From Alistipes sp. (GTDB lineage: Bacteria; Bacteroidota; Bacteroidia; Bacteroidales; Rikenellaceae): a stretch of 64,000 bases of DNA. Within the stretch, counting starts at the first letter, position 1; every line of letters starts with the position of its first letter. The position numbers and the translations under genes are program-made. Below are positions 1 through 64,000 of the stretch, in pieces. Where the stretch lies: the NCBI GenBank assembly GCA_017520545.1, contig JAFXFM010000002.1, positions 1 to 64,000 of the forward strand, written 5' to 3'. The notes below the pieces were generated by a model. That model was given only the letters and a program-made list of their open reading frames with translations, was not told the DNA's origin and searched no databases.

Positions 1-1
1 A

Positions 2-3000
2 ATCAACGCTGCTACTGTTCGCGAGTTCACCGAATTCACCTACGAGGCTAACACCAACGACAGCGAGGATGTATTCATCATCGACAGCAAGGAGGCTCTC
101 ATCGAGTTCGCTCGCATTGCTTCGGTATTCTATCCACGCACTACTGCAAAGGTTACCGCTACTATCGATATGAGCGGCTACGACTGGAAGCCAATCGAGG
201 GCTTCGGCGCTTACGAGTTCGATGGTGGTAGCAATGAAGAGTGCTCAATCAATGGTTTGAACGCTCCTTTGTTCGGCACAACTGCTGCTAACATCAGCAA
301 CGTTAATTTGACAGGTGTAAATATCACTATTACCGATCGTCTTCACTCGGGTGCTATCGCTTGTGATCTCTACGGTAACATTGACAACTGTAAGGCTACA
401 GGTACTATCAACATCAACAACACCACTTTCAACGGCACTGCTAGCAACAACTACGACGGTATCACTCACGGTGGTTTGGTAGGTTCACTCTACGATGCAA
501 CAGCAACAGACTGTACTAACGATATCGACATCACCGTTACTTCGTTGGTTGCTCCTGAGAAGTCTTTGAAGGGTACTGTAGGTGGTGTAATCGGTAGTGT
601 TAACGGTACAGAGGGTTCGACTATCTCTGGCCTCACAAACGATGGTGATATTACTTACGTAGGTACAACTCAGATAGCAAATCTCTACATTTCGGGTATT
701 GTTGGTAAGAATAGTGATACCAGTGGTCAGGCTGACTTCAAGTCTATCAACAACTGTACAAACAACGGTAACCTCTCTACCTCTGAGGATAGTGAGAGTG
801 CAGCAAGCATTCTCCTTTGCGGTATTACAGGTCGTTTGGAGATTGGTGCAGATGTTGTTTGCAACCAGTTGGTAAACAATGGTGATTTGACCCACAACGG
901 AACAGTTAAGGGTCTGTCTCTTGGTGGTCTTTTTGGCTATTCTAACAAAGTTTCGTTAACCAACAGTAATAACACTGGTGATCTTACTGTTGCTGATGGA
1001 GCAACGGTTAGCGGTGATATTCTCCAAATCGCAGGTCTTTGTACACAAAAATTGACTGCTAACAAGTTGGAGACCTGCTCGAACAGCGGTAAGATCTATG
1101 TAGGTTCGAAGGCTACTGCAGGTAAAAAATCTGTTATCGCAGGTCTTGTTACAGATCAGACCACTATCGGTACTGTTAGCGGTTGCCACAACACTGCTGC
1201 TATCGAGATTAAGGATGCTACATTCGAGTCTTGGGTTATCATTGGTGGTTTGTTCGCAGGTAATGATAATGCAACTACTATTGACACTTATCAGAACTGC
1301 TCGAACTCGGGTAACATCTCTGTTGCAAGCAACACTACAATTCCTAATTCGCTCCATATTGCGGGTTGTGGTGGTTACAGCTTGATTCTCAACACGTTGA
1401 TGGATAATGTTGATAACACAGGTAATATCACTGTTGGCGACAATATCGCACTCAATGGTTATCTTGCCATTGGTGGTATTGCTCGTTCTATCACCAACCA
1501 CGGCGATGTTAAGAACTGTAACAACAGCGGTGCAATTACAATTGGTAAGTGTAGCAACACTGCTACCGGTACCGGTGGTCGTTTGTATTTGGGTGGTCTG
1601 TTCTATCAGGCTTTGGGTGGTACTTTCACCAACTGCGTAAACGAGGCGACTGGCGATATCACCATTCATAGCGGCGATTGGGCATCACGCCACATTGTCG
1701 GTGGTTGGGCTTCATATTTCTCGTACACCGCAACTAAGCTCACCACTCTCACAAACTGCGAGAACAAGGGTGATGTAATCGATGTTCCTGCTGAGGGTTG
1801 CACTATTGAGTCTTGCGAGATTGGTGGTTTCACCGGCGAGCCTTACTCAAACCTGGCTGCTGACGAGAATGGTGCTCAGCCTACTATTGTATTCAACACC
1901 TGTAAGAACTCGGGTAATGTAACCATCGGTGGTAAGTGGACTACAAACCACAACCCAATGGTTGGTGGTTTCATTGGTGTAAACAACTACGATTGCATCG
2001 AGATGAACACTTGCGAGAACTCGGGTAATGTAACTGTTACTACTGTCGATACAGTTGCTCCTCGTGTTGGTGGTTTCGCAGGTCACGATACAAACAACGG
2101 TTGGTGGAATTTGAACAACTGTACAAACAGTGGTGAGATTAAGATTGACGGCGTTGCAACCGGTCTTGCTGACGGCTACACTATTAAGTTGGGCGGTTTC
2201 GTAGGTATTAAGGATAGTAACACTAATCTTGTCTTCTCAAATTGCAAAAATACAGGTAAGGTAACTTTGGGTGGTGAGCAGACTGCTCAGAGCACAAAGG
2301 GTTACAACTACTGCGTTGGTGGCTTCGTAGGTTATACAAGTATCGCTAAGATTACTTTCCCGGGCAGCGTAAACGGTTCGGATACTGACGCTACTAAGGG
2401 TGCTGTTACTATCGGTACTGCTAAATCGGGCGTAGGTCTTGGTGGTTTCATCGGTGTCTCTACCGTAGCAATCACTCTCGACGGCTTGAAGAACTATGGT
2501 CCTGTTCAGATAACTGGTGCTTGTGGTCAGAGCAATACTTACCGTGTTAATATCGGTGGTATCGTTGGTGTTTGCCCAGGTGTAAAACCTACAATTCAGA
2601 ACTGCGAGAACTATGGTCACATAAAGTACGGTCCTACAGCATCTCTCTCTCGTGCTGACCTTGGTGGTATCATCGGTGGTACTCCTGCAGGTGCAACTAT
2701 CAGCAACTGTAAGAACGGTGGTAAGGTTGAGCATACATCAGCAACTGCTTCGGGTGAGCAGACTGTTGCAGGTATCTGCGGTTGCCCTCAGGTAGGCACA
2801 ATCTTCAACGACTGTGTGAACCTCGCTTCGGCTGAGATTATCGGTGGTGGTAAGACTGGTTCGGGTTACGATGTTGCAGGTATCGGTGGTGGTCCTTCGG
2901 GCGCAGATATCGAGTTCAACCGTTGTAAGAACTACGGAACTGTTAAGCACACCGTACAGCACAGTAACTCTACCTATGTTGGTGGTATCTGTGGTTATGG

Positions 3001-3754
3001 CTACTCGTTTGCTAAGTTCGTTGATTGCGAGAACCACGGTCCCGTAACTACTGTAGGTTCGACTGGTACAACCTATATCGGTGGTATCGTAGGTTGGGGT
3101 CGTATTGCAGTTGATGGAAACACGACTGCATCAACTCGTATTATGAAAGATTGCGTGAACTATGCAAGCTTTGACTTCGGTGGTAATGCAGGTGCCGGCA
3201 CAATGCACGCCGGTGGTGTTGCTGGTCGTATCAACGATGAGGATGCTGAGCGTCATTGGGAGGAGATTAGCGGAAATAAGAACTATGGTAACCTCACATT
3301 CAGCAGCAATCCAACGACTTGCTACTATGGTGGTATCTTTGGTAGCGTAAGTCTATCGGCAACTGATAACAATAACACTAAGAAGGATACAACTGACGAC
3401 AAACCTAACTCGACACCTTACGCTTTCGCTGAGATGACCGATTGCGTATGCTATGGTGATTTGACGGCTATCGGCAAGAAGGCTTCTATGTTCACAGGTG
3501 TTGCTCGTAGCGCATCGATTAAGTTTATCAACAGTGAGGCTGGTGGTAGACTCATCTTCTCACAGACTACAACAGAGGAGGAGGATGCTAACGGTGGCGA
3601 TCCAATTCAGGTTACTACCCCTACCTACACTACGCTCACTGCGGATAACTTGAAGGATTACCTCTACTCAACTGCTATCACAGCTGAGGATATAACTGCT
3701 GATGTTATCACATTCTTGGAGAATAAACCAGCAGAGGCAACTCCTGCACAATAA
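2..3754 (+). CDS. GLUG-like repeat surface protein, 5' end missing
   Basis: The reading frame is open from the first bases of the window, so this is the last 1250 residues of a longer protein whose start lies upstream. Nearly the whole length is built from degenerate units of about 50-70 residues with the pattern GG-(F/L/I)-x-G, a short spacer, then N-C-x-N-x-G-x-(V/I)-T. More than 15 units can be counted by eye. This resembles the GLUG-type motif found in large bacterial adhesins and Bacteroidetes surface proteins, and predicts an elongated beta-solenoid. The last 60 residues are acidic and lack the repeat. No catalytic motif is visible, and signal peptide or lipobox cannot be judged because the N-terminus is absent. 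A small peptide gene follows 27 bases downstream and is probably co-transcribed. A role as adhesin or surface scaffold is inferred from architecture only. Confidence 0.8.
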   Translation: MNAATVREFTEFTYEANTNDSEDVFIIDSKEALIEFARIASVFYPRTTAKVTATIDMSGYDWKPIEGFGAYEFDGGSNEECSINGLNAPLFGTTAANISNVNLTGVNITITDRLHSGAIACDLYGNIDNCKATGTININNTTFNGTASNNYDGITHGGLVGSLYDATATDCTNDIDITVTSLVAPEKSLKGTVGGVIGSVNGTEGSTISGLTNDGDITYVGTTQIANLYISGIVGKNSDTSGQADFKSINNCTNNGNLSTSEDSESAASILLCGITGRLEIGADVVCNQLVNNGDLTHNGTVKGLSLGGLFGYSNKVSLTNSNNTGDLTVADGATVSGDILQIAGLCTQKLTANKLETCSNSGKIYVGSKATAGKKSVIAGLVTDQTTIGTVSGCHNTAAIEIKDATFESWVIIGGLFAGNDNATTIDTYQNCSNSGNISVASNTTIPNSLHIAGCGGYSLILNTLMDNVDNTGNITVGDNIALNGYLAIGGIARSITNHGDVKNCNNSGAITIGKCSNTATGTGGRLYLGGLFYQALGGTFTNCVNEATGDITIHSGDWASRHIVGGWASYFSYTATKLTTLTNCENKGDVIDVPAEGCTIESCEIGGFTGEPYSNLAADENGAQPTIVFNTCKNSGNVTIGGKWTTNHNPMVGGFIGVNNYDCIEMNTCENSGNVTVTTVDTVAPRVGGFAGHDTNNGWWNLNNCTNSGEIKIDGVATGLADGYTIKLGGFVGIKDSNTNLVFSNCKNTGKVTLGGEQTAQSTKGYNYCVGGFVGYTSIAKITFPGSVNGSDTDATKGAVTIGTAKSGVGLGGFIGVSTVAITLDGLKNYGPVQITGACGQSNTYRVNIGGIVGVCPGVKPTIQNCENYGHIKYGPTASLSRADLGGIIGGTPAGATISNCKNGGKVEHTSATASGEQTVAGICGCPQVGTIFNDCVNLASAEIIGGGKTGSGYDVAGIGGGPSGADIEFNRCKNYGTVKHTVQHSNSTYVGGICGYGYSFAKFVDCENHGPVTTVGSTGTTYIGGIVGWGRIAVDGNTTASTRIMKDCVNYASFDFGGNAGAGTMHAGGVAGRINDEDAERHWEEISGNKNYGNLTFSSNPTTCYYGGIFGSVSLSATDNNNTKKDTTDDKPNSTPYAFAEMTDCVCYGDLTAIGKKASMFTGVARSASIKFINSEAGGRLIFSQTTTEEEDANGGDPIQVTTPTYTTLTADNLKDYLYSTAITAEDITADVITFLENKPAEATPAQ

Positions 3755-3781
3755 TCAAACAGAATAGTTTAACGATAAAAA

Positions 3782-3928
3782 ATGTTGAAGACTATGAAAA
3801 AGACAGTTTTGAGCTATTCTGCTCCACAGATTGATATTTTTGAGGTTGTAGCCGAAAGAGGCTACATCGTAAGCACAGGAACGTCGCTCCCAGGTTTCAC
3901 CGGCGAGGAAGACGATTTGATTTACTAA
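3782..3928 (+). CDS. 48-residue peptide, YxAP...VExG...S family
   Basis: A 48-codon gene starts 27 bases after the repeat protein and ends directly before a strong terminator, so it is the last gene of that transcript. Start could be ATG 3782 (MLKTMKK) or ATG 3794 (MKKTVL). The peptide has no signal sequence or membrane segment. It contains Y-S-A-P-Q-I-D, then V-V-A-E-R-G-Y-I-V-S, then an acidic tail ending G-E-E-D-D-L-I-Y. The same arrangement occurs in the 43-residue peptide at 24608-24739 (minus), which also sits beside surface lipoprotein genes. That independent recurrence argues that both are real genes. Function unknown; no established family name is assigned here. Confidence 0.65.
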   Translation: MLKTMKKTVLSYSAPQIDIFEVVAERGYIVSTGTSLPGFTGEEDDLIY

Positions 3929-3967
3929 AAAACTTGCGGGACTCGAAAGGGTCCCGCAAGTTTTTTG
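3928..3967 (+). terminator. intrinsic terminator after the peptide gene
   Basis: An 11-base stem (AACTTGCGGGA pairing with TCCCGCAAGTT, with a short CTCGAAAGGG-type loop) is followed by a run of T. It begins right at the stop codon of the peptide gene. A degenerate second copy of the stem (AACTTGCGGGATC...) lies at about 4032-4070. Confidence 0.85.
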
Positions 3968-4110
3968 TAAATCTTGTGTTACCTATCCCCCAAACCCCCT
4001 TTCTGTAAAGGGGGCTTGTCGCTTCGCTCCAATAAACTTGCGGGATCTTCGGGCTCCGCAATTTTTTTGTAAATCGAATGCAAAATGCAAAATGCAGAAT
4101 TTCCTATTAA
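3968..4110. repeat. hairpin-rich gap containing a CCCCCTTT-ctgt-AAAGGGGG palindrome
   Basis: No gene is seen. A perfect 8-bp palindrome with loop ctgt lies at 3995-4014. The same palindrome and loop return at 53141-53158 as a terminator, so it is a dispersed element. A degraded terminator-like copy follows at about 4032-4070, then an AT-rich stretch with short direct repeats of the type aaaatgc. Confidence 0.6.
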
Positions 4111-4199
4111 GTCATTGCGAGGCTTGGCACAAGCCGTGGCAATCTCCTCGTTAAATGGTATGTGGGAGATTGCCACGAGCCTACGGCTCTCGCAATGAC
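4111..4199. repeat. 89-bp imperfect inverted repeat (REP-like)
   Basis: GTCATTGCGAGG...GGCAATCTCC on the left is mirrored by GGGAGATTGCC...CTCGCAATGAC on the right, giving a long hairpin with ends CATTGCGAG and CTCGCAATG. No ORF of note lies inside. The shape is that of intergenic palindromic repeats known from many bacterial genomes. Only this one copy was noticed in the window. Confidence 0.7.
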
Positions 4200-4234
4200 G
4201 ACTTTTATTAGCCGAGCGATGCTCGGCTTCTTTA

Positions 4235-4310
4235 TGGGGGTTACTGGGGCGTTACTGGGGGGGGGTACTGGGGGGGCGCACCTTCGGTGCTTACTGGGGA
4301 TTACGGGGAA
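4235..4310. repeat. G-rich low-complexity stretch
   Basis: Repeated units of the type TTACTGGGG or GTACTGGGGGG cover this stretch, interrupted by a small GCACCTTCGGTGC hairpin near 4277-4289. The several runs of four or more G could form G-quadruplexes on the plus strand, but there is no gene context for a function. Confidence 0.5.
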
Positions 4311-4371
4311 ACTACTAACTACTAACTACTAACTACTAACTACTAACTACTAACTACTAACTACTAACTAA
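4311..4371. repeat. heptamer tandem repeat (ACTACTA)n
   Basis: About 8.7 perfect copies of a 7-base unit (ACTACTA/CTAACTA register) form an uninterrupted array between the G-rich stretch and the corA terminator. Perfect short arrays like this are prone to slippage and copy number is expected to vary between strains (inference). Confidence 0.9.
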
Positions 4372-4373
4372 CA

Positions 4374-4401
4374 AAAAACGCTCCCTTGCGGAAGCGTTTT
4401 T
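4374..4401. terminator. bidirectional terminator at the corA 3' end
   Basis: AAAAACGCT pairs with AGCGTTTTT around a short C/G-rich loop. The hairpin starts two bases past the corA stop codon on the minus strand and carries A/T runs on both sides, so it can work in both directions. Confidence 0.8.
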
Positions 4402-4402
4402 G

Positions 4403-5386
4403 TTAGAGCCATTTTTTGTACCGGAAGTACCCCATTGTGAGGCCCGAGGCGATGACCATAAGGCATAGGGCGAAGAGGTAGCCCAAAGGGATTGTCCAGC
4501 CATTCGGCAGCGTGTAAACCCACTCCAACTCGGGCATAAAACGGAAGTTCATACCGTAGATACTCGCAACCAATGTCGCAGGAAGAAAGACCACCGCCGC
4601 CACAGAGAATATCTTTACAACCTCGTTCTGCTCGATGTTGATAAGGCCAAGCGCCGAGTCCTGAATGTAGTCCAAACGCTGAAACGAAAAGTCGGTGTGA
4701 GAAATCAACGAATTTACGTCCTTAATCATCAGCTGCAAGCGCGGATAGATATCGTTGGGGAAACGCTCACTTCGCAAAATGCCCGACAAAATACGCTGGC
4801 GGTCGAAGATGTTCTCGCGCAAGATCATCGTGCGCTCCTGCAAGGTGTTGATGCGGTGAATTACCGCCTTGTCGATAGACTCCTCCTTGCTGATGTCCTT
4901 CGACAAAGAGGATACCTGACGTCCAACCATCTCGACGAGGTCGGCATCGAAGTCGATACGCACCTCCAACAACGAAATGAGGATATGATAGCCCGTGGAG
5001 AAGCTGCGATAGTTCATCTGCAAACGCTTCTCCGCCTCGCGGAATGTGCGCATATCGGTCTGACGCACCGAGACCAAGACTCCCTCGTTCGAGAGAATGA
5101 ACGACACCGGCTCTACCTCGAAACTGTCGCCCGTAGGGACAAAAAAGTTCGAGTTCGAGATGATGGCGTTCTCCGTCTCGGAGTATTTGGAGGTGGATTC
5201 AATCTCCTCGACCTGCTGCTTGGTTTGGAGGCTTATCTCCATAAAATTCTCGACAGCCTTCTGCTCCTTGATAGTCGGCTGCACCATATCAATCCAAAGA
5301 ATATCATCGAAGCCGAGATCGTCGAAGAGCTCGGTGTCGGCATTGCGAATAATCTTGTTGTATTGCTTCAAGTAGATAGTAATCAT
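4403..5386 (-). CDS. corA: CorA-family magnesium/cobalt transporter
   Basis: A 327-residue protein of typical CorA length. CorA forms a pentameric inner-membrane channel for Mg2+ (also Co2+/Ni2+). The signature Y-G-M-N is at residues 277-280 at the end of the first membrane helix (about 258-280), and a second helix lies at about 299-319, followed by the basic tail Y-F-R-Y-K-K-W-L usual for the family. The large N-terminal cytosolic domain (1-250) is acidic and mostly helical in its second half. The gene ends at a bidirectional terminator. mqnA lies 112 bases upstream on the same strand, so the two may share a transcript. Confidence 0.93.
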   Translation of the reverse strand: MITIYLKQYNKIIRNADTELFDDLGFDDILWIDMVQPTIKEQKAVENFMEISLQTKQQVEEIESTSKYSETENAIISNSNFFVPTGDSFEVEPVSFILSNEGVLVSVRQTDMRTFREAEKRLQMNYRSFSTGYHILISLLEVRIDFDADLVEMVGRQVSSLSKDISKEESIDKAVIHRINTLQERTMILRENIFDRQRILSGILRSERFPNDIYPRLQLMIKDVNSLISHTDFSFQRLDYIQDSALGLINIEQNEVVKIFSVAAVVFLPATLVASIYGMNFRFMPELEWVYTLPNGWTIPLGYLFALCLMVIASGLTMGYFRYKKWL

Positions 5387-5498
5387 CTCTTTCCCATTTT
5401 AAGAAGTCGTGCGACTTCAAAGGTTTAACTTCGATTTCTTTGATGTGAAATGTGCTCGGTAGAAGTTTTATCAAGAGCCCGAACACCGCAGATTACCT

Positions 5499-6266
5499 TC
5501 AACCGGGATTGACCTTCGGCTCAATCTTCAAGCCGTAGTCCCAGAACTTTTTAAGAGCGTTGTGCTTCTGTATGTCGAATAAAAAGTCGATGTTGCGCGT
5601 CAAATAGTCGTAGGCGTACTCGCGCTCGCCATATCCACACTCCAAAATTGCCTCGTAGATGTGCTCCACGCCAAAAGTGAACGCCGCCTGCAACTCGTCG
5701 TGAACCTCGTAGGAAAGACCCTTGCGAGCTACCCATACGGCAAACGTAAATGGCATCTTGGTAGCTTTGTGCCACTCCTCCGCTAAGTCGTAGGTGTGGG
5801 CAAAGCGTCCCTCGTTGTCGAAAACCTTGTCGCCAATAAGCAGAAAAGCATCGCCCTCCTGCGCGTGGTCGAGAATGGCGTAGTCCTCCATTGCAATCCA
5901 CTCGGGCTCGATATGCCAGAGATTCTTGGCAAGGTAACCGCAGAGTTGAACCGATGTCTTGGAGTGGGCATCGAGGAAGATACGGCGCACCTTCTCGATA
6001 GGCGAATTGGTCATAACAACCACCGTACGCACTCGGTCGAGCGCACCGATGCAGTAGTCGGTAACTATCTCTGCATCAGGGAGAGATGGCACCATAGCCG
6101 CAGGCACAAGCGCGATGTCGGCTTCGCCATCGCGGAATTTCTGATAACAAGTGGCTGGGGGAGCAAGAAGCAGTTCGGCACCCAAATTAGCGTGGTGTCG
6201 AAGTCCATAAATGAACGGTATCGTATTCAAATACGACACTGCAATTATTTTTGCGTTTACTGCCAT
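5499..6266 (-). CDS. mqnA: chorismate dehydratase MqnA (futalosine menaquinone pathway)
   Basis: A 255-residue soluble protein starting M-A-V-N-A-K-I-I-A-V-S-Y-L-N-T-I-P-F, the characteristic N-terminus of the MqnA/MqnD periplasmic-binding-protein-like fold. MqnA converts chorismate to 3-(1-carboxyvinyloxy)benzoate, the first committed step of the futalosine route to menaquinone. The motif D-I-A-L-V-P-A-A near residues 50-57 fits substrate-binding-protein-like enzymes. None of the other mqn genes is in the window. A TATCTTTG box upstream (minus strand) gives it its own promoter, back-to-back with the phage-derived operon promoter. MqnD is the closest alternative, but the S-Y-L-N-T start favours MqnA. 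Confidence 0.82.
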   Translation of the reverse strand: MAVNAKIIAVSYLNTIPFIYGLRHHANLGAELLLAPPATCYQKFRDGEADIALVPAAMVPSLPDAEIVTDYCIGALDRVRTVVVMTNSPIEKVRRIFLDAHSKTSVQLCGYLAKNLWHIEPEWIAMEDYAILDHAQEGDAFLLIGDKVFDNEGRFAHTYDLAEEWHKATKMPFTFAVWVARKGLSYEVHDELQAAFTFGVEHIYEAILECGYGEREYAYDYLTRNIDFLFDIQKHNALKKFWDYGLKIEPKVNPG

Positions 6267-6318
6267 CGTCCATTGTCTTGCGAGATTTTATTACGACTTT
6301 GTCAAGCCATTATCAGTG

Positions 6319-6326
6319 CAAAGATA
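6319..6326 (-). promoter_or_regulatory. -7 box TATCTTTG for mqnA
   Basis: TATCTTTG on the minus strand fits the Bacteroidetes -7 consensus TAnnTTTG and lies 52 bases before the mqnA start. The -33 element is not clear. Confidence 0.6.
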
Positions 6327-6467
6327 AGCAAATTTTATACAGAGTGTTACCTTTCTTTCTATTTTTTTTGGAAAAAATGAATTTTTTTTGCTCCGCACAA
6401 TTGTTTCACTGTGAGAGATTTGCCAATTTCGGAGGGTTGAAATGTGAGAAAATTTTCGGGCTACCTC

Positions 6468-6499
6468 TTGACAAACCCTATTTTCGGATTATATATTTG
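6468..6499 (+). promoter_or_regulatory. promoter of the phage-derived operon
   Basis: TTG at 6468-6470, a 21-base spacer and TATATTTG at 6492-6499 match the Bacteroidetes primary-sigma promoter. Transcription should start near 6505, leaving a leader of about 150 bases before the first gene at 6659. This is a host-type promoter; no phage repressor gene or operator pair was recognised near it. Confidence 0.7.
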
Positions 6500-6505
6500 C
6501 ACCGT

Positions 6506-6563
6506 CAATCGACGTCAATGACAAAATGGTTTTCAACATCGGTTCTCGATTGTTAAAAACCAT
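6506..6563 (+). promoter_or_regulatory. interleaved inverted repeats in the operon leader (pseudoknot-like)
   Basis: CAATCGA (6506-6512) pairs with TCGATTG (6546-6552), and ATGGTTTT (6526-6533) pairs with AAAACCAT (6556-6563). The order is A-B-A'-B', which nests as an H-type pseudoknot rather than two separate hairpins. It sits at the predicted 5' end of the capsid operon mRNA. A regulatory role is inferred. The rest of the leader (6564-6658) is AT-rich without visible structure. Confidence 0.5.
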
Positions 6564-6658
6564 ATCAACATCACAAGTGGCTGATTATCGGGACATTCTT
6601 TATCGTTTTCGACAATCACAAACAGATTATTAACACACTTAACAACATTTTTTAGCCT

Positions 6659-7063
6659 ATGAATCGTGCTTTTTTGTGCAGCGCGATAGAGGGGTTGGTG
6701 TCTTCATACGGCTACCATTTTCAACTGAGCAATGAAGCCTACTTTCCGACCACCGTTTGTCGCTACCCTGCCGCCTTTATGCCCCAACCCGATTTTGTGA
6801 GTATGGAGGGACGAAAACGAGGTCGCATAACCTACAAAGTGGTGTTGCGACTTGCAAAACAAGGGGCAAAACTCTCTGTCCAGAAGCGAAACAACCTCAT
6901 AAACGATATGGAGCAAGAGATGATTGACCTATTTGTCGAACTTTCGCGCTCGGAGCGTATCGCCGTAGTTGATGAGCTCACCATAACGACGCTGCCTCAG
7001 GCTTTCGATGCTCACGGAGCCCTCGTAGTGGAGGCAACGGCGTTGGTTACAACCATCTTTTAA
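6659..7063 (+). CDS. small phage-type structural protein (possible tail-completion protein)
   Basis: A 134-residue soluble protein, the first gene of the phage-derived operon. It has no signal peptide or membrane segment. Its size and its alternating beta pattern ending in a long helix-plus-strand tail resemble tail-completion or terminator proteins, but no diagnostic motif is visible and I cannot assign it firmly. The segment G-R-I-T-Y-K-V-V-L-R-L at about 57-67 reads as a central strand pair. It is followed 17 bases later by the 321-residue gene. Being first after the promoter, it should be made at levels similar to the capsid gene unless processed. Confidence 0.5.
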   Translation: MNRAFLCSAIEGLVSSYGYHFQLSNEAYFPTTVCRYPAAFMPQPDFVSMEGRKRGRITYKVVLRLAKQGAKLSVQKRNNLINDMEQEMIDLFVELSRSERIAVVDELTITTLPQAFDAHGALVVEATALVTTIF

Positions 7064-7080
7064 CCTAAAATTTTAAGAGT

Positions 7081-8046
7081 ATGAAAATTGAGAAATTGTC
7101 CAACAACTTTACACCTCGGCACGAGAGTATCTGCTTCGAAATCGACTCCGAAAGCGAGGTGCCGGCAGACCTTACGGTGGAGATTATCGAGGCGACGTCG
7201 GGGGAGGTCGTAGCTACACAGTTACTACGCAACACCACCACAGCAACGGTGAATATCGCCCCATATATCGCCCGTATCGGCGACCTCGCACCCTCAACTC
7301 ATCAGCGAGTGAGTTTTATAGAGGCGCCAACCGCCGCCTACAAAATCCGCATCGGCGAGGTGGAGTCGGAGGAGGTGGTCGTTTCGGTTAATCGCAGCGA
7401 AATAGGCTCATCGCCCGCCATTATCTCTACAATGCCGACCCTTCGTCGCATCGCTCGTGGCGAGAACGACAGCGTGCTGATTAAGACAAATACGGGCGAG
7501 CCGATTTACGCCGAAATCGAGTCCGACAATGGCGAAACGCTACAATTCACCTTTATCCCGCAATCGGAACTATCGGTGCTGGTACTCTCACTCGAAGATT
7601 TTCACTACGAGGTCAGTTCGTTCGATGTGTGGCTCTACTACAACGGCTCGGTAATCGGAACAATGCACTACAAAGTGGTTGTACCACCCAAAACCGCTAC
7701 CCGATTGGCGTGGCTCTCCGACAAGGGCAGCGTCGAGCAGTACACCTTCCCGAAGTCGGTAAAAACGGCTCTTACAGCCGATAAAAGGTGTGTTTTAACT
7801 GCCGAAGGGGTATTGACGGCACACTGCCGCGCAACGCAAAAGATAACGCTTGCCTCGCGAATAGAGCCGAGGGATACAATCGAAGCGTTGGCGGAGGTTG
7901 CCACCTCAACAAAGGTGTGGGTGGAACAGAACGGAAGTTGGAGGCTGGTGGAGGTCGCTACGTCAGAGATGAACTACAACCTCTTTGGCGAGCCGAGCAA
8001 CCTGCTCTTTGAGGTCTGCCTGAGGCAGAAGGAGGTGGCACTATGA
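7081..8046 (+). CDS. Bacteroidetes phage-type virion protein, 321 aa
   Basis: A beta-rich 321-residue protein without signal peptide. Its middle carries R-L-A-W-L-S-D-K-G-S-V-E-Q-Y-T-F (about 214-229), which resembles the WLN-x-x-G-G-x-x-x-Y-x-F pattern I know from structural proteins of Bacteroidetes phages. Its stop overlaps the next gene's start in an ATGA arrangement (8043-8046), so translation of the two is coupled. It pairs with the 789-residue protein downstream, as such proteins commonly do in these phages. Likely a tail-tip or baseplate-associated part. No enzymatic motif is seen. Confidence 0.55.
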   Translation: MKIEKLSNNFTPRHESICFEIDSESEVPADLTVEIIEATSGEVVATQLLRNTTTATVNIAPYIARIGDLAPSTHQRVSFIEAPTAAYKIRIGEVESEEVVVSVNRSEIGSSPAIISTMPTLRRIARGENDSVLIKTNTGEPIYAEIESDNGETLQFTFIPQSELSVLVLSLEDFHYEVSSFDVWLYYNGSVIGTMHYKVVVPPKTATRLAWLSDKGSVEQYTFPKSVKTALTADKRCVLTAEGVLTAHCRATQKITLASRIEPRDTIEALAEVATSTKVWVEQNGSWRLVEVATSEMNYNLFGEPSNLLFEVCLRQKEVAL

Positions 8047-10412
8047 TAGAGTTGTGGATTGATGAGCAGAGGTGCGACATCGACTCCATTCCGACTATTC
8101 CTATCGGCTTCGATGTTGCCAACCTCACAGATATCGAGGGTCAGCGTGAGGGCAGATGCATAGAGGTGGTACTACCCGCAACGCCAGCAAACAATGCCCT
8201 ATTGGGCTCTTCGAGCGACCTCTACGCCACAGAGCGATTCAATATGGAGCACCACACCGCCCGCATCGAAAAAGATGGTGTAGAGATATTCTGTGGTACG
8301 GTGTACCTCATCGACACGATCATTCAAAGTGGCTCGATTAGCACCTACACCATTCGCATAAATGAAGGTGGTGCAGAGTGGATTGATGCCGTGATACACG
8401 GAAGGCTGTCCGAGTTGGAGATTCCGTTTTCGGGGCCACTTAACCTCACAACAATAGCCACCTCGTGGGAGGGCGATAATGCGGTGCGCTTCTTGCCGGT
8501 ATATCGAGGTAACTACCTATTGCGTCAAACCTCATCGCTGTCGCCAACAGAACGAATGTTGCTTACGGACGACTACCATCCGTTTATATCGGTTGCCGAG
8601 ATGGTGCGTGCTATGTTTGCGGAGTTGGACTACACGGTACACAGTAACTTTCTCGATAGCGAATTGGGAAAATCGCTCTATATAAGTGGCGAATACTCCC
8701 GTACGGACAATGTTGTTGCCGAGGAGAAGTGCGATTTCTTTGCCCGACGTGCCAATACCATCGAAGCGACAGCCGACTACACGGGACGAGTATATGCCTC
8801 GCGAGCATTTGCTGATCACACAGTAGGTCCGATTGTGGATACAGCAGACCCTACCGCCGTAGACGAGAATGGAGAGAAGATGAGCGACACCTTCTGTCGT
8901 AACGACAGTTTCAGTTTGAACGACATCGGAGATGTCTGCTTCTCGCCAAAGATATCGGTCAAGGCTGGATTCCTCTTGCACCTTGAATACTCCACCGAGT
9001 ACAAAATTGTTTCGAGAGATGAGTTTTGCGGTTTCGATACTATCGAGGGGTTGGATAGCGAGAGGGTAAAGGTGGTGTTGTCAAACAACTTTACAGACCA
9101 CCGCAACAACCCCTCGACAAAGTTCCAATATCGTGTGGTGGTATTCAATCACCTCTATCCACGCAAGTATCGCCTTATCGCAACGCTCTCCGACGGCTCG
9201 ACCACAGAGTTGCACAACTGGGACACCCGCTCCTCACTGCTCGTAACACCGGCAACACCTATTACCGCATTGGAACTCCTCTACTGCGACGGCGATAGCA
9301 ACGAATGGCTCACATACGAAGCCGATTGGGCAATGTATGCCGGATATATCAAAGAGAGCGGGATGATTGATGTGGAGGTGGATTTCCGACTCTCACCACG
9401 CAAAGTTTCGGCAGGTTCGAACTTGGTGCTGGATAAGTTTTGGTTCGGAGGTGCAGAGCCGGGGATGAAGTTGGTATTGCACACCGCAACCTCGCTCCGC
9501 CCATACTTCTCTCTCGTACCCGGCTACAATTCGATGTTGGAGTTTAAGGATATTGCACCGCGTAACGTAAGCAAAGCCGAACTGCTCTCGGCTCTCGGCG
9601 AGATGTTCAATCTTGCATTCTATACCGACCGCGTAAAGAGGGAGCTGTACATCGAACCATTGGAGTCCCTATACGAGAGCAGGGAGGCGATTGATTGGAG
9701 TGGACGCATCGACCACCTCGGCGACATATCCATTTCGGACTCGGGCATAGACCTACCGCAAAACACAGTTTTTGCCTACAAGGACACCGACTACGCCTCA
9801 CACCGCTTCAACAACGACAACGAAACGACGTTGGGTATGTGGAGTTTCTGCAATGCGCTCTACGGCACAAAGAGATCTACAAAAAGGGTTGGAGATAGAC
9901 TCTTTGCGACAACCTTGAACATCTCAAACATCATCGGCAGTGCCCCCTCTGCTTCGATTATACAGGTGGGAGATGTGGGTGGCGAGAGCGTAAACTTCGA
10001 AGCTCCATTCACGCCACGCATTGTCTGCTACAAGGGTTTGCGCGACCTGCCCGAGGGGGAGAGCTGGAACACCTCCTCAAGCCATAGCCAATACCCCTAC
10101 GCCGCCTTTGTCGATGAGAAGAGCATAAATCTATGCTTCGAGGATAGAAACGGTATTGAAGGTCTGCATCACTACCACTTGCCGGCACTACTCCGCCAGC
10201 GCGACGCTCGAAGAGTAGCCTTGGATCTCTATCTCACAACGGCTGAAATAGCCTCTCTCTTTACGGCCGATGGTCCGAAGCCATCTTTGCGAAGAAAATT
10301 TCGCTTCAACATTCAGGGAGAGAGCCAGCTGTTTCGCCTTGCGAAGGTGGAGAGATGGGATACAAAGAGTAACATCGTACGGTGCGTATTCGAACAAGAA
10401 CTCAACTCGTAG
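8043..10412 (+). CDS. large phage-type virion/tail protein, 789 aa
   Basis: The largest protein of the cluster. The N-terminus (E-L-W-I-D-E-Q-R-C-D-I-D, then F-D-V-A-N-L-T-D-I-E and later V-L-P-A-T-P-A-N-N-A-L-L-G) matches a recurring pattern in Bacteroidetes phage tail proteins: a short strand, a 'dIxdl' segment, then a 'LPgTkxNnxllG' segment. The remainder is beta-rich with no collagen-like, lysozyme or pectate-lyase motif, and no coiled coil long enough to be a tape measure. Its start overlaps the previous stop. Probably a tail-hub or receptor-side component. Family membership is from pattern memory and needs a profile search. Confidence 0.6.
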   Translation: MIELWIDEQRCDIDSIPTIPIGFDVANLTDIEGQREGRCIEVVLPATPANNALLGSSSDLYATERFNMEHHTARIEKDGVEIFCGTVYLIDTIIQSGSISTYTIRINEGGAEWIDAVIHGRLSELEIPFSGPLNLTTIATSWEGDNAVRFLPVYRGNYLLRQTSSLSPTERMLLTDDYHPFISVAEMVRAMFAELDYTVHSNFLDSELGKSLYISGEYSRTDNVVAEEKCDFFARRANTIEATADYTGRVYASRAFADHTVGPIVDTADPTAVDENGEKMSDTFCRNDSFSLNDIGDVCFSPKISVKAGFLLHLEYSTEYKIVSRDEFCGFDTIEGLDSERVKVVLSNNFTDHRNNPSTKFQYRVVVFNHLYPRKYRLIATLSDGSTTELHNWDTRSSLLVTPATPITALELLYCDGDSNEWLTYEADWAMYAGYIKESGMIDVEVDFRLSPRKVSAGSNLVLDKFWFGGAEPGMKLVLHTATSLRPYFSLVPGYNSMLEFKDIAPRNVSKAELLSALGEMFNLAFYTDRVKRELYIEPLESLYESREAIDWSGRIDHLGDISISDSGIDLPQNTVFAYKDTDYASHRFNNDNETTLGMWSFCNALYGTKRSTKRVGDRLFATTLNISNIIGSAPSASIIQVGDVGGESVNFEAPFTPRIVCYKGLRDLPEGESWNTSSSHSQYPYAAFVDEKSINLCFEDRNGIEGLHHYHLPALLRQRDARRVALDLYLTTAEIASLFTADGPKPSLRRKFRFNIQGESQLFRLAKVERWDTKSNIVRCVFEQELNS

Positions 10413-10416
10413 GTCA

Positions 10417-10671
10417 ATGTACAACAAACGCAAATTACTAATTGCTCTGTCCAAACAGATAGAGCAGGGGGCTCCTATGGAGGTCCTCGAACAGATGTGG
10501 CGCGAACAATTGCTCGACAAAACTGCCGTAGAGAAGCTCTATATCCGCACAGAGGTAGAGCGCAGAGTGCGTGCCGGAGAGGGAAAAACGAAAGCTATGG
10601 AGCAGCTGTCGGCAGAGTTGAATTGCTCCTACGAGAAGGTTCGGACCGCCGTATATAGCAAAAAACATTAA
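10417..10671 (+). CDS. small basic helical protein, 84 aa
   Basis: Starts at ATG 10417, four bases after the preceding stop, and ends 11 bases before the protease gene. The 84-residue sequence is charged and helical (K-R-K-L-L-I-A-L-S-K-Q-I-E-Q-G at 4-18) and ends in a segment E-Q-L-S-A-E-L-N-C-S-Y-E-K-V-R-T-A-V-Y that reads like a helix-turn-helix. It could be a DNA-binding regulator, a scaffold-like protein for the capsid, or a remnant of a terminase small subunit. The position directly upstream of protease and capsid fits a scaffold, the HTH-like end fits a DNA binder. Unassigned. Confidence 0.55.
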   Translation: MYNKRKLLIALSKQIEQGAPMEVLEQMWREQLLDKTAVEKLYIRTEVERRVRAGEGKTKAMEQLSAELNCSYEKVRTAVYSKKH

Positions 10672-10682
10672 GAGGAAAGAGA

Positions 10683-11549
10683 ATGGAAACACAGATTAAA
10701 ATTAAGAACGATTCCTCCGTATGCACCATCGACATCGAAGGTACTATCGGAGTAGCTGAGAGCGAGCAGTTTACCGACTCGTCGCACAGCATAGCCACCT
10801 ACGAGCGATTGAGTGCAGAGATCGAAAAAATCAAAGGTGTAGAGGCGAAAGATGTTGTCGTGAATATCCGCTCGACAGGAGGAGATGTGAATGATGCAAT
10901 GCTTATCTACGAGGCTCTCGTTGCCCTCGATGCCAACATCACCACCCGTTGCTACGGCTACACCGCTTCGGCTGCGACAATCATCGCACAGGCAGCGAGT
11001 GAGGGGTGCCGCGAGATCGCCTCGTCGGCTCTCTATCTCATACACGAGTCGAGCAGCGTTGTTGAGGGCAATGCCAACGATCTGACCGAGCGCATCGAGC
11101 TGCTGAAAAAGACTGACGAGAGAATTGCATCGCTCTATGCACAACGTTCGGGCAGAGAGAAGCACCACTTCGAGTCGCTTATGGAGCAGAATTGTGGTCG
11201 TGGTCGCTGGCTCTCGCCCGAAGAGGTTGTCGAGGCGGGACTTGCCGACAAAATCATCGGCGCAGAGGAGGAGAAGCCGCAGGGCATTTTGGCAAAGGTA
11301 CGAGAGTGGTTCTCGCCATCAAACAAGTGCCAGACTGCGACGCTGCCTGCTGACGACATCAACGTTATGCACCTGCCCGAGAACGCTATCGTCGCAACCT
11401 CGGGTATCGCTCTCGAAGAGGGACAAAACAGCGTCCACAAGAGCGAAACAGCGATGTGCGAGGACCCTTCGCTCGAAGGTACCACCATTTCGCGCAACTC
11501 TTTGGCGTACGCCGAAGACATTAACAACCTCCGATTCAGAGGCTTGTAA
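10683..11549 (+). CDS. ClpP-fold capsid maturation (prohead) protease
   Basis: A 288-residue ClpP/SppA-type protein directly upstream of the capsid gene. The fold shows in S-T-G-G-D-V-N at 64-70, the nucleophile segment Y-T-A-S-A-A with Ser96, and L-I-H-E-S-S with His121, followed by G-L-A-D-K-I-I-G (186-193). The site aligned with the catalytic Asp of ClpP (R-D-R-F in E. coli) reads R-G-R-W, so the third residue appears to be Gly174. Phage members vary here. The C-terminal 90 residues are low-complexity and probably removed or act as a scaffold-like delta domain (inference). Such proteases trim capsid or scaffold during prohead maturation. Confidence 0.8.
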   Translation: METQIKIKNDSSVCTIDIEGTIGVAESEQFTDSSHSIATYERLSAEIEKIKGVEAKDVVVNIRSTGGDVNDAMLIYEALVALDANITTRCYGYTASAATIIAQAASEGCREIASSALYLIHESSSVVEGNANDLTERIELLKKTDERIASLYAQRSGREKHHFESLMEQNCGRGRWLSPEEVVEAGLADKIIGAEEEKPQGILAKVREWFSPSNKCQTATLPADDINVMHLPENAIVATSGIALEEGQNSVHKSETAMCEDPSLEGTTISRNSLAYAEDINNLRFRGL

Positions 11550-11586
11550 AAACATTTAACTAAAAAACCAAAAAAGAACAAAAACT

Positions 11587-12567
11587 ATGATTATCGAAAA
11601 TTCAAAAACTTACAATGTTAATGAGGTTGAAAACCTCTTCTTCCGTCCATCGTTTTGCGGCAAATCGGCAGAGGAGTTGGGAATCCGCGTACTCTACAAT
11701 ATGCCTATTCCGACGAAGCTCCCACTGTTTGGCAACAAGCACAACATCCTGAAAGAGTTCTCGTCGGGCTGGCAAGGCGAAATTCATCACGATTATAGAG
11801 AGACCGAGATTCCAATGGCAAAGTTGAAGGCCGAGAACTCCTACTCTGCCGAGGCGTACTTCTCGACCATCTACGAGTTGCTCACCAACTCTGCCGATGT
11901 AAATCTTGGCGATTTGACCGGCACCGACTTGGAGAAGGCTGAGACTGAGATCTTCCGTCGAGCAATCGTGGAGAGCATCTACGCAACAATGTGGTTTGGC
12001 GATGAGAGCGGCGAAGTGTCGAATTTGACCGGCTTCTCGGGCTTCATTCGCAAAATCATCGACATCTACGATAACGATAGTTCGAACTCGAGCGTTATCG
12101 TCTTTGAGGAGGATACGGAGGCGGCAGCCGATATGATTTTCCAAGAGGTTTGGGAGCAGGCGAAGGATGATTTGCGTTCAATCGCGACAGAGGGCAATCT
12201 CGCCTACTTCGTAAGTTCCGACATCTACGATGCTTACCACTTCTGGCTTGAGCATCAGGGCTTTACCAGCGCAATTGCCGATACGAACAACACCCGCCCG
12301 ACACTTGCGTTCCACGGTATTCCAGTGGTAGAGATTCCTGCGAGAAAGTACGACACAAATCGTGCAAAATCGTTCTGTATTCTCACCGACCGTCGCAACC
12401 TTGTGTTGGCGTTGAATACGGCCGATTCGCCGGAGAAGGAGATTCATATGTGGTATAACCCTGACGAGATGGAGAACCGTCAGCGCGTGGTATTCCTCGC
12501 CGGCACCGCTATTGCCGACAAGGATATCCTATCGGCGTACATCTATGACGCAGATCTTACGTTGTAA
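11587..12567 (+). CDS. putative major capsid protein
   Basis: A 326-residue acidic protein placed directly after the ClpP-like protease, the standard position of a phage major capsid protein. It has an N-terminal arm (about 1-60) with basic and aromatic residues, a helical middle (spine-like, about 115-200) and a beta-rich C-terminal half ending V-V-F-L-A-G-T-A-I-A-D-K-D-I-L-S, consistent with an HK97-type fold. No sequence motif is diagnostic, so assignment rests on length, position and secondary-structure pattern. Its stop overlaps the next start (TAATG at 12565-12569), indicating translational coupling. Confidence 0.62.
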   Translation: MIIENSKTYNVNEVENLFFRPSFCGKSAEELGIRVLYNMPIPTKLPLFGNKHNILKEFSSGWQGEIHHDYRETEIPMAKLKAENSYSAEAYFSTIYELLTNSADVNLGDLTGTDLEKAETEIFRRAIVESIYATMWFGDESGEVSNLTGFSGFIRKIIDIYDNDSSNSSVIVFEEDTEAAADMIFQEVWEQAKDDLRSIATEGNLAYFVSSDIYDAYHFWLEHQGFTSAIADTNNTRPTLAFHGIPVVEIPARKYDTNRAKSFCILTDRRNLVLALNTADSPEKEIHMWYNPDEMENRQRVVFLAGTAIADKDILSAYIYDADLTL

Positions 12568-13043
12568 TGGAGAATACCTATAACCACAAGCCCATTGGAG
12601 GGGTGGAGAGCGTGGCTCTCTACCCTACCGATGCGGTGGTAACAGCTCTCTTTTCGAGCGAAGGTTGCGAAGTGGAGCTCTCGGGCACACCAATCGAAGT
12701 GGCGCTTTTGGAGGATACCTCAACCTACGAAGAGATGGCACACGTGGAACAGGGGGCGACCTCCGTATCGCACAAACTTCGCCTCGTAGCTATGAGGAAT
12801 GATGCTGCGAAGTGGCTCGACAACGACTTTATAGAGCAGAGCTCGTTCGATGGCTTCGTTGCCGTAGTTACACTCTGTGATGGGCGGAAACTGCTTGCCG
12901 GCTACTCCGCACTCTTTGGTAACGAGCAACCATTACGACTCGAATCGGTAACCTCCGCGTCGGGCAGCAGCCCACACCAAACGCCTTCGGTAACGCTACA
13001 ACTTGTATCGCGCGACACCGATTTCTCGGCGCAAATTTTATAA
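12567..13043 (+). CDS. phage-type structural protein after the capsid gene, 158 aa
   Basis: A 158-residue protein with start codon sharing a base with the capsid stop. It begins N-T-Y-N-H-K-P-I-G-G-V-E-S-V-A-L-Y and ends with a serine-rich turn then T-P-S-V-T-L-Q-L-V-S-R-D-T, a beta pattern that reminds me of small tail or connector proteins of Bacteroidetes phages. Candidate roles are head-tail adaptor or tail-tube-like protein. No motif settles it. Placed between capsid and portal, which is an unusual spot for either. Confidence 0.5.
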   Translation: MENTYNHKPIGGVESVALYPTDAVVTALFSSEGCEVELSGTPIEVALLEDTSTYEEMAHVEQGATSVSHKLRLVAMRNDAAKWLDNDFIEQSSFDGFVAVVTLCDGRKLLAGYSALFGNEQPLRLESVTSASGSSPHQTPSVTLQLVSRDTDFSAQIL

Positions 13044-13065
13044 CACTTTAACACTAATCTACGAT

Positions 13066-14292
13066 ATGGAAAACGCAAAGACGAAAACTAAAATTTGCAC
13101 CTCTGCACAAAATAGCGCCGATATGCTCTATGCGCTATCCTCGACGAAGGTCGAGAGCAAAGAGTTTTGGCGTTGGGGCTCGGACAACAACCTCCCCGAA
13201 GCGCTATCTACACTATCGCGACGTTCGACAGCCCACCGCCGCATCATAAACGACAAGGCGGACTACATCTCGGGCAAGGGATTTAATTACGACTGCTCGG
13301 TGCCGCTATTGGATAGTATCGTAAAGCGAGCCAATGGCGATGGCGACTCCCTGCGACAGGTGTTGAACAAATTGGCATTCGACAAGTCGCTCTTCGGCAA
13401 CGCCTTCTTGGAGGTGATTACCGACGAGAAAAACACCTTCCTCTCGCTCTATCATCAGGACGCCACACGCTGCCGCGTAGCAAAGGACTCGCAGCACATT
13501 CTCCTGCACCACGATTGGTCGCACTTCCGCTCGAACGAGGCTCTCTGCCTGCCACTCTACCCCAAGTTCGAGAAGCAGAACGACGGCACGCTGCGCTCGA
13601 TAATCCACTACAAGGACTACGAGCCGATGTTCCAGCACTACGGCGTGCCACAATACATCGCAGGTATGAACGTTTCTGCCATAGCCTACAAAACCGACCG
13701 TTGGAATATCGCACGTTTGGACAACTCATTCCAGCTCTCGGGCGTAATGATGATCGACAATGCGGTGGATAGCGAGGAGGAGGCGCAGAAGTTAGCACGT
13801 ATGGCGGAGCAGCGATTTGCCGGCAAACCCGGACAGGTAATGTTTGTCATTCGTGATGAGAGTTCGGACGACAATTCGCGCTTTATCCCTATCGAGTCGC
13901 AGAACGATGGCGATTGGAAGGAGCTTCACGATCAAGCCACAAGCGACATTGTCGTCGCCCACTCGTGGTTCCGCTCGTTGAGCGGCTTGGACTACTCGAC
14001 CGGATTTAGTGCCGAGCGTATTCTACACGAGTACGAGGTTGCACTGAACACGGTAATTCTCGGGGAGCAGAGCGAGTTGTTGGAGCCCATCGCCCACGCG
14101 ATAACTTCGATTTTGAAAATCGACTGCACCTCACTCGAAATCATCAACCGCCCGCCAACACGCTCCAAACCAATCTATATGAGAGTTTGGGAGGCTCGCA
14201 AGGCCGACGGCTTGGAATATGACGAGAACGACGAGCGTCAGCAGCTCTTCCTCTCCGAGATATCCAAGTACAACCTTAAATCTATTAGTTAA
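13066..14292 (+). CDS. phage portal protein
   Basis: Start chosen at ATG 13066 (M-E-N-A-K-T) because an upstream in-frame ATG at 13003 lies inside the previous gene and gives an arginine-rich tail that does not fit. The 408-residue protein has the portal-like N-terminus W-R-W-G-S-D-N-N-L-P-E-A-L followed by R-R-I-I-N-D-K-A-D-Y-I-S-G-K-G-F. Related portals read W-G-x-D-N-x-x-P...S-x-x-H-x-x-I-I...K-x-x-Y-I-x-G-x-G. The C-terminal half is helical (stem/wing). Portals form the dodecameric DNA channel at one capsid vertex. Here the gene is downstream of protease and capsid, the reverse of the usual portal-protease-capsid order, and no terminase large subunit precedes it. Confidence 0.75.
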   Translation: MENAKTKTKICTSAQNSADMLYALSSTKVESKEFWRWGSDNNLPEALSTLSRRSTAHRRIINDKADYISGKGFNYDCSVPLLDSIVKRANGDGDSLRQVLNKLAFDKSLFGNAFLEVITDEKNTFLSLYHQDATRCRVAKDSQHILLHHDWSHFRSNEALCLPLYPKFEKQNDGTLRSIIHYKDYEPMFQHYGVPQYIAGMNVSAIAYKTDRWNIARLDNSFQLSGVMMIDNAVDSEEEAQKLARMAEQRFAGKPGQVMFVIRDESSDDNSRFIPIESQNDGDWKELHDQATSDIVVAHSWFRSLSGLDYSTGFSAERILHEYEVALNTVILGEQSELLEPIAHAITSILKIDCTSLEIINRPPTRSKPIYMRVWEARKADGLEYDENDERQQLFLSEISKYNLKSIS

Positions 14293-14295
14293 ACT

Positions 14296-14769
14296 ATGAA
14301 AAAACTTATTACGAATGAACAAGTTATCTCATTGGCTTTCGGAGATGGCGAATATCTGTCGCCAGAAGCTGTCCTCGATTCGGACATTGTGGCAGCGACT
14401 TCTCGCTACATTATCCCGGTGGTGGGAACAGAGCTTTACGAAGCGTTGCTTAACGGCTCTCACACAGAGCTTCTCAACGATTTTATCGCGCCTGCGCTGG
14501 CTATGGCAGTCAGAACGATGATTCAGCCTGCACTCAACGTCCGCACAGGGCAACTGGGATTGCAGATATCCTCGACCCTGCGAGCCGACTCTTCGACAAA
14601 GACTGCAATGCAGACGCTGCAAAAATCGCTACGCAATCGTCGCCAGACGCTATTGAAGCGACTCTCAAACCATTTGAAGAACCACGCATCGGAGTTTGCG
14701 GAGTACAACCCCAACAACGATGCAATGCAAAAATGCTCGATAGATGGAGGCTTTGTACAGATACGCTAA
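14296..14769 (+). CDS. head-tail connector-like protein, 157 aa
   Basis: A 157-residue mainly helical protein beginning K-K-L-I-T-N-E-Q-V-I-S-L-A-F, then D-S-D-I-V-A-A-T-S-R-Y-I-I-P-V-V-G and L-Y-E-A-L-L-N-G. This 'xDIxxAexrYIxPvxGxxLY' pattern recurs in small proteins next to portals in Bacteroidales prophages, considered head completion or connector proteins. It starts three bases after the portal stop and overlaps the holin start by 26 bases, so expression is tightly coupled. Assigned from pattern memory and position. Confidence 0.6.
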   Translation: MKKLITNEQVISLAFGDGEYLSPEAVLDSDIVAATSRYIIPVVGTELYEALLNGSHTELLNDFIAPALAMAVRTMIQPALNVRTGQLGLQISSTLRADSSTKTAMQTLQKSLRNRRQTLLKRLSNHLKNHASEFAEYNPNNDAMQKCSIDGGFVQIR

Positions 14770-15181
14770 CGGCGCATTGCTTGGAGTAGCAGCGCTCTTT
14801 ACGCCGATAAAATCGGTAATACTTTGCGCCCTGTTGTTTATTTTCATCGACTTCGTAACGGGAGTCTTAGCCTCCCGTTGCGAGGCAAAACATAGGGGCG
14901 AGAGGTGGTTTTTCTCCTCGCACGAGGCTTGGCGCACCATTCGCAAGGCGGGTTTCGTTATTTTAACCATTGCGATGAGTTGGCTTGTCGAGAGTTGCGT
15001 GCTCGACTTTCTCACACTCAACGTTACACGCCTTATCACGGGCGTTATCTGTGGCGTAGAGTTGTGGTCGTTCTTGGAGAACGCCTCGGTGCTGAGCGAT
15101 GCAAAGGTGTTCGAGTGGCTGCGTCAATATGTTAAACGAAAAGTTGAAAAGGAGATTGGAGAGTATGACAAAGATCAGTAG
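14744..15181 (+). CDS. phage holin
   Basis: A 145-residue membrane protein with helices at about 15-35, 62-82 and 85-105, the cytosolic loop S-R-C-E-A-K-H-R-G-E-R-W-F between the first two, and a charged C-terminus rich in K/R/E. Layout and the F-I-D-F-V-T-G-V-L-A-S segment match the phage_holin_4/toxin-secretion holin family. Holins make inner-membrane lesions that let the lysin reach the cell wall. It overlaps both neighbours, and the next gene is a lysin candidate, giving a classic lysis cassette. Confidence 0.8.
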   Translation: MEALYRYANGALLGVAALFTPIKSVILCALLFIFIDFVTGVLASRCEAKHRGERWFFSSHEAWRTIRKAGFVILTIAMSWLVESCVLDFLTLNVTRLITGVICGVELWSFLENASVLSDAKVFEWLRQYVKRKVEKEIGEYDKDQ

Positions 15182-15581
15182 AGGACTTCGAAACAACAAT
15201 CCGGGCAATATCCGCCTCGGAAAATTTCACTACCTCGGTGAGAATGAACACAGCAGCGACCCTGCGTTTCGCCAATTCAAGAGTATGGAGTGGGGATATA
15301 GAGCGATGTTCGTGCTGCTTCGCACCTACGTCGTCAAGCACAAATGCGACACCCTTCGCCAGATTATCAACCGCTATGCACCACCCGTCGAGAACCACAC
15401 CGACCGCTATCTGCAATATGTGGTTCGAGCCACCCGACTCTCGCCCGACGAGGAGATTACGATTACCGACAAGGCGATGATGACCTCCATCGTTGCCGCG
15501 ATGTCGGAGGTGGAGAATGGCATAAAAGCAGATATGGACGAGGTTTGTCGTGGTTGGGACCTCTTTATTGCAGATTTTTAA
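15165..15581 (+). CDS. phage-type lysozyme/'structural protein P5'-like lysin
   Basis: Start set at ATG 15165 (M-T-K-I-S-R-G-L-R-N-N-N-P-G-N-I-R), overlapping the holin gene by 17 bases. The R-N-N-N-P-G-N-I-R motif, a following G-x-x-x-x-D-x-x-F-R-x-F segment and R-Y-A-P-P-x-E-N-x-T at about 74-83 mark the family related to the PRD1 P5/'structural protein P5' group of muramidase-like proteins. It has 138 residues and no signal peptide, so release depends on the holin. It is the last gene of the operon; the comEC promoter begins two bases after its stop codon, leaving no room for a terminator or attachment site. Confidence 0.75.
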   Translation: MTKISRGLRNNNPGNIRLGKFHYLGENEHSSDPAFRQFKSMEWGYRAMFVLLRTYVVKHKCDTLRQIINRYAPPVENHTDRYLQYVVRATRLSPDEEITITDKAMMTSIVAAMSEVENGIKADMDEVCRGWDLFIADF

Positions 15582-15582
15582 C

Positions 15583-15590
15583 TATCTTTG
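15583..15590 (+). promoter_or_regulatory. -7 box TATCTTTG before comEC
   Basis: TATCTTTG lies only 8 bases upstream of the comEC ATG (15599), so the predicted transcription start falls within a few bases of the start codon. No convincing -33 element at 19-22 bases was found because the region is lysin coding sequence. Confidence 0.5.
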
Positions 15591-15598
15591 TGGTAGTT

Positions 15599-17050
15599 AT
15601 GAAGCGTGCAAGTCTGACAGAACGTATTGCAAAGATACCTATGGCAATGGTTGTTATACCATTTGCTATGGGTATCTTTTTTGTTGATGCGTTTTCGATT
15701 CCGATGTGGATACTCCTGCTTGCCATTATCGTGTCGCTTGTGGGTGCCACGCTCCTCTCGAATTGGTGGCAGACATTAGCACTTTTTATATTGCTCGGCT
15801 CAACAGGTGCGCTCCTACACACCATCTCTTATCGGGACGACGTACCCTACAACACACCTCTCGATATCTCGCTCAAAATGGCAACCTCTTCGGCTTCGCG
15901 AGGTGGATACACCTCTGCCGAAGCGGAGATTGTGTCGTGCGAAGATGTGTCGCTCGTTGAGCGCAAAGTGATAATTTGGGGCGACTCGCTCACCCGATTC
16001 TGCGCCGGCGACCGCATAAACATCGTAAAGGCGGTTCGTCCATTCCGCGCCGAGCGTGAGCAGTATGCCCGACTAATGCACCACAGAGGTTTCGTCGGCT
16101 CGGTGTCAATTGGTCGTAACGATCTCTACGAGTATATCCCAACCGAACGAGCAACCCTGCACGATTGGGCTGTTGCTCGTCTGCAAAGTACTATGGAGGA
16201 GGGCGACAGCAGAGCTGTAGTCTTGGCAATGGCCACCGGTGAGAAGAGAGAAATAACCCCCGAATTGAGGCGAAGCTACTCGGCAAGCGGTGCATCTCAT
16301 CTGCTTGCTGTATCGGGCCTGCATATCGGCACAGCCTTTATGCTGATAAATTTGCTACTACTACCCTTCGTACTTCTGCGCCACGGAAATATCGTACGTT
16401 CGGTTGTGGCTATCGTGCTGATTTGGCTCTATGTATGGCTTTGCGGTATGTCGCCGAGTGCCGTACGTGCAGCAATAATGTTCTCGCTGCTGCAACTCTC
16501 GCTACTCTCGCTGCGCGAATATGTCGGCATAAACATCTTGGCAGGCACAGCCTTTGCGATGTTGGTCTTCGACACGCATCTTCTCTTCGACATCTCATTC
16601 CAGCTCTCGTTTATAGCCGTTGCAAGCATAGTTCTGTGGAGTGTACCCCTCTACCGTCGATGTGCCACCCGCTTCAAAGTGGCTAATAGTATTATCGGTG
16701 TAATGTTGGTCGGCATAGTCTCCACCATTGCAACAATGCCGCTTGTTGCTGCAACCTTTTCGACGGTATCGATAATTGGCATCTTGATAAATCCGGTGGT
16801 TATACTGCTTGCCAATGTTGTGGTACTCGCAGGGGTTGTATCTCTCGCCATTCCTCCAATTGCAGTGATAGCCGAGATTGCTGCCAAGTGGCAAAACTGC
16901 GTGGTCGAGTGGGCAGCAACTCTGCCGTATGGACATTTCGAGGTCTCGTTGTCGGAGGGGGCGATGTGGGGCGTATATACGATATTTACGGTGGTATCAA
17001 TTGTGCTTTTTTTGCTGCCTCCGCCACAAAAAAGTAGTAAAATAGAGTAA
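15599..17050 (+). CDS. comEC: ComEC/Rec2-family DNA-uptake channel
   Basis: Start taken at ATG 15599 (M-K-R-A-S-L-T-E-R); a longer in-frame reading from 15344 runs through the lysin gene and is rejected. The 483-residue protein is polytopic: N-terminal helices, a DUF4131-type soluble part (about 90-200) and the Competence domain with the family motif S-G-L-H-I at about 239-243 followed by some eight helices. The C-terminal metallo-beta-lactamase nuclease domain of Bacillus ComEC is absent, as is common in Bacteroidetes. ComEC moves single-stranded DNA across the inner membrane in natural transformation. It stands between the capsid-lysis operon and housekeeping genes. Confidence 0.88.
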   Translation: MKRASLTERIAKIPMAMVVIPFAMGIFFVDAFSIPMWILLLAIIVSLVGATLLSNWWQTLALFILLGSTGALLHTISYRDDVPYNTPLDISLKMATSSASRGGYTSAEAEIVSCEDVSLVERKVIIWGDSLTRFCAGDRINIVKAVRPFRAEREQYARLMHHRGFVGSVSIGRNDLYEYIPTERATLHDWAVARLQSTMEEGDSRAVVLAMATGEKREITPELRRSYSASGASHLLAVSGLHIGTAFMLINLLLLPFVLLRHGNIVRSVVAIVLIWLYVWLCGMSPSAVRAAIMFSLLQLSLLSLREYVGINILAGTAFAMLVFDTHLLFDISFQLSFIAVASIVLWSVPLYRRCATRFKVANSIIGVMLVGIVSTIATMPLVAATFSTVSIIGILINPVVILLANVVVLAGVVSLAIPPIAVIAEIAAKWQNCVVEWAATLPYGHFEVSLSEGAMWGVYTIFTVVSIVLFLLPPPQKSSKIE

Positions 17051-17056
17051 AAATAG

Positions 17057-17064
17057 TATCTTTG
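17057..17064 (+). promoter_or_regulatory. -7 box TATCTTTG four bases before a start codon
   Basis: TATCTTTG ends four bases before ATG 17069. With the usual 5-8 base distance from the -7 box to the start of transcription, the mRNA would be leaderless. An ATG further downstream would be needed to avoid this, and the N-terminal residues look natural for the family. Confidence 0.55.
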
Positions 17065-17068
17065 CACT

Positions 17069-18328
17069 ATGTTTTCCGCCGAGGAGTTTGCAATACTTTG
17101 CAGCGATGAGGTTACCGCTGCCATTCGGAATAATATCGACCGCAAGCCGACCGATATAGCCCTCGATAGGCGTATAACCCACGCTTCAATTGTTGCCACA
17201 CAAGTAAAGAATTTGCAAAAGGCTCGCACAAAACTACCCTCCTACTTTGCGGCACAGGCGATAGTGCCAACACTCGCCTACGAGCAGTCATCGAGTGAGG
17301 AGTGTGCTGCACGTAAGCACCTCTCGGGCGAGAGCGTCTTGGACTTAACCTGCGGATTGGGAGTCGATGCTTTGGCGCTATCAAAACGCTTCAAGAGGGT
17401 TGTAACCATCGAGCGCAACGAGATGGTTGCCGCAGTTGCAAGGGAGAATTTCAGAAGACTCGGTGCAGAGAATATCGAGGTTGTATGCTCCTCGGCAGAG
17501 GAGTATATTGCCAACTGTGCAGAGCACTTCGATTGGTGTTTTTCGGACCCCGACCGCCGAGGTGCAAAGGGCGAGAAGTTGGTGCGTTTGGAGGATTGTT
17601 CGCCCAATGTTGTGGCACTTATGCCTACGCTGAAACGCATCGCCGACAATGTTTGCATAAAGTGTTCGCCGCTGTTCGACGTCGATGAGGCCTTCCGCCT
17701 ATTTGGCAATTGCGAGGTGGAGTGTGTATCGTTGGGGGGCGAGGCGAAGGAGGTGAATATCTACATCAATGGTTCCACACCGCAAATCACAGCCGTAGCT
17801 ATCGGCATAGGTGAAGTTACGTGCCGTGTGGAGGAGCGCAACTCGACGATGTGGAGCGCGCAACCGGGCGACCTTGCCAACTACCGATACATAACCCTGC
17901 CCGACGCGGCACTGCAACACGCACGTATGGTAGCGGTGGCGTTCGCAGGCAAGTGCGACGTCTGGTCGAACAACGGTATAGCACTCTCGACGGAGAAGCC
18001 CAAAGGGGTTTTGGGTAGAACCTTCGAAGTGGAGGCAATATACGAAATAGATAGCGCGTTTAAGAGGATGATGCGAGGTCGCAGGGCGAAGATTTATCGT
18101 CGCGACTTCCCAATGGCAAATGCCGAGATTTGCAAGCGTTTTCGCTGCTCGGAGGGTGGCTCGGAGAGGTGGTGCTTCACCCGCATCGGAACAAAACACC
18201 TTGCGATACAACTGAAAACGGAACCGACGCTGCGGAGCGAGAGCAGAGGGCAAACTTGTTTGCACTATGCCGAGCCGCGAGGAGGAAAAGCCTGCGAAGC
18301 AGGATTAAAACTAAAAACGGAAAACTAA
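17069..18328 (+). CDS. class I SAM-dependent methyltransferase with THUMP-like domain
   Basis: A 419-residue protein. The SAM-binding motif I is V-L-D-L-T-C-G-L-G-V-D-A at about 90-101, the acidic loop E-R-N-E follows at about 114-117, and the catalytic-type loop S-D-P-D-R-R is at about 159-164, which resembles RNA/rRNA-modifying methyltransferases. The C-terminal part matches the THUMP-like RNA-binding region seen in Bacteroidetes relatives. Target unknown, probably RNA. The last ~36 residues (from L-K-T-E-P-T-L-R-S-E) are encoded by a dispersed intergenic repeat also present at 42871-42966, so the natural C-terminus was probably shorter and the repeat has been read into frame. Confidence 0.8.
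   Translation: MFSAEEFAILCSDEVTAAIRNNIDRKPTDIALDRRITHASIVATQVKNLQKARTKLPSYFAAQAIVPTLAYEQSSSEECAARKHLSGESVLDLTCGLGVDALALSKRFKRVVTIERNEMVAAVARENFRRLGAENIEVVCSSAEEYIANCAEHFDWCFSDPDRRGAKGEKLVRLEDCSPNVVALMPTLKRIADNVCIKCSPLFDVDEAFRLFGNCEVECVSLGGEAKEVNIYINGSTPQITAVAIGIGEVTCRVEERNSTMWSAQPGDLANYRYITLPDAALQHARMVAVAFAGKCDVWSNNGIALSTEKPKGVLGRTFEVEAIYEIDSAFKRMMRGRRAKIYRRDFPMANAEICKRFRCSEGGSERWCFTRIGTKHLAIQLKTEPTLRSESRGQTCLHYAEPRGGKACEAGLKLKTEN
18217..18328 (+). repeat. dispersed intergenic repeat, copy inside a coding 3' end
   Basis: This stretch aligns with 42871-42966 over about 95 bases with short gaps: shared blocks include GCGGAACCGACG or ACGGAACCGACG, GAGAGCAGAGGGC, CACT(A/T)TGCCGAG, GGAGGAAAAGCC and GTTAAAAC or ATTAAAAC, then ACGGAAAAC. 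Here it encodes the methyltransferase tail and supplies its stop codon. At 42.9 kb it is non-coding. A diverged, inverted third relative lies at 55590-55808. Confidence 0.75.
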
Positions 18329-18337
18329 AATTAAAAT

Positions 18338-19114
18338 ATGAAAATAGTAGTTGTTGGAAGTGGCAATGTGGCGGAGAGCCTTGCGCAAGCGGTAGCAGAG
18401 GCTGACGGCTTGGAGTTGGTACAGCTCTTTGCCCGCAATGAGGTGCGAGGTCGCAAGGTAGCGGAGTTGGCGCATACGGAGTGGAGCAACACTTCGCTTG
18501 CCAAAGCCGATTTGTACCTTATATCGGTGAGCGACAATGCCGTAGCAGAGGTTGCCAAGTCGTTGCAGGTGCCCGAGGGTGCAGTGGTAGCGCATACTGC
18601 TGGTTGCTGCCCGATTGAGGCCCTTGCACCCCACGTACATCGCGCGGTATTCTACCCATTCCAGACCTTTTCAGTAGGTCGCAAGGTCGATTTTACGAAG
18701 GGCTATATCTTCTTGGAGGGGGCAACCGAGCACGCCTTGAATATCATCGAAAAGGCCGCCCACGCACTCACTGCAAAGGTTTTGCCTGCCGACACTGCCC
18801 GTCGTGCAGTGATACATCTGTCGGGCGTTTTTGCCTGCAACTTTGCAAATGCAATGTATGCCAATGCTGCCGAGATTCTTGCTGAGGAGGGACTACCATT
18901 CGATATTGTTGCACCCGTAATCGAGGAGACAACGGCGAAAGTGCTTGCATCTCAAAACCCTGCGTTATCGCAGACAGGTCCGGCTCGTCGAGGCGACACA
19001 CAGACTCTCGACCGCCATCGCAAAATGTTGGCGGAGCGAGCAAGAACAAAGGATATTTATGACAAAATAAGTGAAGATATATGGGAGAGAACAAAAACTT
19101 CAAAGAGCGTTTAG
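18338..19114 (+). CDS. Rossmann-fold protein with DUF2520 domain
   Basis: A 258-residue protein with the dinucleotide-binding motif V-V-V-G-S-G-N-V-A at 4-12, a ketopantoate-reductase-like N-terminal half (1-120) and a helical C-terminal DUF2520 region (about 125-245). H-L-S-G-V-F-A-C-N-F-A-N around 165-176 is typical of the family. It probably binds NAD(P), but the substrate is not known. In Bacteroidales this gene commonly precedes a KdsC-like phosphatase, as here. Its end overlaps the next gene by 34 bases. Confidence 0.8.
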   Translation: MKIVVVGSGNVAESLAQAVAEADGLELVQLFARNEVRGRKVAELAHTEWSNTSLAKADLYLISVSDNAVAEVAKSLQVPEGAVVAHTAGCCPIEALAPHVHRAVFYPFQTFSVGRKVDFTKGYIFLEGATEHALNIIEKAAHALTAKVLPADTARRAVIHLSGVFACNFANAMYANAAEILAEEGLPFDIVAPVIEETTAKVLASQNPALSQTGPARRGDTQTLDRHRKMLAERARTKDIYDKISEDIWERTKTSKSV

Positions 19115-19641
19115 CCGATGTCGAGGCTATTGTCTTCGATGTCGATGGAGTGATGACAGACGGCGGCATTATTCCGCTTGCCGATGGCGACTTCATTCGT
19201 AAATACTACGCCAAAGACGGCTATGCGCTGGCATATGCCACCTCGCACGGCTTCAAAATTGGCGTTATTTCGGGAGGCTTCGGCAAGACATTGGAGAGCC
19301 GTATGGATCGCCTCCATATCGAGCACCGATACCTCGGTTGTATGGATAAAATCGCTGCGATTGACGACTTTATCGCCAAGACGGGGGTTAAGCGCGAAAA
19401 TGTTATCTATATGGGCGACGATATTCCGGACTTGGAGGTGTTGCGCTATGTAGGTATTCCGGTGGCACCGGCAGATGCGTGTAGCGAGGTATTGCAGGCG
19501 GCGACCTACGTTTCGGAGTACAAGGGTGGCGCAGGCGCTGTACGTGATATTATCGAACAGGTGTTGCGCGTAAAGGGCATCTGGGCGCTGGATTCGAAGG
19601 GTGTTATTGCCGACGACTCGAAGAGCGTAGCATCGCGATAG
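19081..19641 (+). CDS. kdsC: KdsC-type HAD phosphatase (KDO-8-P phosphatase)
   Basis: A 186-residue HAD protein of the small, cap-less C0 class. HAD motif I is F-D-V-D-G-V-M-T-D-G at 19-28, motif II is the Ser in V-I-S-G-G at about 62-66, and motif IV is M-G-D-D-I-P-D-L-E at about 117-125. KdsC removes phosphate from 3-deoxy-D-manno-octulosonate 8-phosphate in lipopolysaccharide core synthesis and acts as a tetramer. It overlaps the upstream DUF2520 gene and is followed by a CYTH gene one base later. Confidence 0.85.
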   Translation: MGENKNFKERLADVEAIVFDVDGVMTDGGIIPLADGDFIRKYYAKDGYALAYATSHGFKIGVISGGFGKTLESRMDRLHIEHRYLGCMDKIAAIDDFIAKTGVKRENVIYMGDDIPDLEVLRYVGIPVAPADACSEVLQAATYVSEYKGGAGAVRDIIEQVLRVKGIWALDSKGVIADDSKSVASR

Positions 19642-19642
19642 T

Positions 19643-20110
19643 ATGCAGGAGATTGAGCGTAAATATCTCGTTGCCAACGAGTCGTGGCGCGAAAAGGTGG
19701 AGCGGTCAATGCGCATTGCGCAGGGCTATCTTTGCAGCCGCAAAGTTACTGCACGCGTGCGTATATGCGACGATAGGGGTATTCTCACTTTCAAGGGCAA
19801 GAGTCGCGATGGTGGATTGAGCCGCTTCGAGTGGGAGCGCGAAATTCCGCTCGATGTGGCAAGCCGACTACTCGACCGTTGCAATGGCGTAGTGGATAAG
19901 GTGCGCCATATTGTCGAGCACGAGGGACACACATTCGAGATTGACGAATTTAGAGGTAAAAACGAGGGGCTGATTGTTGCCGAGGTGGAACTCGCAAACG
20001 CCGACGAAGATATTGCGCTACCGCCGTGGATAGGCGACGAGGTTACAGGAGTGCGATGTTTCTACAACTCCTTTCTATCGAAATACCCATTCAAAAGTTG
20101 GAAAAAGTAA
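19643..20110 (+). CDS. CYTH-domain protein (triphosphatase-tunnel family)
   Basis: A 155-residue single-domain CYTH protein. The N-terminal signature E-I-E-R-K-Y-L is at 3-9, with charged strands R-V-R-I-C, L-T-F-K-G-K and F-E-W-E-R-E-I and the acidic pair A-E-V-E-L lining the predicted tunnel. Bacterial single-domain members hydrolyse inorganic triphosphate or similar polyphosphates with Mg2+. Which substrate applies is not visible. It is the last gene of the unit and ends at a bidirectional terminator. Confidence 0.88.
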   Translation: MQEIERKYLVANESWREKVERSMRIAQGYLCSRKVTARVRICDDRGILTFKGKSRDGGLSRFEWEREIPLDVASRLLDRCNGVVDKVRHIVEHEGHTFEIDEFRGKNEGLIVAEVELANADEDIALPPWIGDEVTGVRCFYNSFLSKYPFKSWKK

Positions 20111-20141
20111 GAGGGCGCCATTGTGGACGCCCTCTTCTTAT
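20111..20141. terminator. bidirectional terminator between convergent genes
   Basis: AGAGGGCG pairs with CGCCCTCT around a short loop, flanked by A and T residues on the two sides. It starts right after the CYTH stop and lies 13 bases before the stop of the convergent lipoprotein gene, so it serves both. Confidence 0.85.
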
Positions 20142-20153
20142 GAGAATTTTCGG

Positions 20154-22286
20154 CTATTTAGCAACGCCGCTGTGATACTGATTACCAAACTTCATCGGCC
20201 ACGACGATGTGCCTGCGCCGGTGCAAGTGTAGTATGTCATACAGAGCACATACGCATTGTCATTATTGTCGCCTGCGTTTGTTGCGAGGTAAACCTTACC
20301 ATCTTTGCCAATCATTACCGACGACCAAGACTTTGCCTTGCTGCCCTCTACCTCGTAACCATTATTCTTCAAGAGGTCGGCAATTGTAACCTTCACAACC
20401 ACCTTTGCTGTCTTGTTGGTGTAGTCAGGAGCTACGATATAGTAGTTGCCCGCCTCGTCAGCAAAGTGAACATTGCCGGCTGCGTCCAACGCTGCTGCAC
20501 CACTAACGTGAGTGCCACTCTCGAAGCGCCAAGCCAACTCGCCCTTTGTCGATACGGCATATAATCCGCCCGGTACTGTGCCGTTGTGCTTCAACGACAT
20601 AATAGCCTCGCCCTGTGCGCCGATAATCAAACCGCCCTGATCCTGCTTCTGTGTTCCGGCAGGGAGGAGATGCACGAATGTTGGCTGATTGGTCGTGCCG
20701 TCCGTCTGAACCGCTGCAACGAAGGTTGTCGAAGAGTTCTTCTCCTGTGCTGCATAGAAGTAGTGCTCCACACCGTCGATTGCACCGCAAGCAACACCTG
20801 TCTGCCCACCGCAAGTCCAGTTACCACTGTTGTTGTGGAAAATCTTATAGATAAAGTGAGCATACTTACCAAATCCTGCTGTGGTATTCTCGTTTGTAGG
20901 GTTGTCGAACTCACCCTTATTCACGAGGAACAAGCCGTAGCTTCCACTGTGGAACGCCACTGTTCCCGACTTGCTGATTGCGATATTCGAGTTACAACCG
21001 CCGGCAGGGCTACCTGTACCATCGGCATTACCCGATACATAGGCAATACGGGTGAGGTCCGCCTTGTTAATCGAAATTGCAGTACCGGCACTCTTACCGT
21101 TGCCGATGTAGAGGTGCGTAGCGTCGTACGAAGGGCAAGTGTGGGCGTTGATACCTACATTAGGGGTTGAGCCCTTGTTGTAGAACTTCTCGTTGAGGAA
21201 CGAACCCTTCACGCTACCATCGCTATTGAGTACATAAAGGCCTGTATTAGCGGTCTGTATTCCGCCCATAGCGTATACTGCGCTACCATCAGCCTCTACC
21301 GATACAGTCGAGGATGTGCCACCCTCATATCCCGGAGCAACCTTCCAACCCAACGAGCCGTCGGCAAGAATCTTGTAAACGTTGTTGTCTGCACTGTTAT
21401 TGATATAGACATTGCCATTGTCGTCGATAGCAGGAACATTACCCTTGATCGAATATCCACCGATATTATAAGCCCAGAGCAAGTCTACAGTCGGAGCGAG
21501 GGTATTGGCATCGAGCACAAGGCTATAATCTTCGCCAAAAGCCATACTTGCAGGCGAAACAACCTTGGCATCTACGGTAATATCGCTGAAACGCACCGAG
21601 ATTGCGAGATTCCAGCCCTGCTTGATTACAGGCGCAACACCTGCCTTCAATACGAGGTCGTTCGAGAGGGTTGTACCCTCGGCAAACTCGAATGTGAGCA
21701 CCTTCTCGCTGCCTGCATCTGCTGCGAGCATCTCGGAAGTCGCATCGGTGATATCGTTCCTGAATGCACCTACAAATGGGAGGTCGGCGGTTATCGAGAG
21801 CGAGAGAATCTCTTTGCCCTCGGCAAACGAGCCGGCAAGGTTCGTAAACGAAACATTCAAACGAGCAAGTTTCTCGTGGAAAGTGAGGTTACCACTCTCA
21901 TCGGTAACGCCTGCTGCAAATTCGTGAACAGGGGTTTCGCCGTGCTTAACGGTGGCAGGAACAGCCACATTTATAGCCGAGAGGTTGCCACCCGCAGCCT
22001 CCGAGTATGGAGCATACGCACCGAGCACAAGAGCATCTTTGCTCATCTTGCCGTCGAATACGCCCTCTTCGGTGCCAGCACCCTCAACGAGTGTATATTC
22101 GATATTGAAATCGCTATCGGTGAAGAGACCGATCTTGTCGCCCTCCTCCCAAGTTGTGCCGGCAACGGCAGTAGCATTTACTTTTGTGTTGTAACCCACA
22201 GTTGCTCCACCATCATCGGGACCATCGGGCGTACAACCAACCATCAAAGCGGCTGCTACCATCAGTGTTGAAAATAACTTTTTCAT
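20154..22286 (-). CDS. surface lipoprotein: fimbrillin-like domain plus PQQ-like propeller
   Basis: A 710-residue lipoprotein, the last gene of the SusCD operon. The signal ends in L-M-V-G-C at 15-19, and the acidic T-P-D-G-P-D-D after Cys is compatible with surface export. Residues about 30-265 resemble the fimbrillin/Mfa-like N-terminal fold (W-E-E-G-D-K-I-G-L-F). Residues 270-690 are PQQ-like beta-propeller blades (I-D-D-N-G-N-V-Y-I, I-G-K-D-G-K-V-Y-L). It ends with S-S-W-P-M-K-F-G-N, a closing signature shared with two other lipoproteins of this operon. Probably a ligand-binding or structural partner of the SusCD pair. No catalytic residues are evident. Confidence 0.75.
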   Translation of the reverse strand: MKKLFSTLMVAAALMVGCTPDGPDDGGATVGYNTKVNATAVAGTTWEEGDKIGLFTDSDFNIEYTLVEGAGTEEGVFDGKMSKDALVLGAYAPYSEAAGGNLSAINVAVPATVKHGETPVHEFAAGVTDESGNLTFHEKLARLNVSFTNLAGSFAEGKEILSLSITADLPFVGAFRNDITDATSEMLAADAGSEKVLTFEFAEGTTLSNDLVLKAGVAPVIKQGWNLAISVRFSDITVDAKVVSPASMAFGEDYSLVLDANTLAPTVDLLWAYNIGGYSIKGNVPAIDDNGNVYINNSADNNVYKILADGSLGWKVAPGYEGGTSSTVSVEADGSAVYAMGGIQTANTGLYVLNSDGSVKGSFLNEKFYNKGSTPNVGINAHTCPSYDATHLYIGNGKSAGTAISINKADLTRIAYVSGNADGTGSPAGGCNSNIAISKSGTVAFHSGSYGLFLVNKGEFDNPTNENTTAGFGKYAHFIYKIFHNNSGNWTCGGQTGVACGAIDGVEHYFYAAQEKNSSTTFVAAVQTDGTTNQPTFVHLLPAGTQKQDQGGLIIGAQGEAIMSLKHNGTVPGGLYAVSTKGELAWRFESGTHVSGAAALDAAGNVHFADEAGNYYIVAPDYTNKTAKVVVKVTIADLLKNNGYEVEGSKAKSWSSVMIGKDGKVYLATNAGDNNDNAYVLCMTYYTCTGAGTSSWPMKFGNQYHSGVAK

Positions 22287-22331
22287 AGTGTAGTTTTTAG
22301 GTTTTGATTTTAGGTTTTTAGGTGGAAATGG

Positions 22332-22352
22332 CAGGGGCTTTTGCAGCCCCTG
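22332..22352 (-). promoter_or_regulatory. hairpin between the two fimbrillin/propeller lipoprotein genes
   Basis: CAGGGGCT pairs perfectly with AGCCCCTG around five bases. It follows the stop of the upstream gene on the minus strand but has no T run, so it may be a processing or stability hairpin that separates expression of the two genes. Confidence 0.5.
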
Positions 22353-22368
22353 TCATTGAATACTTCAT

Positions 22369-24579
22369 TTAGAATGTGCCTTGGCGACCATTACGCTGTG
22401 CATTACCAAACTTCATTGGCCACGGAGTTTGTGCAGCACCTGTCGAACCGCCATACTCAATAAAGAGAACGCAAGTATCTGATCCACTATTCAAGTTAGT
22501 ACCAAATGAAATTGCACCATTCTCGCCGATGGCTGGCGATGACCAAGTCTTGGCACTTGTGTACGAACCGACGTCGTGGTTGAAGTCGCGCAACAAATCA
22601 AGAATTAAGATCTCGGTCTTGCACTCAACGCTCTTCTTTGTGTAGTCAGGTTTGAGGATATAGTAGTAGCCATTCTCCGATGCACAGTGAATGTGTCCGC
22701 CATTATCCATTGCAGGACCACCAGAAAAGTCGGTTGTTTTAGTTCTACGCCACTCGTACAAGAAATTACCCTTTGTATCGACAGCATAGATACCTCCCCA
22801 AGTTGCTGCATTTGCCGAAGTGTTACGCAAGGTTACAATAGCCTCACCCTGCAAACCGATGATGAGTGCACCTTGATCCTGAGCTCTTAACCCGGTTTTT
22901 TTATGGCAATAAATGTGTCCCGTATTCACAAATGCTGCATTTTCATTTTTGAACTTTGATGCCTCTACTGCATAGATATACATTGTACCATCTGAAAGGA
23001 CATTGGCTGAAACAAAGGCATCTTTTCCGTCAATTGTGGTACAAGCCACACCCATATTTGCCTTGCTCATATTAGAACTACAACCCTCATAAGGAGAGCG
23101 ACCTGCCCAACGAACATAATCTCCAAAGGTTGCGTGTGTGGAGGTTGGATTAACAAGTTTATCCAACCAAGCGTGACCCATACCCACTTGATATGTTGCA
23201 TTCCAAGTAGCAACACCACTATTCGATATGGCTATACCTGCACCGCAACCACCAGTAGGTCCGCCTGTGCCGTCTGCGTTTTGGCAAACATAAGCGATAC
23301 GCTTTCCGGTCTGCTTATTTATCGAGAGAATGGTACCTACAGTACCACCATTACCAACTATTAAAGCATTATCGGCAACACCGGGTGCATAATTGTTGAA
23401 TGTGATATTTGGTGCAGAACCATTACCCCAGAAATCAGATTGTGGCATAAACCACTTCGAAGAGCCGTCAGATGTATTCATTGCACGAATACCAGCAGCA
23501 AGTGATTGATTACCTACGCTTAAATATACAACCGAACAATCAGGCTCCAATGCTGGCGAAGCGACTCCACCTCCTGCTGTTATAGCACCTGCACCTACAA
23601 CCTCCTCTTCGGTTGCACCGGCACGCTTCTGCCAAACAACTGAACCATCAGTCGCAGAAAGTTTGTATACATCAACGCTATTTGTTGGCATAACATATAC
23701 ATTCTCCTGCTTGTCCATAGCCACACACAAACCATTCATAGAGTAATTGGTATTGATCCACTTCCACTTCAACGATGGAGCGTAGTAGAGTTTTGCAGCG
23801 TCGATAGCGAGGTTATAACGAGTACCTGCAACCAAATCAGCCTTTGCAACAGTGTTGTAGCCATACCATACGTCGTCAGCCTTTACATAGATACGCAAAG
23901 CGGTATCCTTAACGATAGCAGGGTTGAGTGCAAGATAGCCTTTGAGGTCTGCCGAGAGGGTTGGAGCATCGGTAAATGTAAGATTTACATTCTGCGACAC
24001 CTTGCCCGCTGTCAAAGTACCATCCTCTTCCAATGTGAATGCACCCGATACATTGCAAGCCGAAGTCGCAACCTTTACGGTCTGAATCTTCTTGCCGGCA
24101 ATCATTGAGCCCTCGATATTCTTGAACGATACGGCAAACAACGCAACCTTCGATGTGAAGTGGAGTTTGTTGCCCTCGTAGGTTGCAACAGCTACCTCGC
24201 CGCTGCTGATATCGGTAGAGGTCGATGCCACGCTCTGCTCGCGTGCGATAGTTACGCCCGAAGCCGAATATGGATAGATAGCCGACTTAATCTCGGCATC
24301 CTCTGCCAAAGTACCCTCGAAACTTCCGCACGACTTGCCTGCGTACTCATCTTTGAGTGTAAACGGAACAATACTCTCATCGGCGAGAACTACGCCAATC
24401 TTGTCGCCCTTCGACCAAAGAACTTTGAAGCCGTCCTCTGCCATATGGGTACGAACACTTACCAACTCAGCCTCGATAGTGGTCTTGTCGCCTACGTGTT
24501 GATTTATATCTTCTGTTACATCAGTAGTACAACCCCACGCGAGAGCAACCACTGCCAAACTTAAAATAAACTTTTTCAT
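22369..24579 (-). CDS. surface lipoprotein: fimbrillin-like domain plus PQQ-like propeller (paralogue)
   Basis: Start set at 24579 (M-K-K-F-I-L-S-L-A-V-V-A-L-A-W-G-C), which gives a clean lipoprotein signal; longer in-frame reading to 24699 crosses the small peptide gene. The 736-residue protein has the same layout as the next gene: fimbrillin-like region about 30-300 (L-W-S-K-G-D-K-I-G-V-V), then propeller blades, then T-P-W-P-M-K-F-G-N near the end. The two are clear paralogues with a shared blade order (G-A-I or G-S-V, T-G-K-R-I-A-Y-V, N-A-D-G-T-G). It follows the small peptide gene by 28 bases. Confidence 0.75.
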   Translation of the reverse strand: MKKFILSLAVVALAWGCTTDVTEDINQHVGDKTTIEAELVSVRTHMAEDGFKVLWSKGDKIGVVLADESIVPFTLKDEYAGKSCGSFEGTLAEDAEIKSAIYPYSASGVTIAREQSVASTSTDISSGEVAVATYEGNKLHFTSKVALFAVSFKNIEGSMIAGKKIQTVKVATSACNVSGAFTLEEDGTLTAGKVSQNVNLTFTDAPTLSADLKGYLALNPAIVKDTALRIYVKADDVWYGYNTVAKADLVAGTRYNLAIDAAKLYYAPSLKWKWINTNYSMNGLCVAMDKQENVYVMPTNSVDVYKLSATDGSVVWQKRAGATEEEVVGAGAITAGGGVASPALEPDCSVVYLSVGNQSLAAGIRAMNTSDGSSKWFMPQSDFWGNGSAPNITFNNYAPGVADNALIVGNGGTVGTILSINKQTGKRIAYVCQNADGTGGPTGGCGAGIAISNSGVATWNATYQVGMGHAWLDKLVNPTSTHATFGDYVRWAGRSPYEGCSSNMSKANMGVACTTIDGKDAFVSANVLSDGTMYIYAVEASKFKNENAAFVNTGHIYCHKKTGLRAQDQGALIIGLQGEAIVTLRNTSANAATWGGIYAVDTKGNFLYEWRRTKTTDFSGGPAMDNGGHIHCASENGYYYILKPDYTKKSVECKTEILILDLLRDFNHDVGSYTSAKTWSSPAIGENGAISFGTNLNSGSDTCVLFIEYGGSTGAAQTPWPMKFGNAQRNGRQGTF

Positions 24580-24607
24580 AATCTTTAAATGGTTTTTAGG
24601 GTTAATA

Positions 24608-24739
24608 CTAAATGAAATCGCCTCCATCTTCGTACTCACGACCGAATGGGTCGTCGCTAACAGAAAAGCCCGCCTCGACTGCAATGTCGATGTGCTCAAT
24701 TTCGGGAGCAGTGTACTCCCACTTGCTAATTCTTTTCAT
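24608..24739 (-). CDS. 43-residue peptide, YxAP...VExG...S family
   Basis: A 43-codon gene inside the SusCD operon, between the phosphodiesterase (stop 33 bases upstream) and a lipoprotein (start 28 bases downstream). Sequence features: M-K-R start, E-Y-T-A-P-E-I-E, then A-V-E-A-G-F-S-V-S, then an acidic and glycine-rich tail ending G-G-D-F-I. It matches the peptide at 3782-3928 position by position in the Y-x-A-P-x-I and V/A-E-x-G-(F/Y)-x-V-S parts, while the tails differ. No signal peptide, no cysteine. Function unknown. The pattern of a conserved front and variable acidic end is reminiscent of precursor peptides, but no maturation enzyme is nearby. Confidence 0.65.
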   Translation of the reverse strand: MKRISKWEYTAPEIEHIDIAVEAGFSVSDDPFGREYEDGGDFI

Positions 24740-24771
24740 ATTCTGAAATTTTTAAGGTTGTTTGTAGTTTC

Positions 24772-25776
24772 CTATCTTAATCCCTTCTGTTTGAGGTAAG
24801 CCTCCACAAGCTCGCAATAGTCCGTCTGAATAAAGTCGGTATCGCTTTCGAGGAATTTGTCGAGCATAGAGTACTTGCCCTGATAGATTTGTGCGTCGTA
24901 GTTAAGGATATTCGAATAGGTCAAGAGATTCTCCTTGTGCATATCGCGCGAGATGCTTGTGCCACCTATCCACAAATCGTAAGAGTATTGGAACAACTTG
25001 GCACTCGGCAACTGCTTGTAAGCCGAAGCATCGCTCGCCTTGCTGATATGCGGATGAACGCAGAGGTTATCCACGCCCTCTGCCATAGCGTACTCGATAT
25101 AGTCGCGACACGCGCCATATCCCGTTTGATAGAGCATCACCTGATTGCCCATACCTACCTCCAAGATAGCCTTGATGAGTTTGCGCTCGTTGCCTACCGC
25201 CTTCAAATCGAGGTTTACATAGATCTTATCCTTACAAGCGGTCAATGCCTCCTGCAATGTAGGCGTATAGATGAAATTGCCCTCTGCATCTTTGTAGTAC
25301 TTGCCATTTGGGGTCTTCATAGGGTAAGACTTTATCTCCTCCAAAGTCAATTCGGCAACATACTTCTTCTGTCCGGTTGTTGCAGTGAGAGTCTCATCGT
25401 GCACCATTACAAAGTATCCGTCCTTGGTGGTGCGAACGTCCAACTCGACCATATCGGCACCCGCCTTAATGGCATATCCGATAGCTGCTACCGAATTATC
25501 GGGCGCTCCGGCAACCTTTCCCTCCTTGGAGTTGGCACGGTGTGCTACGATATAGACCTTCTTTATCTCGTCGCCATTTGCGCGAGCCTCCTTGTTATCC
25601 TCGATGATATTGAGGAGGTAGGAGTAGAGATTTCGCACCTCGACAGGCTTCTCGGGGTCGCCACCGCCTTGGTTGTTGTTGTTACCACCGTCGTCAGTGC
25701 CGCCGTCAATTGGCGAACAAGCCACCGCCATCGATGCCGCAGCAATGAGCAGATATGTGAAAAATTTACGAATCAT
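24772..25776 (-). CDS. glycerophosphodiester phosphodiesterase lipoprotein
   Basis: A 334-residue lipoprotein with signal ending M-A-V-A-C (Cys20), an acidic and asparagine-rich linker (21-45), and a GDPD TIM-barrel. The catalytic H-R pair is H79-R80, metal ligands E111 and D113 lie in E-L-D-V-R-T-T-K-D-G, and the second His is H126 in V-H-D. The usual P-E-N-T motif reads P-D-N-S, and the later acidic ligand site reads N-L-D-L-K. GDPDs hydrolyse glycerophosphodiesters to glycerol-3-phosphate and an alcohol. It is the only recognisable enzyme in this SusCD operon, so deacylated phospholipid head groups or teichoic/glycerophosphate-decorated glycans are plausible substrates (inference). Confidence 0.85.
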   Translation of the reverse strand: MIRKFFTYLLIAAASMAVACSPIDGGTDDGGNNNNQGGGDPEKPVEVRNLYSYLLNIIEDNKEARANGDEIKKVYIVAHRANSKEGKVAGAPDNSVAAIGYAIKAGADMVELDVRTTKDGYFVMVHDETLTATTGQKKYVAELTLEEIKSYPMKTPNGKYYKDAEGNFIYTPTLQEALTACKDKIYVNLDLKAVGNERKLIKAILEVGMGNQVMLYQTGYGACRDYIEYAMAEGVDNLCVHPHISKASDASAYKQLPSAKLFQYSYDLWIGGTSISRDMHKENLLTYSNILNYDAQIYQGKYSMLDKFLESDTDFIQTDYCELVEAYLKQKGLR

Positions 25777-25791
25777 AACATCTTGGTTTTA

Positions 25792-25818
25792 GGGGAGGGA
25801 CAAGGTTTGCCCCTCCCG
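25792..25818 (-). promoter_or_regulatory. GC hairpin between operon genes
   Basis: GGGAGGG pairs with CCCTCCC around an 11-base loop in the 51-base gap between the phosphodiesterase and the PKD lipoprotein genes. There is no T run. Probably an mRNA processing or stability element. Confidence 0.45.
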
Positions 25819-25827
25819 AAATAGTTA

Positions 25828-27531
25828 CTATTTCAACTGAACACCCTGATGACGGTGGTTTGCACCGTGCATTGGCCACGAAGAGTCGGCAGGACCTGTG
25901 CAACCCTCGTACGAGAAGCAGAGAACACCCGAAAGTGCGCCACCGCTAACTGCATCACGACGCTCGTCGTCGCAGAAGTTGATATAGATCTTACCGTCAG
26001 GACCGATAACAGGCGAGCTCCACATCTTTGGATACTCCAAGCCCTCGTAGTGCGATGCGTAACGGCTATCCGCTGCGAGCAAAGTTGCGATATTGCGCTT
26101 AACGAGCAACTTGCAACTCTCGCCCTCAACCTTTACAATGTAGTAGTGTCCCGACTCGGTACCGAAGTGGATATTGCCCGCAGCATCAATAGCCGGCGAA
26201 CCCGAAACCTTCTCCATAGTCGAGAAACGAGCCACAACCTGCTCTCTTGCAAGGTCTACAACTACGATACCGCCGTTTGCCTTACCGAGAGTGTTGTTCA
26301 ACGATGCCACAGCATAACCATCGGCAGTGATTGCTACACCACCCTGGTCCTGTGTATCGGTGTTAGGAATGTAGGTCTGCGATACAACGGTGTTAGAACC
26401 ATCAACAGCATAGACATTTGTGCCAATGCCGTCGGTCATTACGCTACATACGCAGTTGATGCCTCCGATATTTGTACAAGCAAGGTTTGCATCAGCCTTT
26501 CCAGGCTTGTATGGCTCCGCGGTGAATACACGGCTATATGCGTTGCTGCTGATGGCCGCATTCGACAAATCGGTAGCAAGCATATTGAAGACTCCATACT
26601 GACCTCCACTCCAATAGATGTAGCCACTCTTATCCATTGCAATACCCGAAGCAACACCTCCGGTAGGACCACCACCGCCATTGCTGTCGCTTGCGGCGTA
26701 AGCCTTGCGAGTTCCGGTAGCCTTGTTGATAGCCAAAACCGAACCGGTGTTACCGTTGTTACCTGCGTAGATGTACTGGTCGGTGATGACCACGTGCTGA
26801 CCATTTACTGCCGGCGCCAAAGTGCCGTGAGCTGTACATACATAGAAGTCGGTGAATGTCCACTTGATAGTTCCGTCAGGGTTTACGGCAACATATCTAC
26901 CCTCGCCCTTTGCACCACCTACACCAACATATACAGTGCCGTCGGTGTCAATAGCAGGAGTACAAGTTACCGAAGCCTCATTTTGTGCATTGAACTTCTC
27001 GAACTGGATAGCCCAAGCCTCATTACCTTGTGCATCGAACTTGCGGAGTTTGTAATCGTGGCAAATTGCATATACATTGCCTGCATCATCAACAGCAGGA
27101 ACGGTTCTTGCGCTATAACCCTCCATCTTACCGCACCAGTTGAGTACGAGATTACCTGTATCCTCCAACTTGGCAGGGTTTACGACGAGAATTTTAACCT
27201 TCTCAACTGTCGAGCTACCGTCCGATACGGTCATCTTGATACGATAGGTACCGTTCGAAATGAAACTGTATGTGGCTTGAAGTGAGCCACCTACCAACTC
27301 GCCTACCAACTTGTCGATTGTGCTATTGGTGTCGATGTCGATAATATCCCACGAGCAACTCTTTGCGCCCTTGGTAGTGTTGGTGAATGTTACAACCTCA
27401 CTTGCATAGCAAGGATTTGGATTGATTGTGAAGTCTGCGTACAATACGCCTCCTCCTTCTCCACTGTCGGGAGTACAACCGCAAAATAGTGCCGCAATGG
27501 CAGCGATTGTCATAAAAAATAGCTTTTTCAT
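25828..27531 (-). CDS. surface lipoprotein: PKD-like domain plus PQQ-like propeller
   Basis: A 567-residue lipoprotein with lipobox F-C-G-C at about 16-19 and acidic T-P-D-S-G-E after it. Residues about 28-117 form a PKD-like Ig fold (F-T-I-N-P-N-P-C-Y-A-S-E-V-V-T-F-T-N-T-T; Y-S-F-I-S-N-G-T-Y-R-I). The rest is a PQQ-like propeller with I-D-T-D-G-T-V-Y-V and I-G-P-D-G-K-I-Y-I blades, ending S-S-W-P-M-H-G-A-N. The same propeller ending occurs in the two fimbrillin-type lipoproteins further down the operon, so the three proteins share a C-terminal module carried by different N-terminal domains. It follows SusD by 41 bases. Confidence 0.78.
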   Translation of the reverse strand: MKKLFFMTIAAIAALFCGCTPDSGEGGGVLYADFTINPNPCYASEVVTFTNTTKGAKSCSWDIIDIDTNSTIDKLVGELVGGSLQATYSFISNGTYRIKMTVSDGSSTVEKVKILVVNPAKLEDTGNLVLNWCGKMEGYSARTVPAVDDAGNVYAICHDYKLRKFDAQGNEAWAIQFEKFNAQNEASVTCTPAIDTDGTVYVGVGGAKGEGRYVAVNPDGTIKWTFTDFYVCTAHGTLAPAVNGQHVVITDQYIYAGNNGNTGSVLAINKATGTRKAYAASDSNGGGGPTGGVASGIAMDKSGYIYWSGGQYGVFNMLATDLSNAAISSNAYSRVFTAEPYKPGKADANLACTNIGGINCVCSVMTDGIGTNVYAVDGSNTVVSQTYIPNTDTQDQGGVAITADGYAVASLNNTLGKANGGIVVVDLAREQVVARFSTMEKVSGSPAIDAAGNIHFGTESGHYYIVKVEGESCKLLVKRNIATLLAADSRYASHYEGLEYPKMWSSPVIGPDGKIYINFCDDERRDAVSGGALSGVLCFSYEGCTGPADSSWPMHGANHRHQGVQLK

Positions 27532-27572
27532 AGTTAGATTGTTTTAGTTATTATATATAGGTATAGTTTTTA

Positions 27573-28931
27573 CTACTCGGTGTATCCCTCGTTTTGAGGA
27601 TAATTGCTATGACCTGCCAAGTCGCGCTCGTCCTGCGGAACAGGCCAATTCAACAAATAGTCGCCCGCCCAATTCTTGTAGAGGTCGGTGCGGCCCAAAC
27701 GCTTGATGTCGAACCAACGATGTCCCTCGGCGAAGAATTCGCGCTGATTCTCATCGAGAATGAGGTTTTCGAACTCAGCCTCAGTCATCGTAGCAGGCAG
27801 AGTTACGCTCGCGTAACGGTTCTCCATAAAGCTCTTCATCGTAGCCAAGCCATCAACATTGCCCTGCATCTCAGCCTTTGCCAAGTAGATGTCTGCCAAT
27901 CGCAACACCATCAATGGCGAAGCCGAAGCGTTCTCGTTCTTGATGAACTGACCAAGAGCATCGTTTCCATTAGGGAATTTGATGATTGGAAGTGAGTCGT
28001 CGGCTTTAAAGGTCGGAGCATAGCGGTAATCACCCGCGGCATACTGCGAATCGTTGAAGAGCGAGGAGTGGAGATTCACCGCTGGCGAGTAGTTCCACGA
28101 ACCATCAACGTCGTTGATAGCCTCCCACAATGTAAGGAAGCCCGATGAGCGCTTGTTCGCCCACGCGAGAATAGTCTCCTTGCTGGTGTTGTTCGCGATA
28201 AACATCGAAGCGTACTCGATAGAAGAGTCGCTCAACTCGAACGATTTATGTCCGATAAGCTTGTCGGCATACTCGATAGTCTTTGCCTTGTCGCCAACCC
28301 ACATATATACCTTTGTGAGCAAAGCCCAACAAGCCTCCTTCGAAGGGTAGTATGGCGAGTGGAAGTTGCTCAACTCCTTCTCCGCGTCCTCCAAGTCTTT
28401 GATGATACGCGCCCAAACCTTTTCCTGATGAGCATCGTTAATCTCGAAAGGTACAACATCGTTTGTGGTGGTTGTGAGCAGTGGCACACAACCATAGCGG
28501 ATAGTGAGGTTAAAGTAGATGTATGCTCGGCAGAAGAGAGCTGTTCCCTTCGCCTCCTTTGCGGCAGCACTCGATGATGCGTTTGCCGAAATAAGCAGTG
28601 AATTTACGTCGTAAAGTGTAGTATATGCCTTCTGCCAGCGGCTCTTTGCGGTACTCGACGATGGAGTCGCTGTCAAGTCGTGTGGCATAACCTCCAAACC
28701 ACCGGGTCCTGCAATGTAGTTCTCGGCAAGGAGATCTCCATCGGTCCAGAAACTCTGAGTGAAACTCTCCATATTGTAGAGCACTCCATTGGTCAAACGG
28801 CCGAGGTCGTCTTCCGAGAGTTTGTCGGTCGGAATAGCGTGCTTTGGCGACACATCGTCGAGCATCGACGAACAGCCCGACACGGCAAGTGCCATAACGC
28901 ATATAACGGATATAATTAAACTCTTTTTCAT
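27573..28931 (-). CDS. susD: SusD/RagB-family nutrient-binding lipoprotein
   Basis: A 452-residue lipoprotein (V-S-G-C-S-S at about 17-22) with the SusD order: an N-terminal SusD-like region with TPR helices (L-T-N-G-V-L-Y-N-M; R-A-Y-I-Y-F-N-L-T-I-R-Y-G-C-V-P-L) and a C-terminal RagB part with E-N-Q-R-E-F-F-A-E-G-H-R-W-F-D-I-K-R-L, the hallmark of the family. SusD forms the lid over the SusC barrel. It lies 21 bases after susC on the same strand. Length is slightly short for the family (usually 480-600), so some binding loops may be reduced. Confidence 0.93.
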   Translation of the reverse strand: MKKSLIISVICVMALAVSGCSSMLDDVSPKHAIPTDKLSEDDLGRLTNGVLYNMESFTQSFWTDGDLLAENYIAGPGGLEVMPHDLTATPSSSTAKSRWQKAYTTLYDVNSLLISANASSSAAAKEAKGTALFCRAYIYFNLTIRYGCVPLLTTTTNDVVPFEINDAHQEKVWARIIKDLEDAEKELSNFHSPYYPSKEACWALLTKVYMWVGDKAKTIEYADKLIGHKSFELSDSSIEYASMFIANNTSKETILAWANKRSSGFLTLWEAINDVDGSWNYSPAVNLHSSLFNDSQYAAGDYRYAPTFKADDSLPIIKFPNGNDALGQFIKNENASASPLMVLRLADIYLAKAEMQGNVDGLATMKSFMENRYASVTLPATMTEAEFENLILDENQREFFAEGHRWFDIKRLGRTDLYKNWAGDYLLNWPVPQDERDLAGHSNYPQNEGYTE

Positions 28932-28952
28932 ATCTAAATATCTCTAAAATGG

Positions 28953-31900
28953 TTAGAATTTGATATTTGCACCAAAGAGGAACGAACGCATCGTAGGCGA
29001 ATAACCGAAGTCGGTACCATAGTTGGCATTCGCAGGGTTGCTGTTCATCGAAACCTCCGGATCATAGCCCGAGTATTTGGTTAAACAGAAGGCGTTGTCC
29101 ACGGTGAAATATACCTTTATACCGCGCATCTTTGCCTTGTCCATCCACTTCTTAGGAAGGTTGTATGCCAAAGTAATAGTCTTAACCTTGAAATACGATG
29201 CATCTTCGAGGAAACGAGATGATGTCAAAAGGTTGTAATCTACATCGTAGCCTGTATGAGCTCCCGAGATAATAGGACGAGGCATAGTGTTCGAGGTACC
29301 CGGACCACGCCAATAATCGAGAGCCGCCTGACGGCTAACGTTGAAGTATGAGGTCTCTTTCGACTTGCCCTCCTCTGGGATAGCCACCGAGCCCGACGAA
29401 AGGCCCATATTCTCGGTACCCTCGCGGCCGCAACCACGCCAAGCCGAGAAGATCTTTCCTCCGATAGAGTATTGGAAGAAGATGTTTAACTCGATACCCT
29501 TCCACGACATATTCGAGGTGATACCACCAAATACGTCAGGAGTTGCCTTACCGCAAATCACACGGTCTTCATCGCTGATGTCGCCATCGCCATTCTTATC
29601 ATAGTACTTCACATCGCCCGCACGAACACCCTTTGCGTAGAGCTTCGCCGGAACCTCGTGGTCGTACTGATAAATGCCCTCCATACGGAGCATATACCAA
29701 GTCGAAATTGGCTGACCTGTGATGATAGCGTGCTTGTTACCTCCGTAGAGCGAATTTGCTGTCTGAACGATAATATCGGTGTCGTCGAGGAGTTTTATGA
29801 GTCGGTTCTTACCCCACGAGAGGTTACCGCTCAAATCCCACTTGAATGCACGGTCAATTACGCGACCGCCAATGTTGAACTCAACTCCGACATTGTCCAT
29901 CGAGCCGATATTCGACGTAAGCGAGGTAAAGCCTGTTGTCGAAACAACCGGTTTTGCATAGAGCAAATCGTCGGTACGCGAATAGAATGCATCGGCAGTA
30001 CCATAAAGGCGACCATCAAACAACTCGAAATCAACACCAAAGTTGAACTTTGTAGACTTCTCCCACTTGATATTCTGTGCAACGCTCGAAATCTGCATAC
30101 CTGCCGAGCCATTGTACGATGCACCTGCCGAAACCAACGACATTGCTGCCCAGTTGCCGATACCGGCCATCGAACCTGTCTGACCCGCACTCAATCGAAT
30201 CTTCAACTCATTGAGCGCCGACTCCTTCGGCATAAAGTCCTCGTTCGATAGAATCCAGGCGATAGAGCCCGCCGGGAAGAATCCGTAACGATTGTTCTTT
30301 GGAAAACGCGACGAGCCGTCGGCACGGAACGAGAAGTTGAGGATATACTTGTTATCCCAGTTCAACGCACCACGGAAGAAGTACGATTCGAGAGCATACT
30401 CGTTGAAACCTATCGAGCCCGGATAGATCTGCGTACCCGAGGTGATGAGGTCGAAACTCGACGAAGGGAATGCGCCATTGGCATAGTTATCCGACTTCGC
30501 ACCAAAAGTGTCGTATTTGTAGTGCTCGAACGAGTGTCCTGCCATCACCGAGTACAACAAACGATCCCAATCATTGTTATAGGAGATGATGTTGTCGATA
30601 ACATAGCGGAACGAGTTGTTCTTCTGCTCGGAGAGCGCACTCCAATCGGCGTGATAGCGACGGTCGGTGTGATTTTCGGTAATCTTCTTGGTAACTCTAT
30701 CGAAGATGCTGTAACCACTGACAGATGGCTGCCACTTCAATCCCTTTATCGGCTGCACCTCGAAACTGATGGTTCCCTGCAACTGATACTTCTTGGTGTA
30801 GTAATCCTCCTCGTTGATCATCATCACAGGGTTGTGTCGAGTCAGACCGTGCTCACTCATCACACGATACGAACCATCGGCATTGTATGGACCGAACCAA
30901 GGTGGCTCCTCGCGGGCTGCTCGTAGGATTTTGAGCGAGCCATCGGTCTCCTCTACTTGATCGTAGCGAGCGTATGCACCCGATAAGTTGAGGTTCATTT
31001 TGAGCCACTTAGCAATTTTGTGCGAGAACTTTGCACGACCGGTGTATTTGTGGAACGAGGTGGTATTGAGATAACCATCTTGCTGCTCCAAACCGGCCGA
31101 AACATAGAAAAGCGTCTTGTCGTTACCACCCGAAAGATTGGCTGTGGCACCACTTCGAAGAGCAAATCTGCGAGAGATAGCGCCAACCCAGTCGAAGTCG
31201 GTGGTGTTGTTAGGGATATACAACTGCTTGAACTGGTTCATCTGCGCGTTGTAGTTATCCACCGCTGTCTGCATCACGTTGATATACTGAGCACGATTTG
31301 CCATCGGAATATCGTGCGCCACGTGGGCAAAGCCGCAATAGCCTTCGACATTTACATTTGTCTTACCTTTTGCACCCGACTTCGTAGTGATGATGATGAC
31401 ACCGGAATTGGCACGCGAACCATAAATTGCAGTTGCCGATGCGTCCTTCAACACCTCCATACTCTCGATATCGTTGGCATTGATGTTTGGATAGGACTCC
31501 GCAGGGATACCATCAACCACATAGAGTGGCGACGAACTTCCCGAGATGGAGCTCACACCACGAACAATAACGTTCGGAGCAGAACCCGGGATACCCGAAG
31601 AGTTCGATACGCTCACACCGGTAACACGACCTTGGAGCGACTTCATTGGATCCACTTCGGCACCTCGCGTAATGTCGTCCATTTTCATACTTGCGATGGA
31701 CGAACTGACGAGTTTTTTGGATTGAGTACCATATCCGACCACAACCACCGCATCAATATCCTTCGCTCCCTGTTGGAGAGTTACATCGATAGATGTGCGA
31801 TTGCTTACCGCCAAAGTTTGTGTCTCATATCCTAAGAATGAAACAACAATGGCTCCGTCGGCCGGTACAGACAGCGTATACTTGCCGTCAAGACTGGTGC

Positions 31901-32111
31901 TTGTTCCGTTGAGTTCATTGCTCTTGTCCACAACGGTCGCTCCAATGATTGGAAGACCCGTTGCATCAACAACAGTACCCGATACGGTAATGCGCCCGGC
32001 AGTTGCTGCACTTGATCCTTGGGCGTATGCACTGCCGCCTACCAGCACACATAATGCTGCAACTAATACGGCTGTCATAACCCGAAACTTCTTGTGTAAG
32101 TTTTGAATCAT
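28953..32111 (-). CDS. susC: SusC/RagA-family TonB-dependent outer-membrane transporter
   Basis: A 1052-residue protein: signal peptide 1-30 ending A-Y-A-Q, a carboxypeptidase-regulatory-like beta-sandwich about 40-115 (V-S-G-T-V-V-D-A-T-G-L-P-I-I-G-A-T-V), a TonB-box-like D-A-V-V-V-V-G-Y-G at about 138-146, plug domain about 150-260 with S-I-S-G-S-S-S-P-L-Y-V-V-D-G, and a 22-strand barrel ending F-L-F-G-A-N-I-K-F. It imports a ligand delivered by SusD using TonB energy. It is the first gene of a seven-gene operon down to 20154. The leader contains a strong hairpin between promoter and start. Confidence 0.95.
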   Translation of the reverse strand: MIQNLHKKFRVMTAVLVAALCVLVGGSAYAQGSSAATAGRITVSGTVVDATGLPIIGATVVDKSNELNGTSTSLDGKYTLSVPADGAIVVSFLGYETQTLAVSNRTSIDVTLQQGAKDIDAVVVVGYGTQSKKLVSSSIASMKMDDITRGAEVDPMKSLQGRVTGVSVSNSSGIPGSAPNVIVRGVSSISGSSSPLYVVDGIPAESYPNINANDIESMEVLKDASATAIYGSRANSGVIIITTKSGAKGKTNVNVEGYCGFAHVAHDIPMANRAQYINVMQTAVDNYNAQMNQFKQLYIPNNTTDFDWVGAISRRFALRSGATANLSGGNDKTLFYVSAGLEQQDGYLNTTSFHKYTGRAKFSHKIAKWLKMNLNLSGAYARYDQVEETDGSLKILRAAREEPPWFGPYNADGSYRVMSEHGLTRHNPVMMINEEDYYTKKYQLQGTISFEVQPIKGLKWQPSVSGYSIFDRVTKKITENHTDRRYHADWSALSEQKNNSFRYVIDNIISYNNDWDRLLYSVMAGHSFEHYKYDTFGAKSDNYANGAFPSSSFDLITSGTQIYPGSIGFNEYALESYFFRGALNWDNKYILNFSFRADGSSRFPKNNRYGFFPAGSIAWILSNEDFMPKESALNELKIRLSAGQTGSMAGIGNWAAMSLVSAGASYNGSAGMQISSVAQNIKWEKSTKFNFGVDFELFDGRLYGTADAFYSRTDDLLYAKPVVSTTGFTSLTSNIGSMDNVGVEFNIGGRVIDRAFKWDLSGNLSWGKNRLIKLLDDTDIIVQTANSLYGGNKHAIITGQPISTWYMLRMEGIYQYDHEVPAKLYAKGVRAGDVKYYDKNGDGDISDEDRVICGKATPDVFGGITSNMSWKGIELNIFFQYSIGGKIFSAWRGCGREGTENMGLSSGSVAIPEEGKSKETSYFNVSRQAALDYWRGPGTSNTMPRPIISGAHTGYDVDYNLLTSSRFLEDASYFKVKTITLAYNLPKKWMDKAKMRGIKVYFTVDNAFCLTKYSGYDPEVSMNSNPANANYGTDFGYSPTMRSFLFGANIKF

Positions 32112-32181
32112 AAGCTTTTGTTTTAGGTTAATAATTGGTTTATTGCGCTTGTAACTTACTAATAATCAACATTTTAAACCT

Positions 32182-32223
32182 CAAAATCCCCCCCCCGAAA
32201 AATTCGGGGGAGGGATTTTGCCT
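32182..32223 (-). promoter_or_regulatory. strong GC hairpin in the susC leader
   Basis: AAAATCCC...CCCCCGAA pairs with TTCGGGGG...GGGATTTT around an A/T loop, about 75-110 bases upstream of the susC start and downstream of its predicted transcription start (about 32239). It looks like a terminator without a full U run, so leader attenuation or mRNA stabilisation are both possible. Confidence 0.55.
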
Positions 32224-32244
32224 TTTAATGCCTGTTTGCCTATA

Positions 32245-32277
32245 CAAATATATAAAAAATTTGATAACGATAAACAA
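32245..32277 (-). promoter_or_regulatory. promoter of the SusCD operon
   Basis: On the minus strand TTG (32277-32275), a 22-base spacer and TATATTTG (32252-32245) fit the Bacteroidetes promoter. Predicted start near 32239 gives a leader of about 128 bases. No ECF anti-sigma/sigma or hybrid two-component gene is adjacent, so the regulator must be elsewhere. Confidence 0.65.
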
Positions 32278-32364
32278 GAATTTGCTGTTTTTTTAAAGAA
32301 ACAGCCCTCTTTTTTTAGAGGTATTTATTAACAGCGAACTCTTACGATGGCTTAATGAGGGTAG

Positions 32365-32390
32365 ATATAGCCGTTAGTCTGCGGCTATAT
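32365..32390. promoter_or_regulatory. 9-bp perfect inverted repeat upstream of susC
   Basis: ATATAGCCG and CGGCTATAT flank an 8-base spacer, followed by A/T-rich sequence. It sits about 90-120 bases upstream of the susC -33 region. It may be an operator or the end of a small transcript. A smaller CCTC...GAGG hairpin lies near 32308-32320. Confidence 0.4.
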
Positions 32391-32425
32391 TAAAAATTTT
32401 GGATTGAAATGTTGGAACACAATAA

Positions 32426-32503
32426 AAAATCGCCCCGCAACATACTTGACGTATGTGAGGAGCGATTTATTACAGATTGGTGCAAAATTCACCAATCAGA
32501 ATG
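32426..32503 (-). repeat. 78-bp two-hairpin repeat, copy A (terminator-like on minus strand)
   Basis: Matches 41087-41164 at 73 of 78 positions. It contains AAATCGC...GCGATTT with an inner CATAC...GTATG stem, and a second perfect hairpin ATTGGTG...CACCAAT. On the minus strand the first hairpin is followed by T6 and lies 50 bases after the MFS transporter stop, so it should terminate that transcript. Confidence 0.75.
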
Positions 32504-32552
32504 ATTTTTTATTTCTTGTCAGAAGGCGTGAGATGCGGTGCATCACAAGAAA

Positions 32553-33857
32553 TTACTCGGTTGGAATGTCCTTGTTTACGTTCTTCGAGCCTACCAATGC
32601 GTAGTAGAGGAGGAAGATAAGACCTGCTGCGATTACCCAGTAACTGATAAGGTAACTGCCTGTCCAGTCAACAACGGCGTTCTGCAAGAATGGAAGGATA
32701 CCTCCACCGCAAACCATTGCCATAAAGATACCTGCGCCCTTCTCGGTGTACTTGCCAAGACCCTCAACTGCAAGGTTGAAGATACCGCCCCACATTACCG
32801 ATGTGCAGAGGCCGCACAATACGAGCAATGCTGCGTTTACAGGAACTGCTGCCATACCAAAGCCCGCTGTACCCTTAAATACAGGGAGGTTTACAACGAT
32901 CTCCGGCGAGAGGAATATTGCACCCAAAACAAGGCACAAACCTACTGTAGAAACGGCTGTAAGCATCGACTTTGCCGAAACCTTCGCACCGAGAGCAGCA
33001 CCCAAAAGACGACCTACAAGCATAAGCAACCAATATGTTGCGGTAACGGTTCCTGCGATAGCCTCGGCACCCGACTCTACCTGCAAACCACCATTCTGCA
33101 ACCACTTCTGCAATACGTTCGGAATACCTACCTCAACACCCACATAGATGAAGATGGCAACAGCACCAAGAACGAAGTGACGGAACGACATTGGGCCATA
33201 CTGCGACTTCTCCTCTCTCTTCGCCTCAATAGCCGGATTCTCCGGAATTGCAGTGAAGAGGATAACCACAAATGCTACTGCAAAGATTGCGAGAGCGATA
33301 TACATCAATGGGAACACCTGGCTGATCTGCGCCTTTGCAATCTCCGGTACGAACACGCCTGTGAGGAAGATTACGGCTGTACCCATCAGCGAGTTGAACG
33401 AGCCACCCACCTGCACAAGTTGGTTACCACGGTTGCCACCGCCACCGAGTTTGTTCAACATAGGGTTAACCACGATGTTGAGCATACACATCGAGAAACC
33501 GCCTACGAAAGCACCAAGGAGGTAAACGGTAAATGCAGTCATACCGCTCAAAAGACCTGCGATAGTCTGAATGCCTACACCGGCGAAGCCTACAACAACT
33601 GCCAAGAGAGCAGTGAATTTGTAGCCTCTCTTCTGCAAGAGGTTACCTGCAGGGATACCCATAACAGCGTATGCAATAAAGTTGCACAACACGCCAAGAG
33701 TAGCCATCCAGTTAGGAATTACAATCTCCTGACCTGCGAGGTAGTACTTCAACACCTCACCCATTGGCGATGCCAAGTTTGTGACGAACGAAATCATACC
33801 GAAGAGCAAGATGCACACGATAATCGCCGGCACATTCGAATTTTGTTTTTGTGTCAT
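32553..33857 (-). CDS. FucP/GluP-type MFS sugar transporter
   Basis: A 434-residue inner-membrane protein with twelve predicted helices. V-V-N-P-M-L-N-K-L-G near the middle and E-V-G-I-P-N-V-L in the second half match the L-fucose:H+ symporter/glucose-galactose transporter group of the major facilitator superfamily. The region A-V-M-G-I-P-A-G-N-L-L-Q-K-R-G-Y-K corresponds to the helix 2-3 loop motif of MFS proteins. The substrate is a monosaccharide but cannot be named from sequence. It is transcribed alone; a structured terminator follows at 32426-32503. Confidence 0.85.
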   Translation of the reverse strand: MTQKQNSNVPAIIVCILLFGMISFVTNLASPMGEVLKYYLAGQEIVIPNWMATLGVLCNFIAYAVMGIPAGNLLQKRGYKFTALLAVVVGFAGVGIQTIAGLLSGMTAFTVYLLGAFVGGFSMCMLNIVVNPMLNKLGGGGNRGNQLVQVGGSFNSLMGTAVIFLTGVFVPEIAKAQISQVFPLMYIALAIFAVAFVVILFTAIPENPAIEAKREEKSQYGPMSFRHFVLGAVAIFIYVGVEVGIPNVLQKWLQNGGLQVESGAEAIAGTVTATYWLLMLVGRLLGAALGAKVSAKSMLTAVSTVGLCLVLGAIFLSPEIVVNLPVFKGTAGFGMAAVPVNAALLVLCGLCTSVMWGGIFNLAVEGLGKYTEKGAGIFMAMVCGGGILPFLQNAVVDWTGSYLISYWVIAAGLIFLLYYALVGSKNVNKDIPTE

Positions 33858-33904
33858 AAAATTTTAGTTTTTATTGGTTAAAAATAAAGTTGTATCGTTG
33901 TTTT

Positions 33905-33990
33905 AGCCGAGAAACGAGAGTTTTTAATGTAAAATTCAAAATGTAAAATCAGTTTTCCGTTTTCCGTTTTCAGTTTTCCGTTTTTAAGTT
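33905..33990. repeat. GGAAAAC-type heptamer repeat stretch
   Basis: Repeats of TTTTCCG (reverse GGAAAAC with variants) at 33949-33985 between the polyprenyl synthase 3' end and the transporter. The same heptamer appears near 18316, 42817-42848 and 55770-55808. Upstream (33925-33950) are aaaatgtaaaatcaaa-like short repeats. No gene seen. Confidence 0.6.
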
Positions 33991-34980
33991 TTACCTGTCG
34001 CGCTCGACAACATACTCGCACAAAGCCAATAGCGATGTGCGGAAGTCGCTCTCCTCGCACACCGAGAGTGCCGACATCGCGCGTTGCAAGTAGGCTCTGA
34101 CACTCTCTCGTGCAAGAGCTACGCCATTATACTCCACAACCTTCGCCTGAATAAACGCTACGCTCTCATCGCTCTCGGCACAGAGTGGAAGGTGGTGCAA
34201 AATCTCTGCCTTCTCCTCCTCCGACGCTCGCTCCAACACCTCAATCAGAGGTAGCGTTATTTTGCGCTCACGAAGGTCGTTCGAGGCGGGCTTACCTGTA
34301 TTATTATTAGGTACGAAATCGAGAATATCATCTACAATCTGGAACGCCATACCGAGCATCTTACCAAAGGTGCGCATCGCCTCAATTTTTTCTGCCGAAG
34401 CACCCACCGAGAGTGCGCCCACCGAAGCGGCAACAGCAAACAACGAGGCCGTTTTCTTGTAGATTATATCAAGGTAGTTCTCGCGCGAAGTGTCCAACTT
34501 CGAGGCGTGGTCGCTCTGGATAAGTTCTCCCTCGCAGAGTACCGACATTGCGCCGATAATGTGGTTGAGAAGGTCGTACTGGCCACTCTGCAAACCGATA
34601 CTCATATTACGAGCCAAGATATAGTCGCCCACAATTACCGCATTGCGCGACTGCCAGCGGGCATTCACCGACGCCTTGCCTCGACGGAGGTTCGATTCGT
34701 CGATTACGTCATCGTGAATAAGCGAAGCGACATGAATCATCTCTACCAACATCGCGGCCAACATTGTACGCTTGCCGAAATTGCCGATAGGAGATGTAGC
34801 ACCTGCCGCCAACATCACCACAATGGGGCGCAGGCCCTTGCCGCGTGCAGATAGCACATATTCGAGCATATCGCCGACAAGAGTGCCCTCCTCCTCACTG
34901 AAATTCTTACGAACAAAGGCGTTGAACTCCTCGATATTGCCCTCTATCGGGCGACGAATTTGGTTAAGTGTTGCAGTCAT
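33991..34980 (-). CDS. trans-polyprenyl diphosphate synthase
   Basis: Start chosen at 34980 (M-T-A-T-L-N-Q); the alternative at 35001 lies within the predicted -7 box. The 329-residue helical protein has the first Asp-rich motif H-D-D-V-I-D-E-S in the first third and the second, V-D-D-I-L-D-F, in the second half, plus G-K-G-L-R-P early. It condenses isopentenyl diphosphate with allylic diphosphates. The chain length is not readable but an octaprenyl-type enzyme for menaquinone side chains is common in Bacteroidales. It diverges from the YfhO gene with a 98-base gap containing both promoters. Confidence 0.9.
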   Translation of the reverse strand: MTATLNQIRRPIEGNIEEFNAFVRKNFSEEEGTLVGDMLEYVLSARGKGLRPIVVMLAAGATSPIGNFGKRTMLAAMLVEMIHVASLIHDDVIDESNLRRGKASVNARWQSRNAVIVGDYILARNMSIGLQSGQYDLLNHIIGAMSVLCEGELIQSDHASKLDTSRENYLDIIYKKTASLFAVAASVGALSVGASAEKIEAMRTFGKMLGMAFQIVDDILDFVPNNNTGKPASNDLRERKITLPLIEVLERASEEEKAEILHHLPLCAESDESVAFIQAKVVEYNGVALARESVRAYLQRAMSALSVCEESDFRTSLLALCEYVVERDR

Positions 34981-34998
34981 AAACGTCCTATATCCGAA

Positions 34999-35006
34999 CA
35001 AAGATA
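34999..35006 (-). promoter_or_regulatory. -7 box TATCTTTG, polyprenyl synthase
   Basis: TATCTTTG on the minus strand, 18 bases before the chosen start at 34980. This supports that start and gives a very short leader. Confidence 0.55.
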
Positions 35007-35049
35007 GTGAAATTTCGAAATAGTTTCTTAAAAAAGCGAAAATTTTTTC

Positions 35050-35057
35050 TAACTTTG
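35050..35057 (+). promoter_or_regulatory. -7 box TAACTTTG, YfhO gene
   Basis: TAACTTTG matches TAnnTTTG and lies 21 bases before ATG 35079. It excludes the longer reading starting at 35007. It is divergent from the polyprenyl synthase box 44 bases away. Confidence 0.55.
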
Positions 35058-35078
35058 AGCGTTATTTATGCACGAAGT

Positions 35079-37526
35079 ATGGAAAAATCAAAGGATATTC
35101 TTAAAAAATCGCTGCCCACGATTGTGGCAATTCTGCTCTTCGGAGTGGTTTCGATTGTAGGTTTTATGCCGCAGTTGGAGGGTAAGGTGTTGCCACAAGG
35201 CGACATCAGCCAGTTCAACGGTATGAGCCGTGATATTCGTGAGTGCAGAGAGCAGTTTGGCGAGGACCCGCAATGGACCGGCGCGATGTTCTCGGGTATG
35301 CCCGCCTACCAAATCAACATCAAATATCCGTCGCAAATCATCAAGCGCTCGGTCGATTGGGTGCAATCGCTATTTGCCGAGCCCGCATCGATTATATTTT
35401 TTGCGATGCTCTCCGCCTTCGTGATGGCGGTGATGATGGGAATGTCGGCGTGGATAGGCATTATCGTAGGTTTGGCATACGGATTATCTACCTACTTCTT
35501 CCTAATTATCGGCGCAGGACACATTACCAAGATGTGGGCTTTGGTCTATGCCCCTGCGATGCTTGGTGCGATACACTACACACTGCGTCGTAATATGTGG
35601 CTCGGAGGCGCATTGACGGCACTTTTCGCTGCTCTCGAAGTTGGCGCCAACCACCCCCAGATAAGCTACTACTTCGTATTGGCAGCCGCTGCGCTCTTTA
35701 TCTCGGAGGCGGTATTTGCCATCAAAGAGAGACGATATGCCGACTTCGCAAAGCGCACGGCAGTACTCGTTGGCGCAGCTATTTTATCGCTCGGAGCAAA
35801 CTTTGCCCCACTATACTACACCCTGCAACACACCTCCGACACCACTCGTGGAGGTAGTGCATTGGCGACCGAAGGCGAGAGCAAAGGACTCGACATCGAC
35901 TACGCTACAGCGTGGAGTTACGGCATAGACGAGAGTTTTAATATGCTCATTCCAAACTTTATGGGTGGTGATTCGGGCAACACCTTCTCGAAAGATGGCG
36001 AAGTGAGCCGAGCATTCAAAGAGTTGGGAGCAGATAAACGTACCGCAGAAACTTACGCACAGCAGCTCCCCGCATATTGGGGCGAACAGCCCTACACGGC
36101 GGGACCGACCTACATCGGTGCAGTTGTGATATTCCTTGCTCTTCTGGGGCTTATGCTCGCCGAAAACCGCGACCGCTGGTGGATATTGGCGGCATCAATT
36201 TTGGCTCTGCTTATGGCTTGGGGTTACCACGCAATGTGGTTCACGAAGTTGTGTTTCGACTATCTGCCGCTTTATAATAAATTCCGTGCCGTTTCGACCG
36301 CACTGGTCGTTATCGAGTGGAGTGCACCTCTCTTGGCAGGTATCGGATTGTGGCAACTCTACAAACATTGGGGCGATAGAAAAGCGATACTGCACGCCGT
36401 GGCCATTGCAGCCGCCGTTGTGGGTGGCTTGTGCGCAATTTTCGGTGTTGCAGGCTCGATGTTGTTCGACTTCGGTGGCGAGGAGAGTATTGCTATGATG
36501 AACAAGGCCTTCAACAGCGAAGACATTGGCGGCGTTGTTGGTCAGGCGATGGCTGACGAGCGCTCTTCAATGCTTGCAAGCGATGCGGTACGCTCGTTGA
36601 TATTCATAGCATTGGCGGCAGGGGTACTACTCTTTGCCATCTACAAAAAATTCGACAGCAAGCGCCACGCAATTACGGTGGTTGCCCTATTGGCGGCGTT
36701 GATTGTGGTGGATATTCTCCCCGTAAATCTGCGCTATGTGCCTTACGATATGTTTATCCCGAAACGTAACAACAAAATAACCCCGACAAAGGCGGATAAG
36801 GAGATTATGGCGGATAAGGAGCTAGGCTACCGCGTATTCAACGGCTCGGTATCGACCTTCAACGACGCCAAGACTTCGATGTTCCACCGCTCGGTTGGTG
36901 GCTACCACGGAGCGAAAATGGGACGCTATCAGGACCTTATCGACTACTACCTCAATCAAGATAACGACGGTACTTATGCCGTACTCGATATGCTCAACAC
37001 AAAATATGTCATCTTCTCACCTGAACAGTTTATGGAGAACAAATCACGCAACGGTGCGGCGTGGTTTGTCAAAAGCGTAGAGGTGAAGGAGAGTGCCGGC
37101 GAAGCGTTGAAGGCGCTTGGCGAGGTCGATTTGAAGAGCGTAGCCATAGTTGAGAAGGGTGCGCCTCAACCAGCCATCGACGGCAAGGGCAATATCGCAC
37201 TTGTGGAGTATCGTCCAAACTATCTGCGCTACGACTACTCGCTGACGGGAGGTAGTGCCGTAGCGGTTTTCTCGGAGATATATTACGACAAAGGCTGGCA
37301 GGCGTATATCGACGGCAAATCGGCCGATTCGTTCCGTGCCGACTACGTTCTCCGCGCGATGGTTCTGCCGGAGGGCAACCACTCTGTAGAGTGGCGATTC
37401 CGAGCACCAAACTGGAATTTCGCCTCGACAATTACTCTTATTTGCTCAATTTTGATTATCTTCGCACTCGTAATCAGCATAATTTTCAGACACTATGGCT
37501 GCCACTCAAAAAAACGTATCGCTTAG
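35079..37526 (+). CDS. YfhO-family large membrane protein
   Basis: Start at ATG 35079 (M-E-K-S-K-D). 815 residues with about 12-13 membrane helices, a large periplasmic C-terminal domain (about 590-780) and one final helix at about 790-810. Features of the family: A-G-H-I-T-K-M-W-A near 155-163, and the segment V-F-N-G-S-V-S-T-F-N-D-A-K-T-S-M-F-H-R-S in the C-terminal part. Related to GT-C-fold glycosyltransferase-like membrane proteins; YfhO of Bacillus is linked to lipoteichoic acid glycosylation, but in Bacteroidetes the role is not known. Overlaps ftsX by 32 bases. Confidence 0.82.
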   Translation: MEKSKDILKKSLPTIVAILLFGVVSIVGFMPQLEGKVLPQGDISQFNGMSRDIRECREQFGEDPQWTGAMFSGMPAYQINIKYPSQIIKRSVDWVQSLFAEPASIIFFAMLSAFVMAVMMGMSAWIGIIVGLAYGLSTYFFLIIGAGHITKMWALVYAPAMLGAIHYTLRRNMWLGGALTALFAALEVGANHPQISYYFVLAAAALFISEAVFAIKERRYADFAKRTAVLVGAAILSLGANFAPLYYTLQHTSDTTRGGSALATEGESKGLDIDYATAWSYGIDESFNMLIPNFMGGDSGNTFSKDGEVSRAFKELGADKRTAETYAQQLPAYWGEQPYTAGPTYIGAVVIFLALLGLMLAENRDRWWILAASILALLMAWGYHAMWFTKLCFDYLPLYNKFRAVSTALVVIEWSAPLLAGIGLWQLYKHWGDRKAILHAVAIAAAVVGGLCAIFGVAGSMLFDFGGEESIAMMNKAFNSEDIGGVVGQAMADERSSMLASDAVRSLIFIALAAGVLLFAIYKKFDSKRHAITVVALLAALIVVDILPVNLRYVPYDMFIPKRNNKITPTKADKEIMADKELGYRVFNGSVSTFNDAKTSMFHRSVGGYHGAKMGRYQDLIDYYLNQDNDGTYAVLDMLNTKYVIFSPEQFMENKSRNGAAWFVKSVEVKESAGEALKALGEVDLKSVAIVEKGAPQPAIDGKGNIALVEYRPNYLRYDYSLTGGSAVAVFSEIYYDKGWQAYIDGKSADSFRADYVLRAMVLPEGNHSVEWRFRAPNWNFASTITLICSILIIFALVISIIFRHYGCHSKKRIA

Positions 37527-38379
37527 AGTACGCTTCTCGTACGCAACAGCAACCTTCAGTATGACACTCGTATTGTTCCTCCTCGGGGCAATAGGATTTA
37601 TTATGGCGAACATCTTTGACGCCACAGAGAATATGCGCGAAAGCGTAACTATGATCGTGGAGTTGAAGGACGACCTTTCAAATCAGGATAGCAACGAGAT
37701 TGCCGACCATCTCGAACAGAGCGATATGGTGGCTTCGCTGACCTACTTGTCGAAGGAGGAGAAGTTGAGCGACAAAGAGTTCCAGCGCACATTTGACGTG
37801 AAGATTGATGGTTTGTTGGACGAAAATCCTCTGCCCAACTCCTACGACATAACTCTGTCGTCTCTCTCTTACGACAAAGAGGCACTAAAGAAGTTTGCCG
37901 ACGAAGTGCGTGCACTCAAAGGTGTTTCGAAGGTAACCTATCCCGAAGACTTTGTCGAGGAGTTACACTCTACGCTCGATATTATGAACCTCATAATGGT
38001 AATTTTTGGTGGCGTGTTGCTCGTTATATCGATAATGTTGCTCAACAACACCGTGCGCTTTGCCGTATATTCGCAACGCGAGCTCATCAACACCCTGAAA
38101 GCTGTGGGTGCAACAAAGTGGTTTATTATGCGTCCATTTGTGGGCCGTAGCGCACTGCAAGGTCTTTTGGCAGGCATCTTGGCATCGGCTCTATTAGTGG
38201 GCACACTCTACGGTTTCGACTATGCCGTGCCGGGAATGGGAGTATTTCCGAAGTGGGCAGAGATTGGCTTCATCTCGGGCGCAATGATAACCCTTGGCGT
38301 TGTTGTTGCGGTGATATGCACACTGCCGGTAGTTAGTCGTTTCGTAAATATGAAGTCGAACAAAATACATCTTTGCTAA
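37495..38379 (+). CDS. ftsX: cell division protein FtsX
   Basis: A 294-residue permease-like protein with one N-terminal helix (about 20-42), a periplasmic ECD (about 45-165), then three helices toward the C-terminus separated by loops; it has the FtsX layout and length. FtsX with the ATPase FtsE transmits cell-cycle signals to periplasmic peptidoglycan hydrolases. ftsE is not in this window, which is common in Bacteroidetes. The start overlaps the YfhO gene, and the DUF3098 gene begins directly after its stop codon. Confidence 0.9.
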   Translation: MAATQKNVSLRVRFSYATATFSMTLVLFLLGAIGFIMANIFDATENMRESVTMIVELKDDLSNQDSNEIADHLEQSDMVASLTYLSKEEKLSDKEFQRTFDVKIDGLLDENPLPNSYDITLSSLSYDKEALKKFADEVRALKGVSKVTYPEDFVEELHSTLDIMNLIMVIFGGVLLVISIMLLNNTVRFAVYSQRELINTLKAVGATKWFIMRPFVGRSALQGLLAGILASALLVGTLYGFDYAVPGMGVFPKWAEIGFISGAMITLGVVVAVICTLPVVSRFVNMKSNKIHLC

Positions 38380-38631
38380 ATGAAAAAGAGCCCTAATAAA
38401 ATCGAGAAAAAAGGCGGCGAAAAGATGCCGCTTGGACTATACAACTACCTGATGATGTTGGGCGGTGCTGCGCTTATAGTCATAGGCTTCTGTTTGATGG
38501 CCGGAGGTACAGATGCCACCCCCGAAACCTTCTCGTACGACATCTTCTCGTGGCGTCGCATCACCCTTGCGCCAATTGTCGTGGTGGCAGGTTTTGCATT
38601 CGAGATATTCGCCATTTTGAAGAGATTTTAA
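38380..38631 (+). CDS. DUF3098 small membrane protein
   Basis: 83 residues, two membrane helices (about 24-42 and 60-78) with M-P-L-G-L-Y-N-Y and F-S-Y-D-I-F-S-W-R-R-I-T-L-A-P-I, the typical pattern of DUF3098. It starts at the base after the ftsX stop. In Bacteroidetes this gene regularly follows ftsX, so a role with FtsX is likely, but no biochemical function is known. Confidence 0.85.
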   Translation: MKKSPNKIEKKGGEKMPLGLYNYLMMLGGAALIVIGFCLMAGGTDATPETFSYDIFSWRRITLAPIVVVAGFAFEIFAILKRF

Positions 38632-38687
38632 CCCGCATAAGCTCCGCGAAGAGAATGTTAAATAATTGTTAAATTTCGCGGCTGCTA

Positions 38688-38718
38688 TTGATTGTATGCG
38701 CCACGTCTTCTATCTTTG
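38688..38718 (+). promoter_or_regulatory. promoter of the phosphate transporter gene
   Basis: TTG (38688-38690), a 20-base spacer, TATCTTTG (38711-38718): a textbook Bacteroidetes promoter 31 bases before ATG 38750. Confidence 0.75.
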
Positions 38719-38749
38719 TGAAGATTAAAACTACCTAAACTTCTTTTGT

Positions 38750-41002
38750 ATGGGAGAAATTTACTACGTAATGGTCGCAATTCTTGCGATTTTGGCAATT
38801 TCGGGACTCTATGTCGGAGTTACAAATGATGCCGTAAACTTCCTCAACTCGGCAATCGGTTCGCGAGCCGCAAAATTCCGCACTATTCTTCTCGTTGCCT
38901 CGCTGGGTATCCTTGTCGGAGTGCTGACTTCGAGCGGTATGATGGACGTTGCACGTCACGGAATGTTCCACCCCGAACTCTTTACCTTCCGCGAAGTGAT
39001 GATGCTCTACACGGGTGTGATGTTTGCGAATGTCATTCTTCTCGACGTTTATAACTCGCTGGGGCTTCCGACCTCAACCACCGTGTCGCTCATCTTCTGT
39101 CTGCTCGGCTCGGCAGTAGCGGTATCGCTCTTCAAAATCGGAACCGACCCTACTTTGTCCTTCACACAGTTGGGCGAGTATATCAACACCACACGAGCAA
39201 TGGGAGTGGTTTCGGCAATCCTTCTCTCGGTAGTTCTCGCCTTTACGATGGGTACTATCATAATGTGGATATCCCGATTTATCTTCTCGTTCCGATATAT
39301 GAAGTTGTTCCGCCGTTTTGGTGCAATCTGGTGTGGTATCTCGCTGACATCAATTCTCTATTTTGCCCTGTTCAAGGGTTTGAAGGGACCTCTCGGAGGT
39401 ACGGCATTTATCGCGTGGGTTGATAACCATATGGCTATCTCGCTGCTTATTGCGTGGGCGGCTTGCACAATGATTCTATTCTTCTTGCAACTCTTCCGCG
39501 TGAACATCTTGCGTATAACAATTCTTGCAGGTACATTCTCGTTGGCATTAGCATTTGCGGGTAACGACCTCGTAAACTTTATTGGAGTACCTATCGCCGG
39601 CTGGGAGGCATTCTCGCTATCGAACGCGGCAAATGGCGACGTTACAATGTTGATGGAGGCTATGGCGGTTCCGTCCGACGGCTCAACCTCATCGAACTTT
39701 ATCTACATACTCATTTCGGGTATCATAATGATTGCAACGCTATGGACCTCACGCAAGGCTATGAATGTATCACAGACGGAGCTCTCACTCTCCTCAGCAA
39801 GTGATGACGGAGGTGATGTGCAGTTCTCCTCTTCGATATTCTCGCGCGCATTGGTTCGTGCAGCAGTCAATACATCGCGTTTCTTCGACAAAATAACCCC
39901 TATAAAGGTTAAGAACTTTGTCGAGAAGCGTTTTGAGTGGGCAGATGTCGAGCATAGCGGCGCACCTTACGATATGATTCGTTCGACCGTAAACCTCACC
40001 ACGGCATCGTTGCTTATCGCGTTCGGTACCTCATTGAAGTTGCCACTTTCGACCACCTATGTCTGCTTTATGGTGGCTATGGGTTCGTCGTTGGCAGACA
40101 AGGCTTGGGGTCGCGAGAGCGCCGTATATCGTATCACAGGTGTATTTACCGTAGTGATGGGTTGGTTCGTAACGGGTCTTGGTGGCTTTGTTATCGCTTT
40201 CATCCTCGGTTTGCTGCTTATGTGGGGTGGCAATTGGGCTTTCGGAGCAATTACCGTGCTCTGCCTCTATATGTTTATCCACTCCAACTTTATGTCGAAG
40301 GGCAAAAAGGGTGAGAAAAAGAAGGACGATGCGCAGTTGCGCGAGAACCTTGTGGATAACACTATGACTACCGTATCCGAAACCGTTAAGGCCTCTACAC
40401 GCATCTACAACCGCACAATTGCGGCCCTTATGAAGGAGGACCGCAAGGCGTTGAAGGAGCTCTCGGCGGAGGCGGCGGAGATGTACGAAGATAATCGTCG
40501 TTTGAAGTACTCTATCGCATCAACCCTGCGTAGCACATACGGCTCGGATTTGAACCTCTCGCTCTACTATGTGCAGATTCTCGACTACCTGAACGAAATG
40601 ACAAAGGCGCTGGTACACATCACTCGCCCATCGTTCCAACATATCGACAATAACCACACGGGATTGAGCCAGATACAGACCGATACACTTATGTCGATAA
40701 ATGCCGACGTAAACGAGATCTATTCGCGTATTATATATATGTTCACCTCGAACGACTTCTCGACTATCGACGAGGTGCTGACAATGCGCGACAACCTCTT
40801 CGAGCGTTTGGCACAATCGACCAAGGAGGAGCTGGCACGTATAACTGCCGGAGAGTCGAACTCGCGCGCCGGAATGTTGTTCCTCGGCATTATTTCCGAG
40901 ACCAAAACTATGGTGTTGCAGTCGCGTAACTTGCTCAAATCGCGTCGTTACTTTATCGAGCAAGAGGGCAAGGTTATTCGCCAAAGCCGCATCTACGAAT
41001 AG
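38750..41002 (+). CDS. PiT-family inorganic phosphate transporter with PhoU-like tail
   Basis: A 750-residue protein. Two PiT signature repeats are visible: G-V-T-N-D-A-V-N-F near 25-33 and F-A-G-N-D-L-V-N-F-I-G near 264-274, each within membrane helices. About 10-11 helices span residues 5-520. The C-terminal region (about 540-750) is soluble, helical and PhoU-like, with T-V-S-E-T-V-K-A-S-T-R-I-Y-N-R-T. Such PiT-PhoU fusions are common in Bacteroidetes. It imports phosphate, probably with cations, and has its own promoter and terminator. Confidence 0.9.
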   Translation: MGEIYYVMVAILAILAISGLYVGVTNDAVNFLNSAIGSRAAKFRTILLVASLGILVGVLTSSGMMDVARHGMFHPELFTFREVMMLYTGVMFANVILLDVYNSLGLPTSTTVSLIFCLLGSAVAVSLFKIGTDPTLSFTQLGEYINTTRAMGVVSAILLSVVLAFTMGTIIMWISRFIFSFRYMKLFRRFGAIWCGISLTSILYFALFKGLKGPLGGTAFIAWVDNHMAISLLIAWAACTMILFFLQLFRVNILRITILAGTFSLALAFAGNDLVNFIGVPIAGWEAFSLSNAANGDVTMLMEAMAVPSDGSTSSNFIYILISGIIMIATLWTSRKAMNVSQTELSLSSASDDGGDVQFSSSIFSRALVRAAVNTSRFFDKITPIKVKNFVEKRFEWADVEHSGAPYDMIRSTVNLTTASLLIAFGTSLKLPLSTTYVCFMVAMGSSLADKAWGRESAVYRITGVFTVVMGWFVTGLGGFVIAFILGLLLMWGGNWAFGAITVLCLYMFIHSNFMSKGKKGEKKKDDAQLRENLVDNTMTTVSETVKASTRIYNRTIAALMKEDRKALKELSAEAAEMYEDNRRLKYSIASTLRSTYGSDLNLSLYYVQILDYLNEMTKALVHITRPSFQHIDNNHTGLSQIQTDTLMSINADVNEIYSRIIYMFTSNDFSTIDEVLTMRDNLFERLAQSTKEELARITAGESNSRAGMLFLGIISETKTMVLQSRNLLKSRRYFIEQEGKVIRQSRIYE

Positions 41003-41028
41003 AGGCTACACCTTATATACTAATAGCA

Positions 41029-41059
41029 AAAGACCTTCCAAGTGGGAGGTCTTTTTTTT
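41029..41059 (+). terminator. terminator of the phosphate transporter gene
   Basis: AGACCTTCC pairs with GGGAGGTCT around AAGT, followed by a run of T and then a long run of G. Confidence 0.88.
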
Positions 41060-41086
41060 GGGGGGGGGCATTTTGTGCCAAACAAG

Positions 41087-41164
41087 AAAATCGCCCCGCA
41101 GCATACTTGTCGTATGTGAGGAGCGATTTATTGAAAGTTGGTGCAAAATTCACCAATCAGAATG
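41087..41164 (-). repeat. 78-bp two-hairpin repeat, copy B
   Basis: Five differences from 32426-32503. It directly abuts (9 bases) the 3' end of RNA copy 1 on the minus strand. Read on the minus strand the first hairpin is followed by TTTT, so it could stop leftward transcription from the RNA locus. Confidence 0.7.
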
Positions 41165-41173
41165 TTCTTAAAC

Positions 41174-41270
41174 AAAAAAAATGAGGTCTTCGGAGGTGAT
41201 TCGACTCACGAGAGAGCACCTCCCGTAGTCTTAGTAGCCCAATGCTACAACCTTCCGATTTCCTCAACCG
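41174..41270 (-). ncRNA. candidate structured RNA, copy 1 (97 nt)
   Basis: Minus-strand RNA candidate. A closing helix TGAGG/CCTCA (41266-41262 with 41186-41182) encloses a hairpin GTAGC-ATTGG-GCTAC (41248-41234) and a long stem GGAGGTG...CACCTCC (41223-41192), and is followed at once by T8. Copy 2 lies exactly 319 bases away without gaps. Of the seven differences in the shared 89 bases, six make three exchanged base pairs in the GTAGC helix (GCGAC/GTCGC in copy 2). No ORF fits both copies. I do not recognise the family. Confidence 0.7.
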
Positions 41271-41275
41271 AACGC

Positions 41276-41492
41276 AAACCGAGTGCAATATCGACGAAAA
41301 ACATTTGGAACTCCGAAGGAGAAAAATGAGTTGCCGACCATTCAGTCAAATTCGTTTGAACTGAAAAGTCGGCAAATTATTATCCATTGTGTAGCAATGG
41401 TAAATGTTTTGAGGAGATTTTACCGAGGTGCAGCCGAGGAAGGGAAACTCTGTTTCGCCAACCGAGACCCAGCCAATCGGTCACACACGGGC
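41276..41492 (-). other. hairpin-rich spacer between the two RNA copies
   Basis: Contains CTCC-gaa-GGAG (41311-41321), a 45-base hairpin TTGCCGAC/GTCGGCAA with inner TTCAGT/ACTGAA and CAAA-TTCG-TTTG (41331-41375), CCATTG/CAATGG (41384-41400) and GGTAAA/TTTACC (41399-41424). No convincing gene. The density of stems suggests that the whole stretch is one transcript with the flanking copies. Confidence 0.5.
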
Positions 41493-41589
41493 AAAAAAAA
41501 TGAGGTCTTCGGAGGTGATTCGACTCACGAGAGAGCACCTCCCGCAGTCTTAGCGACCCAATGTCGCAACCTTCCGATTTCCTCAACCA
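41493..41589 (-). ncRNA. candidate structured RNA, copy 2 (97 nt)
   Basis: Same fold as copy 1: closing helix TGAGG/CCTCA (41585-41581 with 41505-41501), hairpin GCGAC-ATTGG-GTCGC (41567-41553), stem GGAGGTG/CACCTCC (41542-41511), then T8 (41500-41493). It is the copy nearest the promoter at 41633-41663. Minus-strand orientation is supported by both the promoter and the U run. Confidence 0.7.
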
Positions 41590-41632
41590 ACCTAAAACTA
41601 CTAACCTAAAATGAACCTTAAAACTTCGAGTG

Positions 41633-41663
41633 CAAAGATAAGGGTTTTTGAAATACTGTGCAA
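41633..41663 (-). promoter_or_regulatory. promoter of the RNA locus
   Basis: On the minus strand TTG (41663-41661), a 20-base spacer, TATCTTTG (41640-41633). Predicted start near 41626, about 37 bases upstream of copy 2. No protein gene lies downstream on this strand before 41.0 kb, so its product should be an RNA. A shorter echo (TTGCACTCG) precedes copy 1 at about 41286. Confidence 0.7.
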
Positions 41664-41819
41664 GTTTTTTATTAAAAAATTTTAATTATTTTTTGAAAAA
41701 ATTTCTTTCGTCTTCATAATCGCCTGATTATCCGAGCATTACAATTTAGAAAAATTTTAACAACTATTTATCGCAAAACGATAACCTCTCGTTTATTGTG
41801 AAAAAATTTGGTTAAGGTA
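41664..41819. other. AT-rich intergenic stretch
   Basis: Between the RNA promoter and the recombinase promoter. Contains long A and T runs (41665-41760) and no gene, repeat or stem that stands out. Confidence 0.6.
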
Positions 41820-41850
41820 TTGCATTTTTGCACAATAATTTCTATATTTG
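41820..41850 (+). promoter_or_regulatory. promoter of the xer recombinase gene
   Basis: TTG (41820-41822), a 20-base spacer, TATATTTG (41843-41850). Predicted start near 41856. This rules out the TTG-initiated longer reading at 41848 and supports ATG 41908. Confidence 0.72.
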
Positions 41851-41907
41851 TATAGGTTCGGAGTAGAGGCCACGGCGTCCGTCTTTTTAATAAAAGGAGA
41901 GTCAGCT

Positions 41908-42816
41908 ATGATTGATGCGTTTGTGACACATATTCAAACCGAAAAACGGTTCTCTGCGCTTACGGTGCGCAACTATCGACACGACATAGAGTCGTTCGTT
42001 GCCTGGTGCGCCTCAACTGCCAAGCTCCCAATTGAGGAGTTCAACCTCACAGACATCACAACGGAGGATATTCGCGAGTGGATTTGCTATCGCAAAGACC
42101 ACGACAAGGTGAGTGCAGCCTCCATAAATCGTGAGGTTTCGTCACTCCGTAGTTTCTACAAATATCTGCGCCGACAAGGGCTTGTTTCAAAAGATATTTT
42201 CAGTCGCGTTTCCACGCCTCGAACACCTCGAAAATTGCCATCGTTCGTGCCCGAAACACGAATGGAAAATCTGCTACAAAACTGTCGGAAAAATAGTAAT
42301 GATGGCGACCTTATACGACGTCGTAACTCGCTTATTATTACGCTATTTTACAGTTGCGGGCTACGCCTTGCAGAGTTGCAGGGCATACACTTCGGCGACT
42401 TCTCTTCGGATATGACCACACTCCACATCCGAGGCAAGGGCGACAAGCATCGAATGATACCTCTGCTACCGGAGATGGGGGCAAGGGTCAGAATCTACGC
42501 AGAGATGCTCCGAAATATGGGATTTTCGACCTCCTCGGAGGCTCCGTTGATTGTTTCGCAACTCGGACAGCCCCTATCCCGAACGGCTATACAAAAGGTG
42601 GTAAAATCGAATCTTGTGGAGGCCAATGTGCAGGGCAAAAAATCGCCTCACGTGCTGCGCCACACTTTCGCGACACACCTGATGAACAAAGGGGCGGATA
42701 TGCGTGATATTCAGGAGTTAATGGGGCATTCGTCGCTCAAAACCACGCAGTGTTACACGCACAATAGCATAGCACAATTACAAGAGGTTTACAAGCGGGC
42801 GCATCCGCATAAATAA
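41908..42816 (+). CDS. xerC: XerC/XerD-type tyrosine recombinase
   Basis: Start at ATG 41908 (M-I-D-A-F-V-T-H-I) preceded by AAAGGAGA, an unusually Shine-Dalgarno-like sequence for this phylum. 302 residues: core-binding SAM-like domain (about 1-90) and catalytic domain with Arg in S-C-G-L-R-L-A-E-L, the Lys in G-K-G-D-K-H-R-M-I, the box H-V-L-R-H-T-F-A-T-H-L, His in M-G-H-S-S and the nucleophile Tyr in Q-C-Y-T-H. Length and full pentad match chromosome-dimer-resolution recombinases, and hpf downstream is the usual Bacteroidales neighbour, so it is unlikely to be a phage integrase. Confidence 0.85.
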   Translation: MIDAFVTHIQTEKRFSALTVRNYRHDIESFVAWCASTAKLPIEEFNLTDITTEDIREWICYRKDHDKVSAASINREVSSLRSFYKYLRRQGLVSKDIFSRVSTPRTPRKLPSFVPETRMENLLQNCRKNSNDGDLIRRRNSLIITLFYSCGLRLAELQGIHFGDFSSDMTTLHIRGKGDKHRMIPLLPEMGARVRIYAEMLRNMGFSTSSEAPLIVSQLGQPLSRTAIQKVVKSNLVEANVQGKKSPHVLRHTFATHLMNKGADMRDIQELMGHSSLKTTQCYTHNSIAQLQEVYKRAHPHK

Positions 42817-42874
42817 CGGAAAACGGAAAACGGAAAACGGAAAACTTTTAGTTTTTCGTTTGGAGTGGAAAGCG
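42817..42874. repeat. GGAAAAC heptamer array and dispersed repeat head
   Basis: Four copies of ACGGAAA follow the recombinase stop, then TTTTAGTTTTTCGTTTGGAG. The whole stretch is nearly identical to the reverse complement of 55746-55808. Confidence 0.8.
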
Positions 42875-42966
42875 GAACCGACGACAAACCGAGAGCAGAG
42901 GGCGCTTGCGCACTTTGCCGAGGTGCGAAGGAGGAAAAGCCCACAAAGTGGGGTTAAAACGGAAAA
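42871..42966. repeat. dispersed intergenic repeat, non-coding copy
   Basis: Relative of the repeat that forms the methyltransferase C-terminus at 18217-18328. Here it is between xerC and hpf with no gene in it. Starts GCGGAACCGACG and ends GTTAAAACGGAAAAC. Confidence 0.75.
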
Positions 42967-43150
42967 CTTTTTAGAACGGAGAGTTTAGAACGGAGAGATG
43001 AGGATGCAACAGGACTTAATAGGAGATTTCTATAAGATACCATAAACTCCTATCAACTCCTAAAAAACAAATTAAAAACAGCTAATGGCTAATGGCTAAT
43101 GGCTAAAAGCTAATAGCCAAAATTTATATAAACCTTAAAAATTTTTTACT
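42967..43150. repeat. short direct repeats before hpf, including (GGCTAAT)n
   Basis: ACGGAGAG-type direct repeats (42975-43000), AACTCCTA repeats (43045-43065) and three to five units of GGCTAAT/GGCTAAA (43084-43120). The heptamer also occurs at 58150-58175 and 58700-58735. No gene seen. Confidence 0.65.
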
Positions 43151-43435
43151 ATGGAGGTTAAAATTCAATCAGTTAAGTTCGATGCGAGCAAGCAGCTTAT
43201 CGAATTTGTAGAGAAGAAGATGTCGAGATTGGAGCGTTTTGAGAGTAACTCGACGGGTGTAGATGTAATTTTGAAGCTGGACAAGGACAGCGAAAAGGGC
43301 AACAAATTGGCTCTTGTAACACTCCACGTGCCGGGCGCAGATATAGTTAGCGAGCAGCGTGCTCGCACCTTCGAGGAGGCTGTCGATTTGGCTCTCGATG
43401 CCGTAAAACGACAAATTGAAAAGCGCAAAGATTGA
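43151..43435 (+). CDS. hpf: ribosome hibernation-promoting factor, short form
   Basis: 94 residues, the length of short HPF/YfiA proteins. The beta-alpha-beta-beta-beta-alpha pattern is clear: K-I-Q-S-V-K-F-D-A-S-K-Q-L-I-E-F-V at 4-20, V-D-V-I-L-K-L-D, L-A-L-V-T-L-H-V-P-G, then a C-terminal helix rich in A/D/K. It binds the decoding centre of idle 30S subunits and promotes 100S dimers or silent 70S. A terminator follows 24 bases later. Confidence 0.9.
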   Translation: MEVKIQSVKFDASKQLIEFVEKKMSRLERFESNSTGVDVILKLDKDSEKGNKLALVTLHVPGADIVSEQRARTFEEAVDLALDAVKRQIEKRKD

Positions 43436-43458
43436 TGAATAGCACTCTTTCGCAAGTT

Positions 43459-43489
43459 ATTAGGCAACCAAAAGGTTGCCTAATTTTTT
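43459..43489 (+). terminator. hpf terminator
   Basis: ATTAGGCAACC pairs with GGTTGCCTAAT (perfect 11 bp, loop AAAA) followed by TTTTT. Confidence 0.92.
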
Positions 43490-43561
43490 GCGCACGCGAC
43501 GTGTTCGTTGAACTAAATCGGCAATTCGTTGAAAAAATTTTTATATATTATATAACACCCC

Positions 43562-43569
43562 TATTTTTG
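43562..43569 (+). promoter_or_regulatory. -7 box TATTTTTG of the DUF4493/PCMD operon
   Basis: TATTTTTG, 24 bases before ATG 43594. It fits TAnnTTTG. A TTG at 43529-43531 is 30 bases away, too far for a standard -33, so the promoter may need an activator. Confidence 0.5.
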
Positions 43570-43593
43570 TGCGGTTTTTTAAGACAGAAAAAG

Positions 43594-45411
43594 ATGAGGA
43601 AATTTTGTTTTATCACGGCATTTGCAACGCTAACACTGCTTGTCGGCTGCTCGAAGGCTATCGACGAGGCGGTTGTGGTAGAGCCTGTAAAAGCCGAGCT
43701 CTCAATCGGTCTGCCAATCGGTATCAGCCGTACGACAATGGACGATGAGGGTAATGCCGAGTGGGTTGAGGGCGACACCTTCACCTTGTGGGCGGAGAAT
43801 AGAACCGGCGGTTACGACATCAATGGTGCCGATTTTTCGATGATGTACTATTGGCACTCGTTGAAGTCGGCGGTTTTCACCTCGTACGCTAATGCGCTCA
43901 AAGAGGGAAACTACACCTACTACGCCATATCGCCAAAGCCACTTTCGGTAAACAATCGCAAGGCGACATTCACCTTGCCTGCCGAACAGACGGGAAGCAG
44001 TATTGATGGCGCGTACGACATTATGGTTGCTACACCGGTTACCACCGAGGCTCTATCGGAGGAGAAGGTAAACAACCTCGCGCTCGAATTTAACCATAAG
44101 ACCCACCTCCTGAAATTGACAATTCCAAAGGGTGGCAATACGTTGAGCAACCCTATCAAGCAGGTGGTGTTCACATTCCCGACAGTCGTAACCGGTACTA
44201 TCACTCTCGATGCCACCACGCCAACGGCTGTGCCGACAATCACCAACGGAAGCAAGCAGCTTATCATAAATATACCCGAGGGCTTCGACGAGGGCGAGAG
44301 TGCTTGGGTTCGCATTGCCGAGGGTACAATATCGGGTGCAGTAACCTACTACGCCGTATCGACCATAGGCGAGCGTACGCTGACACGCACATTCAACCTC
44401 TCTAAAACGTGCGAGGGCGGACACATTACACCGCTTAAATTTATAGTTCCCGAGCCTATTCCGCCAACAACATTGCGTTTCGTAGTTGGCAACAACAACT
44501 TGGGCGAAGCGGTGCAGAAGGTGTCGATTTATGACTACAGCGGGGTGATGTTGAAGTCGTTCTCAACGAGCTCGACCAACACCTACGACATAGTACAGTA
44601 CGGCATCTACGAGGATGGCATATTCCAAACCTATGCAGGACAGACATTTACCATTCGCTTCGAGAGTGCAAATGCCATCGTGGAGCAGAAGGTTACCATT
44701 CCGTCGGTAATCAACAAGTATGCGGTGAATACCCTCCCTGCGGTGGATGTTCCATACCTCTTCTTCGAGGATTTCACCTCAATTCACACTTCGTTCGCAA
44801 AGGATGACGAGCGCGTGGATAACCTGATGTCGGCAGACGGTATGTTGCTCAACAACTATATGAGCGTTTCGGGCTGGAATGGCGCACACGTTAGGGGTGT
44901 AGCAGGACAGAGCGTGCGTGTAAATGTTCGCCACCAGAGTACTATGGGTGCAACACGAACCAATGGTCGTCTTGATACTCCGGCAATGAAGGGCCTCAAA
45001 TCGGGAGCAAATGTATCGTTGAAGGTTCAGTTCGATATGGGTGCCTACGTAAATTCGGGCTACGGTAGTGAGAATGAGATGTTCTGTATGGCGGGTACGC
45101 ATACGGAGTCGGAGGGTTCTGCTATCAACGGATTGGAGGCAACGACCGTTGCAGGTACTGAGATTAACGACTACAACCGTATCCCTGGAGTGTTTGGCTC
45201 GCACTGCCTCACTACGGGATACCTCCCATCGAACTACAACAACGATAGTTTTAGTAGCACATTCCCAACCTACTCGTTCACGGCGAGTGGTTGTACCTCG
45301 GCAACACGTATCTGCTGGATACCTTGTTGCGTGCAGACCACGTGGTTTACAGCAGGAAATGGTCATTACTACATCTATCTCGACAATATCAAAGTATCAA
45401 TCGCACAATAA
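43594..45411 (+). CDS. fimbrillin-like lipoprotein, first gene of surface operon
   Basis: Start at ATG 43594 (M-R-K-F-C-F), giving a lipoprotein signal ending L-L-V-G-C (Cys19); earlier in-frame starts overlap hpf. 605 residues. The N-terminal part (about 30-290) has the fimbrillin/Mfa-like layout: S-R-T-T-M-D-D-E-G-N-A-E-W-V-E-G-D-T-F, F-N-H-K-T-H-L-L-K-L, G-G-H-I-T-P-L-K-F. The C-terminal part (about 300-605) is beta-rich, with Y-L-F-F-E-D-F-T and Y-Y-I-Y-L-D-N-I-K-V at its end, resembling a carbohydrate-binding or jelly-roll-type domain. First gene of a seven-gene unit to 53104. Confidence 0.72.
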   Translation: MRKFCFITAFATLTLLVGCSKAIDEAVVVEPVKAELSIGLPIGISRTTMDDEGNAEWVEGDTFTLWAENRTGGYDINGADFSMMYYWHSLKSAVFTSYANALKEGNYTYYAISPKPLSVNNRKATFTLPAEQTGSSIDGAYDIMVATPVTTEALSEEKVNNLALEFNHKTHLLKLTIPKGGNTLSNPIKQVVFTFPTVVTGTITLDATTPTAVPTITNGSKQLIINIPEGFDEGESAWVRIAEGTISGAVTYYAVSTIGERTLTRTFNLSKTCEGGHITPLKFIVPEPIPPTTLRFVVGNNNLGEAVQKVSIYDYSGVMLKSFSTSSTNTYDIVQYGIYEDGIFQTYAGQTFTIRFESANAIVEQKVTIPSVINKYAVNTLPAVDVPYLFFEDFTSIHTSFAKDDERVDNLMSADGMLLNNYMSVSGWNGAHVRGVAGQSVRVNVRHQSTMGATRTNGRLDTPAMKGLKSGANVSLKVQFDMGAYVNSGYGSENEMFCMAGTHTESEGSAINGLEATTVAGTEINDYNRIPGVFGSHCLTTGYLPSNYNNDSFSSTFPTYSFTASGCTSATRICWIPCCVQTTWFTAGNGHYYIYLDNIKVSIAQ

Positions 45412-45420
45412 CAGACGAAG

Positions 45421-46164
45421 ATGAAGAAGATACTTTTAGTAATAGCACTTGCAGTCGTAGCGACTGCGTGCCAGATCCCCGAGAATGAGGCGTTGCTTAC
45501 GCGAGGCAAAATCGCCATCAACGCAGCCACTCGTTCCGAGGTTAATGAGGAGAACACCACAGGCAAAACAGTGCTCGACGAGAGCCTTGTGCCTACGGCG
45601 AAGGATTTGAAGGTGGAGATAAAGAGCAATGGCGCAACCCAAACGTGGGCAACCTTGTCGGAGTTCGAGCAGGCAGTAGCCGACGGCTTAACATTCGCTG
45701 CCGCACCACACACCATAACCCTTTCGTACGGCGAGAAGGGTGTTGAGGGGTGGTCAAAGCCATATTTCGAGGGCTCGACTACCGTAGAGGTGCCGATGTA
45801 CGGTCTTACCGTCAATGCCGACGTTTTGGTTGGCGTAGCAAACTCTATTGTATCGGTCGAGACCACCGAGCAGTTCAATGGCTACTTCCCAACGTCGTCG
45901 TTCAAAATTAACAATGTAGAGTGGGACGCCTCGAAACGGGAGTTACTCTTTATGAATACGGGCGAGATAACCTTCACGTGCGACGCCATACGCCCTACGG
46001 GTAAGCCGACAACATTCGAGGGTAGACTCCAACTAAAAGCGGCAACCCATCACCGTATCGTATTTGACCTATCGACCGCAGGTAAGGCGGTAGTAAATAT
46101 AATCTTCGACGAGGAGATAGTCGAGACCATAGAACTTGAATTTGAATTGAATGAAAACGCTTAA
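45421..46164 (+). CDS. DUF4493-like lipoprotein
   Basis: 247 residues with lipobox V-V-A-T-A-C (Cys17). After it R-G-K-I-A-I-N, then P-T-A-K-D-L-K-V-E-I-K, H-T-I-T-L-S-Y-G and G-W-S-K-P-Y-F-E-G-S-T-T-V-E-V, the order found in DUF4493 proteins (short strand, polypeptide-like 'dF.v.I', 'G.Y.l.a..g', 'PyyeG...f.V'). Only one such domain and no C-terminal PCMD. Nine bases separate it from the gene before. Confidence 0.65.
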   Translation: MKKILLVIALAVVATACQIPENEALLTRGKIAINAATRSEVNEENTTGKTVLDESLVPTAKDLKVEIKSNGATQTWATLSEFEQAVADGLTFAAAPHTITLSYGEKGVEGWSKPYFEGSTTVEVPMYGLTVNADVLVGVANSIVSVETTEQFNGYFPTSSFKINNVEWDASKRELLFMNTGEITFTCDAIRPTGKPTTFEGRLQLKAATHHRIVFDLSTAGKAVVNIIFDEEIVETIELEFELNENA

Positions 46165-46168
46165 AGAT

Positions 46169-47494
46169 ATGAAAATTGTAAAACTAACAGCAGTAACCCT
46201 TTTTGCTGCACTTACAATGATAGGTTGCGGCCCCGAGGGATTGGACATCGGAAATAGTGGAGAGGAGAACACCACAAGCAAAGGTCTACTCTCGGTTGAA
46301 TCTTTGGTTATCGATTGCCGCATTGACGAGAGCGACCCCGACGTGGGCGTATTGAGCAAGAAGAGCACCCGTAGCAACGTTGTAGTAGATAACTTCGAGT
46401 GCTCGATTATCGACAGCGAAAACGAGGTTGTACAGTCGTTCAAATTCAGCGAACGACCAACCGCACCAATCGAACTCGAAACGGGCGATTACCTCTTCAA
46501 AATCGTATCGGGAGATGTTCCGGCAGCAGCGTGGGAAACACCCGTTTACGGCACTGTAAAACCATTCAAAATTGTGCGTAATCAAACCACATCTCTCTCG
46601 GAGATCGTATGTACGTTGATGCAGATTAAGGTGTCGGTGTCGTTTGCTCCCGATTTGTTGGAGCGTCTTGGTAACAAGACCATTACTACCGTTTCGGTGG
46701 GCAACAATTCGTTGGAGTACACGCTTACCGAGACTCGTGCAGGCTTCTTCCTCGCACCCGAGGTAAGCAACACCATCAGCCTCCATATCGAGGGTACATA
46801 CGCTGCCGATAAGGAGAATTTCAAGAAGATCGAAATGAACAAGGAGGTTCGCGATGTGAAGGCGGGTCAGTACAGCAAAATTCACTTCTTCATCGAGCAC
46901 GCCGATCAAGGCAATATCGACGTGGGCGTAACCATACGCGATTGGGTAACCGACGAGGTGGTGCCTTGCAATGTTGCCGACCTCGTAACCGAGGAGGAGT
47001 GGACCGAGAGCGGTGGCAATGAGGGAGGAGAAGGCCCTGTTGAGCCGGCCGAGGACCCGAGCATCGTATGGGATAAGCACGATATATCGAAGCGTGAGCC
47101 TATCGTTGCAGGTTTGGAGGTTGATCTGCTCGTTTCGGCATCGAAGGGCATCAAGGAGTTCCTCGTGGAGATTCGCTCGGGCTCGCTTACACCGGAGGAG
47201 CTGGCTGGTACAGGACTTTGCAATGTACTCAACATATGCTATCCGAAGCAATCGTACGACTCGCGTAACCCTGAGGTCTTTATCGACGTTGAGGAGCCTT
47301 TGCGCGGCTTGGGATTCAGCGTGGGCGAGGATGTTATAAACAAGACCTTCGTGAAACTCTCGATTACGCAGTTTATGGGCGTACTTCAAGCGGTGAGTGG
47401 TAGCGATTTGAAAAACCACGACTTCATAATCACAGTTACCGACAACGCGGGTAACACCACCGTAAAGACTTTGATGCTTCAAACAGGAAAGTAA
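46169..47494 (+). CDS. DUF4493 lipoprotein
   Basis: Start at ATG 46169 (M-K-I-V-K-L-T), four bases after the preceding stop; an in-frame ATG at 46151 would overlap the previous gene and puts charged residues before the signal. 441 residues, lipobox M-I-G-C. DUF4493 features: G-L-L-S-V-E-S, V-D-N-F-E-C-S-I-I-D, E-L-E-T-G-D-Y-L-F-K-I-V-S-G and W-E-T-P-V-Y-G-T-V-K-P-F. A glycine/glutamate linker (about 282-300) leads to a C-terminal Ig-like beta domain with D-N-A-G-N-T. Probably surface exposed. Confidence 0.72.
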   Translation: MKIVKLTAVTLFAALTMIGCGPEGLDIGNSGEENTTSKGLLSVESLVIDCRIDESDPDVGVLSKKSTRSNVVVDNFECSIIDSENEVVQSFKFSERPTAPIELETGDYLFKIVSGDVPAAAWETPVYGTVKPFKIVRNQTTSLSEIVCTLMQIKVSVSFAPDLLERLGNKTITTVSVGNNSLEYTLTETRAGFFLAPEVSNTISLHIEGTYAADKENFKKIEMNKEVRDVKAGQYSKIHFFIEHADQGNIDVGVTIRDWVTDEVVPCNVADLVTEEEWTESGGNEGGEGPVEPAEDPSIVWDKHDISKREPIVAGLEVDLLVSASKGIKEFLVEIRSGSLTPEELAGTGLCNVLNICYPKQSYDSRNPEVFIDVEEPLRGLGFSVGEDVINKTFVKLSITQFMGVLQAVSGSDLKNHDFIITVTDNAGNTTVKTLMLQTGK

Positions 47495-47497
47495 CAG

Positions 47498-49588
47498 ATG
47501 ATGAAAAAATTACTCAATATATGTTTGTGCGTATGCGCCCTCGCCTTCGTCGCGTGTGTTAGCGATGGTAAGGTCGATGAGAACAACGCCAATAATACCC
47601 CGTCCGAGGATAAAGGCGTGTTGTTGCTCAATGTCGGCACACGCACAACAGACGGAATAGAGCGCGACTACGTACTCTCGATATACAAGAACGAGGCGGG
47701 TAAAGCGACCCTCGTACGCAAGTACGATTCGAGCAAGGAGAATATGCAGAAGCCAGAATATATCTGGTTGCTGGAGGGCAACTACACCGCAAAAGTTGAG
47801 AGCGGAGCGATTGTAGCTGCAACCTTCAACGATGCGGACAAACACTTCGTTGGCGAAGCGACATTCGATGTTAAGGGTGGCGAGACTTCGACGGTCGATA
47901 TTTTGGCATCGATGCAGAATATCTCGGTTGAGGTGCTCTTCGACCAAACCATCACCGAAGGTTTCCACGAGGGATACTGCGTGGAGGTAAAATCTACCGA
48001 TGACGCCACACTCTCCTACACCGAGAGCAAGAAGGGCTACTTCCTTTTGCCCGAAAATTGCAATACTCTCACTTGGCACTTCGTAGGCACCTTCGAATAC
48101 GAAGATGGTGAGCAGGTATCGGTGGATAAGAGTGGCACAATCGAGAATGTGGAGTCAAAGCGAGCTTACAAACTCTCGTTCAAATTTTCGAAGGACGCGA
48201 GCGGATTGTTCGATGGCAATCTATCGGTTACTCTCGACGAGACTATCGAGGAGCGCGACGATCACCTCTCGTTTAGTCCCGACCCCGAGTTGAAGGGCGT
48301 AGGTTTCGACATCAATGCCCACTGCAACTATGCAGGAGGCGAACGCAAATACCTTGCAACGGCAGCGGCGGAGTTCTGTGGCGTAAAAATCGTCGTGGGC
48401 GACAAGGTGTTCGACCCTGTAAACGAAACCGTTGCGGGCGTAGTGCTTACTGGTTTGAATACGGCACAGCTCTACATCACCCTCACCGAAGATTTCTTCT
48501 ATTCGTTGAGTGGTGGAACGCAGATTATAGAGATGACCGTAACCGATACGACCAACAGCGAAGCTCGCAAAGAGTTCTCTTACTCTCTTCCGGGCTTAAA
48601 CGATTACGACAAGAGTCGTGAGGTGCTTGCTTGGGCGGGATGTTCATCGACACTCTCGGCAACGGTGTTCGGTACGCCGTCGAGCGTAGAGATTCTCTAC
48701 CGCGAGGGTGAAGAGGAGTGGCATCGCTGCACAACCTCGGCCGGTGAGAACAACATCTACACCGCAGTGATTGGTGATTTAACACCAAACCACACCTACG
48801 AATATACCCTTGCGATAAATGGCAAAATGGTGGGTACGCCTCGTTCATTCACTCTCGCCAACGGAAACCAAATTCCGAATAGCGGTTTGGAGGATTGGTG
48901 TACGAATGGCGACGGCGTGGTTATTCCATACCACACATCGAACAACGCCTATTGGTGTTCGGGTAACTACGGAACTGCGATTTTGAGTAAGAACATCACA
49001 AATAGCAGCAGCGATGTTCGCCCCGGCTCGAAGGGTAAGAAGTCGATGTATATGGACTCGGAGTATATCGTGGTGAAGTTCGCAGCCGGAAATGGTTATA
49101 TTGGCTCGTGGGGCGGTATGGACGGTACCAACGCAAAGGTATATTTCGGTCAGCCATTCGAGTACAATGCCAAGCCGAAGGCTATTCGCTTCTGGGCAAA
49201 GTGGAATTGCGGAAAGATAGACCGCGAGGCAACAGGCGTAGGCAAGAAGGGCGATCCCGATCTCTGCAAATTCTTCTGCTGCTTAACAACCGACACACAT
49301 TTGGTGGATAGTAGTAAGGGCGCGGAGACAACATTCAGTCCGAGCGATGCCGACATCAAGTCGGGCGACCCACGCTACGACAAGGTTCTCTACTCGGCGT
49401 ATATGGACACCACCGAGTCGAACCACGAGTGGCAGCAGATCGAGATTCCGTTCACATTCTACGGCGACGACCCTAATCAGGTGCCTACGCACATTATGCT
49501 GACATTCACCTGCTCGGGTTATGGCGACTTCTTCGATGGTTCGACCGACTCGTGGTTGTATATCGACGATATTGAACTTGTTTACTAA
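47498..49588 (+). CDS. DUF4493 plus PCMD lipoprotein
   Basis: 696 residues. Signal with C-V-C-A-L-A-F-V-A-C and acidic residues after it. Domain order: DUF4493 (about 38-250: G-V-L-L-L-N-V-G-T-R-T-T-D-G, W-L-L-E-G-N-Y-T-A-K-V-E-S), an Ig-like region (about 255-365), a fibronectin-III-like region (about 368-450: T-P-N-H-T-Y-E-Y-T), then a PCMD jelly-roll (about 455-696) starting N-S-G-L-E-D-W and ending W-L-Y-I-D-D-I-E-L-V-Y. PCMD is a 'putative carbohydrate metabolism domain' with no proven activity. Likely a surface glycan-binding protein. Confidence 0.78.
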   Translation: MMKKLLNICLCVCALAFVACVSDGKVDENNANNTPSEDKGVLLLNVGTRTTDGIERDYVLSIYKNEAGKATLVRKYDSSKENMQKPEYIWLLEGNYTAKVESGAIVAATFNDADKHFVGEATFDVKGGETSTVDILASMQNISVEVLFDQTITEGFHEGYCVEVKSTDDATLSYTESKKGYFLLPENCNTLTWHFVGTFEYEDGEQVSVDKSGTIENVESKRAYKLSFKFSKDASGLFDGNLSVTLDETIEERDDHLSFSPDPELKGVGFDINAHCNYAGGERKYLATAAAEFCGVKIVVGDKVFDPVNETVAGVVLTGLNTAQLYITLTEDFFYSLSGGTQIIEMTVTDTTNSEARKEFSYSLPGLNDYDKSREVLAWAGCSSTLSATVFGTPSSVEILYREGEEEWHRCTTSAGENNIYTAVIGDLTPNHTYEYTLAINGKMVGTPRSFTLANGNQIPNSGLEDWCTNGDGVVIPYHTSNNAYWCSGNYGTAILSKNITNSSSDVRPGSKGKKSMYMDSEYIVVKFAAGNGYIGSWGGMDGTNAKVYFGQPFEYNAKPKAIRFWAKWNCGKIDREATGVGKKGDPDLCKFFCCLTTDTHLVDSSKGAETTFSPSDADIKSGDPRYDKVLYSAYMDTTESNHEWQQIEIPFTFYGDDPNQVPTHIMLTFTCSGYGDFFDGSTDSWLYIDDIELVY

Positions 49589-49611
49589 TAATACATAGGT
49601 AGCAAAGACCG

Positions 49612-50427
49612 ATGAGTAAATTTATTAAAACACTTGTTGCGGCGTTGCTTCTGTTGCCCCTCTCGGCAGTTGGCCAAGAGGTTGCAAAAGAGCCCACAGC
49701 AACAAAAGAGACTACGGTGGTAAAGGGGGCGGACAGCGTCGCCTATACCCATAGTGAACGACGAAAAAATAGAGGTATCTCGAACCTCAAAACCGAATTT
49801 GTGCCAAAGGGGCAGTGGGTTTTCGGAGGTTCGGTATCCTACTCGACACACTCGAACAACGACTACAACTTCTTAATTGTCGAGGATATTAAGTCGAACG
49901 GTTATCAGTTCAAAATCACCCCACTGGTGGGCTACGCCTACACAAAGAACTCGTTGGTGGGTGTGCGATTTGGCTACTCGCGCGGATTGACCGAGTTGGA
50001 CAACGCAAGTCTTTCGATAACTTCGCTCGACAACTCCTACTTCTACTCGCTCAAACACTCGTACAATGTAGAGGCGTTGTGGCGAAAGTATATCCCACTG
50101 GGTAAGGACAACAAGCGTTTTGCCCTCTTTGCCGAGGTCGCTTTGGCTATGGGTGGTTCACAGTCAAAACTGCTCTCGGGTCCTCAGCAGAGCCTCAGTG
50201 GAACCTACGCTTCGAGCTTCGATGTGTCGCTGGGTGTAAATCCGGGTATCGCTGCCTTTCTGACCAACAATATGGCTATCGAGGTGAATATCGGTGTATT
50301 CGGCTTCAACTACTCGAAGACTCGACAGATTGGCAATCAGGTGGTTTCGGGCACAACCTCCTCTTCGCAAATGAACTTTAAGGTAAACATCTTCTCCATT
50401 GGATTGGGTGCTTCATTCTATCTCTAA
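49612..50427 (+). CDS. outer-membrane beta-barrel protein, 271 aa
   Basis: Signal peptide 1-22 ending A-V-G-Q, a polar linker (23-60), then alternating amphipathic strands with G-V-R-F-G-Y-S and N-P-G-I-A-A-F, and a C-terminal strand ending F-Y-L, the aromatic end expected for BAM-assembled barrels. Eight to ten strands fit the length. It is paralogous to the next gene over most of the barrel. Two barrels between two PCMD lipoproteins suggest a surface assembly or export role, but no substrate is visible. Confidence 0.75.
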   Translation: MSKFIKTLVAALLLLPLSAVGQEVAKEPTATKETTVVKGADSVAYTHSERRKNRGISNLKTEFVPKGQWVFGGSVSYSTHSNNDYNFLIVEDIKSNGYQFKITPLVGYAYTKNSLVGVRFGYSRGLTELDNASLSITSLDNSYFYSLKHSYNVEALWRKYIPLGKDNKRFALFAEVALAMGGSQSKLLSGPQQSLSGTYASSFDVSLGVNPGIAAFLTNNMAIEVNIGVFGFNYSKTRQIGNQVVSGTTSSSQMNFKVNIFSIGLGASFYL

Positions 50428-50442
50428 AAAACGGACGCTACT

Positions 50443-51318
50443 ATGATGAAGAAGATATTTACAATACTTATGGCGGTGCTTATGGTGAGCACTTTCCATA
50501 GTGCGGAGGCACAGAGCATTCTCCTCGGTTTGCATCGCGACACTACGAGCGTTGTCAGAAAACCGGGCAAGTTGATACGTATTAATCGTGTGGATCGCGA
50601 AATTGACAAAAACTCATTCGCCTACAAGGATGAGTGGATGTGCGGAATTTCGGCATCGTACGGTACCCTTACGTCCGACGATTCGGATATCGCTCTCATT
50701 GTCGAAAATCTCAAACTCGGAGGTTCGGTCATAACGGTTAAACCATATTTTGGCTACTTCTATCGCAACAACCTCTCGATTGGTGCGCGATTTGGATATA
50801 CTCGAATGATGGGACATTTCGACAACGCAAACATCAACCTCGGGAACTTTATCAACGGCATAGAGTTCACGACCGAGGGCATAGGTTTGGACTATTTGAG
50901 CAACGCCTACTCGTTCTCGGTATTCCACCGCGCCTACGTACCACTCGACAAGCGAGGTCGTTTTGGCGTATTCGGAGAGTTGGAGTTAGTGGGCTCGTAT
51001 GGTCGCTCACACTTCGGTTTTATGTACAACAACGAGTGGAACACGTCGATATCGGACAACTACAAGGTGGCATTCAACTTCAATCCGGGTATCGCTGCCT
51101 ACGTATTCCCGAACATCTGCGCCACCGTGTCGTTCGGCTTGGGTGGCTTGGAGTATACGCACATCAAGCAATTCGATGCCAATATGAACCCTACGGGAGG
51201 TACCCGCAACCACTCGAAGTTGCGCTACCGACTCAATATCGCACAAATCAATATAGGCGTAACGGTACACCTGTGGAGCAAGAAAAACGAACTAAAATTG
51301 AGGGAGAAAAATGACTAA
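50443..51318 (+). CDS. outer-membrane beta-barrel protein, 291 aa (paralogue)
   Basis: Signal peptide 1-24 ending S-A-E-A-Q. Barrel strands match the previous protein: I-A-L-I-V-E-N-L-K-L-G-G with I-V-E-D-I-K-S-N-G, G-A-R-F-G-Y-T-R, F-N-P-G-I-A-A-Y. The last barrel strand I-G-V-T-V-H-L-W is followed by 13 charged residues, an extension the paralogue lacks. The gene overlaps the following lipoprotein gene by 8 bases. Confidence 0.75.
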   Translation: MMKKIFTILMAVLMVSTFHSAEAQSILLGLHRDTTSVVRKPGKLIRINRVDREIDKNSFAYKDEWMCGISASYGTLTSDDSDIALIVENLKLGGSVITVKPYFGYFYRNNLSIGARFGYTRMMGHFDNANINLGNFINGIEFTTEGIGLDYLSNAYSFSVFHRAYVPLDKRGRFGVFGELELVGSYGRSHFGFMYNNEWNTSISDNYKVAFNFNPGIAAYVFPNICATVSFGLGGLEYTHIKQFDANMNPTGGTRNHSKLRYRLNIAQINIGVTVHLWSKKNELKLREKND

Positions 51319-53104
51319 ACGACTCGCTATAATCCTATTTTCGGCACTCGCTCTCGCGTCGTGTATCAAGAACGATGTGCCACGACCTGTGGTCGATCTT
51401 TTTATCGCCTCGCTCGATGTTGAAGGTACCGACGGAGAGATTGTTCTCGACCGCTCGTCCTACACTGCCACCGTGCCTCTCGCCGAGGCTACCAATATCG
51501 AAGCGGTGCAATTTAATAGCATAACCTACGGTGCTGATGTTGTAACCAACATCAACTACACCGCCGACGACTCGAAAATCGTCGTGTCGAAAGATCTGAA
51601 TAATAAGGTTGTCAATATGTCGCAACCTGAGTATATCACACTCTCCTACTTCCAAACCTTCGAGTGGAAGATTGTGGCGACACAGACCATTAACCGCATT
51701 TGGACTGTGGATGGTCAGATTGGTGCTACTGAGTGGGATATCGAGGGACACCGCGCCATCGTAAAGCGTCGTCAGGACTACCCTCTCAACGATGTTAAGA
51801 CGACAGACGTACGTTTTGGTCCGCGCCCAACATACGATTTCCCCGAGGCTTCGGAGATGCCGACCGATTTCGACAATGCCGAGAAGTCGCGCACTATTAC
51901 CGTTGCTGCACACGGACGCTCGACCATTTGGGAGCTGATTATCGAGCCTACCGAGGTGGCGCTCGACTTTGAGTACGTTTCGGCAGGTGCAAACGTCATC
52001 TGGATAAAGGCTGCGAATATCGACGGTGCGACTATTCAGTTTGCATATCGCAAGCGCGGCTCGGAGGAGTGGTTGAAGGTTAAGGACGAGTGGTATGCCG
52101 CCGACTCAAAAAACCCATACAACCGCTATGAGGAGGGCTTTGTGAAGGCTGTTGTTCGTGGCTTGGAGCCGAGTACCGAATATGAGGTCATAGGTTATGC
52201 CGACGAGAAGCAGTCTGACATAAAAATTGTTGCTACGACATCACTATATCAACTCCCGAACTCACAGATGGAGGAGTGGGCGAAGTTCACCAACGACCAG
52301 AATCTGCTCCCTACGGGCGAGGCAGGACCTTGCTGGTATCCATTCTCGTCGGTGCAGAATATGTTCTGGGCCACGGGTAACCCGGGAGGTACCTCGTTGG
52401 GCGAGAAGTACAACCTCACCTACCCTGTATATAAGAGTGCCAATCCGGAGAATGTTCCACCGGGCTCTACGGGCGATATAAGTGCCTTTATGGGCTCGCA
52501 AAGCGTTTTGAATATGAAATTTGCTGCCGGAAACCTCTTCGTAGGACACTATGGCGAGACGCTCGGAACAAACGCCAAGATATACTTTGGACGCAAGATT
52601 GACCAAAACGTTAAACCCGTGGCGTTGCGCTTCAAGGTTAAGTATTCGCGAGGCAACATCAATTGGATAACGATAAACAACAAGTATCAATCCGCATCTA
52701 CGGGCACCGAGTACCATATTGGCAGCAAGCAGATAAAAATTATAGGCGGACAACCCGACGTTGCCAAGGTATTCCTCTGCCTGACCGATTGGACGGAGCC
52801 GCACTGCGTGAATAGTGCCGACGAAAAGACGTTCTTCGACCCACGCACAGCCGCAGGAGTATTTGGCTTGGGTTACTTCGATAGCGACAGTACGCCTGAA
52901 CTCGTTGTTGCGAACACCGACGAGTGGCACACGATGACTATACCTATCGAGTATTCGAACCCTGAGATAGTTCCGTCGGTACTTCTGCTTACATTCACCT
53001 GCTCGGGCTACGGCGACTACTTTACGGGAAGTAGCGAGTCGTGGATGTATGTCGATGATATCGAGTTGCTCTACGACCTCGACGAAGAGAATCAACCGAA
53101 ATAA
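51311..53104 (+). CDS. PCMD lipoprotein
   Basis: 597 residues, lipobox A-L-A-S-C (Cys18). Two short N-terminal beta modules (about 25-200, including F-E-W-K-I-V-A-T-Q-T and R-T-I-T-V-A-A-H-G-R, of the type seen in DUF5018/Ig-like lipoproteins), an FN3-like region (about 220-310) and a C-terminal PCMD (about 315-590) that begins N-S-Q-M-E-E-W and closes with W-M-Y-V-D-D-I-E-L-L-Y. The PCMD is clearly homologous to that at 47498-49588. Last gene of the operon, with a terminator 36 bases later. Confidence 0.78.
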   Translation: MTKRLAIILFSALALASCIKNDVPRPVVDLFIASLDVEGTDGEIVLDRSSYTATVPLAEATNIEAVQFNSITYGADVVTNINYTADDSKIVVSKDLNNKVVNMSQPEYITLSYFQTFEWKIVATQTINRIWTVDGQIGATEWDIEGHRAIVKRRQDYPLNDVKTTDVRFGPRPTYDFPEASEMPTDFDNAEKSRTITVAAHGRSTIWELIIEPTEVALDFEYVSAGANVIWIKAANIDGATIQFAYRKRGSEEWLKVKDEWYAADSKNPYNRYEEGFVKAVVRGLEPSTEYEVIGYADEKQSDIKIVATTSLYQLPNSQMEEWAKFTNDQNLLPTGEAGPCWYPFSSVQNMFWATGNPGGTSLGEKYNLTYPVYKSANPENVPPGSTGDISAFMGSQSVLNMKFAAGNLFVGHYGETLGTNAKIYFGRKIDQNVKPVALRFKVKYSRGNINWITINNKYQSASTGTEYHIGSKQIKIIGGQPDVAKVFLCLTDWTEPHCVNSADEKTFFDPRTAAGVFGLGYFDSDSTPELVVANTDEWHTMTIPIEYSNPEIVPSVLLLTFTCSGYGDYFTGSSESWMYVDDIELLYDLDEENQPK

Positions 53105-53140
53105 AAGTTCGGTTAATTGGAGTATTACCCACCCCTAAGT

Positions 53141-53166
53141 CCCCTTTCTGTAAAGGGGGCTTTTTT
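53141..53166 (+). terminator. operon terminator, dispersed CCCCTTT-ctgt-AAAGGGG element
   Basis: A perfect 7-bp stem with loop ctgt followed by T6. The stem and loop are the same as at 3995-4014. Confidence 0.88.
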
Positions 53167-53250
53167 GTTACAAGGGAAATGGTATAGGGTATGTAAATTG
53201 TAAAGTAAGCGAAGAGCAAAGATTTTTTCTTACTCTTTTTCTGTATGTTT

Positions 53251-53282
53251 TTTGCACAAAAGAAAATAAGTATTTACCTTTG
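53251..53282 (+). promoter_or_regulatory. promoter of the rod-shaped RNA / downstream genes
   Basis: TTTG (53251-53254), exact 20-base spacer, TACCTTTG (53275-53282). Predicted start near 53288. The next protein start is 340 bases away, so the transcript begins with a long non-coding part. Confidence 0.72.
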
Positions 53283-53312
53283 TAGGGCAATGAATAAGTT
53301 GCAAACATATTA

Positions 53313-53479
53313 TTAGTGAAAGTGTTTCGCTAATCCTTGATAGCAAAATTTGGCGATTTTAGCAGCACAAGGAGAGCAATAACACTCATCGCCGTGTATG
53401 GATATATCTGTCTCGATATATGCCAGCCGGTGTGGGGTATTGTTTATTTGTGCTAGGGCCACGCCAAATGCCTGCTATC
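53313..53479 (+). ncRNA. candidate structured RNA with rod-like fold (6S-like outline)
   Basis: A small hairpin TTAGTGAAA/TTTCGCTAA (53313-53333) precedes a 141-base rod: GATAGCA/TGCTATC (53339-53345 with 53473-53479), ATTTGGCG/CGCCAAAT (53348-53355 with 53462-53469), an internal loop of 8 by 7 bases, AGCACAA/TTGTGCT (53364-53370 with 53448-53454), CAATA/TATTG and finally TGGATATATC/GATATAT-G-CCA (53399-53408 with 53415-53425). Irregular long hairpins with a central open loop are typical of 6S RNA. No clear terminator follows, so it could instead be the leader of the 53628 gene. Family not established. Confidence 0.55.
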
Positions 53480-53627
53480 GGATAAACAAGTAAACTCCAC
53501 ACTTTCTTTATTTTAATAACATTTTACCATATTGGAGTTGCGTGGTATATAGGTGTATTAATTGCGTCTATTTTTGGATAATACATATTATCAAACACAT
53601 TTATTAACTATTTAAAACTTATTTATT
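53480..53627. other. AT-rich stretch before the 53628 gene
   Basis: A second -7-like box TATTTTTG lies at 53569-53576 but its nearest TTG is 28 bases upstream, so an independent promoter is doubtful. CTCC...GGAG weak pairing spans 53493-53537. No gene. Confidence 0.45.
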
Positions 53628-54101
53628 ATGAAGACAAGATTTATTCTTTTGGTTGCGTTTTTTGCGCTTGTTTCAACAACCGTATCGGCACAATTCTACA
53701 ATCGCAAGAAGGTTGCTATTACCGAAGTCGTGGACAAGAGTGGCGATGTCGCTTCCGGAACTAAAACTTTTATCCGTAGCGCATTGACCGATGCTATCAC
53801 TAACTCTGACGGCTACGAGGGTTATACCTCTATCAGTTTCCTTTCGCTCGAAATGAACTTCGACAAGACTGGAAATATCTCTTCGGCATCGCTTACTTAC
53901 GTTAAGAAGCAATTGATGGAGTACATCCTTGTTTCTGAGATTACTCCATTGGATAAGCAGACCGTATTATTAAGCGCGCGTATTGTTGATACCTCAAATG
54001 GTAAAATCGTAGCCTCTTCTTCGGTGCGTACTTATGCAGATATTGATTATTTACGTTCGGCTTGTAACGACCTAGCATATAAATTGGTAGGTGCAATCTA
54101 A
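53628..54101 (+). CDS. periplasmic protein related to the N-terminus of its Sel1 neighbour
   Basis: 157 residues with a signal peptide 1-22 ending V-S-A-Q. The mature part has K-K-V-A-I-T-E-V-V-D then I-R-S-A-L-T-D-A-I-T-N-S-D-G-Y-E, and S-A-R-I-V-D-T-S-N-G-K-I-V-A-S-S. This layout (strand, helix 'iR..l..ai....gy', strand, 'rivD..tG.i.as') resembles the CsgG/LpoB/TolB-N type of periplasmic domain. The next protein has the same arrangement before its Sel1 repeats, so the two are paralogues. Start ATG is preceded by an A/T-rich leader. Function unknown. Confidence 0.7.
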   Translation: MKTRFILLVAFFALVSTTVSAQFYNRKKVAITEVVDKSGDVASGTKTFIRSALTDAITNSDGYEGYTSISFLSLEMNFDKTGNISSASLTYVKKQLMEYILVSEITPLDKQTVLLSARIVDTSNGKIVASSSVRTYADIDYLRSACNDLAYKLVGAI

Positions 54102-54113
54102 TAACAGGTAGAA

Positions 54114-55469
54114 ATGAGTAAGAAACTCTCAATTATAATACTTTTGTGCGTAGCGGTGCTTTTACCAAACATCGCTACGGCGCAAGAGTTTACGATTTTC
54201 GCAAAACAAAAGGTGGTCATTGCGGATATCAACGATGTGAATGAACGCAAATTGAATGACGGTATCAAGCAGGTCATTCGACAAGGTATTATCGATGCGT
54301 GTACAAACTCCAGCGATTATGAAGTTTTTGAGGTAAATATAGAAGATATAAAAAGGCGTATTACGGCAAATGGACAAAAAATAAACTTTGCAAATATATG
54401 CAAGACGATAGGTTCAAGGGCCGATTATATCATTTTCACAAACATAAAGTTGAGCTCCTCGGAACTTGGAGCGCAAAATATAACTATATACGTCACTTCG
54501 TCGTTGTATAGAATTGCGACGGGCTCCGAAATTAAAACCCAAGTTACGGAGACTCTACCAAATTCACAGTCCATTGTATCTAGCACCTCACAATTAGTTG
54601 CAAACTTATTGGGTATTGAGCAAAAAGTGGATAAACCTGTGGCAAATGTACCTACCAACGAAATTAACCAAGAGCATTATTCCGCTGATTCACTCAAAGA
54701 GTTAGACGAAAAAGGAGTGGAGTTATTTCGGCAAAAACGATATGAAGAAGCTGTGCAATGTTATCGGAGAGCTGCTGAACAAGGGTATGCTCCTGCGCAA
54801 AACCACTTAGGTGTTTGTTACAAGAGAGGCAAAGGTGTTCCCCGAGATTACAACGAAGCAGTACAATGGTATCGTAAAGCAGCCGAACAAGGACATACAG
54901 CAGCTCAATCTAACTTAGCAGAATGCTACTACTATGGTCGAGGTGTTACTGAAGACCATTATGAAGCCGTCAAATGGGCCCGCAAAGCGGCTGACGAAGG
55001 TAATAGACAAGCTCAATATCGTTTAGGATATTGCTACAGTAATGGCAAAGGCGTAACACAAGACCGATACGAAGGTGTTCATTGGTATCGTAAAGCAGCT
55101 GAACAAGGACATACAGCAGCTCAATCTAACTTAGCAGAATGCTACTACTATGGTCGTGGTGTTACTGAAGACCATTATGAAGCCGTCAAATGGGCCCGCA
55201 AAGCGGCAGAGAAAGGTAATAGACAAGCTCTATTCCGTTTAGGATATTGCTACAATAATGGCAAAGGCGTAGCGCAAGATCGACACGAAGGTGTTCGTTG
55301 GTATCGTGAAGCAGCCGAAAAAGGACATACAATAGCACAATTTAATTTAGGACTTTGCTATGAATTGGGGCGCGGTGTAGAGCAGGATAAAGCAGAGGCA
55401 AAACGGTGGTATCAAAAGGCTGCTGACAAAGGACATCCCAGAGCCAAAGAGAAGTTGAATAATATGTAA
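54114..55469 (+). CDS. periplasmic protein with CsgG/LpoB-like domain and Sel1 repeats
   Basis: 451 residues: signal peptide 1-23 (ending I-A-T-A-Q), a domain like the preceding protein (about 28-170: Q-K-V-V-I-A-D-I-N-D, I-R-Q-G-I-I-D-A-C-T-N-S-S-D-Y-E), linker, then seven 36-residue Sel1-like repeats (about 197-451) with A-x-x-x-L-G-x-C-Y-x-x-G-x-G-V and A-V-x-W-Y-R-K-A-A-E. Two consecutive repeats are duplicated as a 216-base block (about 54865-55080 and 55081-55296) with few changes. Sel1 repeats mediate protein contacts. Paired with 53628, this may be a two-part periplasmic complex. Confidence 0.8.
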   Translation: MSKKLSIIILLCVAVLLPNIATAQEFTIFAKQKVVIADINDVNERKLNDGIKQVIRQGIIDACTNSSDYEVFEVNIEDIKRRITANGQKINFANICKTIGSRADYIIFTNIKLSSSELGAQNITIYVTSSLYRIATGSEIKTQVTETLPNSQSIVSSTSQLVANLLGIEQKVDKPVANVPTNEINQEHYSADSLKELDEKGVELFRQKRYEEAVQCYRRAAEQGYAPAQNHLGVCYKRGKGVPRDYNEAVQWYRKAAEQGHTAAQSNLAECYYYGRGVTEDHYEAVKWARKAADEGNRQAQYRLGYCYSNGKGVTQDRYEGVHWYRKAAEQGHTAAQSNLAECYYYGRGVTEDHYEAVKWARKAAEKGNRQALFRLGYCYNNGKGVAQDRHEGVRWYREAAEKGHTIAQFNLGLCYELGRGVEQDKAEAKRWYQKAADKGHPRAKEKLNNM

Positions 55470-55489
55470 TTACGAATCTTTATAAAGTG

Positions 55490-55532
55490 TTAAAAAGCCC
55501 TCAGAGTTTAAAAAACTTCTGGGGCTTTTTAA
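55490..55532 (+). terminator. terminator after the Sel1 gene
   Basis: AAAAAGCCC...CAGA pairs with TCTG...GGGCTTTTT around a 12-base A-rich loop; flanking A and T runs make it bidirectional in appearance. Confidence 0.85.
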
Positions 55533-55564
55533 TTACCCACAACCATATATTAACTACACCAAAC

Positions 55565-55810
55565 AAAAGATTTCCGTTCTTCGTTTCAACACTGCTACGC
55601 AGGCATTTCTTTCTCGCGGCTCGGAAAAAATGCCAACAAATTTGCTTTTTTTGCTCGCTCTGCATCGTCAGTTGCCCTTCGGGCTTCACCGCTTCGTCTT
55701 GGCATAGCCTGCAAGCAGTCTCTGCTCTCGACTTAATCGCGGCGGTCCGCTTTCCACTCCAAACGAAAAACTAAAAGTTTTCCGTTTTCCGCTTTCCGTT
55801 TTCCGTTTTT
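55565..55810 (-). repeat. long dispersed-repeat region (inverted relative)
   Basis: No gene in this gap. Bases 55746-55808 are the near-perfect reverse complement of 42818-42874 (GGAAAAC array plus TTTTAGTTTTTCGTTTGGAG). The part to the left (55590-55740) is a diverged, longer relative of the 42.9 kb/18.2 kb repeat with GAGAGCAGAG, CAGGCTATGCC and TGCCTGCGTAGCAG blocks read on the minus strand. Confidence 0.65.
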
Positions 55811-55813
55811 TGC

Positions 55814-55821
55814 TATCTTTG
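55814..55821 (+). promoter_or_regulatory. -7 box TATCTTTG, S9 peptidase gene
   Basis: TATCTTTG, 20 bases before ATG 55842. It rules out the GTG at 55821 as start. It sits right after the dispersed repeat. Confidence 0.6.
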
Positions 55822-55841
55822 TGGGAGCAAAGTTTAAATTT

Positions 55842-58013
55842 ATGAAGAGAAACTACAAGCAGATTGCAAAGACGGTGGCGATATGTGCTGCTATTTTTGG
55901 AGCATCGTACCTCGTGGGGTATGGTATCGGACGTGGAATCAGAAAAATTAAAGATATGAAAAAAGTGGAGATAAACTATCCCGAAACAGCACGCGAAGGT
56001 GTGGTGGATAACTATCACGGCACCGAGGTTGCCGACTCTTACCGCTGGCTCGAAGACGATATGTCGGAGCGCACCGCCGAGTGGGTAAAGGCACAAAATA
56101 AGGTAACTTTCGACTACCTCAATTCGCTACCACAGCGCGAGGCGATACGCAAACGATTGACCGAGTTGTGGAACTACCCTTCGCAGAGTGCGCCGTCGAA
56201 GCGCGGCGATTGGTACTACATCTCGCGCAATAGCGGCCTTCAAAACCAAAGCGTACTCTACCGCAAACGTAACCTCGCAGACACCGAGGAGGAGTTATTC
56301 TTCGACCCAAATACCCTCTCGGAGGACGGCACAGTGGCATTACACGCTGGCTCCTTCACCAAGGACGGCAAATACTTCGCCTACGCTCTCGCCTCGGCGG
56401 GCTCGGATTGGGTGGAGATAAAGGTGCTCGACACCAAGACGATGCAGCCCCTTGCCGACCATATCAAATGGGTGAAGTTCTCGGGTGCTTCGTGGACTCG
56501 CGACGGTCGCGGCTTCTATTACAGTGCCTACGACGCTCCAAAGGAGGGCGATGGTGTATATTCGGCACAGAATACCAATCAGAAGGTCTATTTCCACCGC
56601 CTCGGCACAAAGCAGGAGGAGGATATCCTTATCTTCGAGGATAAGAAAAACCCTCTCCACTACCACCACGGCGGCGAGAGCGAGGACGGCAAGTGGCAGT
56701 TCATAACCTCATCGGCAGGCACTTCGGGCACACAGATACTCTGCAAGCGCACCTCGGAGAGAGAGTGGCGCACACTCTTTAAGGGCTTCGACTACGACTA
56801 CTACATACTCGACTGCTACGAAGATGAGTTGCTCGTAATGACCAACGATGCAGCCGCCAACTATCGTCTCGTAGGAGTCAATCTCCTCACAAACAAGCGT
56901 TACGACATCATTCCGGAGAGCACCTCATTGCTCGAATCGGTAGGTATGGTGGGCAAATACCTCTTTGCCGAGTATCTGATTGATGCACAGAGCAAAATTT
57001 TCCAATACGACCGCAAGGGCAACCTTGTGCGCGAGGTAGAGTTGCCTATTATCGGCTCGGTGGGCGGTTTCGACGGCGAAAGGGAGGATACAGATGTCTA
57101 TTATGCCGTTGCGAACTACACCTCGCCAAGCACCATATATCGCTACGATATCGAGAGCGGCAAGTCGGAGTTGTACCACCGCTCTGAGGTGAAATTCGAC
57201 TGCGAAAATTACGAAACAAAGCAGATATTCTTCACGAGCAAGGACGGTACGCGCGTACCGATGTTCGTGTCGCACAAGAAGGGCTTAAAATTGGACGGCA
57301 ACAACCCTTGCTACCTCTATGGTTATGGAGGTTTCCAGATCAACCTCACTCCGTCGTTCTCGACCACCGCTGCTATGTTTATGGAGCAGGGCGGCGTATG
57401 GGTTGTAGTGAATTTGCGTGGCGGCTCGGAGTATGGTGAGGAGTGGCACAAGAGCGGAATGTTGGAGAACAAGCAAAACGTCTTTGACGACTTTATCGCC
57501 GCAGCCGAACACCTTATAAAAGAGGGCTACACATCGAGCCGAAAACTCGCTATTGCAGGAGGCTCGAATGGCGGTTTATTGGTGGGTGCGTGTATGACTC
57601 AACGCCCTGATTTATACGCCGTTGCACTACCCGCAGTGGGGGTGTTGGATATGTTGCGCTACCACCGCTTCACCATCGGCCACGGCTGGGTTGTAGAGTA
57701 CGGCTCGGCAGACAATAAAGAGCAGTTCGACTACCTTATAAAGTACTCGCCACTGCACAATCTACGTGAGGGCGTGGAGTACCCTGCAACGCTCGTAACT
57801 ACGGGCGACCACGACGACCGCGTAGTGCCGGCGCACTCGTTTAAGTTTGCAGCCGAGTTACAGCACTGCCACAAGGGCGACAACCCTGTGCTTATCCGCA
57901 TCGACACCAATGCGGGACACGGCGCAGGCAAACCAACCTCGAAGCGCATCGAAGAGGTGGCAGATACCTTTGCGTTTGTGTTTGAGAACACAAACACAAA
58001 GTATAGAGATTAA
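55842..58013 (+). CDS. S9A prolyl oligopeptidase
   Basis: Start at ATG 55842 (M-K-R-N-Y-K). 723 residues: N-terminal membrane helix (about 9-25), seven-bladed propeller (about 110-435) and an alpha/beta-hydrolase domain with Ser575 in G-G-S-N-G-G-L, Asp658/659 in G-D-H-D-D-R-V and His693 in N-A-G-H-G-A-G. The segment Y-R-W-L-E-D-D at about 66-72 marks the prolyl oligopeptidase subfamily. Prolyl oligopeptidases cut short proline-containing peptides. The membrane anchor suggests an inner-membrane, periplasm-facing enzyme. Confidence 0.92.
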   Translation: MKRNYKQIAKTVAICAAIFGASYLVGYGIGRGIRKIKDMKKVEINYPETAREGVVDNYHGTEVADSYRWLEDDMSERTAEWVKAQNKVTFDYLNSLPQREAIRKRLTELWNYPSQSAPSKRGDWYYISRNSGLQNQSVLYRKRNLADTEEELFFDPNTLSEDGTVALHAGSFTKDGKYFAYALASAGSDWVEIKVLDTKTMQPLADHIKWVKFSGASWTRDGRGFYYSAYDAPKEGDGVYSAQNTNQKVYFHRLGTKQEEDILIFEDKKNPLHYHHGGESEDGKWQFITSSAGTSGTQILCKRTSEREWRTLFKGFDYDYYILDCYEDELLVMTNDAAANYRLVGVNLLTNKRYDIIPESTSLLESVGMVGKYLFAEYLIDAQSKIFQYDRKGNLVREVELPIIGSVGGFDGEREDTDVYYAVANYTSPSTIYRYDIESGKSELYHRSEVKFDCENYETKQIFFTSKDGTRVPMFVSHKKGLKLDGNNPCYLYGYGGFQINLTPSFSTTAAMFMEQGGVWVVVNLRGGSEYGEEWHKSGMLENKQNVFDDFIAAAEHLIKEGYTSSRKLAIAGGSNGGLLVGACMTQRPDLYAVALPAVGVLDMLRYHRFTIGHGWVVEYGSADNKEQFDYLIKYSPLHNLREGVEYPATLVTTGDHDDRVVPAHSFKFAAELQHCHKGDNPVLIRIDTNAGHGAGKPTSKRIEEVADTFAFVFENTNTKYRD

Positions 58014-58186
58014 CGGCCAGTAAGGGCCAGTAAGGGCTATTAAAGGCTAGTAAGGGTATGCGCCCTCTTTACTAGCCATTACTAGCCGTTAATTACCCTT
58101 AATTATATTGCGCCGTGATAAGGGTAGGAGTTTGCAAAACTAAAAAAAGCCAATGGCTAATGGCCAATGGCTAACAGCAAAAAAAA
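58013..58186. repeat. short tandem repeats between genes
   Basis: GCCAGTAAGGG (11-base unit, two perfect plus degenerate copies, 58016-58060) with an inverted CCCTCTTTACTAGCC counterpart at about 58062-58080, then GGCTAAT/GGCCAAT heptamers at 58148-58172. No gene. Confidence 0.65.
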
Positions 58187-58690
58187 ATGGAAGAGTTAGA
58201 ATTACGCAGCAAGAAGGTCTTTGACTTTTTGGAGGCTCACGGGATAAAATACGAGGTCTATTTTCACCCCGAATCGCCGACGATTGATATTGCCAAGCAG
58301 TATTGGCGCAACGACGGCTCGGTGCACTGCAAGAACCTCTTTTTCCGCAACCATAAGGGCAACCGCCACTACTTGGTCTGCTTCGATTGCGATAGGGATA
58401 TGGCAATTCACGATATGGAGCACCGCCTGCATCAGGGCAAGTTGAGTTTTGCATCACCACAGCGAATGGAGCGTTATTTGGGTTTGGAGCCGGGCTCGGT
58501 ATCGCCCTTCGGACTTATCAACGACGAGGAGCACCACGTGCATCTCTTTCTCGATAAGAATCTGCAAAATGCCGAGAGCCTCAGTTTCCACCCCAACGAT
58601 AGCCGAGGTACGGTGGTTATCTCGCGCGAGGAGTTTCTGCGTTACCTCGATGCGGTTGGCAACACGTGGGAGTTTGTGGAGCTGTATTAG
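58187..58690 (+). CDS. proX: YbaK/ProX-type aminoacyl-tRNA deacylase
   Basis: 167 residues with the free-standing editing-domain fold. Residues E-V-Y-F-H-P-E-S-P-T at about 23-32, K-N-L-F-F-R-N-H at about 48-55 (the conserved Lys), and S-P-F-G-L-I-N-D at about 107-114 are characteristic of ProXp/PrdX prolyl-tRNA deacylases (often Ala-tRNA(Pro) editing). It clears mischarged tRNA(Pro). Single gene, no clear operon. Confidence 0.85.
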   Translation: MEELELRSKKVFDFLEAHGIKYEVYFHPESPTIDIAKQYWRNDGSVHCKNLFFRNHKGNRHYLVCFDCDRDMAIHDMEHRLHQGKLSFASPQRMERYLGLEPGSVSPFGLINDEEHHVHLFLDKNLQNAESLSFHPNDSRGTVVISREEFLRYLDAVGNTWEFVELY

Positions 58691-59046
58691 TTGGGGGCTA
58701 TTAGCTTTTAGCCATTAGCCATTAGCTTTTTAGGAAAATTAGGGGGGGGGTAGTGAGATGTGATACTCGCTAAACTCGCTAAATTCATTAAATTCTCTAC
58801 TCTTTCTCAAACTATATTCGTTAATTTTTAATTTTTATTTTTAATTTTGCGCCAAAGAATATGGTTAATGACCAATGGCTAACGGCTAAAAGCAAATGAA
58901 TATAGATATTTTCCGCTGAAAGCGGACTAAGCCCACGCCTGAGGCGGGGGTTTGGGGGTGGGTCAGAATTGTAAACGCAGGGGAACCCTGCGAATAAGAG
59001 ATAAATCGAAGCGATAAGATTAAGAGTATATTACAACTATTATTCT
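58691..59046. other. 356-bp intergenic stretch before lysC
   Basis: No gene. Contents: GGCTATTAGC/TTTAGCC-type heptamer repeats (58698-58735), AT-rich aattttta repeats (58818-58848), a second GGCTAA group (58866-58890), hairpins TCCGCT/AGCGGA (58911-58925), a G-rich stretch (58936-58960) and a perfect CGCAGGG-gaa-CCCTGCG hairpin (58976-58992) 55 bases before lysC. No known amino-acid riboswitch fold was recognised. Confidence 0.55.
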
Positions 59047-60303
59047 ATGAAAGTCTACAAATTTGGAGGTGCTTCGGTGCGTCACGCCGAGGGTGTTCGT
59101 AACCTCCTGAACATAGTGAGTGGCGAGGAGGAGTTGTTCGTTATCGTATCGGCAATGGGCAAAACAACCAACGCCTTGGAGGAGGTTTTCGACGCTATGC
59201 GCAAGGGCGACACCGCCTTCTGCGAGCAGAAAATTGACGAAATTAAGGCCTACCACTACACCACTATCGCCGACCTTTTTGGCTCGACCGACTATCGCAT
59301 CGAGGAGGTTGATGCACTTTTCGAGGCGCTGCGTAAGGCGGTAACAACCAACAAGTTCGAGCGCAACAAGGCGGAGGAGTGGTACGACCATATCGTAGCA
59401 TACGGAGAGTTGGTTTCGACAACCATAATCTCGGCTTTCCTCAACAAAGAGGGTGTAGCCAACACGTGGATTGATATGCGCAAATGCTTTATGACACAGG
59501 CTCGCCACAAGGACGCGAACGTATTGATCGAGCAGTCGAAAACGCCGCTTCGTCTGGCTGTTGCAGGGGCAGAAAATCGCATCTTCGTAGGTCAGGGCTT
59601 TATCGGCTCGGCACCCGACGGCACAACCACAACGCTTGGTCGTGAAGGCTCGGACTACTCGGCTGCAGTAGTTGCGAATATCCTCAACGCAGAGTCGATG
59701 ACCGTATGGAAAGATGTGGACGGAATTCTGAATGCCGACCCTAAAATTTTCCCTGATGCGGTAAAAATCGACCAACTTAACTACGTGGATACCATTGAGT
59801 TGGCATATAGCGGTGCACAGATTATCCACCCTAAGACAATAAAGCCGTTGCAGAACAAAAATATCCCGTTGTACGTTAAACCTTTCGGCAATAAACTCGC
59901 CGCCGGAACTACAATTAACGGCTCGGCTCCGACTATTTCGACTCCGATTATCATTTTGAAGCGCAACCAGAGTTTCCTGCGTCTTCGTTCGCGCGATTTA
60001 TCGTTCGTGTTGGAGGAGAAGTTCCCGATTATTTTTGCCACTTTGGAGCGTTTCCGCATCAAGACAAACCTTATCCACAACACCGCCGTTGAGTTAGGTT
60101 TGTGCGTCGAGGAGAACTGGCACTTGGAGGAGGTAGCCGAGGCTTTGAAGGAGGAGGGCTTCAACGCCGAGATTATCGACAAGGTTGAACTTTTGACCAT
60201 TCGCCACTACAACGACGAATTGCTCAACAAGTATGTAGCGTGCGATGACTTCATTATCAGCCAACTTACACCCGATACGGTGCGTTATGTAAGACCGTTG
60301 TAA
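59047..60303 (+). CDS. lysC: aspartate kinase (monofunctional)
   Basis: 418 residues. K-F-G-G-A-S-V at 4-10 is the aspartokinase ATP-binding motif, followed by V-I-V-S-A-M-G-K-T-T and T-T-L-G-R-E-G-S-D-Y-S-A near 199-210. About 300-418 forms a pair of ACT-like subdomains, shorter than in lysine-sensitive LysC. No homoserine dehydrogenase domain is fused. The enzyme phosphorylates aspartate at the head of the lysine, threonine, methionine and diaminopimelate routes. It ends at a terminator shared with the convergent DUF4435 gene. Confidence 0.92.
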   Translation: MKVYKFGGASVRHAEGVRNLLNIVSGEEELFVIVSAMGKTTNALEEVFDAMRKGDTAFCEQKIDEIKAYHYTTIADLFGSTDYRIEEVDALFEALRKAVTTNKFERNKAEEWYDHIVAYGELVSTTIISAFLNKEGVANTWIDMRKCFMTQARHKDANVLIEQSKTPLRLAVAGAENRIFVGQGFIGSAPDGTTTTLGREGSDYSAAVVANILNAESMTVWKDVDGILNADPKIFPDAVKIDQLNYVDTIELAYSGAQIIHPKTIKPLQNKNIPLYVKPFGNKLAAGTTINGSAPTISTPIIILKRNQSFLRLRSRDLSFVLEEKFPIIFATLERFRIKTNLIHNTAVELGLCVEENWHLEEVAEALKEEGFNAEIIDKVELLTIRHYNDELLNKYVACDDFIISQLTPDTVRYVRPL

Positions 60304-60322
60304 AAGGTCCGTATAAAGACAG

Positions 60323-60354
60323 AAAGATGGGAGTGTTATCGCACTCCCATCTTT
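60323..60354. terminator. bidirectional terminator overlapping the end of the DUF4435 gene
   Basis: A perfect 13-bp stem AAAGATGGGAGTG/CACTCCCATCTTT with a 6-base loop. On the minus strand its first arm encodes K-M-G-V of the DUF4435 protein's last residues, and the stop codon lies in the loop. Confidence 0.9.
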
Positions 60355-61403
60355 GCTATTGCGACATCTATATATCGCTGAATATCAGACTTCAACCGCT
60401 TGTACAACGGCGACGATTCGTAGTTATCATTATCGAGCAGAACATCACGAATCGAACGAAGCGTGTTGGTATAGTTACTCATCTCATTTTTCAGTGCAAC
60501 GCCCTCTTTCGACGAGCATATTATCTTCGATAACGATATCTGTCGCAACTTCTCGCACACCCCTTCCAACACTATCATCACGACGTTGTCCATAAGTGTA
60601 TGACCGTGCATAAAGTGGTAGGTTAGTTCGGGTTCGACACCCTTCTTTTTTATGCGCTCGGCAAAGGCGGGAATTTCGCGTGCCATATCGGGATTATCCG
60701 CTTCGAGCGAGGCTACACGACGCTCGATATTGCGCTGTAACCACGCTATGGTATTGGCCCCATTCTCCTCGATATCGAGATAGCCGATGCGCACCGCCGA
60801 CTTGAAATCGACCAGCGTAAGCACGCTCTCGTTCTTACGCGATGCGGAGTAGGCATACCACAAAAACAGCGGATAAATAGTACGTGAGTATTCCGCCATA
60901 AACTGCTCGAAATCAAAGATATGCATATCATTCTTCACCGCCTTGACACAGACATTGTGAAGCGATGGCGCATAGCACAAATAGTTCTCTGTGGCGTAGG
61001 TGTAGGTGTGGAACATATAGGGCGATTCGACAATTTGACGCGACACCTCGTTCTCGTCGTCGAAGAGGTAGTCGAAGTCGGAATCCATACACAAAAGCAA
61101 TGTCTCGGAAGCCTGCTCCGCCATTGAGAGCAGAACCTTCTTTCCCTTTGGCAAATCTTTGCGTGTAGGCACCGATATTTCGAAGCGGAGATAGGGATTT
61201 GTGAAATGGTCGAAGATGCCTCGCCAAAATGCCACATCCTCGTACCCCTCAACAAAGACGCGAACAACTTTTTTGCCGTCATTAATTGCGAGCGTTGCCG
61301 GGAGGGTTGCCATATCCACACCTCCGCGAGCCAGCGCCTTTGCCCTCATCTTTTCGAGCATCATCTCGCGCTTACGCTCCCTATTTTCTCTGCGTTGAGC
61401 CAT
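60336..61403 (-). CDS. DUF4435-family protein (TOPRIM-like)
   Basis: Start at 61403 (M-A-Q-R-R-E-N), since the -7 box at 61425-61432 lies upstream of it and excludes the 61454 alternative. 355 residues: basic N-terminal coil (1-35), V-R-V-F-V-E-G-Y-E-D-V-A-F-W near 47-60 (the Glu of a TOPRIM-type site) and L-C-M-D-S-D-F-D-Y near 100-108 (the D-x-D part), then a helical C-terminal half. The family resembles the nuclease part of OLD proteins but here it has no ATPase partner. Role unknown. Confidence 0.75.
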   Translation of the reverse strand: MAQRRENRERKREMMLEKMRAKALARGGVDMATLPATLAINDGKKVVRVFVEGYEDVAFWRGIFDHFTNPYLRFEISVPTRKDLPKGKKVLLSMAEQASETLLLCMDSDFDYLFDDENEVSRQIVESPYMFHTYTYATENYLCYAPSLHNVCVKAVKNDMHIFDFEQFMAEYSRTIYPLFLWYAYSASRKNESVLTLVDFKSAVRIGYLDIEENGANTIAWLQRNIERRVASLEADNPDMAREIPAFAERIKKKGVEPELTYHFMHGHTLMDNVVMIVLEGVCEKLRQISLSKIICSSKEGVALKNEMSNYTNTLRSIRDVLLDNDNYESSPLYKRLKSDIQRYIDVAIAKMGVR

Positions 61404-61424
61404 CTTTTTGTGATATTTGTATAA

Positions 61425-61432
61425 CAAATATA
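61425..61432 (-). promoter_or_regulatory. -7 box TATATTTG, DUF4435 gene
   Basis: TATATTTG on the minus strand, 21 bases before start 61403. Confidence 0.55.
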
Positions 61433-61437
61433 CAAAA

Positions 61438-61471
61438 TTTGCATCTATTGACAAAATAATTGTTACTTTTG
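61438..61471 (+). promoter_or_regulatory. promoter of the SUI1-like gene
   Basis: TTTG (61438-61441), 22-base spacer, TACTTTTG (61464-61471). It is back-to-back with the DUF4435 promoter. Confidence 0.55.
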
Positions 61472-61520
61472 CAGCAGAATTTGGGAAATTATCCCCATAA
61501 AAATAGAGAGCATAGAGATT

Positions 61521-61859
61521 ATGGCTGACTGGAAAGAGCGTCTTGGAATGGTCTATTCGACAAATCCCGACTTCGCATACGATTATGGCGAGGAGCAGGA
61601 GGAGGCGACCTTAGACCCCGCAAAACAGAAATTGCGAGTTTGGCGCGACACAAAGGGGCGTGGCGGAAAAGTTGCAACCATAGTACGAGATTTCGTCGGC
61701 TCGACAGACGATTTACACAATTTAGGTCGTTTGTTAAAGCAGGCTTGCGGTGTGGGTGGCTCAGTGAAAGATGGCGAGATAATCATTCAGGGCGACCATC
61801 GCGACCGCATTACGGCTCTGCTTTTGCAGAAGGGATATTCTCAAACGAAGAAGGTTTAA
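61521..61859 (+). CDS. SUI1/eIF1-like translation factor (YciH type)
   Basis: 112 residues with the SUI1 core: L-R-V-W-R-D-T-K-G-R-G-G-K-V-A-T-I-V at about 38-55, L-L-K-Q-A-C-G-V-G-G-S-V-K-D-G-E-I-I-I-Q-G-D-H. The N-terminal 35 residues are acidic. Bacterial YciH proteins resemble eIF1 and can influence start-site selection. It is followed 8 bases later by the metallopeptidase-like gene. Confidence 0.88.
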   Translation: MADWKERLGMVYSTNPDFAYDYGEEQEEATLDPAKQKLRVWRDTKGRGGKVATIVRDFVGSTDDLHNLGRLLKQACGVGGSVKDGEIIIQGDHRDRITALLLQKGYSQTKKV

Positions 61860-61867
61860 TTAGGGGA

Positions 61868-64000
61868 GTGAGGTTTTTCATCAGGCATATAGTAGCAGTT
61901 GTCGCTATGGCATTTTTGGCTACATACTCGGTTTCGGCTCAGTACTACTCTTGGGGTGCTGACCCGACATATATGCATTGGCGAAAACTCAAAGGCGACA
62001 AAATCGACGTCATCTACCCCGACACAGCTCGTGAGGTGGGTTACAAGATGATGTACTACGCCCGCGCCGTGCAGCCGACTATCGACTTCGGCTATCGCCA
62101 CGGCCCGATGAAGATTCCGTTTGTCATTCACCCCGAGAACTTCTCGTCGAACGGTATGGTGATGTGGCTGCCAAAGCGTGTGGAGATACTCTCTTCGCCT
62201 GCGGTACGCGGCTACTCGATGCCGTGGTTGAAGCAACTCGCTGCGCACGAATATCGCCACGCCGTACAGTACAACAACATCAACCGCGGTTTTGTGCGTG
62301 TATTCAGTTATCTGCTCGGCCAGCAGAGTTCGACTATCGGACTCCTCTTTATGCCATTGTGGGGGTTGGAAGGCGACGCTACGCTCTCCGAAACGCAGAT
62401 GTCGTCGTACGGTCGAGCCCTGCAACCTTCCTTCACAATGCACTACCGCGCCGTGGGCAACTTCGCCTTAACCGAGAATCTCAACAAGTGGTTCTGTGGC
62501 TCCTATCGCGAGTATATACCCGACCACTATCACCTCGGCTACCAAATCACCGCATACGCCAACACCAAGTATGACGAGAACATTTGGGACAAAATCGTGC
62601 GCTTTGCGGTGCGCAACCCCTACACCATAGCGGCCACCGCGGTCGGAATGAGAAAGTTTTACAAAACCTCGACCACCAAACTTACACGCGAAACATTCGC
62701 CGATTTGAACGACTATTGGAATTCGTTGCCATATCAGCCAAACACCTCAACCCGTATTTCGGAGGAGGTCAAAAAGGGCTACACAATCTATCGCTATCCA
62801 CAATATATCGACCAGAATACGGTGCTGTCGTTGTACGAAACGCTCGACAATCCCGACGCCTTTGTACTGACCGACCGAAAGAGCGGCAAGCGCAAACACA
62901 TCGCCTATACGGGTTCGCTCTCTACACGTCCAAGCGAGGTCGTAGGCGGTAGAGTGTGGTGGACAGAGTATCGGCGCAGCCTGCTATTTGCCGAGCGCAT
63001 AAATTCCAAGTTGTGCTATATGGATTTGGAGCGAGGTCGCACCCGCACACTTCATCGTATGGATAAGGTCCTATACCCTACGCCTATCAGCAAACACGAG
63101 TTGGCGTGGGTGGAGTACTTCCCAAATGGTGTATACAACATTGTGCGTGGAAATCCGACACCTCGCAACGAGGAGGAGTATCTGCGTGTAGAGATTCCGT
63201 CCGACATCGAAATTCACGGCTTGGCGTACGACAACTACACTCACGCACTCTACTTTATCGCTACCGACGACAGCGGTATGTGGCTCGGACGCGTGGGCAG
63301 AAATCGCGAGATTGAGCACATCACCAAGGGGGCGTATATCACCATTAGCGACCTACGCGCCAAAGATGGACTATTGTATTTTGGCTCTATTCAGTCGGGT
63401 AAGGACGAGGTGCATTGCTACGACCTGCGCACCTCGACCGAATATCGCATCTCGGCTTCGACCTACGGCTCGTTTGCACCGATGCCGAACGATAAGGAGG
63501 GGGTATTGATGACCACCTACGACCGCTACGGCTACCATCTCGCCGAGCAGAAGATTGTGCGCGACACACTTCCGAAGGTGGAGTACTCGCAGTTACCGAT
63601 AAATTTGGTAAATCCACAACGCAAAAAGTGGAACACGATAAACCTCGACACGGTGCGATTTATCGGCATCGACTCGATGCTCCTACTCGCAAAGTCCGAC
63701 ACAAAGACTAAACAGAAGAGGACGAAACCTCTGCGCGACAAGCGATATTCGGGGGCTACGCACCTCTTCAATATCCACTCGTGGGCGCCAGTGTCGTACG
63801 ACCCGTTTGCATTGAGCGAGGAGGGAGAGCTGGACTTCAACCTTGGAGCAACCATAATGTCGCAGAACATTCTCTCCACCGCCAGCGGCTTTCTGACGTG
63901 GGGCTGGAATGCAAAGGAGGGCAATATATTCAAAGGGTCGTTCCGCTACTACGGCTTGGGGGTAAATTTGAGCATAAATGCTACCTACGGAGGTACACAA
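61868..64000 (+). CDS. HExxH metallopeptidase-like membrane protein, 3' end missing
   Basis: A frame open to the end of the window (711 codons) starting at GTG 61868, 8 bases after the SUI1 stop; this start gives a full signal peptide (M-R-F-F-I-R-H-I..., cleaved near S-V-S-A-Q, residue 25). The next in-frame ATG (61907) would remove most of it. H127-E128-Y-R-H131 is a perfect HExxH zinc site. Later parts carry repeated aromatic W/Y/D motifs like a TolB-type propeller (about 270-550), and the last residues before the window end (G-L-G-V-N-L-S-I-N-A) look like outer-membrane barrel strands. Bacteroidetes proteins of this order (gluzincin, propeller, barrel) are annotated only as hypothetical. 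Function unknown; secreted or outer-membrane peptidase is inferred. Confidence 0.75.
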   Translation, partial: MRFFIRHIVAVVAMAFLATYSVSAQYYSWGADPTYMHWRKLKGDKIDVIYPDTAREVGYKMMYYARAVQPTIDFGYRHGPMKIPFVIHPENFSSNGMVMWLPKRVEILSSPAVRGYSMPWLKQLAAHEYRHAVQYNNINRGFVRVFSYLLGQQSSTIGLLFMPLWGLEGDATLSETQMSSYGRALQPSFTMHYRAVGNFALTENLNKWFCGSYREYIPDHYHLGYQITAYANTKYDENIWDKIVRFAVRNPYTIAATAVGMRKFYKTSTTKLTRETFADLNDYWNSLPYQPNTSTRISEEVKKGYTIYRYPQYIDQNTVLSLYETLDNPDAFVLTDRKSGKRKHIAYTGSLSTRPSEVVGGRVWWTEYRRSLLFAERINSKLCYMDLERGRTRTLHRMDKVLYPTPISKHELAWVEYFPNGVYNIVRGNPTPRNEEEYLRVEIPSDIEIHGLAYDNYTHALYFIATDDSGMWLGRVGRNREIEHITKGAYITISDLRAKDGLLYFGSIQSGKDEVHCYDLRTSTEYRISASTYGSFAPMPNDKEGVLMTTYDRYGYHLAEQKIVRDTLPKVEYSQLPINLVNPQRKKWNTINLDTVRFIGIDSMLLLAKSDTKTKQKRTKPLRDKRYSGATHLFNIHSWAPVSYDPFALSEEGELDFNLGATIMSQNILSTASGFLTWGWNAKEGNIFKGSFRYYGLGVNLSINATYGGTQ

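Follow-up and report, generated by a model that had tools for sequence, protein, structure and literature searches.

The window, that is, the whole 64-kb stretch of DNA that was analysed, carries two copies of a repeat on its minus strand, at 41173-41279 (copy A) and 41492-41598 (copy B), with a spacing of 319. A gapless alignment of the copies revealed seven differing positions within the shared block, six of which are three exchanged pairs in one 5-bp helix (GUAGC/GCUAC versus GCGAC/GUCGC); the seventh, an A to G change, retains pairing in the predicted fold (A-U to G-U). This confirms an earlier note on this DNA, which had described two minus-strand copies with this spacing, seven differences and three compensated pairs. 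Also present, as the note had it, are the TGAGG/CCTCA helix that closes both copies, the T8 runs (41500-41493 for copy B and 41181-41174 for copy A) and a promoter of the form TTG-N20-TATCTTTG. The 93-nt spans of the two copies fold with z-scores of -3.27 and -3.36, and none of 200 shuffles was equally stable; with flanks (119 nt) the values drop to -1.56 and -1.65. On the far side of copy A, a strong hairpin with a T-run at 41028-41058 is the likely terminator of the PHO4-type transporter gene, which is convergent with the RNA. A repeat-like element with common ends (AACCGAGNGCA ... TTTNCCGAGGTG) and a variable interior lies between the two RNA copies, at 41277-41430, and again past the integrase gene, at 42887-42925; it occurs once in L116, likewise between its two RNA copies.

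Table 1. Features of the sRNA locus and candidate target sites in the 64-kb window.
Feature	Position	Strand	Basis or Pfam result
Promoter of the sRNA, TTG-N20-TATCTTTG	41633..41663	-	Sequence; same pattern before the leader at other loci
5′ leader, 41 nt, with three seeds	41587..41627	-	Conserved word; start near 41627 deduced from the promoter
Seeds in the leader: TTTTAAGGTT; TTTTAGGTT; TTTTAGGTT	41623-41614; 41611-41603; 41597-41589	-	Sequence
Copy B, three-way-junction 3′ domain and T8 terminator	41493..41586	-	Covariance model, 98.5 bits; covariation
Copy A, leaderless duplicate of the domain, and T8	41174..41270	-	Covariance model, 87.6 bits
AACCTAAA before TonB-dependent (SusC-type) receptor gene, start 32111	32122..32129	-	Plug and CarboxypepD_reg domains
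Three ACCTAAA(A) copies before lipoprotein-like gene, start 22286	22296..22324	-	No Pfam family above cut-off
ACCTAAA before PHO4-type transporter gene, start 38750	38733..38739	+	PHO4
AACCTAAA before ORF starting at 7081	7062..7069	+	No Pfam family

The earlier note had taken the locus for a tandem pair of RNAs of about 95 nt. It had missed a conserved leader between the promoter and the domain, which lies mostly outside the interval that it described. It had also proposed no function, for which this leader now provides a candidate. With the leader included, copy B is predicted to be the 3′ domain of one sRNA of about 135 nt that begins near 41627, ends at 41493 and has a promoter and a leader of its own. 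The promoter points in the direction that had been claimed but serves copy B only: copy A has no leader, and no TTG-N17-23-TAnnTTTG was found within 220 nt upstream of it, although a weaker promoter for copy A is possible. Thus, of the proposed undescribed pair, the sRNA gene without an Rfam match stands, but the copies are not equal, the unit being leader plus domain. That an sRNA gene exists here is nearly certain, and it is probably transcribed.

In a covariance scan, a second, leaderless domain copy was detected in 6 of the 91 matched sources (95 were scanned, some too short to reveal a second copy). Outside the window, such copies were seen in L004, L116, L125, L008 and L005, each downstream of a full gene; in L008 and L005 the copy moreover lacks part of the domain on its 5′ side. 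L004 and L116 carry two domains that appear identical, which may reflect repeated duplication or gene conversion. Judging from the alignment, the fold of copy A was kept or came from another strain, because copy A diverged with compensation.

The RNA is ordered as leader, closing helix (GAGG/CCTC, taken from folds and outside the covariance model), a helix UCGG-N-AGGU/ACCUCCGA, a variable hairpin, UAAGAC, a hairpin topped by GGUGCUC, GUCGAA and the terminator. Out of 137 loci, 70 with GGTGCTC and a recognisable 3′ end were kept, and 44 of those built the covariance model. RNAalifold placed 21 pairs on the 44 sequences, 13 of them with two-sided changes. Among 97 model-aligned rows, an alignment that is fitted to the model and hence favours its structure, 97.1% of the cells were paired, 18 of the 21 pairs had two-sided changes, and the covariation score was 0.547, versus 0.224 for shuffled and at most 0.124 for slid structures. 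Pure chance was rejected, as covariation is far above that of the shuffled and slid structures, and the proposal of selection on RNA structure is borne out both by the compensated pairs and by family-wide covariation. One group of loci, including L012, L014 and L016, lacks the T8 after the closing helix and has instead a GGGGTGGTTCCC block with a terminator further downstream, so that the RNA may be longer there. The domain also carries GAAUCACCUCCGA at 41508-41520 (minus strand), paired in the model, which we take to resemble the 3′ end of 16S rRNA. The CACCUCC within the domain, likewise paired in the model, is a candidate anti-Shine-Dalgarno mimic.

The promoter and the leader are strongly conserved. 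TTG-N17-23-TAnnTTTG precedes the leader at all 137 distinct loci, versus 99 of 10,560 random 70-nt windows. The first 17 nt of the leader are identical in 130 of the 133 parsed loci, although the named loci come from an exact-pattern scan (at least 119 stretches), so that conservation within that pattern is inflated; GAAGTTTT, at the leader start, is outside the search pattern yet within the near-invariant 17 nt. The leader repeats read UUUUA(A)GGUU, in three copies. An extra 14-nt AGTAGTTTTAGGTT unit was observed in the leader of L117 and at G290:C1:1285272-1285304 and G344:C21:17151-17183, and the number of seeds therefore varies. The predicted mean unpaired probability over 70 sequences was 0.53 for the leader versus 0.35 for the domain, which makes the leader only moderately open. 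A coding leader was rejected, given in-frame stops, no ATG and a T-run after CA that ranges from 2 to 5 in length among loci. A short class of RNA has the same leader followed by the terminator hairpin alone; when the 137 distinct loci were sorted, 22 were short, 93 long and 22 unsorted, and the distance from leader to T-run is 40-51 nt in 21 of the 22 short loci.

Nothing in Rfam 15 matched the window above the gathering threshold, in line with the earlier statement that no family was recognised. At E values up to 10, the region 41003-41900 gave five weak matches, none of them plausible over the leader or either domain copy; a tRNA/tmRNA search also gave none. By similarity, the RNA was found in 31 of 61 related genomes, all 31 among the 37 of its own genus; the 24 from the order's other families gave none. 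A 19-nt leader word, allowing up to two mismatches, was found in 114 of 150 family genomes and 14 of 22 genera (3 of the 14 rest on two-mismatch matches, possibly chance), versus 2 of 150 for a reversed control word; there were 0-3 leader copies per genome, usually one to three. The leader was not found in 14 genomes of other families of the order. Among named genomes, the exact leader pattern occurred in at least 119 stretches, and every one of the 80 titles listed names Alistipes, Tidjanibacter or Rikenellaceae. With strict filters, the covariance model found only the source genome (1.93 Mb, 24 contigs, 92% complete) among 247 genomes of the order; these filters missed leader-bearing genomes of the same family. 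No match to the leader was found in IMG/VR viral contigs, nor to the full RNA in phage records. This is an sRNA family of the Rikenellaceae; no member was found in the genomes sampled from the order's other families. A literature search returned no description of this RNA in the portions of the papers available, and it is apparently undescribed so far. A large catalogue of structured-RNA candidates from the human microbiome could hold it; in its accessible part the catalogue includes HMP2_39, which is mostly from Alistipes but lies 49 bp upstream of L20 (PMC8040213).

We considered whether the RNA could be a housekeeping or protein-binding structural RNA, 6S-like or similar, with a leader conserved for contacts with polymerase or another protein and no seeds. 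The usual one to three leader copies per genome, the strong promoter and the wide conservation would suit such a role, and no 6S RNA turned up at another locus of this genome. The 6S model (RF00013) had no match in the window or the genome, a silence that says little, as the model matched 5 of 14 controls, Bacteroides ihuae not among them. However, 6S RNA is a long hairpin, unlike the short three-way junction here, and such a role leaves the target motif described below unexplained; we regard it as improbable. Less credible still, and very improbable, is that the RNA acts in cis, as leader or terminator of the gene next to it, or belongs to a mobile repeat, even though the RNA ends in a terminator and copy A adjoins the repeat-like element. 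The longest ORF within 900 nt downstream at 15 loci was on the same strand in seven, on the opposite strand in seven and missing in one. Ten downstream ORFs searched against Pfam gave PHO4 (below the cut-off), glutamate dehydrogenase, DAO, PepSY-like, MFS, DUF3298, GDPD, DUF819 and two without a family. A cis-acting leader was rejected because the strand and family of the downstream gene vary among these loci.

The complement of the leader seeds is ACCTAAAA and AACCTAAA. With the sRNA loci masked, 1.02 Mb of Rikenellaceae DNA contained ACCTAAAA 12 times around 606 gene starts versus 0.52 expected, and AACCTAAA 11 times versus 0.55; both are within roughly the top twenty enriched 8-mers near these starts. 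In the interval from -30 to -5 of the 558 starts left after removal of duplicate genes, they rank first and second among 168 permutations of the same composition (8 and 7 occurrences; mean 1.1), with 0-1 in two windows further upstream. Ten of 18 ACCTAAA sites lie at -20 to -13. The complement of the first repeat, ACCTTAA, has a smaller excess (5 versus a mean of 1.1).

The same signal was sought across genomes with the pattern AACCTAAAN{6,13}ATG and a reversed control. We found 1523 versus 748 matches in 114 leader-positive family genomes, 395 versus 350 in 36 leader-negative family genomes, 4016 versus 5032, and thus no excess, in 146 genomes of other families, and 11 versus 4 in the source genome. 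At the level of genomes the difference in excess between leader-positive and leader-negative has p = 3e-5, with related genomes treated as independent; at the level of genera it is weak (p = 0.076; 11 versus 8 genera, with leader self-matches subtracted and three genera with only two-mismatch leader matches excluded). Several leader-positive genera show little or no excess, among them g26 (observed/control 1.24) and g189 (1.35), and the leader-negative g175, g181, g184 and g185 reach 1.4-1.8 with small counts.

Of 86 sites of this pattern from five leader-positive genomes, 68 opened an ORF of at least 100 aa, versus 14 of 60 from three genomes outside the family, which also differ in base composition. 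The former comprised all 11 sites of the source genome, 18 from G303 and 17 distinct from G023 (all except leader self-matches), 20 of 24 from G400 and 20 of the 24 listed (36 in all) from G378; the latter were 20 each from G109, G125 (of 27 listed or so) and G086. A start resembling a signal peptide was seen in 59 of 73 distinct target proteins versus 187 of 606 in the background, and a lipobox in 31 of 73 versus 74 of 606. The rule used was a crude one of our own, and the background, taken from the first ATG of each ORF, is biased low, which favours the target reading. Pfam assigned to the 73 candidates 11 CarboxypepD_reg-type, 6 STN, 3 SusE, 4 MFS_1 and 2 GH26 matches, and one each of melibiase, sulfatase and CstA. 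Most proteins encoded behind the motif sites thus seem to be exported or to serve in transport, such as SusC/SusE-type proteins, sugar transporters and CstA. The sequence data establish the gene and its structure, the repeats in the leader, the existence of the family, and both the enrichment and the position of the complementary motif.

The strongest predicted duplex with the leader (-31.7 kcal/mol) is at the gene for a GH43-like lipoprotein in L082 (start 4056, plus strand), where the upstream CAACCTAAAACTTCTAACC is the complement of the leader at 18 of 19 positions. Whole-leader duplex energies at 558 starts showed no excess over 60 shuffled leaders; with 541 starts and 300 shuffles, an equally low top-ten mean was obtained in 46 of 300 and the counts were reached in 85-156 of 300. 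Duplexes at -14 or lower were seen in 350 of 606 windows inside genes versus 255 of 558 starts, so that gene starts are not favoured. A search of the source genome for long near-complementary leader sites (two 21-mers, up to three mismatches) found only the sRNA gene itself. The regulatory signal rests on the short motif, which could have another use.

The sRNA could be real while AACCTAAA before start codons is an independent element for translation or protein binding, complementary to the leader for some other reason, or the UUUUAGGUU repeats could bind a protein as a sponge. The non-significant duplex-energy tests fit an independent element, as do the ratios in the four leader-negative genera set beside those of g26 and g189, and three similar single-stranded repeats would suit a protein too. 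Against an independent element, the motif is the exact complement of a leader sequence repeated three times, and the pattern shows no excess outside the family. We consider this alternative rather unlikely, though a serious one.

We favour, with moderate confidence, a trans-acting sRNA with three seeds that would control translation of mRNAs for carbohydrate uptake, transport and envelope or surface proteins. An RNA of about 135 nt would be transcribed from a promoter of the primary-sigma type, and the three UUUUA(A)GGUU seeds of its leader would pair with AACCUAAAA in the last 30 nt upstream of the start codon. Pairing would most likely hinder initiation of translation, as has been published for FopS at SusC mRNAs (PMC11697453) and for GibS (PMC7366714), in the sections of these reports available. 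The three-way-junction domain and the U-tail would terminate and stabilise the RNA, and the domain may bind a protein; the repeated seeds may give several contacts on one mRNA with several motifs, and copy A would be a leaderless duplicate that retained the fold. That the RNA is transcribed, that it pairs with these mRNAs in the cell, that it represses them instead of activating them, and what its domain does are inferences.

By analogy, the best reading is that the sRNA would work like FopS and GibS of Bacteroides, to which it is likened by description and not as a member. In the available text of its report, FopS of Bacteroides thetaiotaomicron comprises RNAs of ~65-70 nt with 14 members (12-15 copies per genome), bound by the RRM protein RbpB, and its main targets are SusC-type mRNAs, at the translation initiation region (PMC11697453). 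A canonical promoter of the sigma-ABfr type, a conserved 5′ seed region, paralogues with a common 5′ part and, as predicted here, SusC-type targets are shared features, whereas here there are 0-3 leader copies per genome, a larger structured domain and one seed present three times. A paralogue set as large as that of FopS was not found in the 150 family genomes. No RRM_1 (PF00076) protein was detected in the source genome (92% complete), and the control, Bacteroides ihuae, gave a match. The conserved, largely unpaired 5′ region of FopS and GibS has its counterpart in the leader described above. Targeting of SusC-type mRNAs at the start region is paralleled in silico by the CarboxypepD_reg-type candidates (11 of 73), with a duplex-energy test that is not significant.

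GibS of B. thetaiotaomicron, of about 145 nt, is similar in length and, as far as the accessible part of its report goes, also has a conserved and largely single-stranded 5′ region (GibS 1-38), hairpins, a terminator and seed pairing at start codons; it differs, compared by description, in a non-canonical promoter and two distinct seeds (PMC7366714). Rfp18 of Flavobacterium psychrophilum is likewise a conserved Bacteroidota sRNA with predicted targets among mRNAs of secreted proteins, and its deletion lowered two protease mRNAs, but it pairs via its third stem-loop, and the part of the report available describes no repeated 5′ seed (PMC9723704).

We suggest tentatively, as a wider reading that may or may not hold, a regulon common to the Rikenellaceae, in which one triple-seed RNA would read AACCUAAAA as a short "address". 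This motif would have spread among mRNAs for carbohydrate uptake, transport and the cell surface, within their regions of translation initiation, and several seeds could engage one mRNA with several motifs. Since there would be no RRM chaperone, FopS-like logic would then have arisen separately or been rebuilt. In the sRNA papers found, within the parts available, post-transcriptional control in the Bacteroidota is described from few Bacteroides and Flavobacterium RNAs; the present work adds a family-wide RNA whose structure is defined, whose seed is a simple repeat and whose predicted targets carry a testable motif. If the wider reading is true, it would be a second, apparently RRM-independent case beside FopS, and control of nutrient uptake in Alistipes and its relatives, a gut family, would become directly testable.
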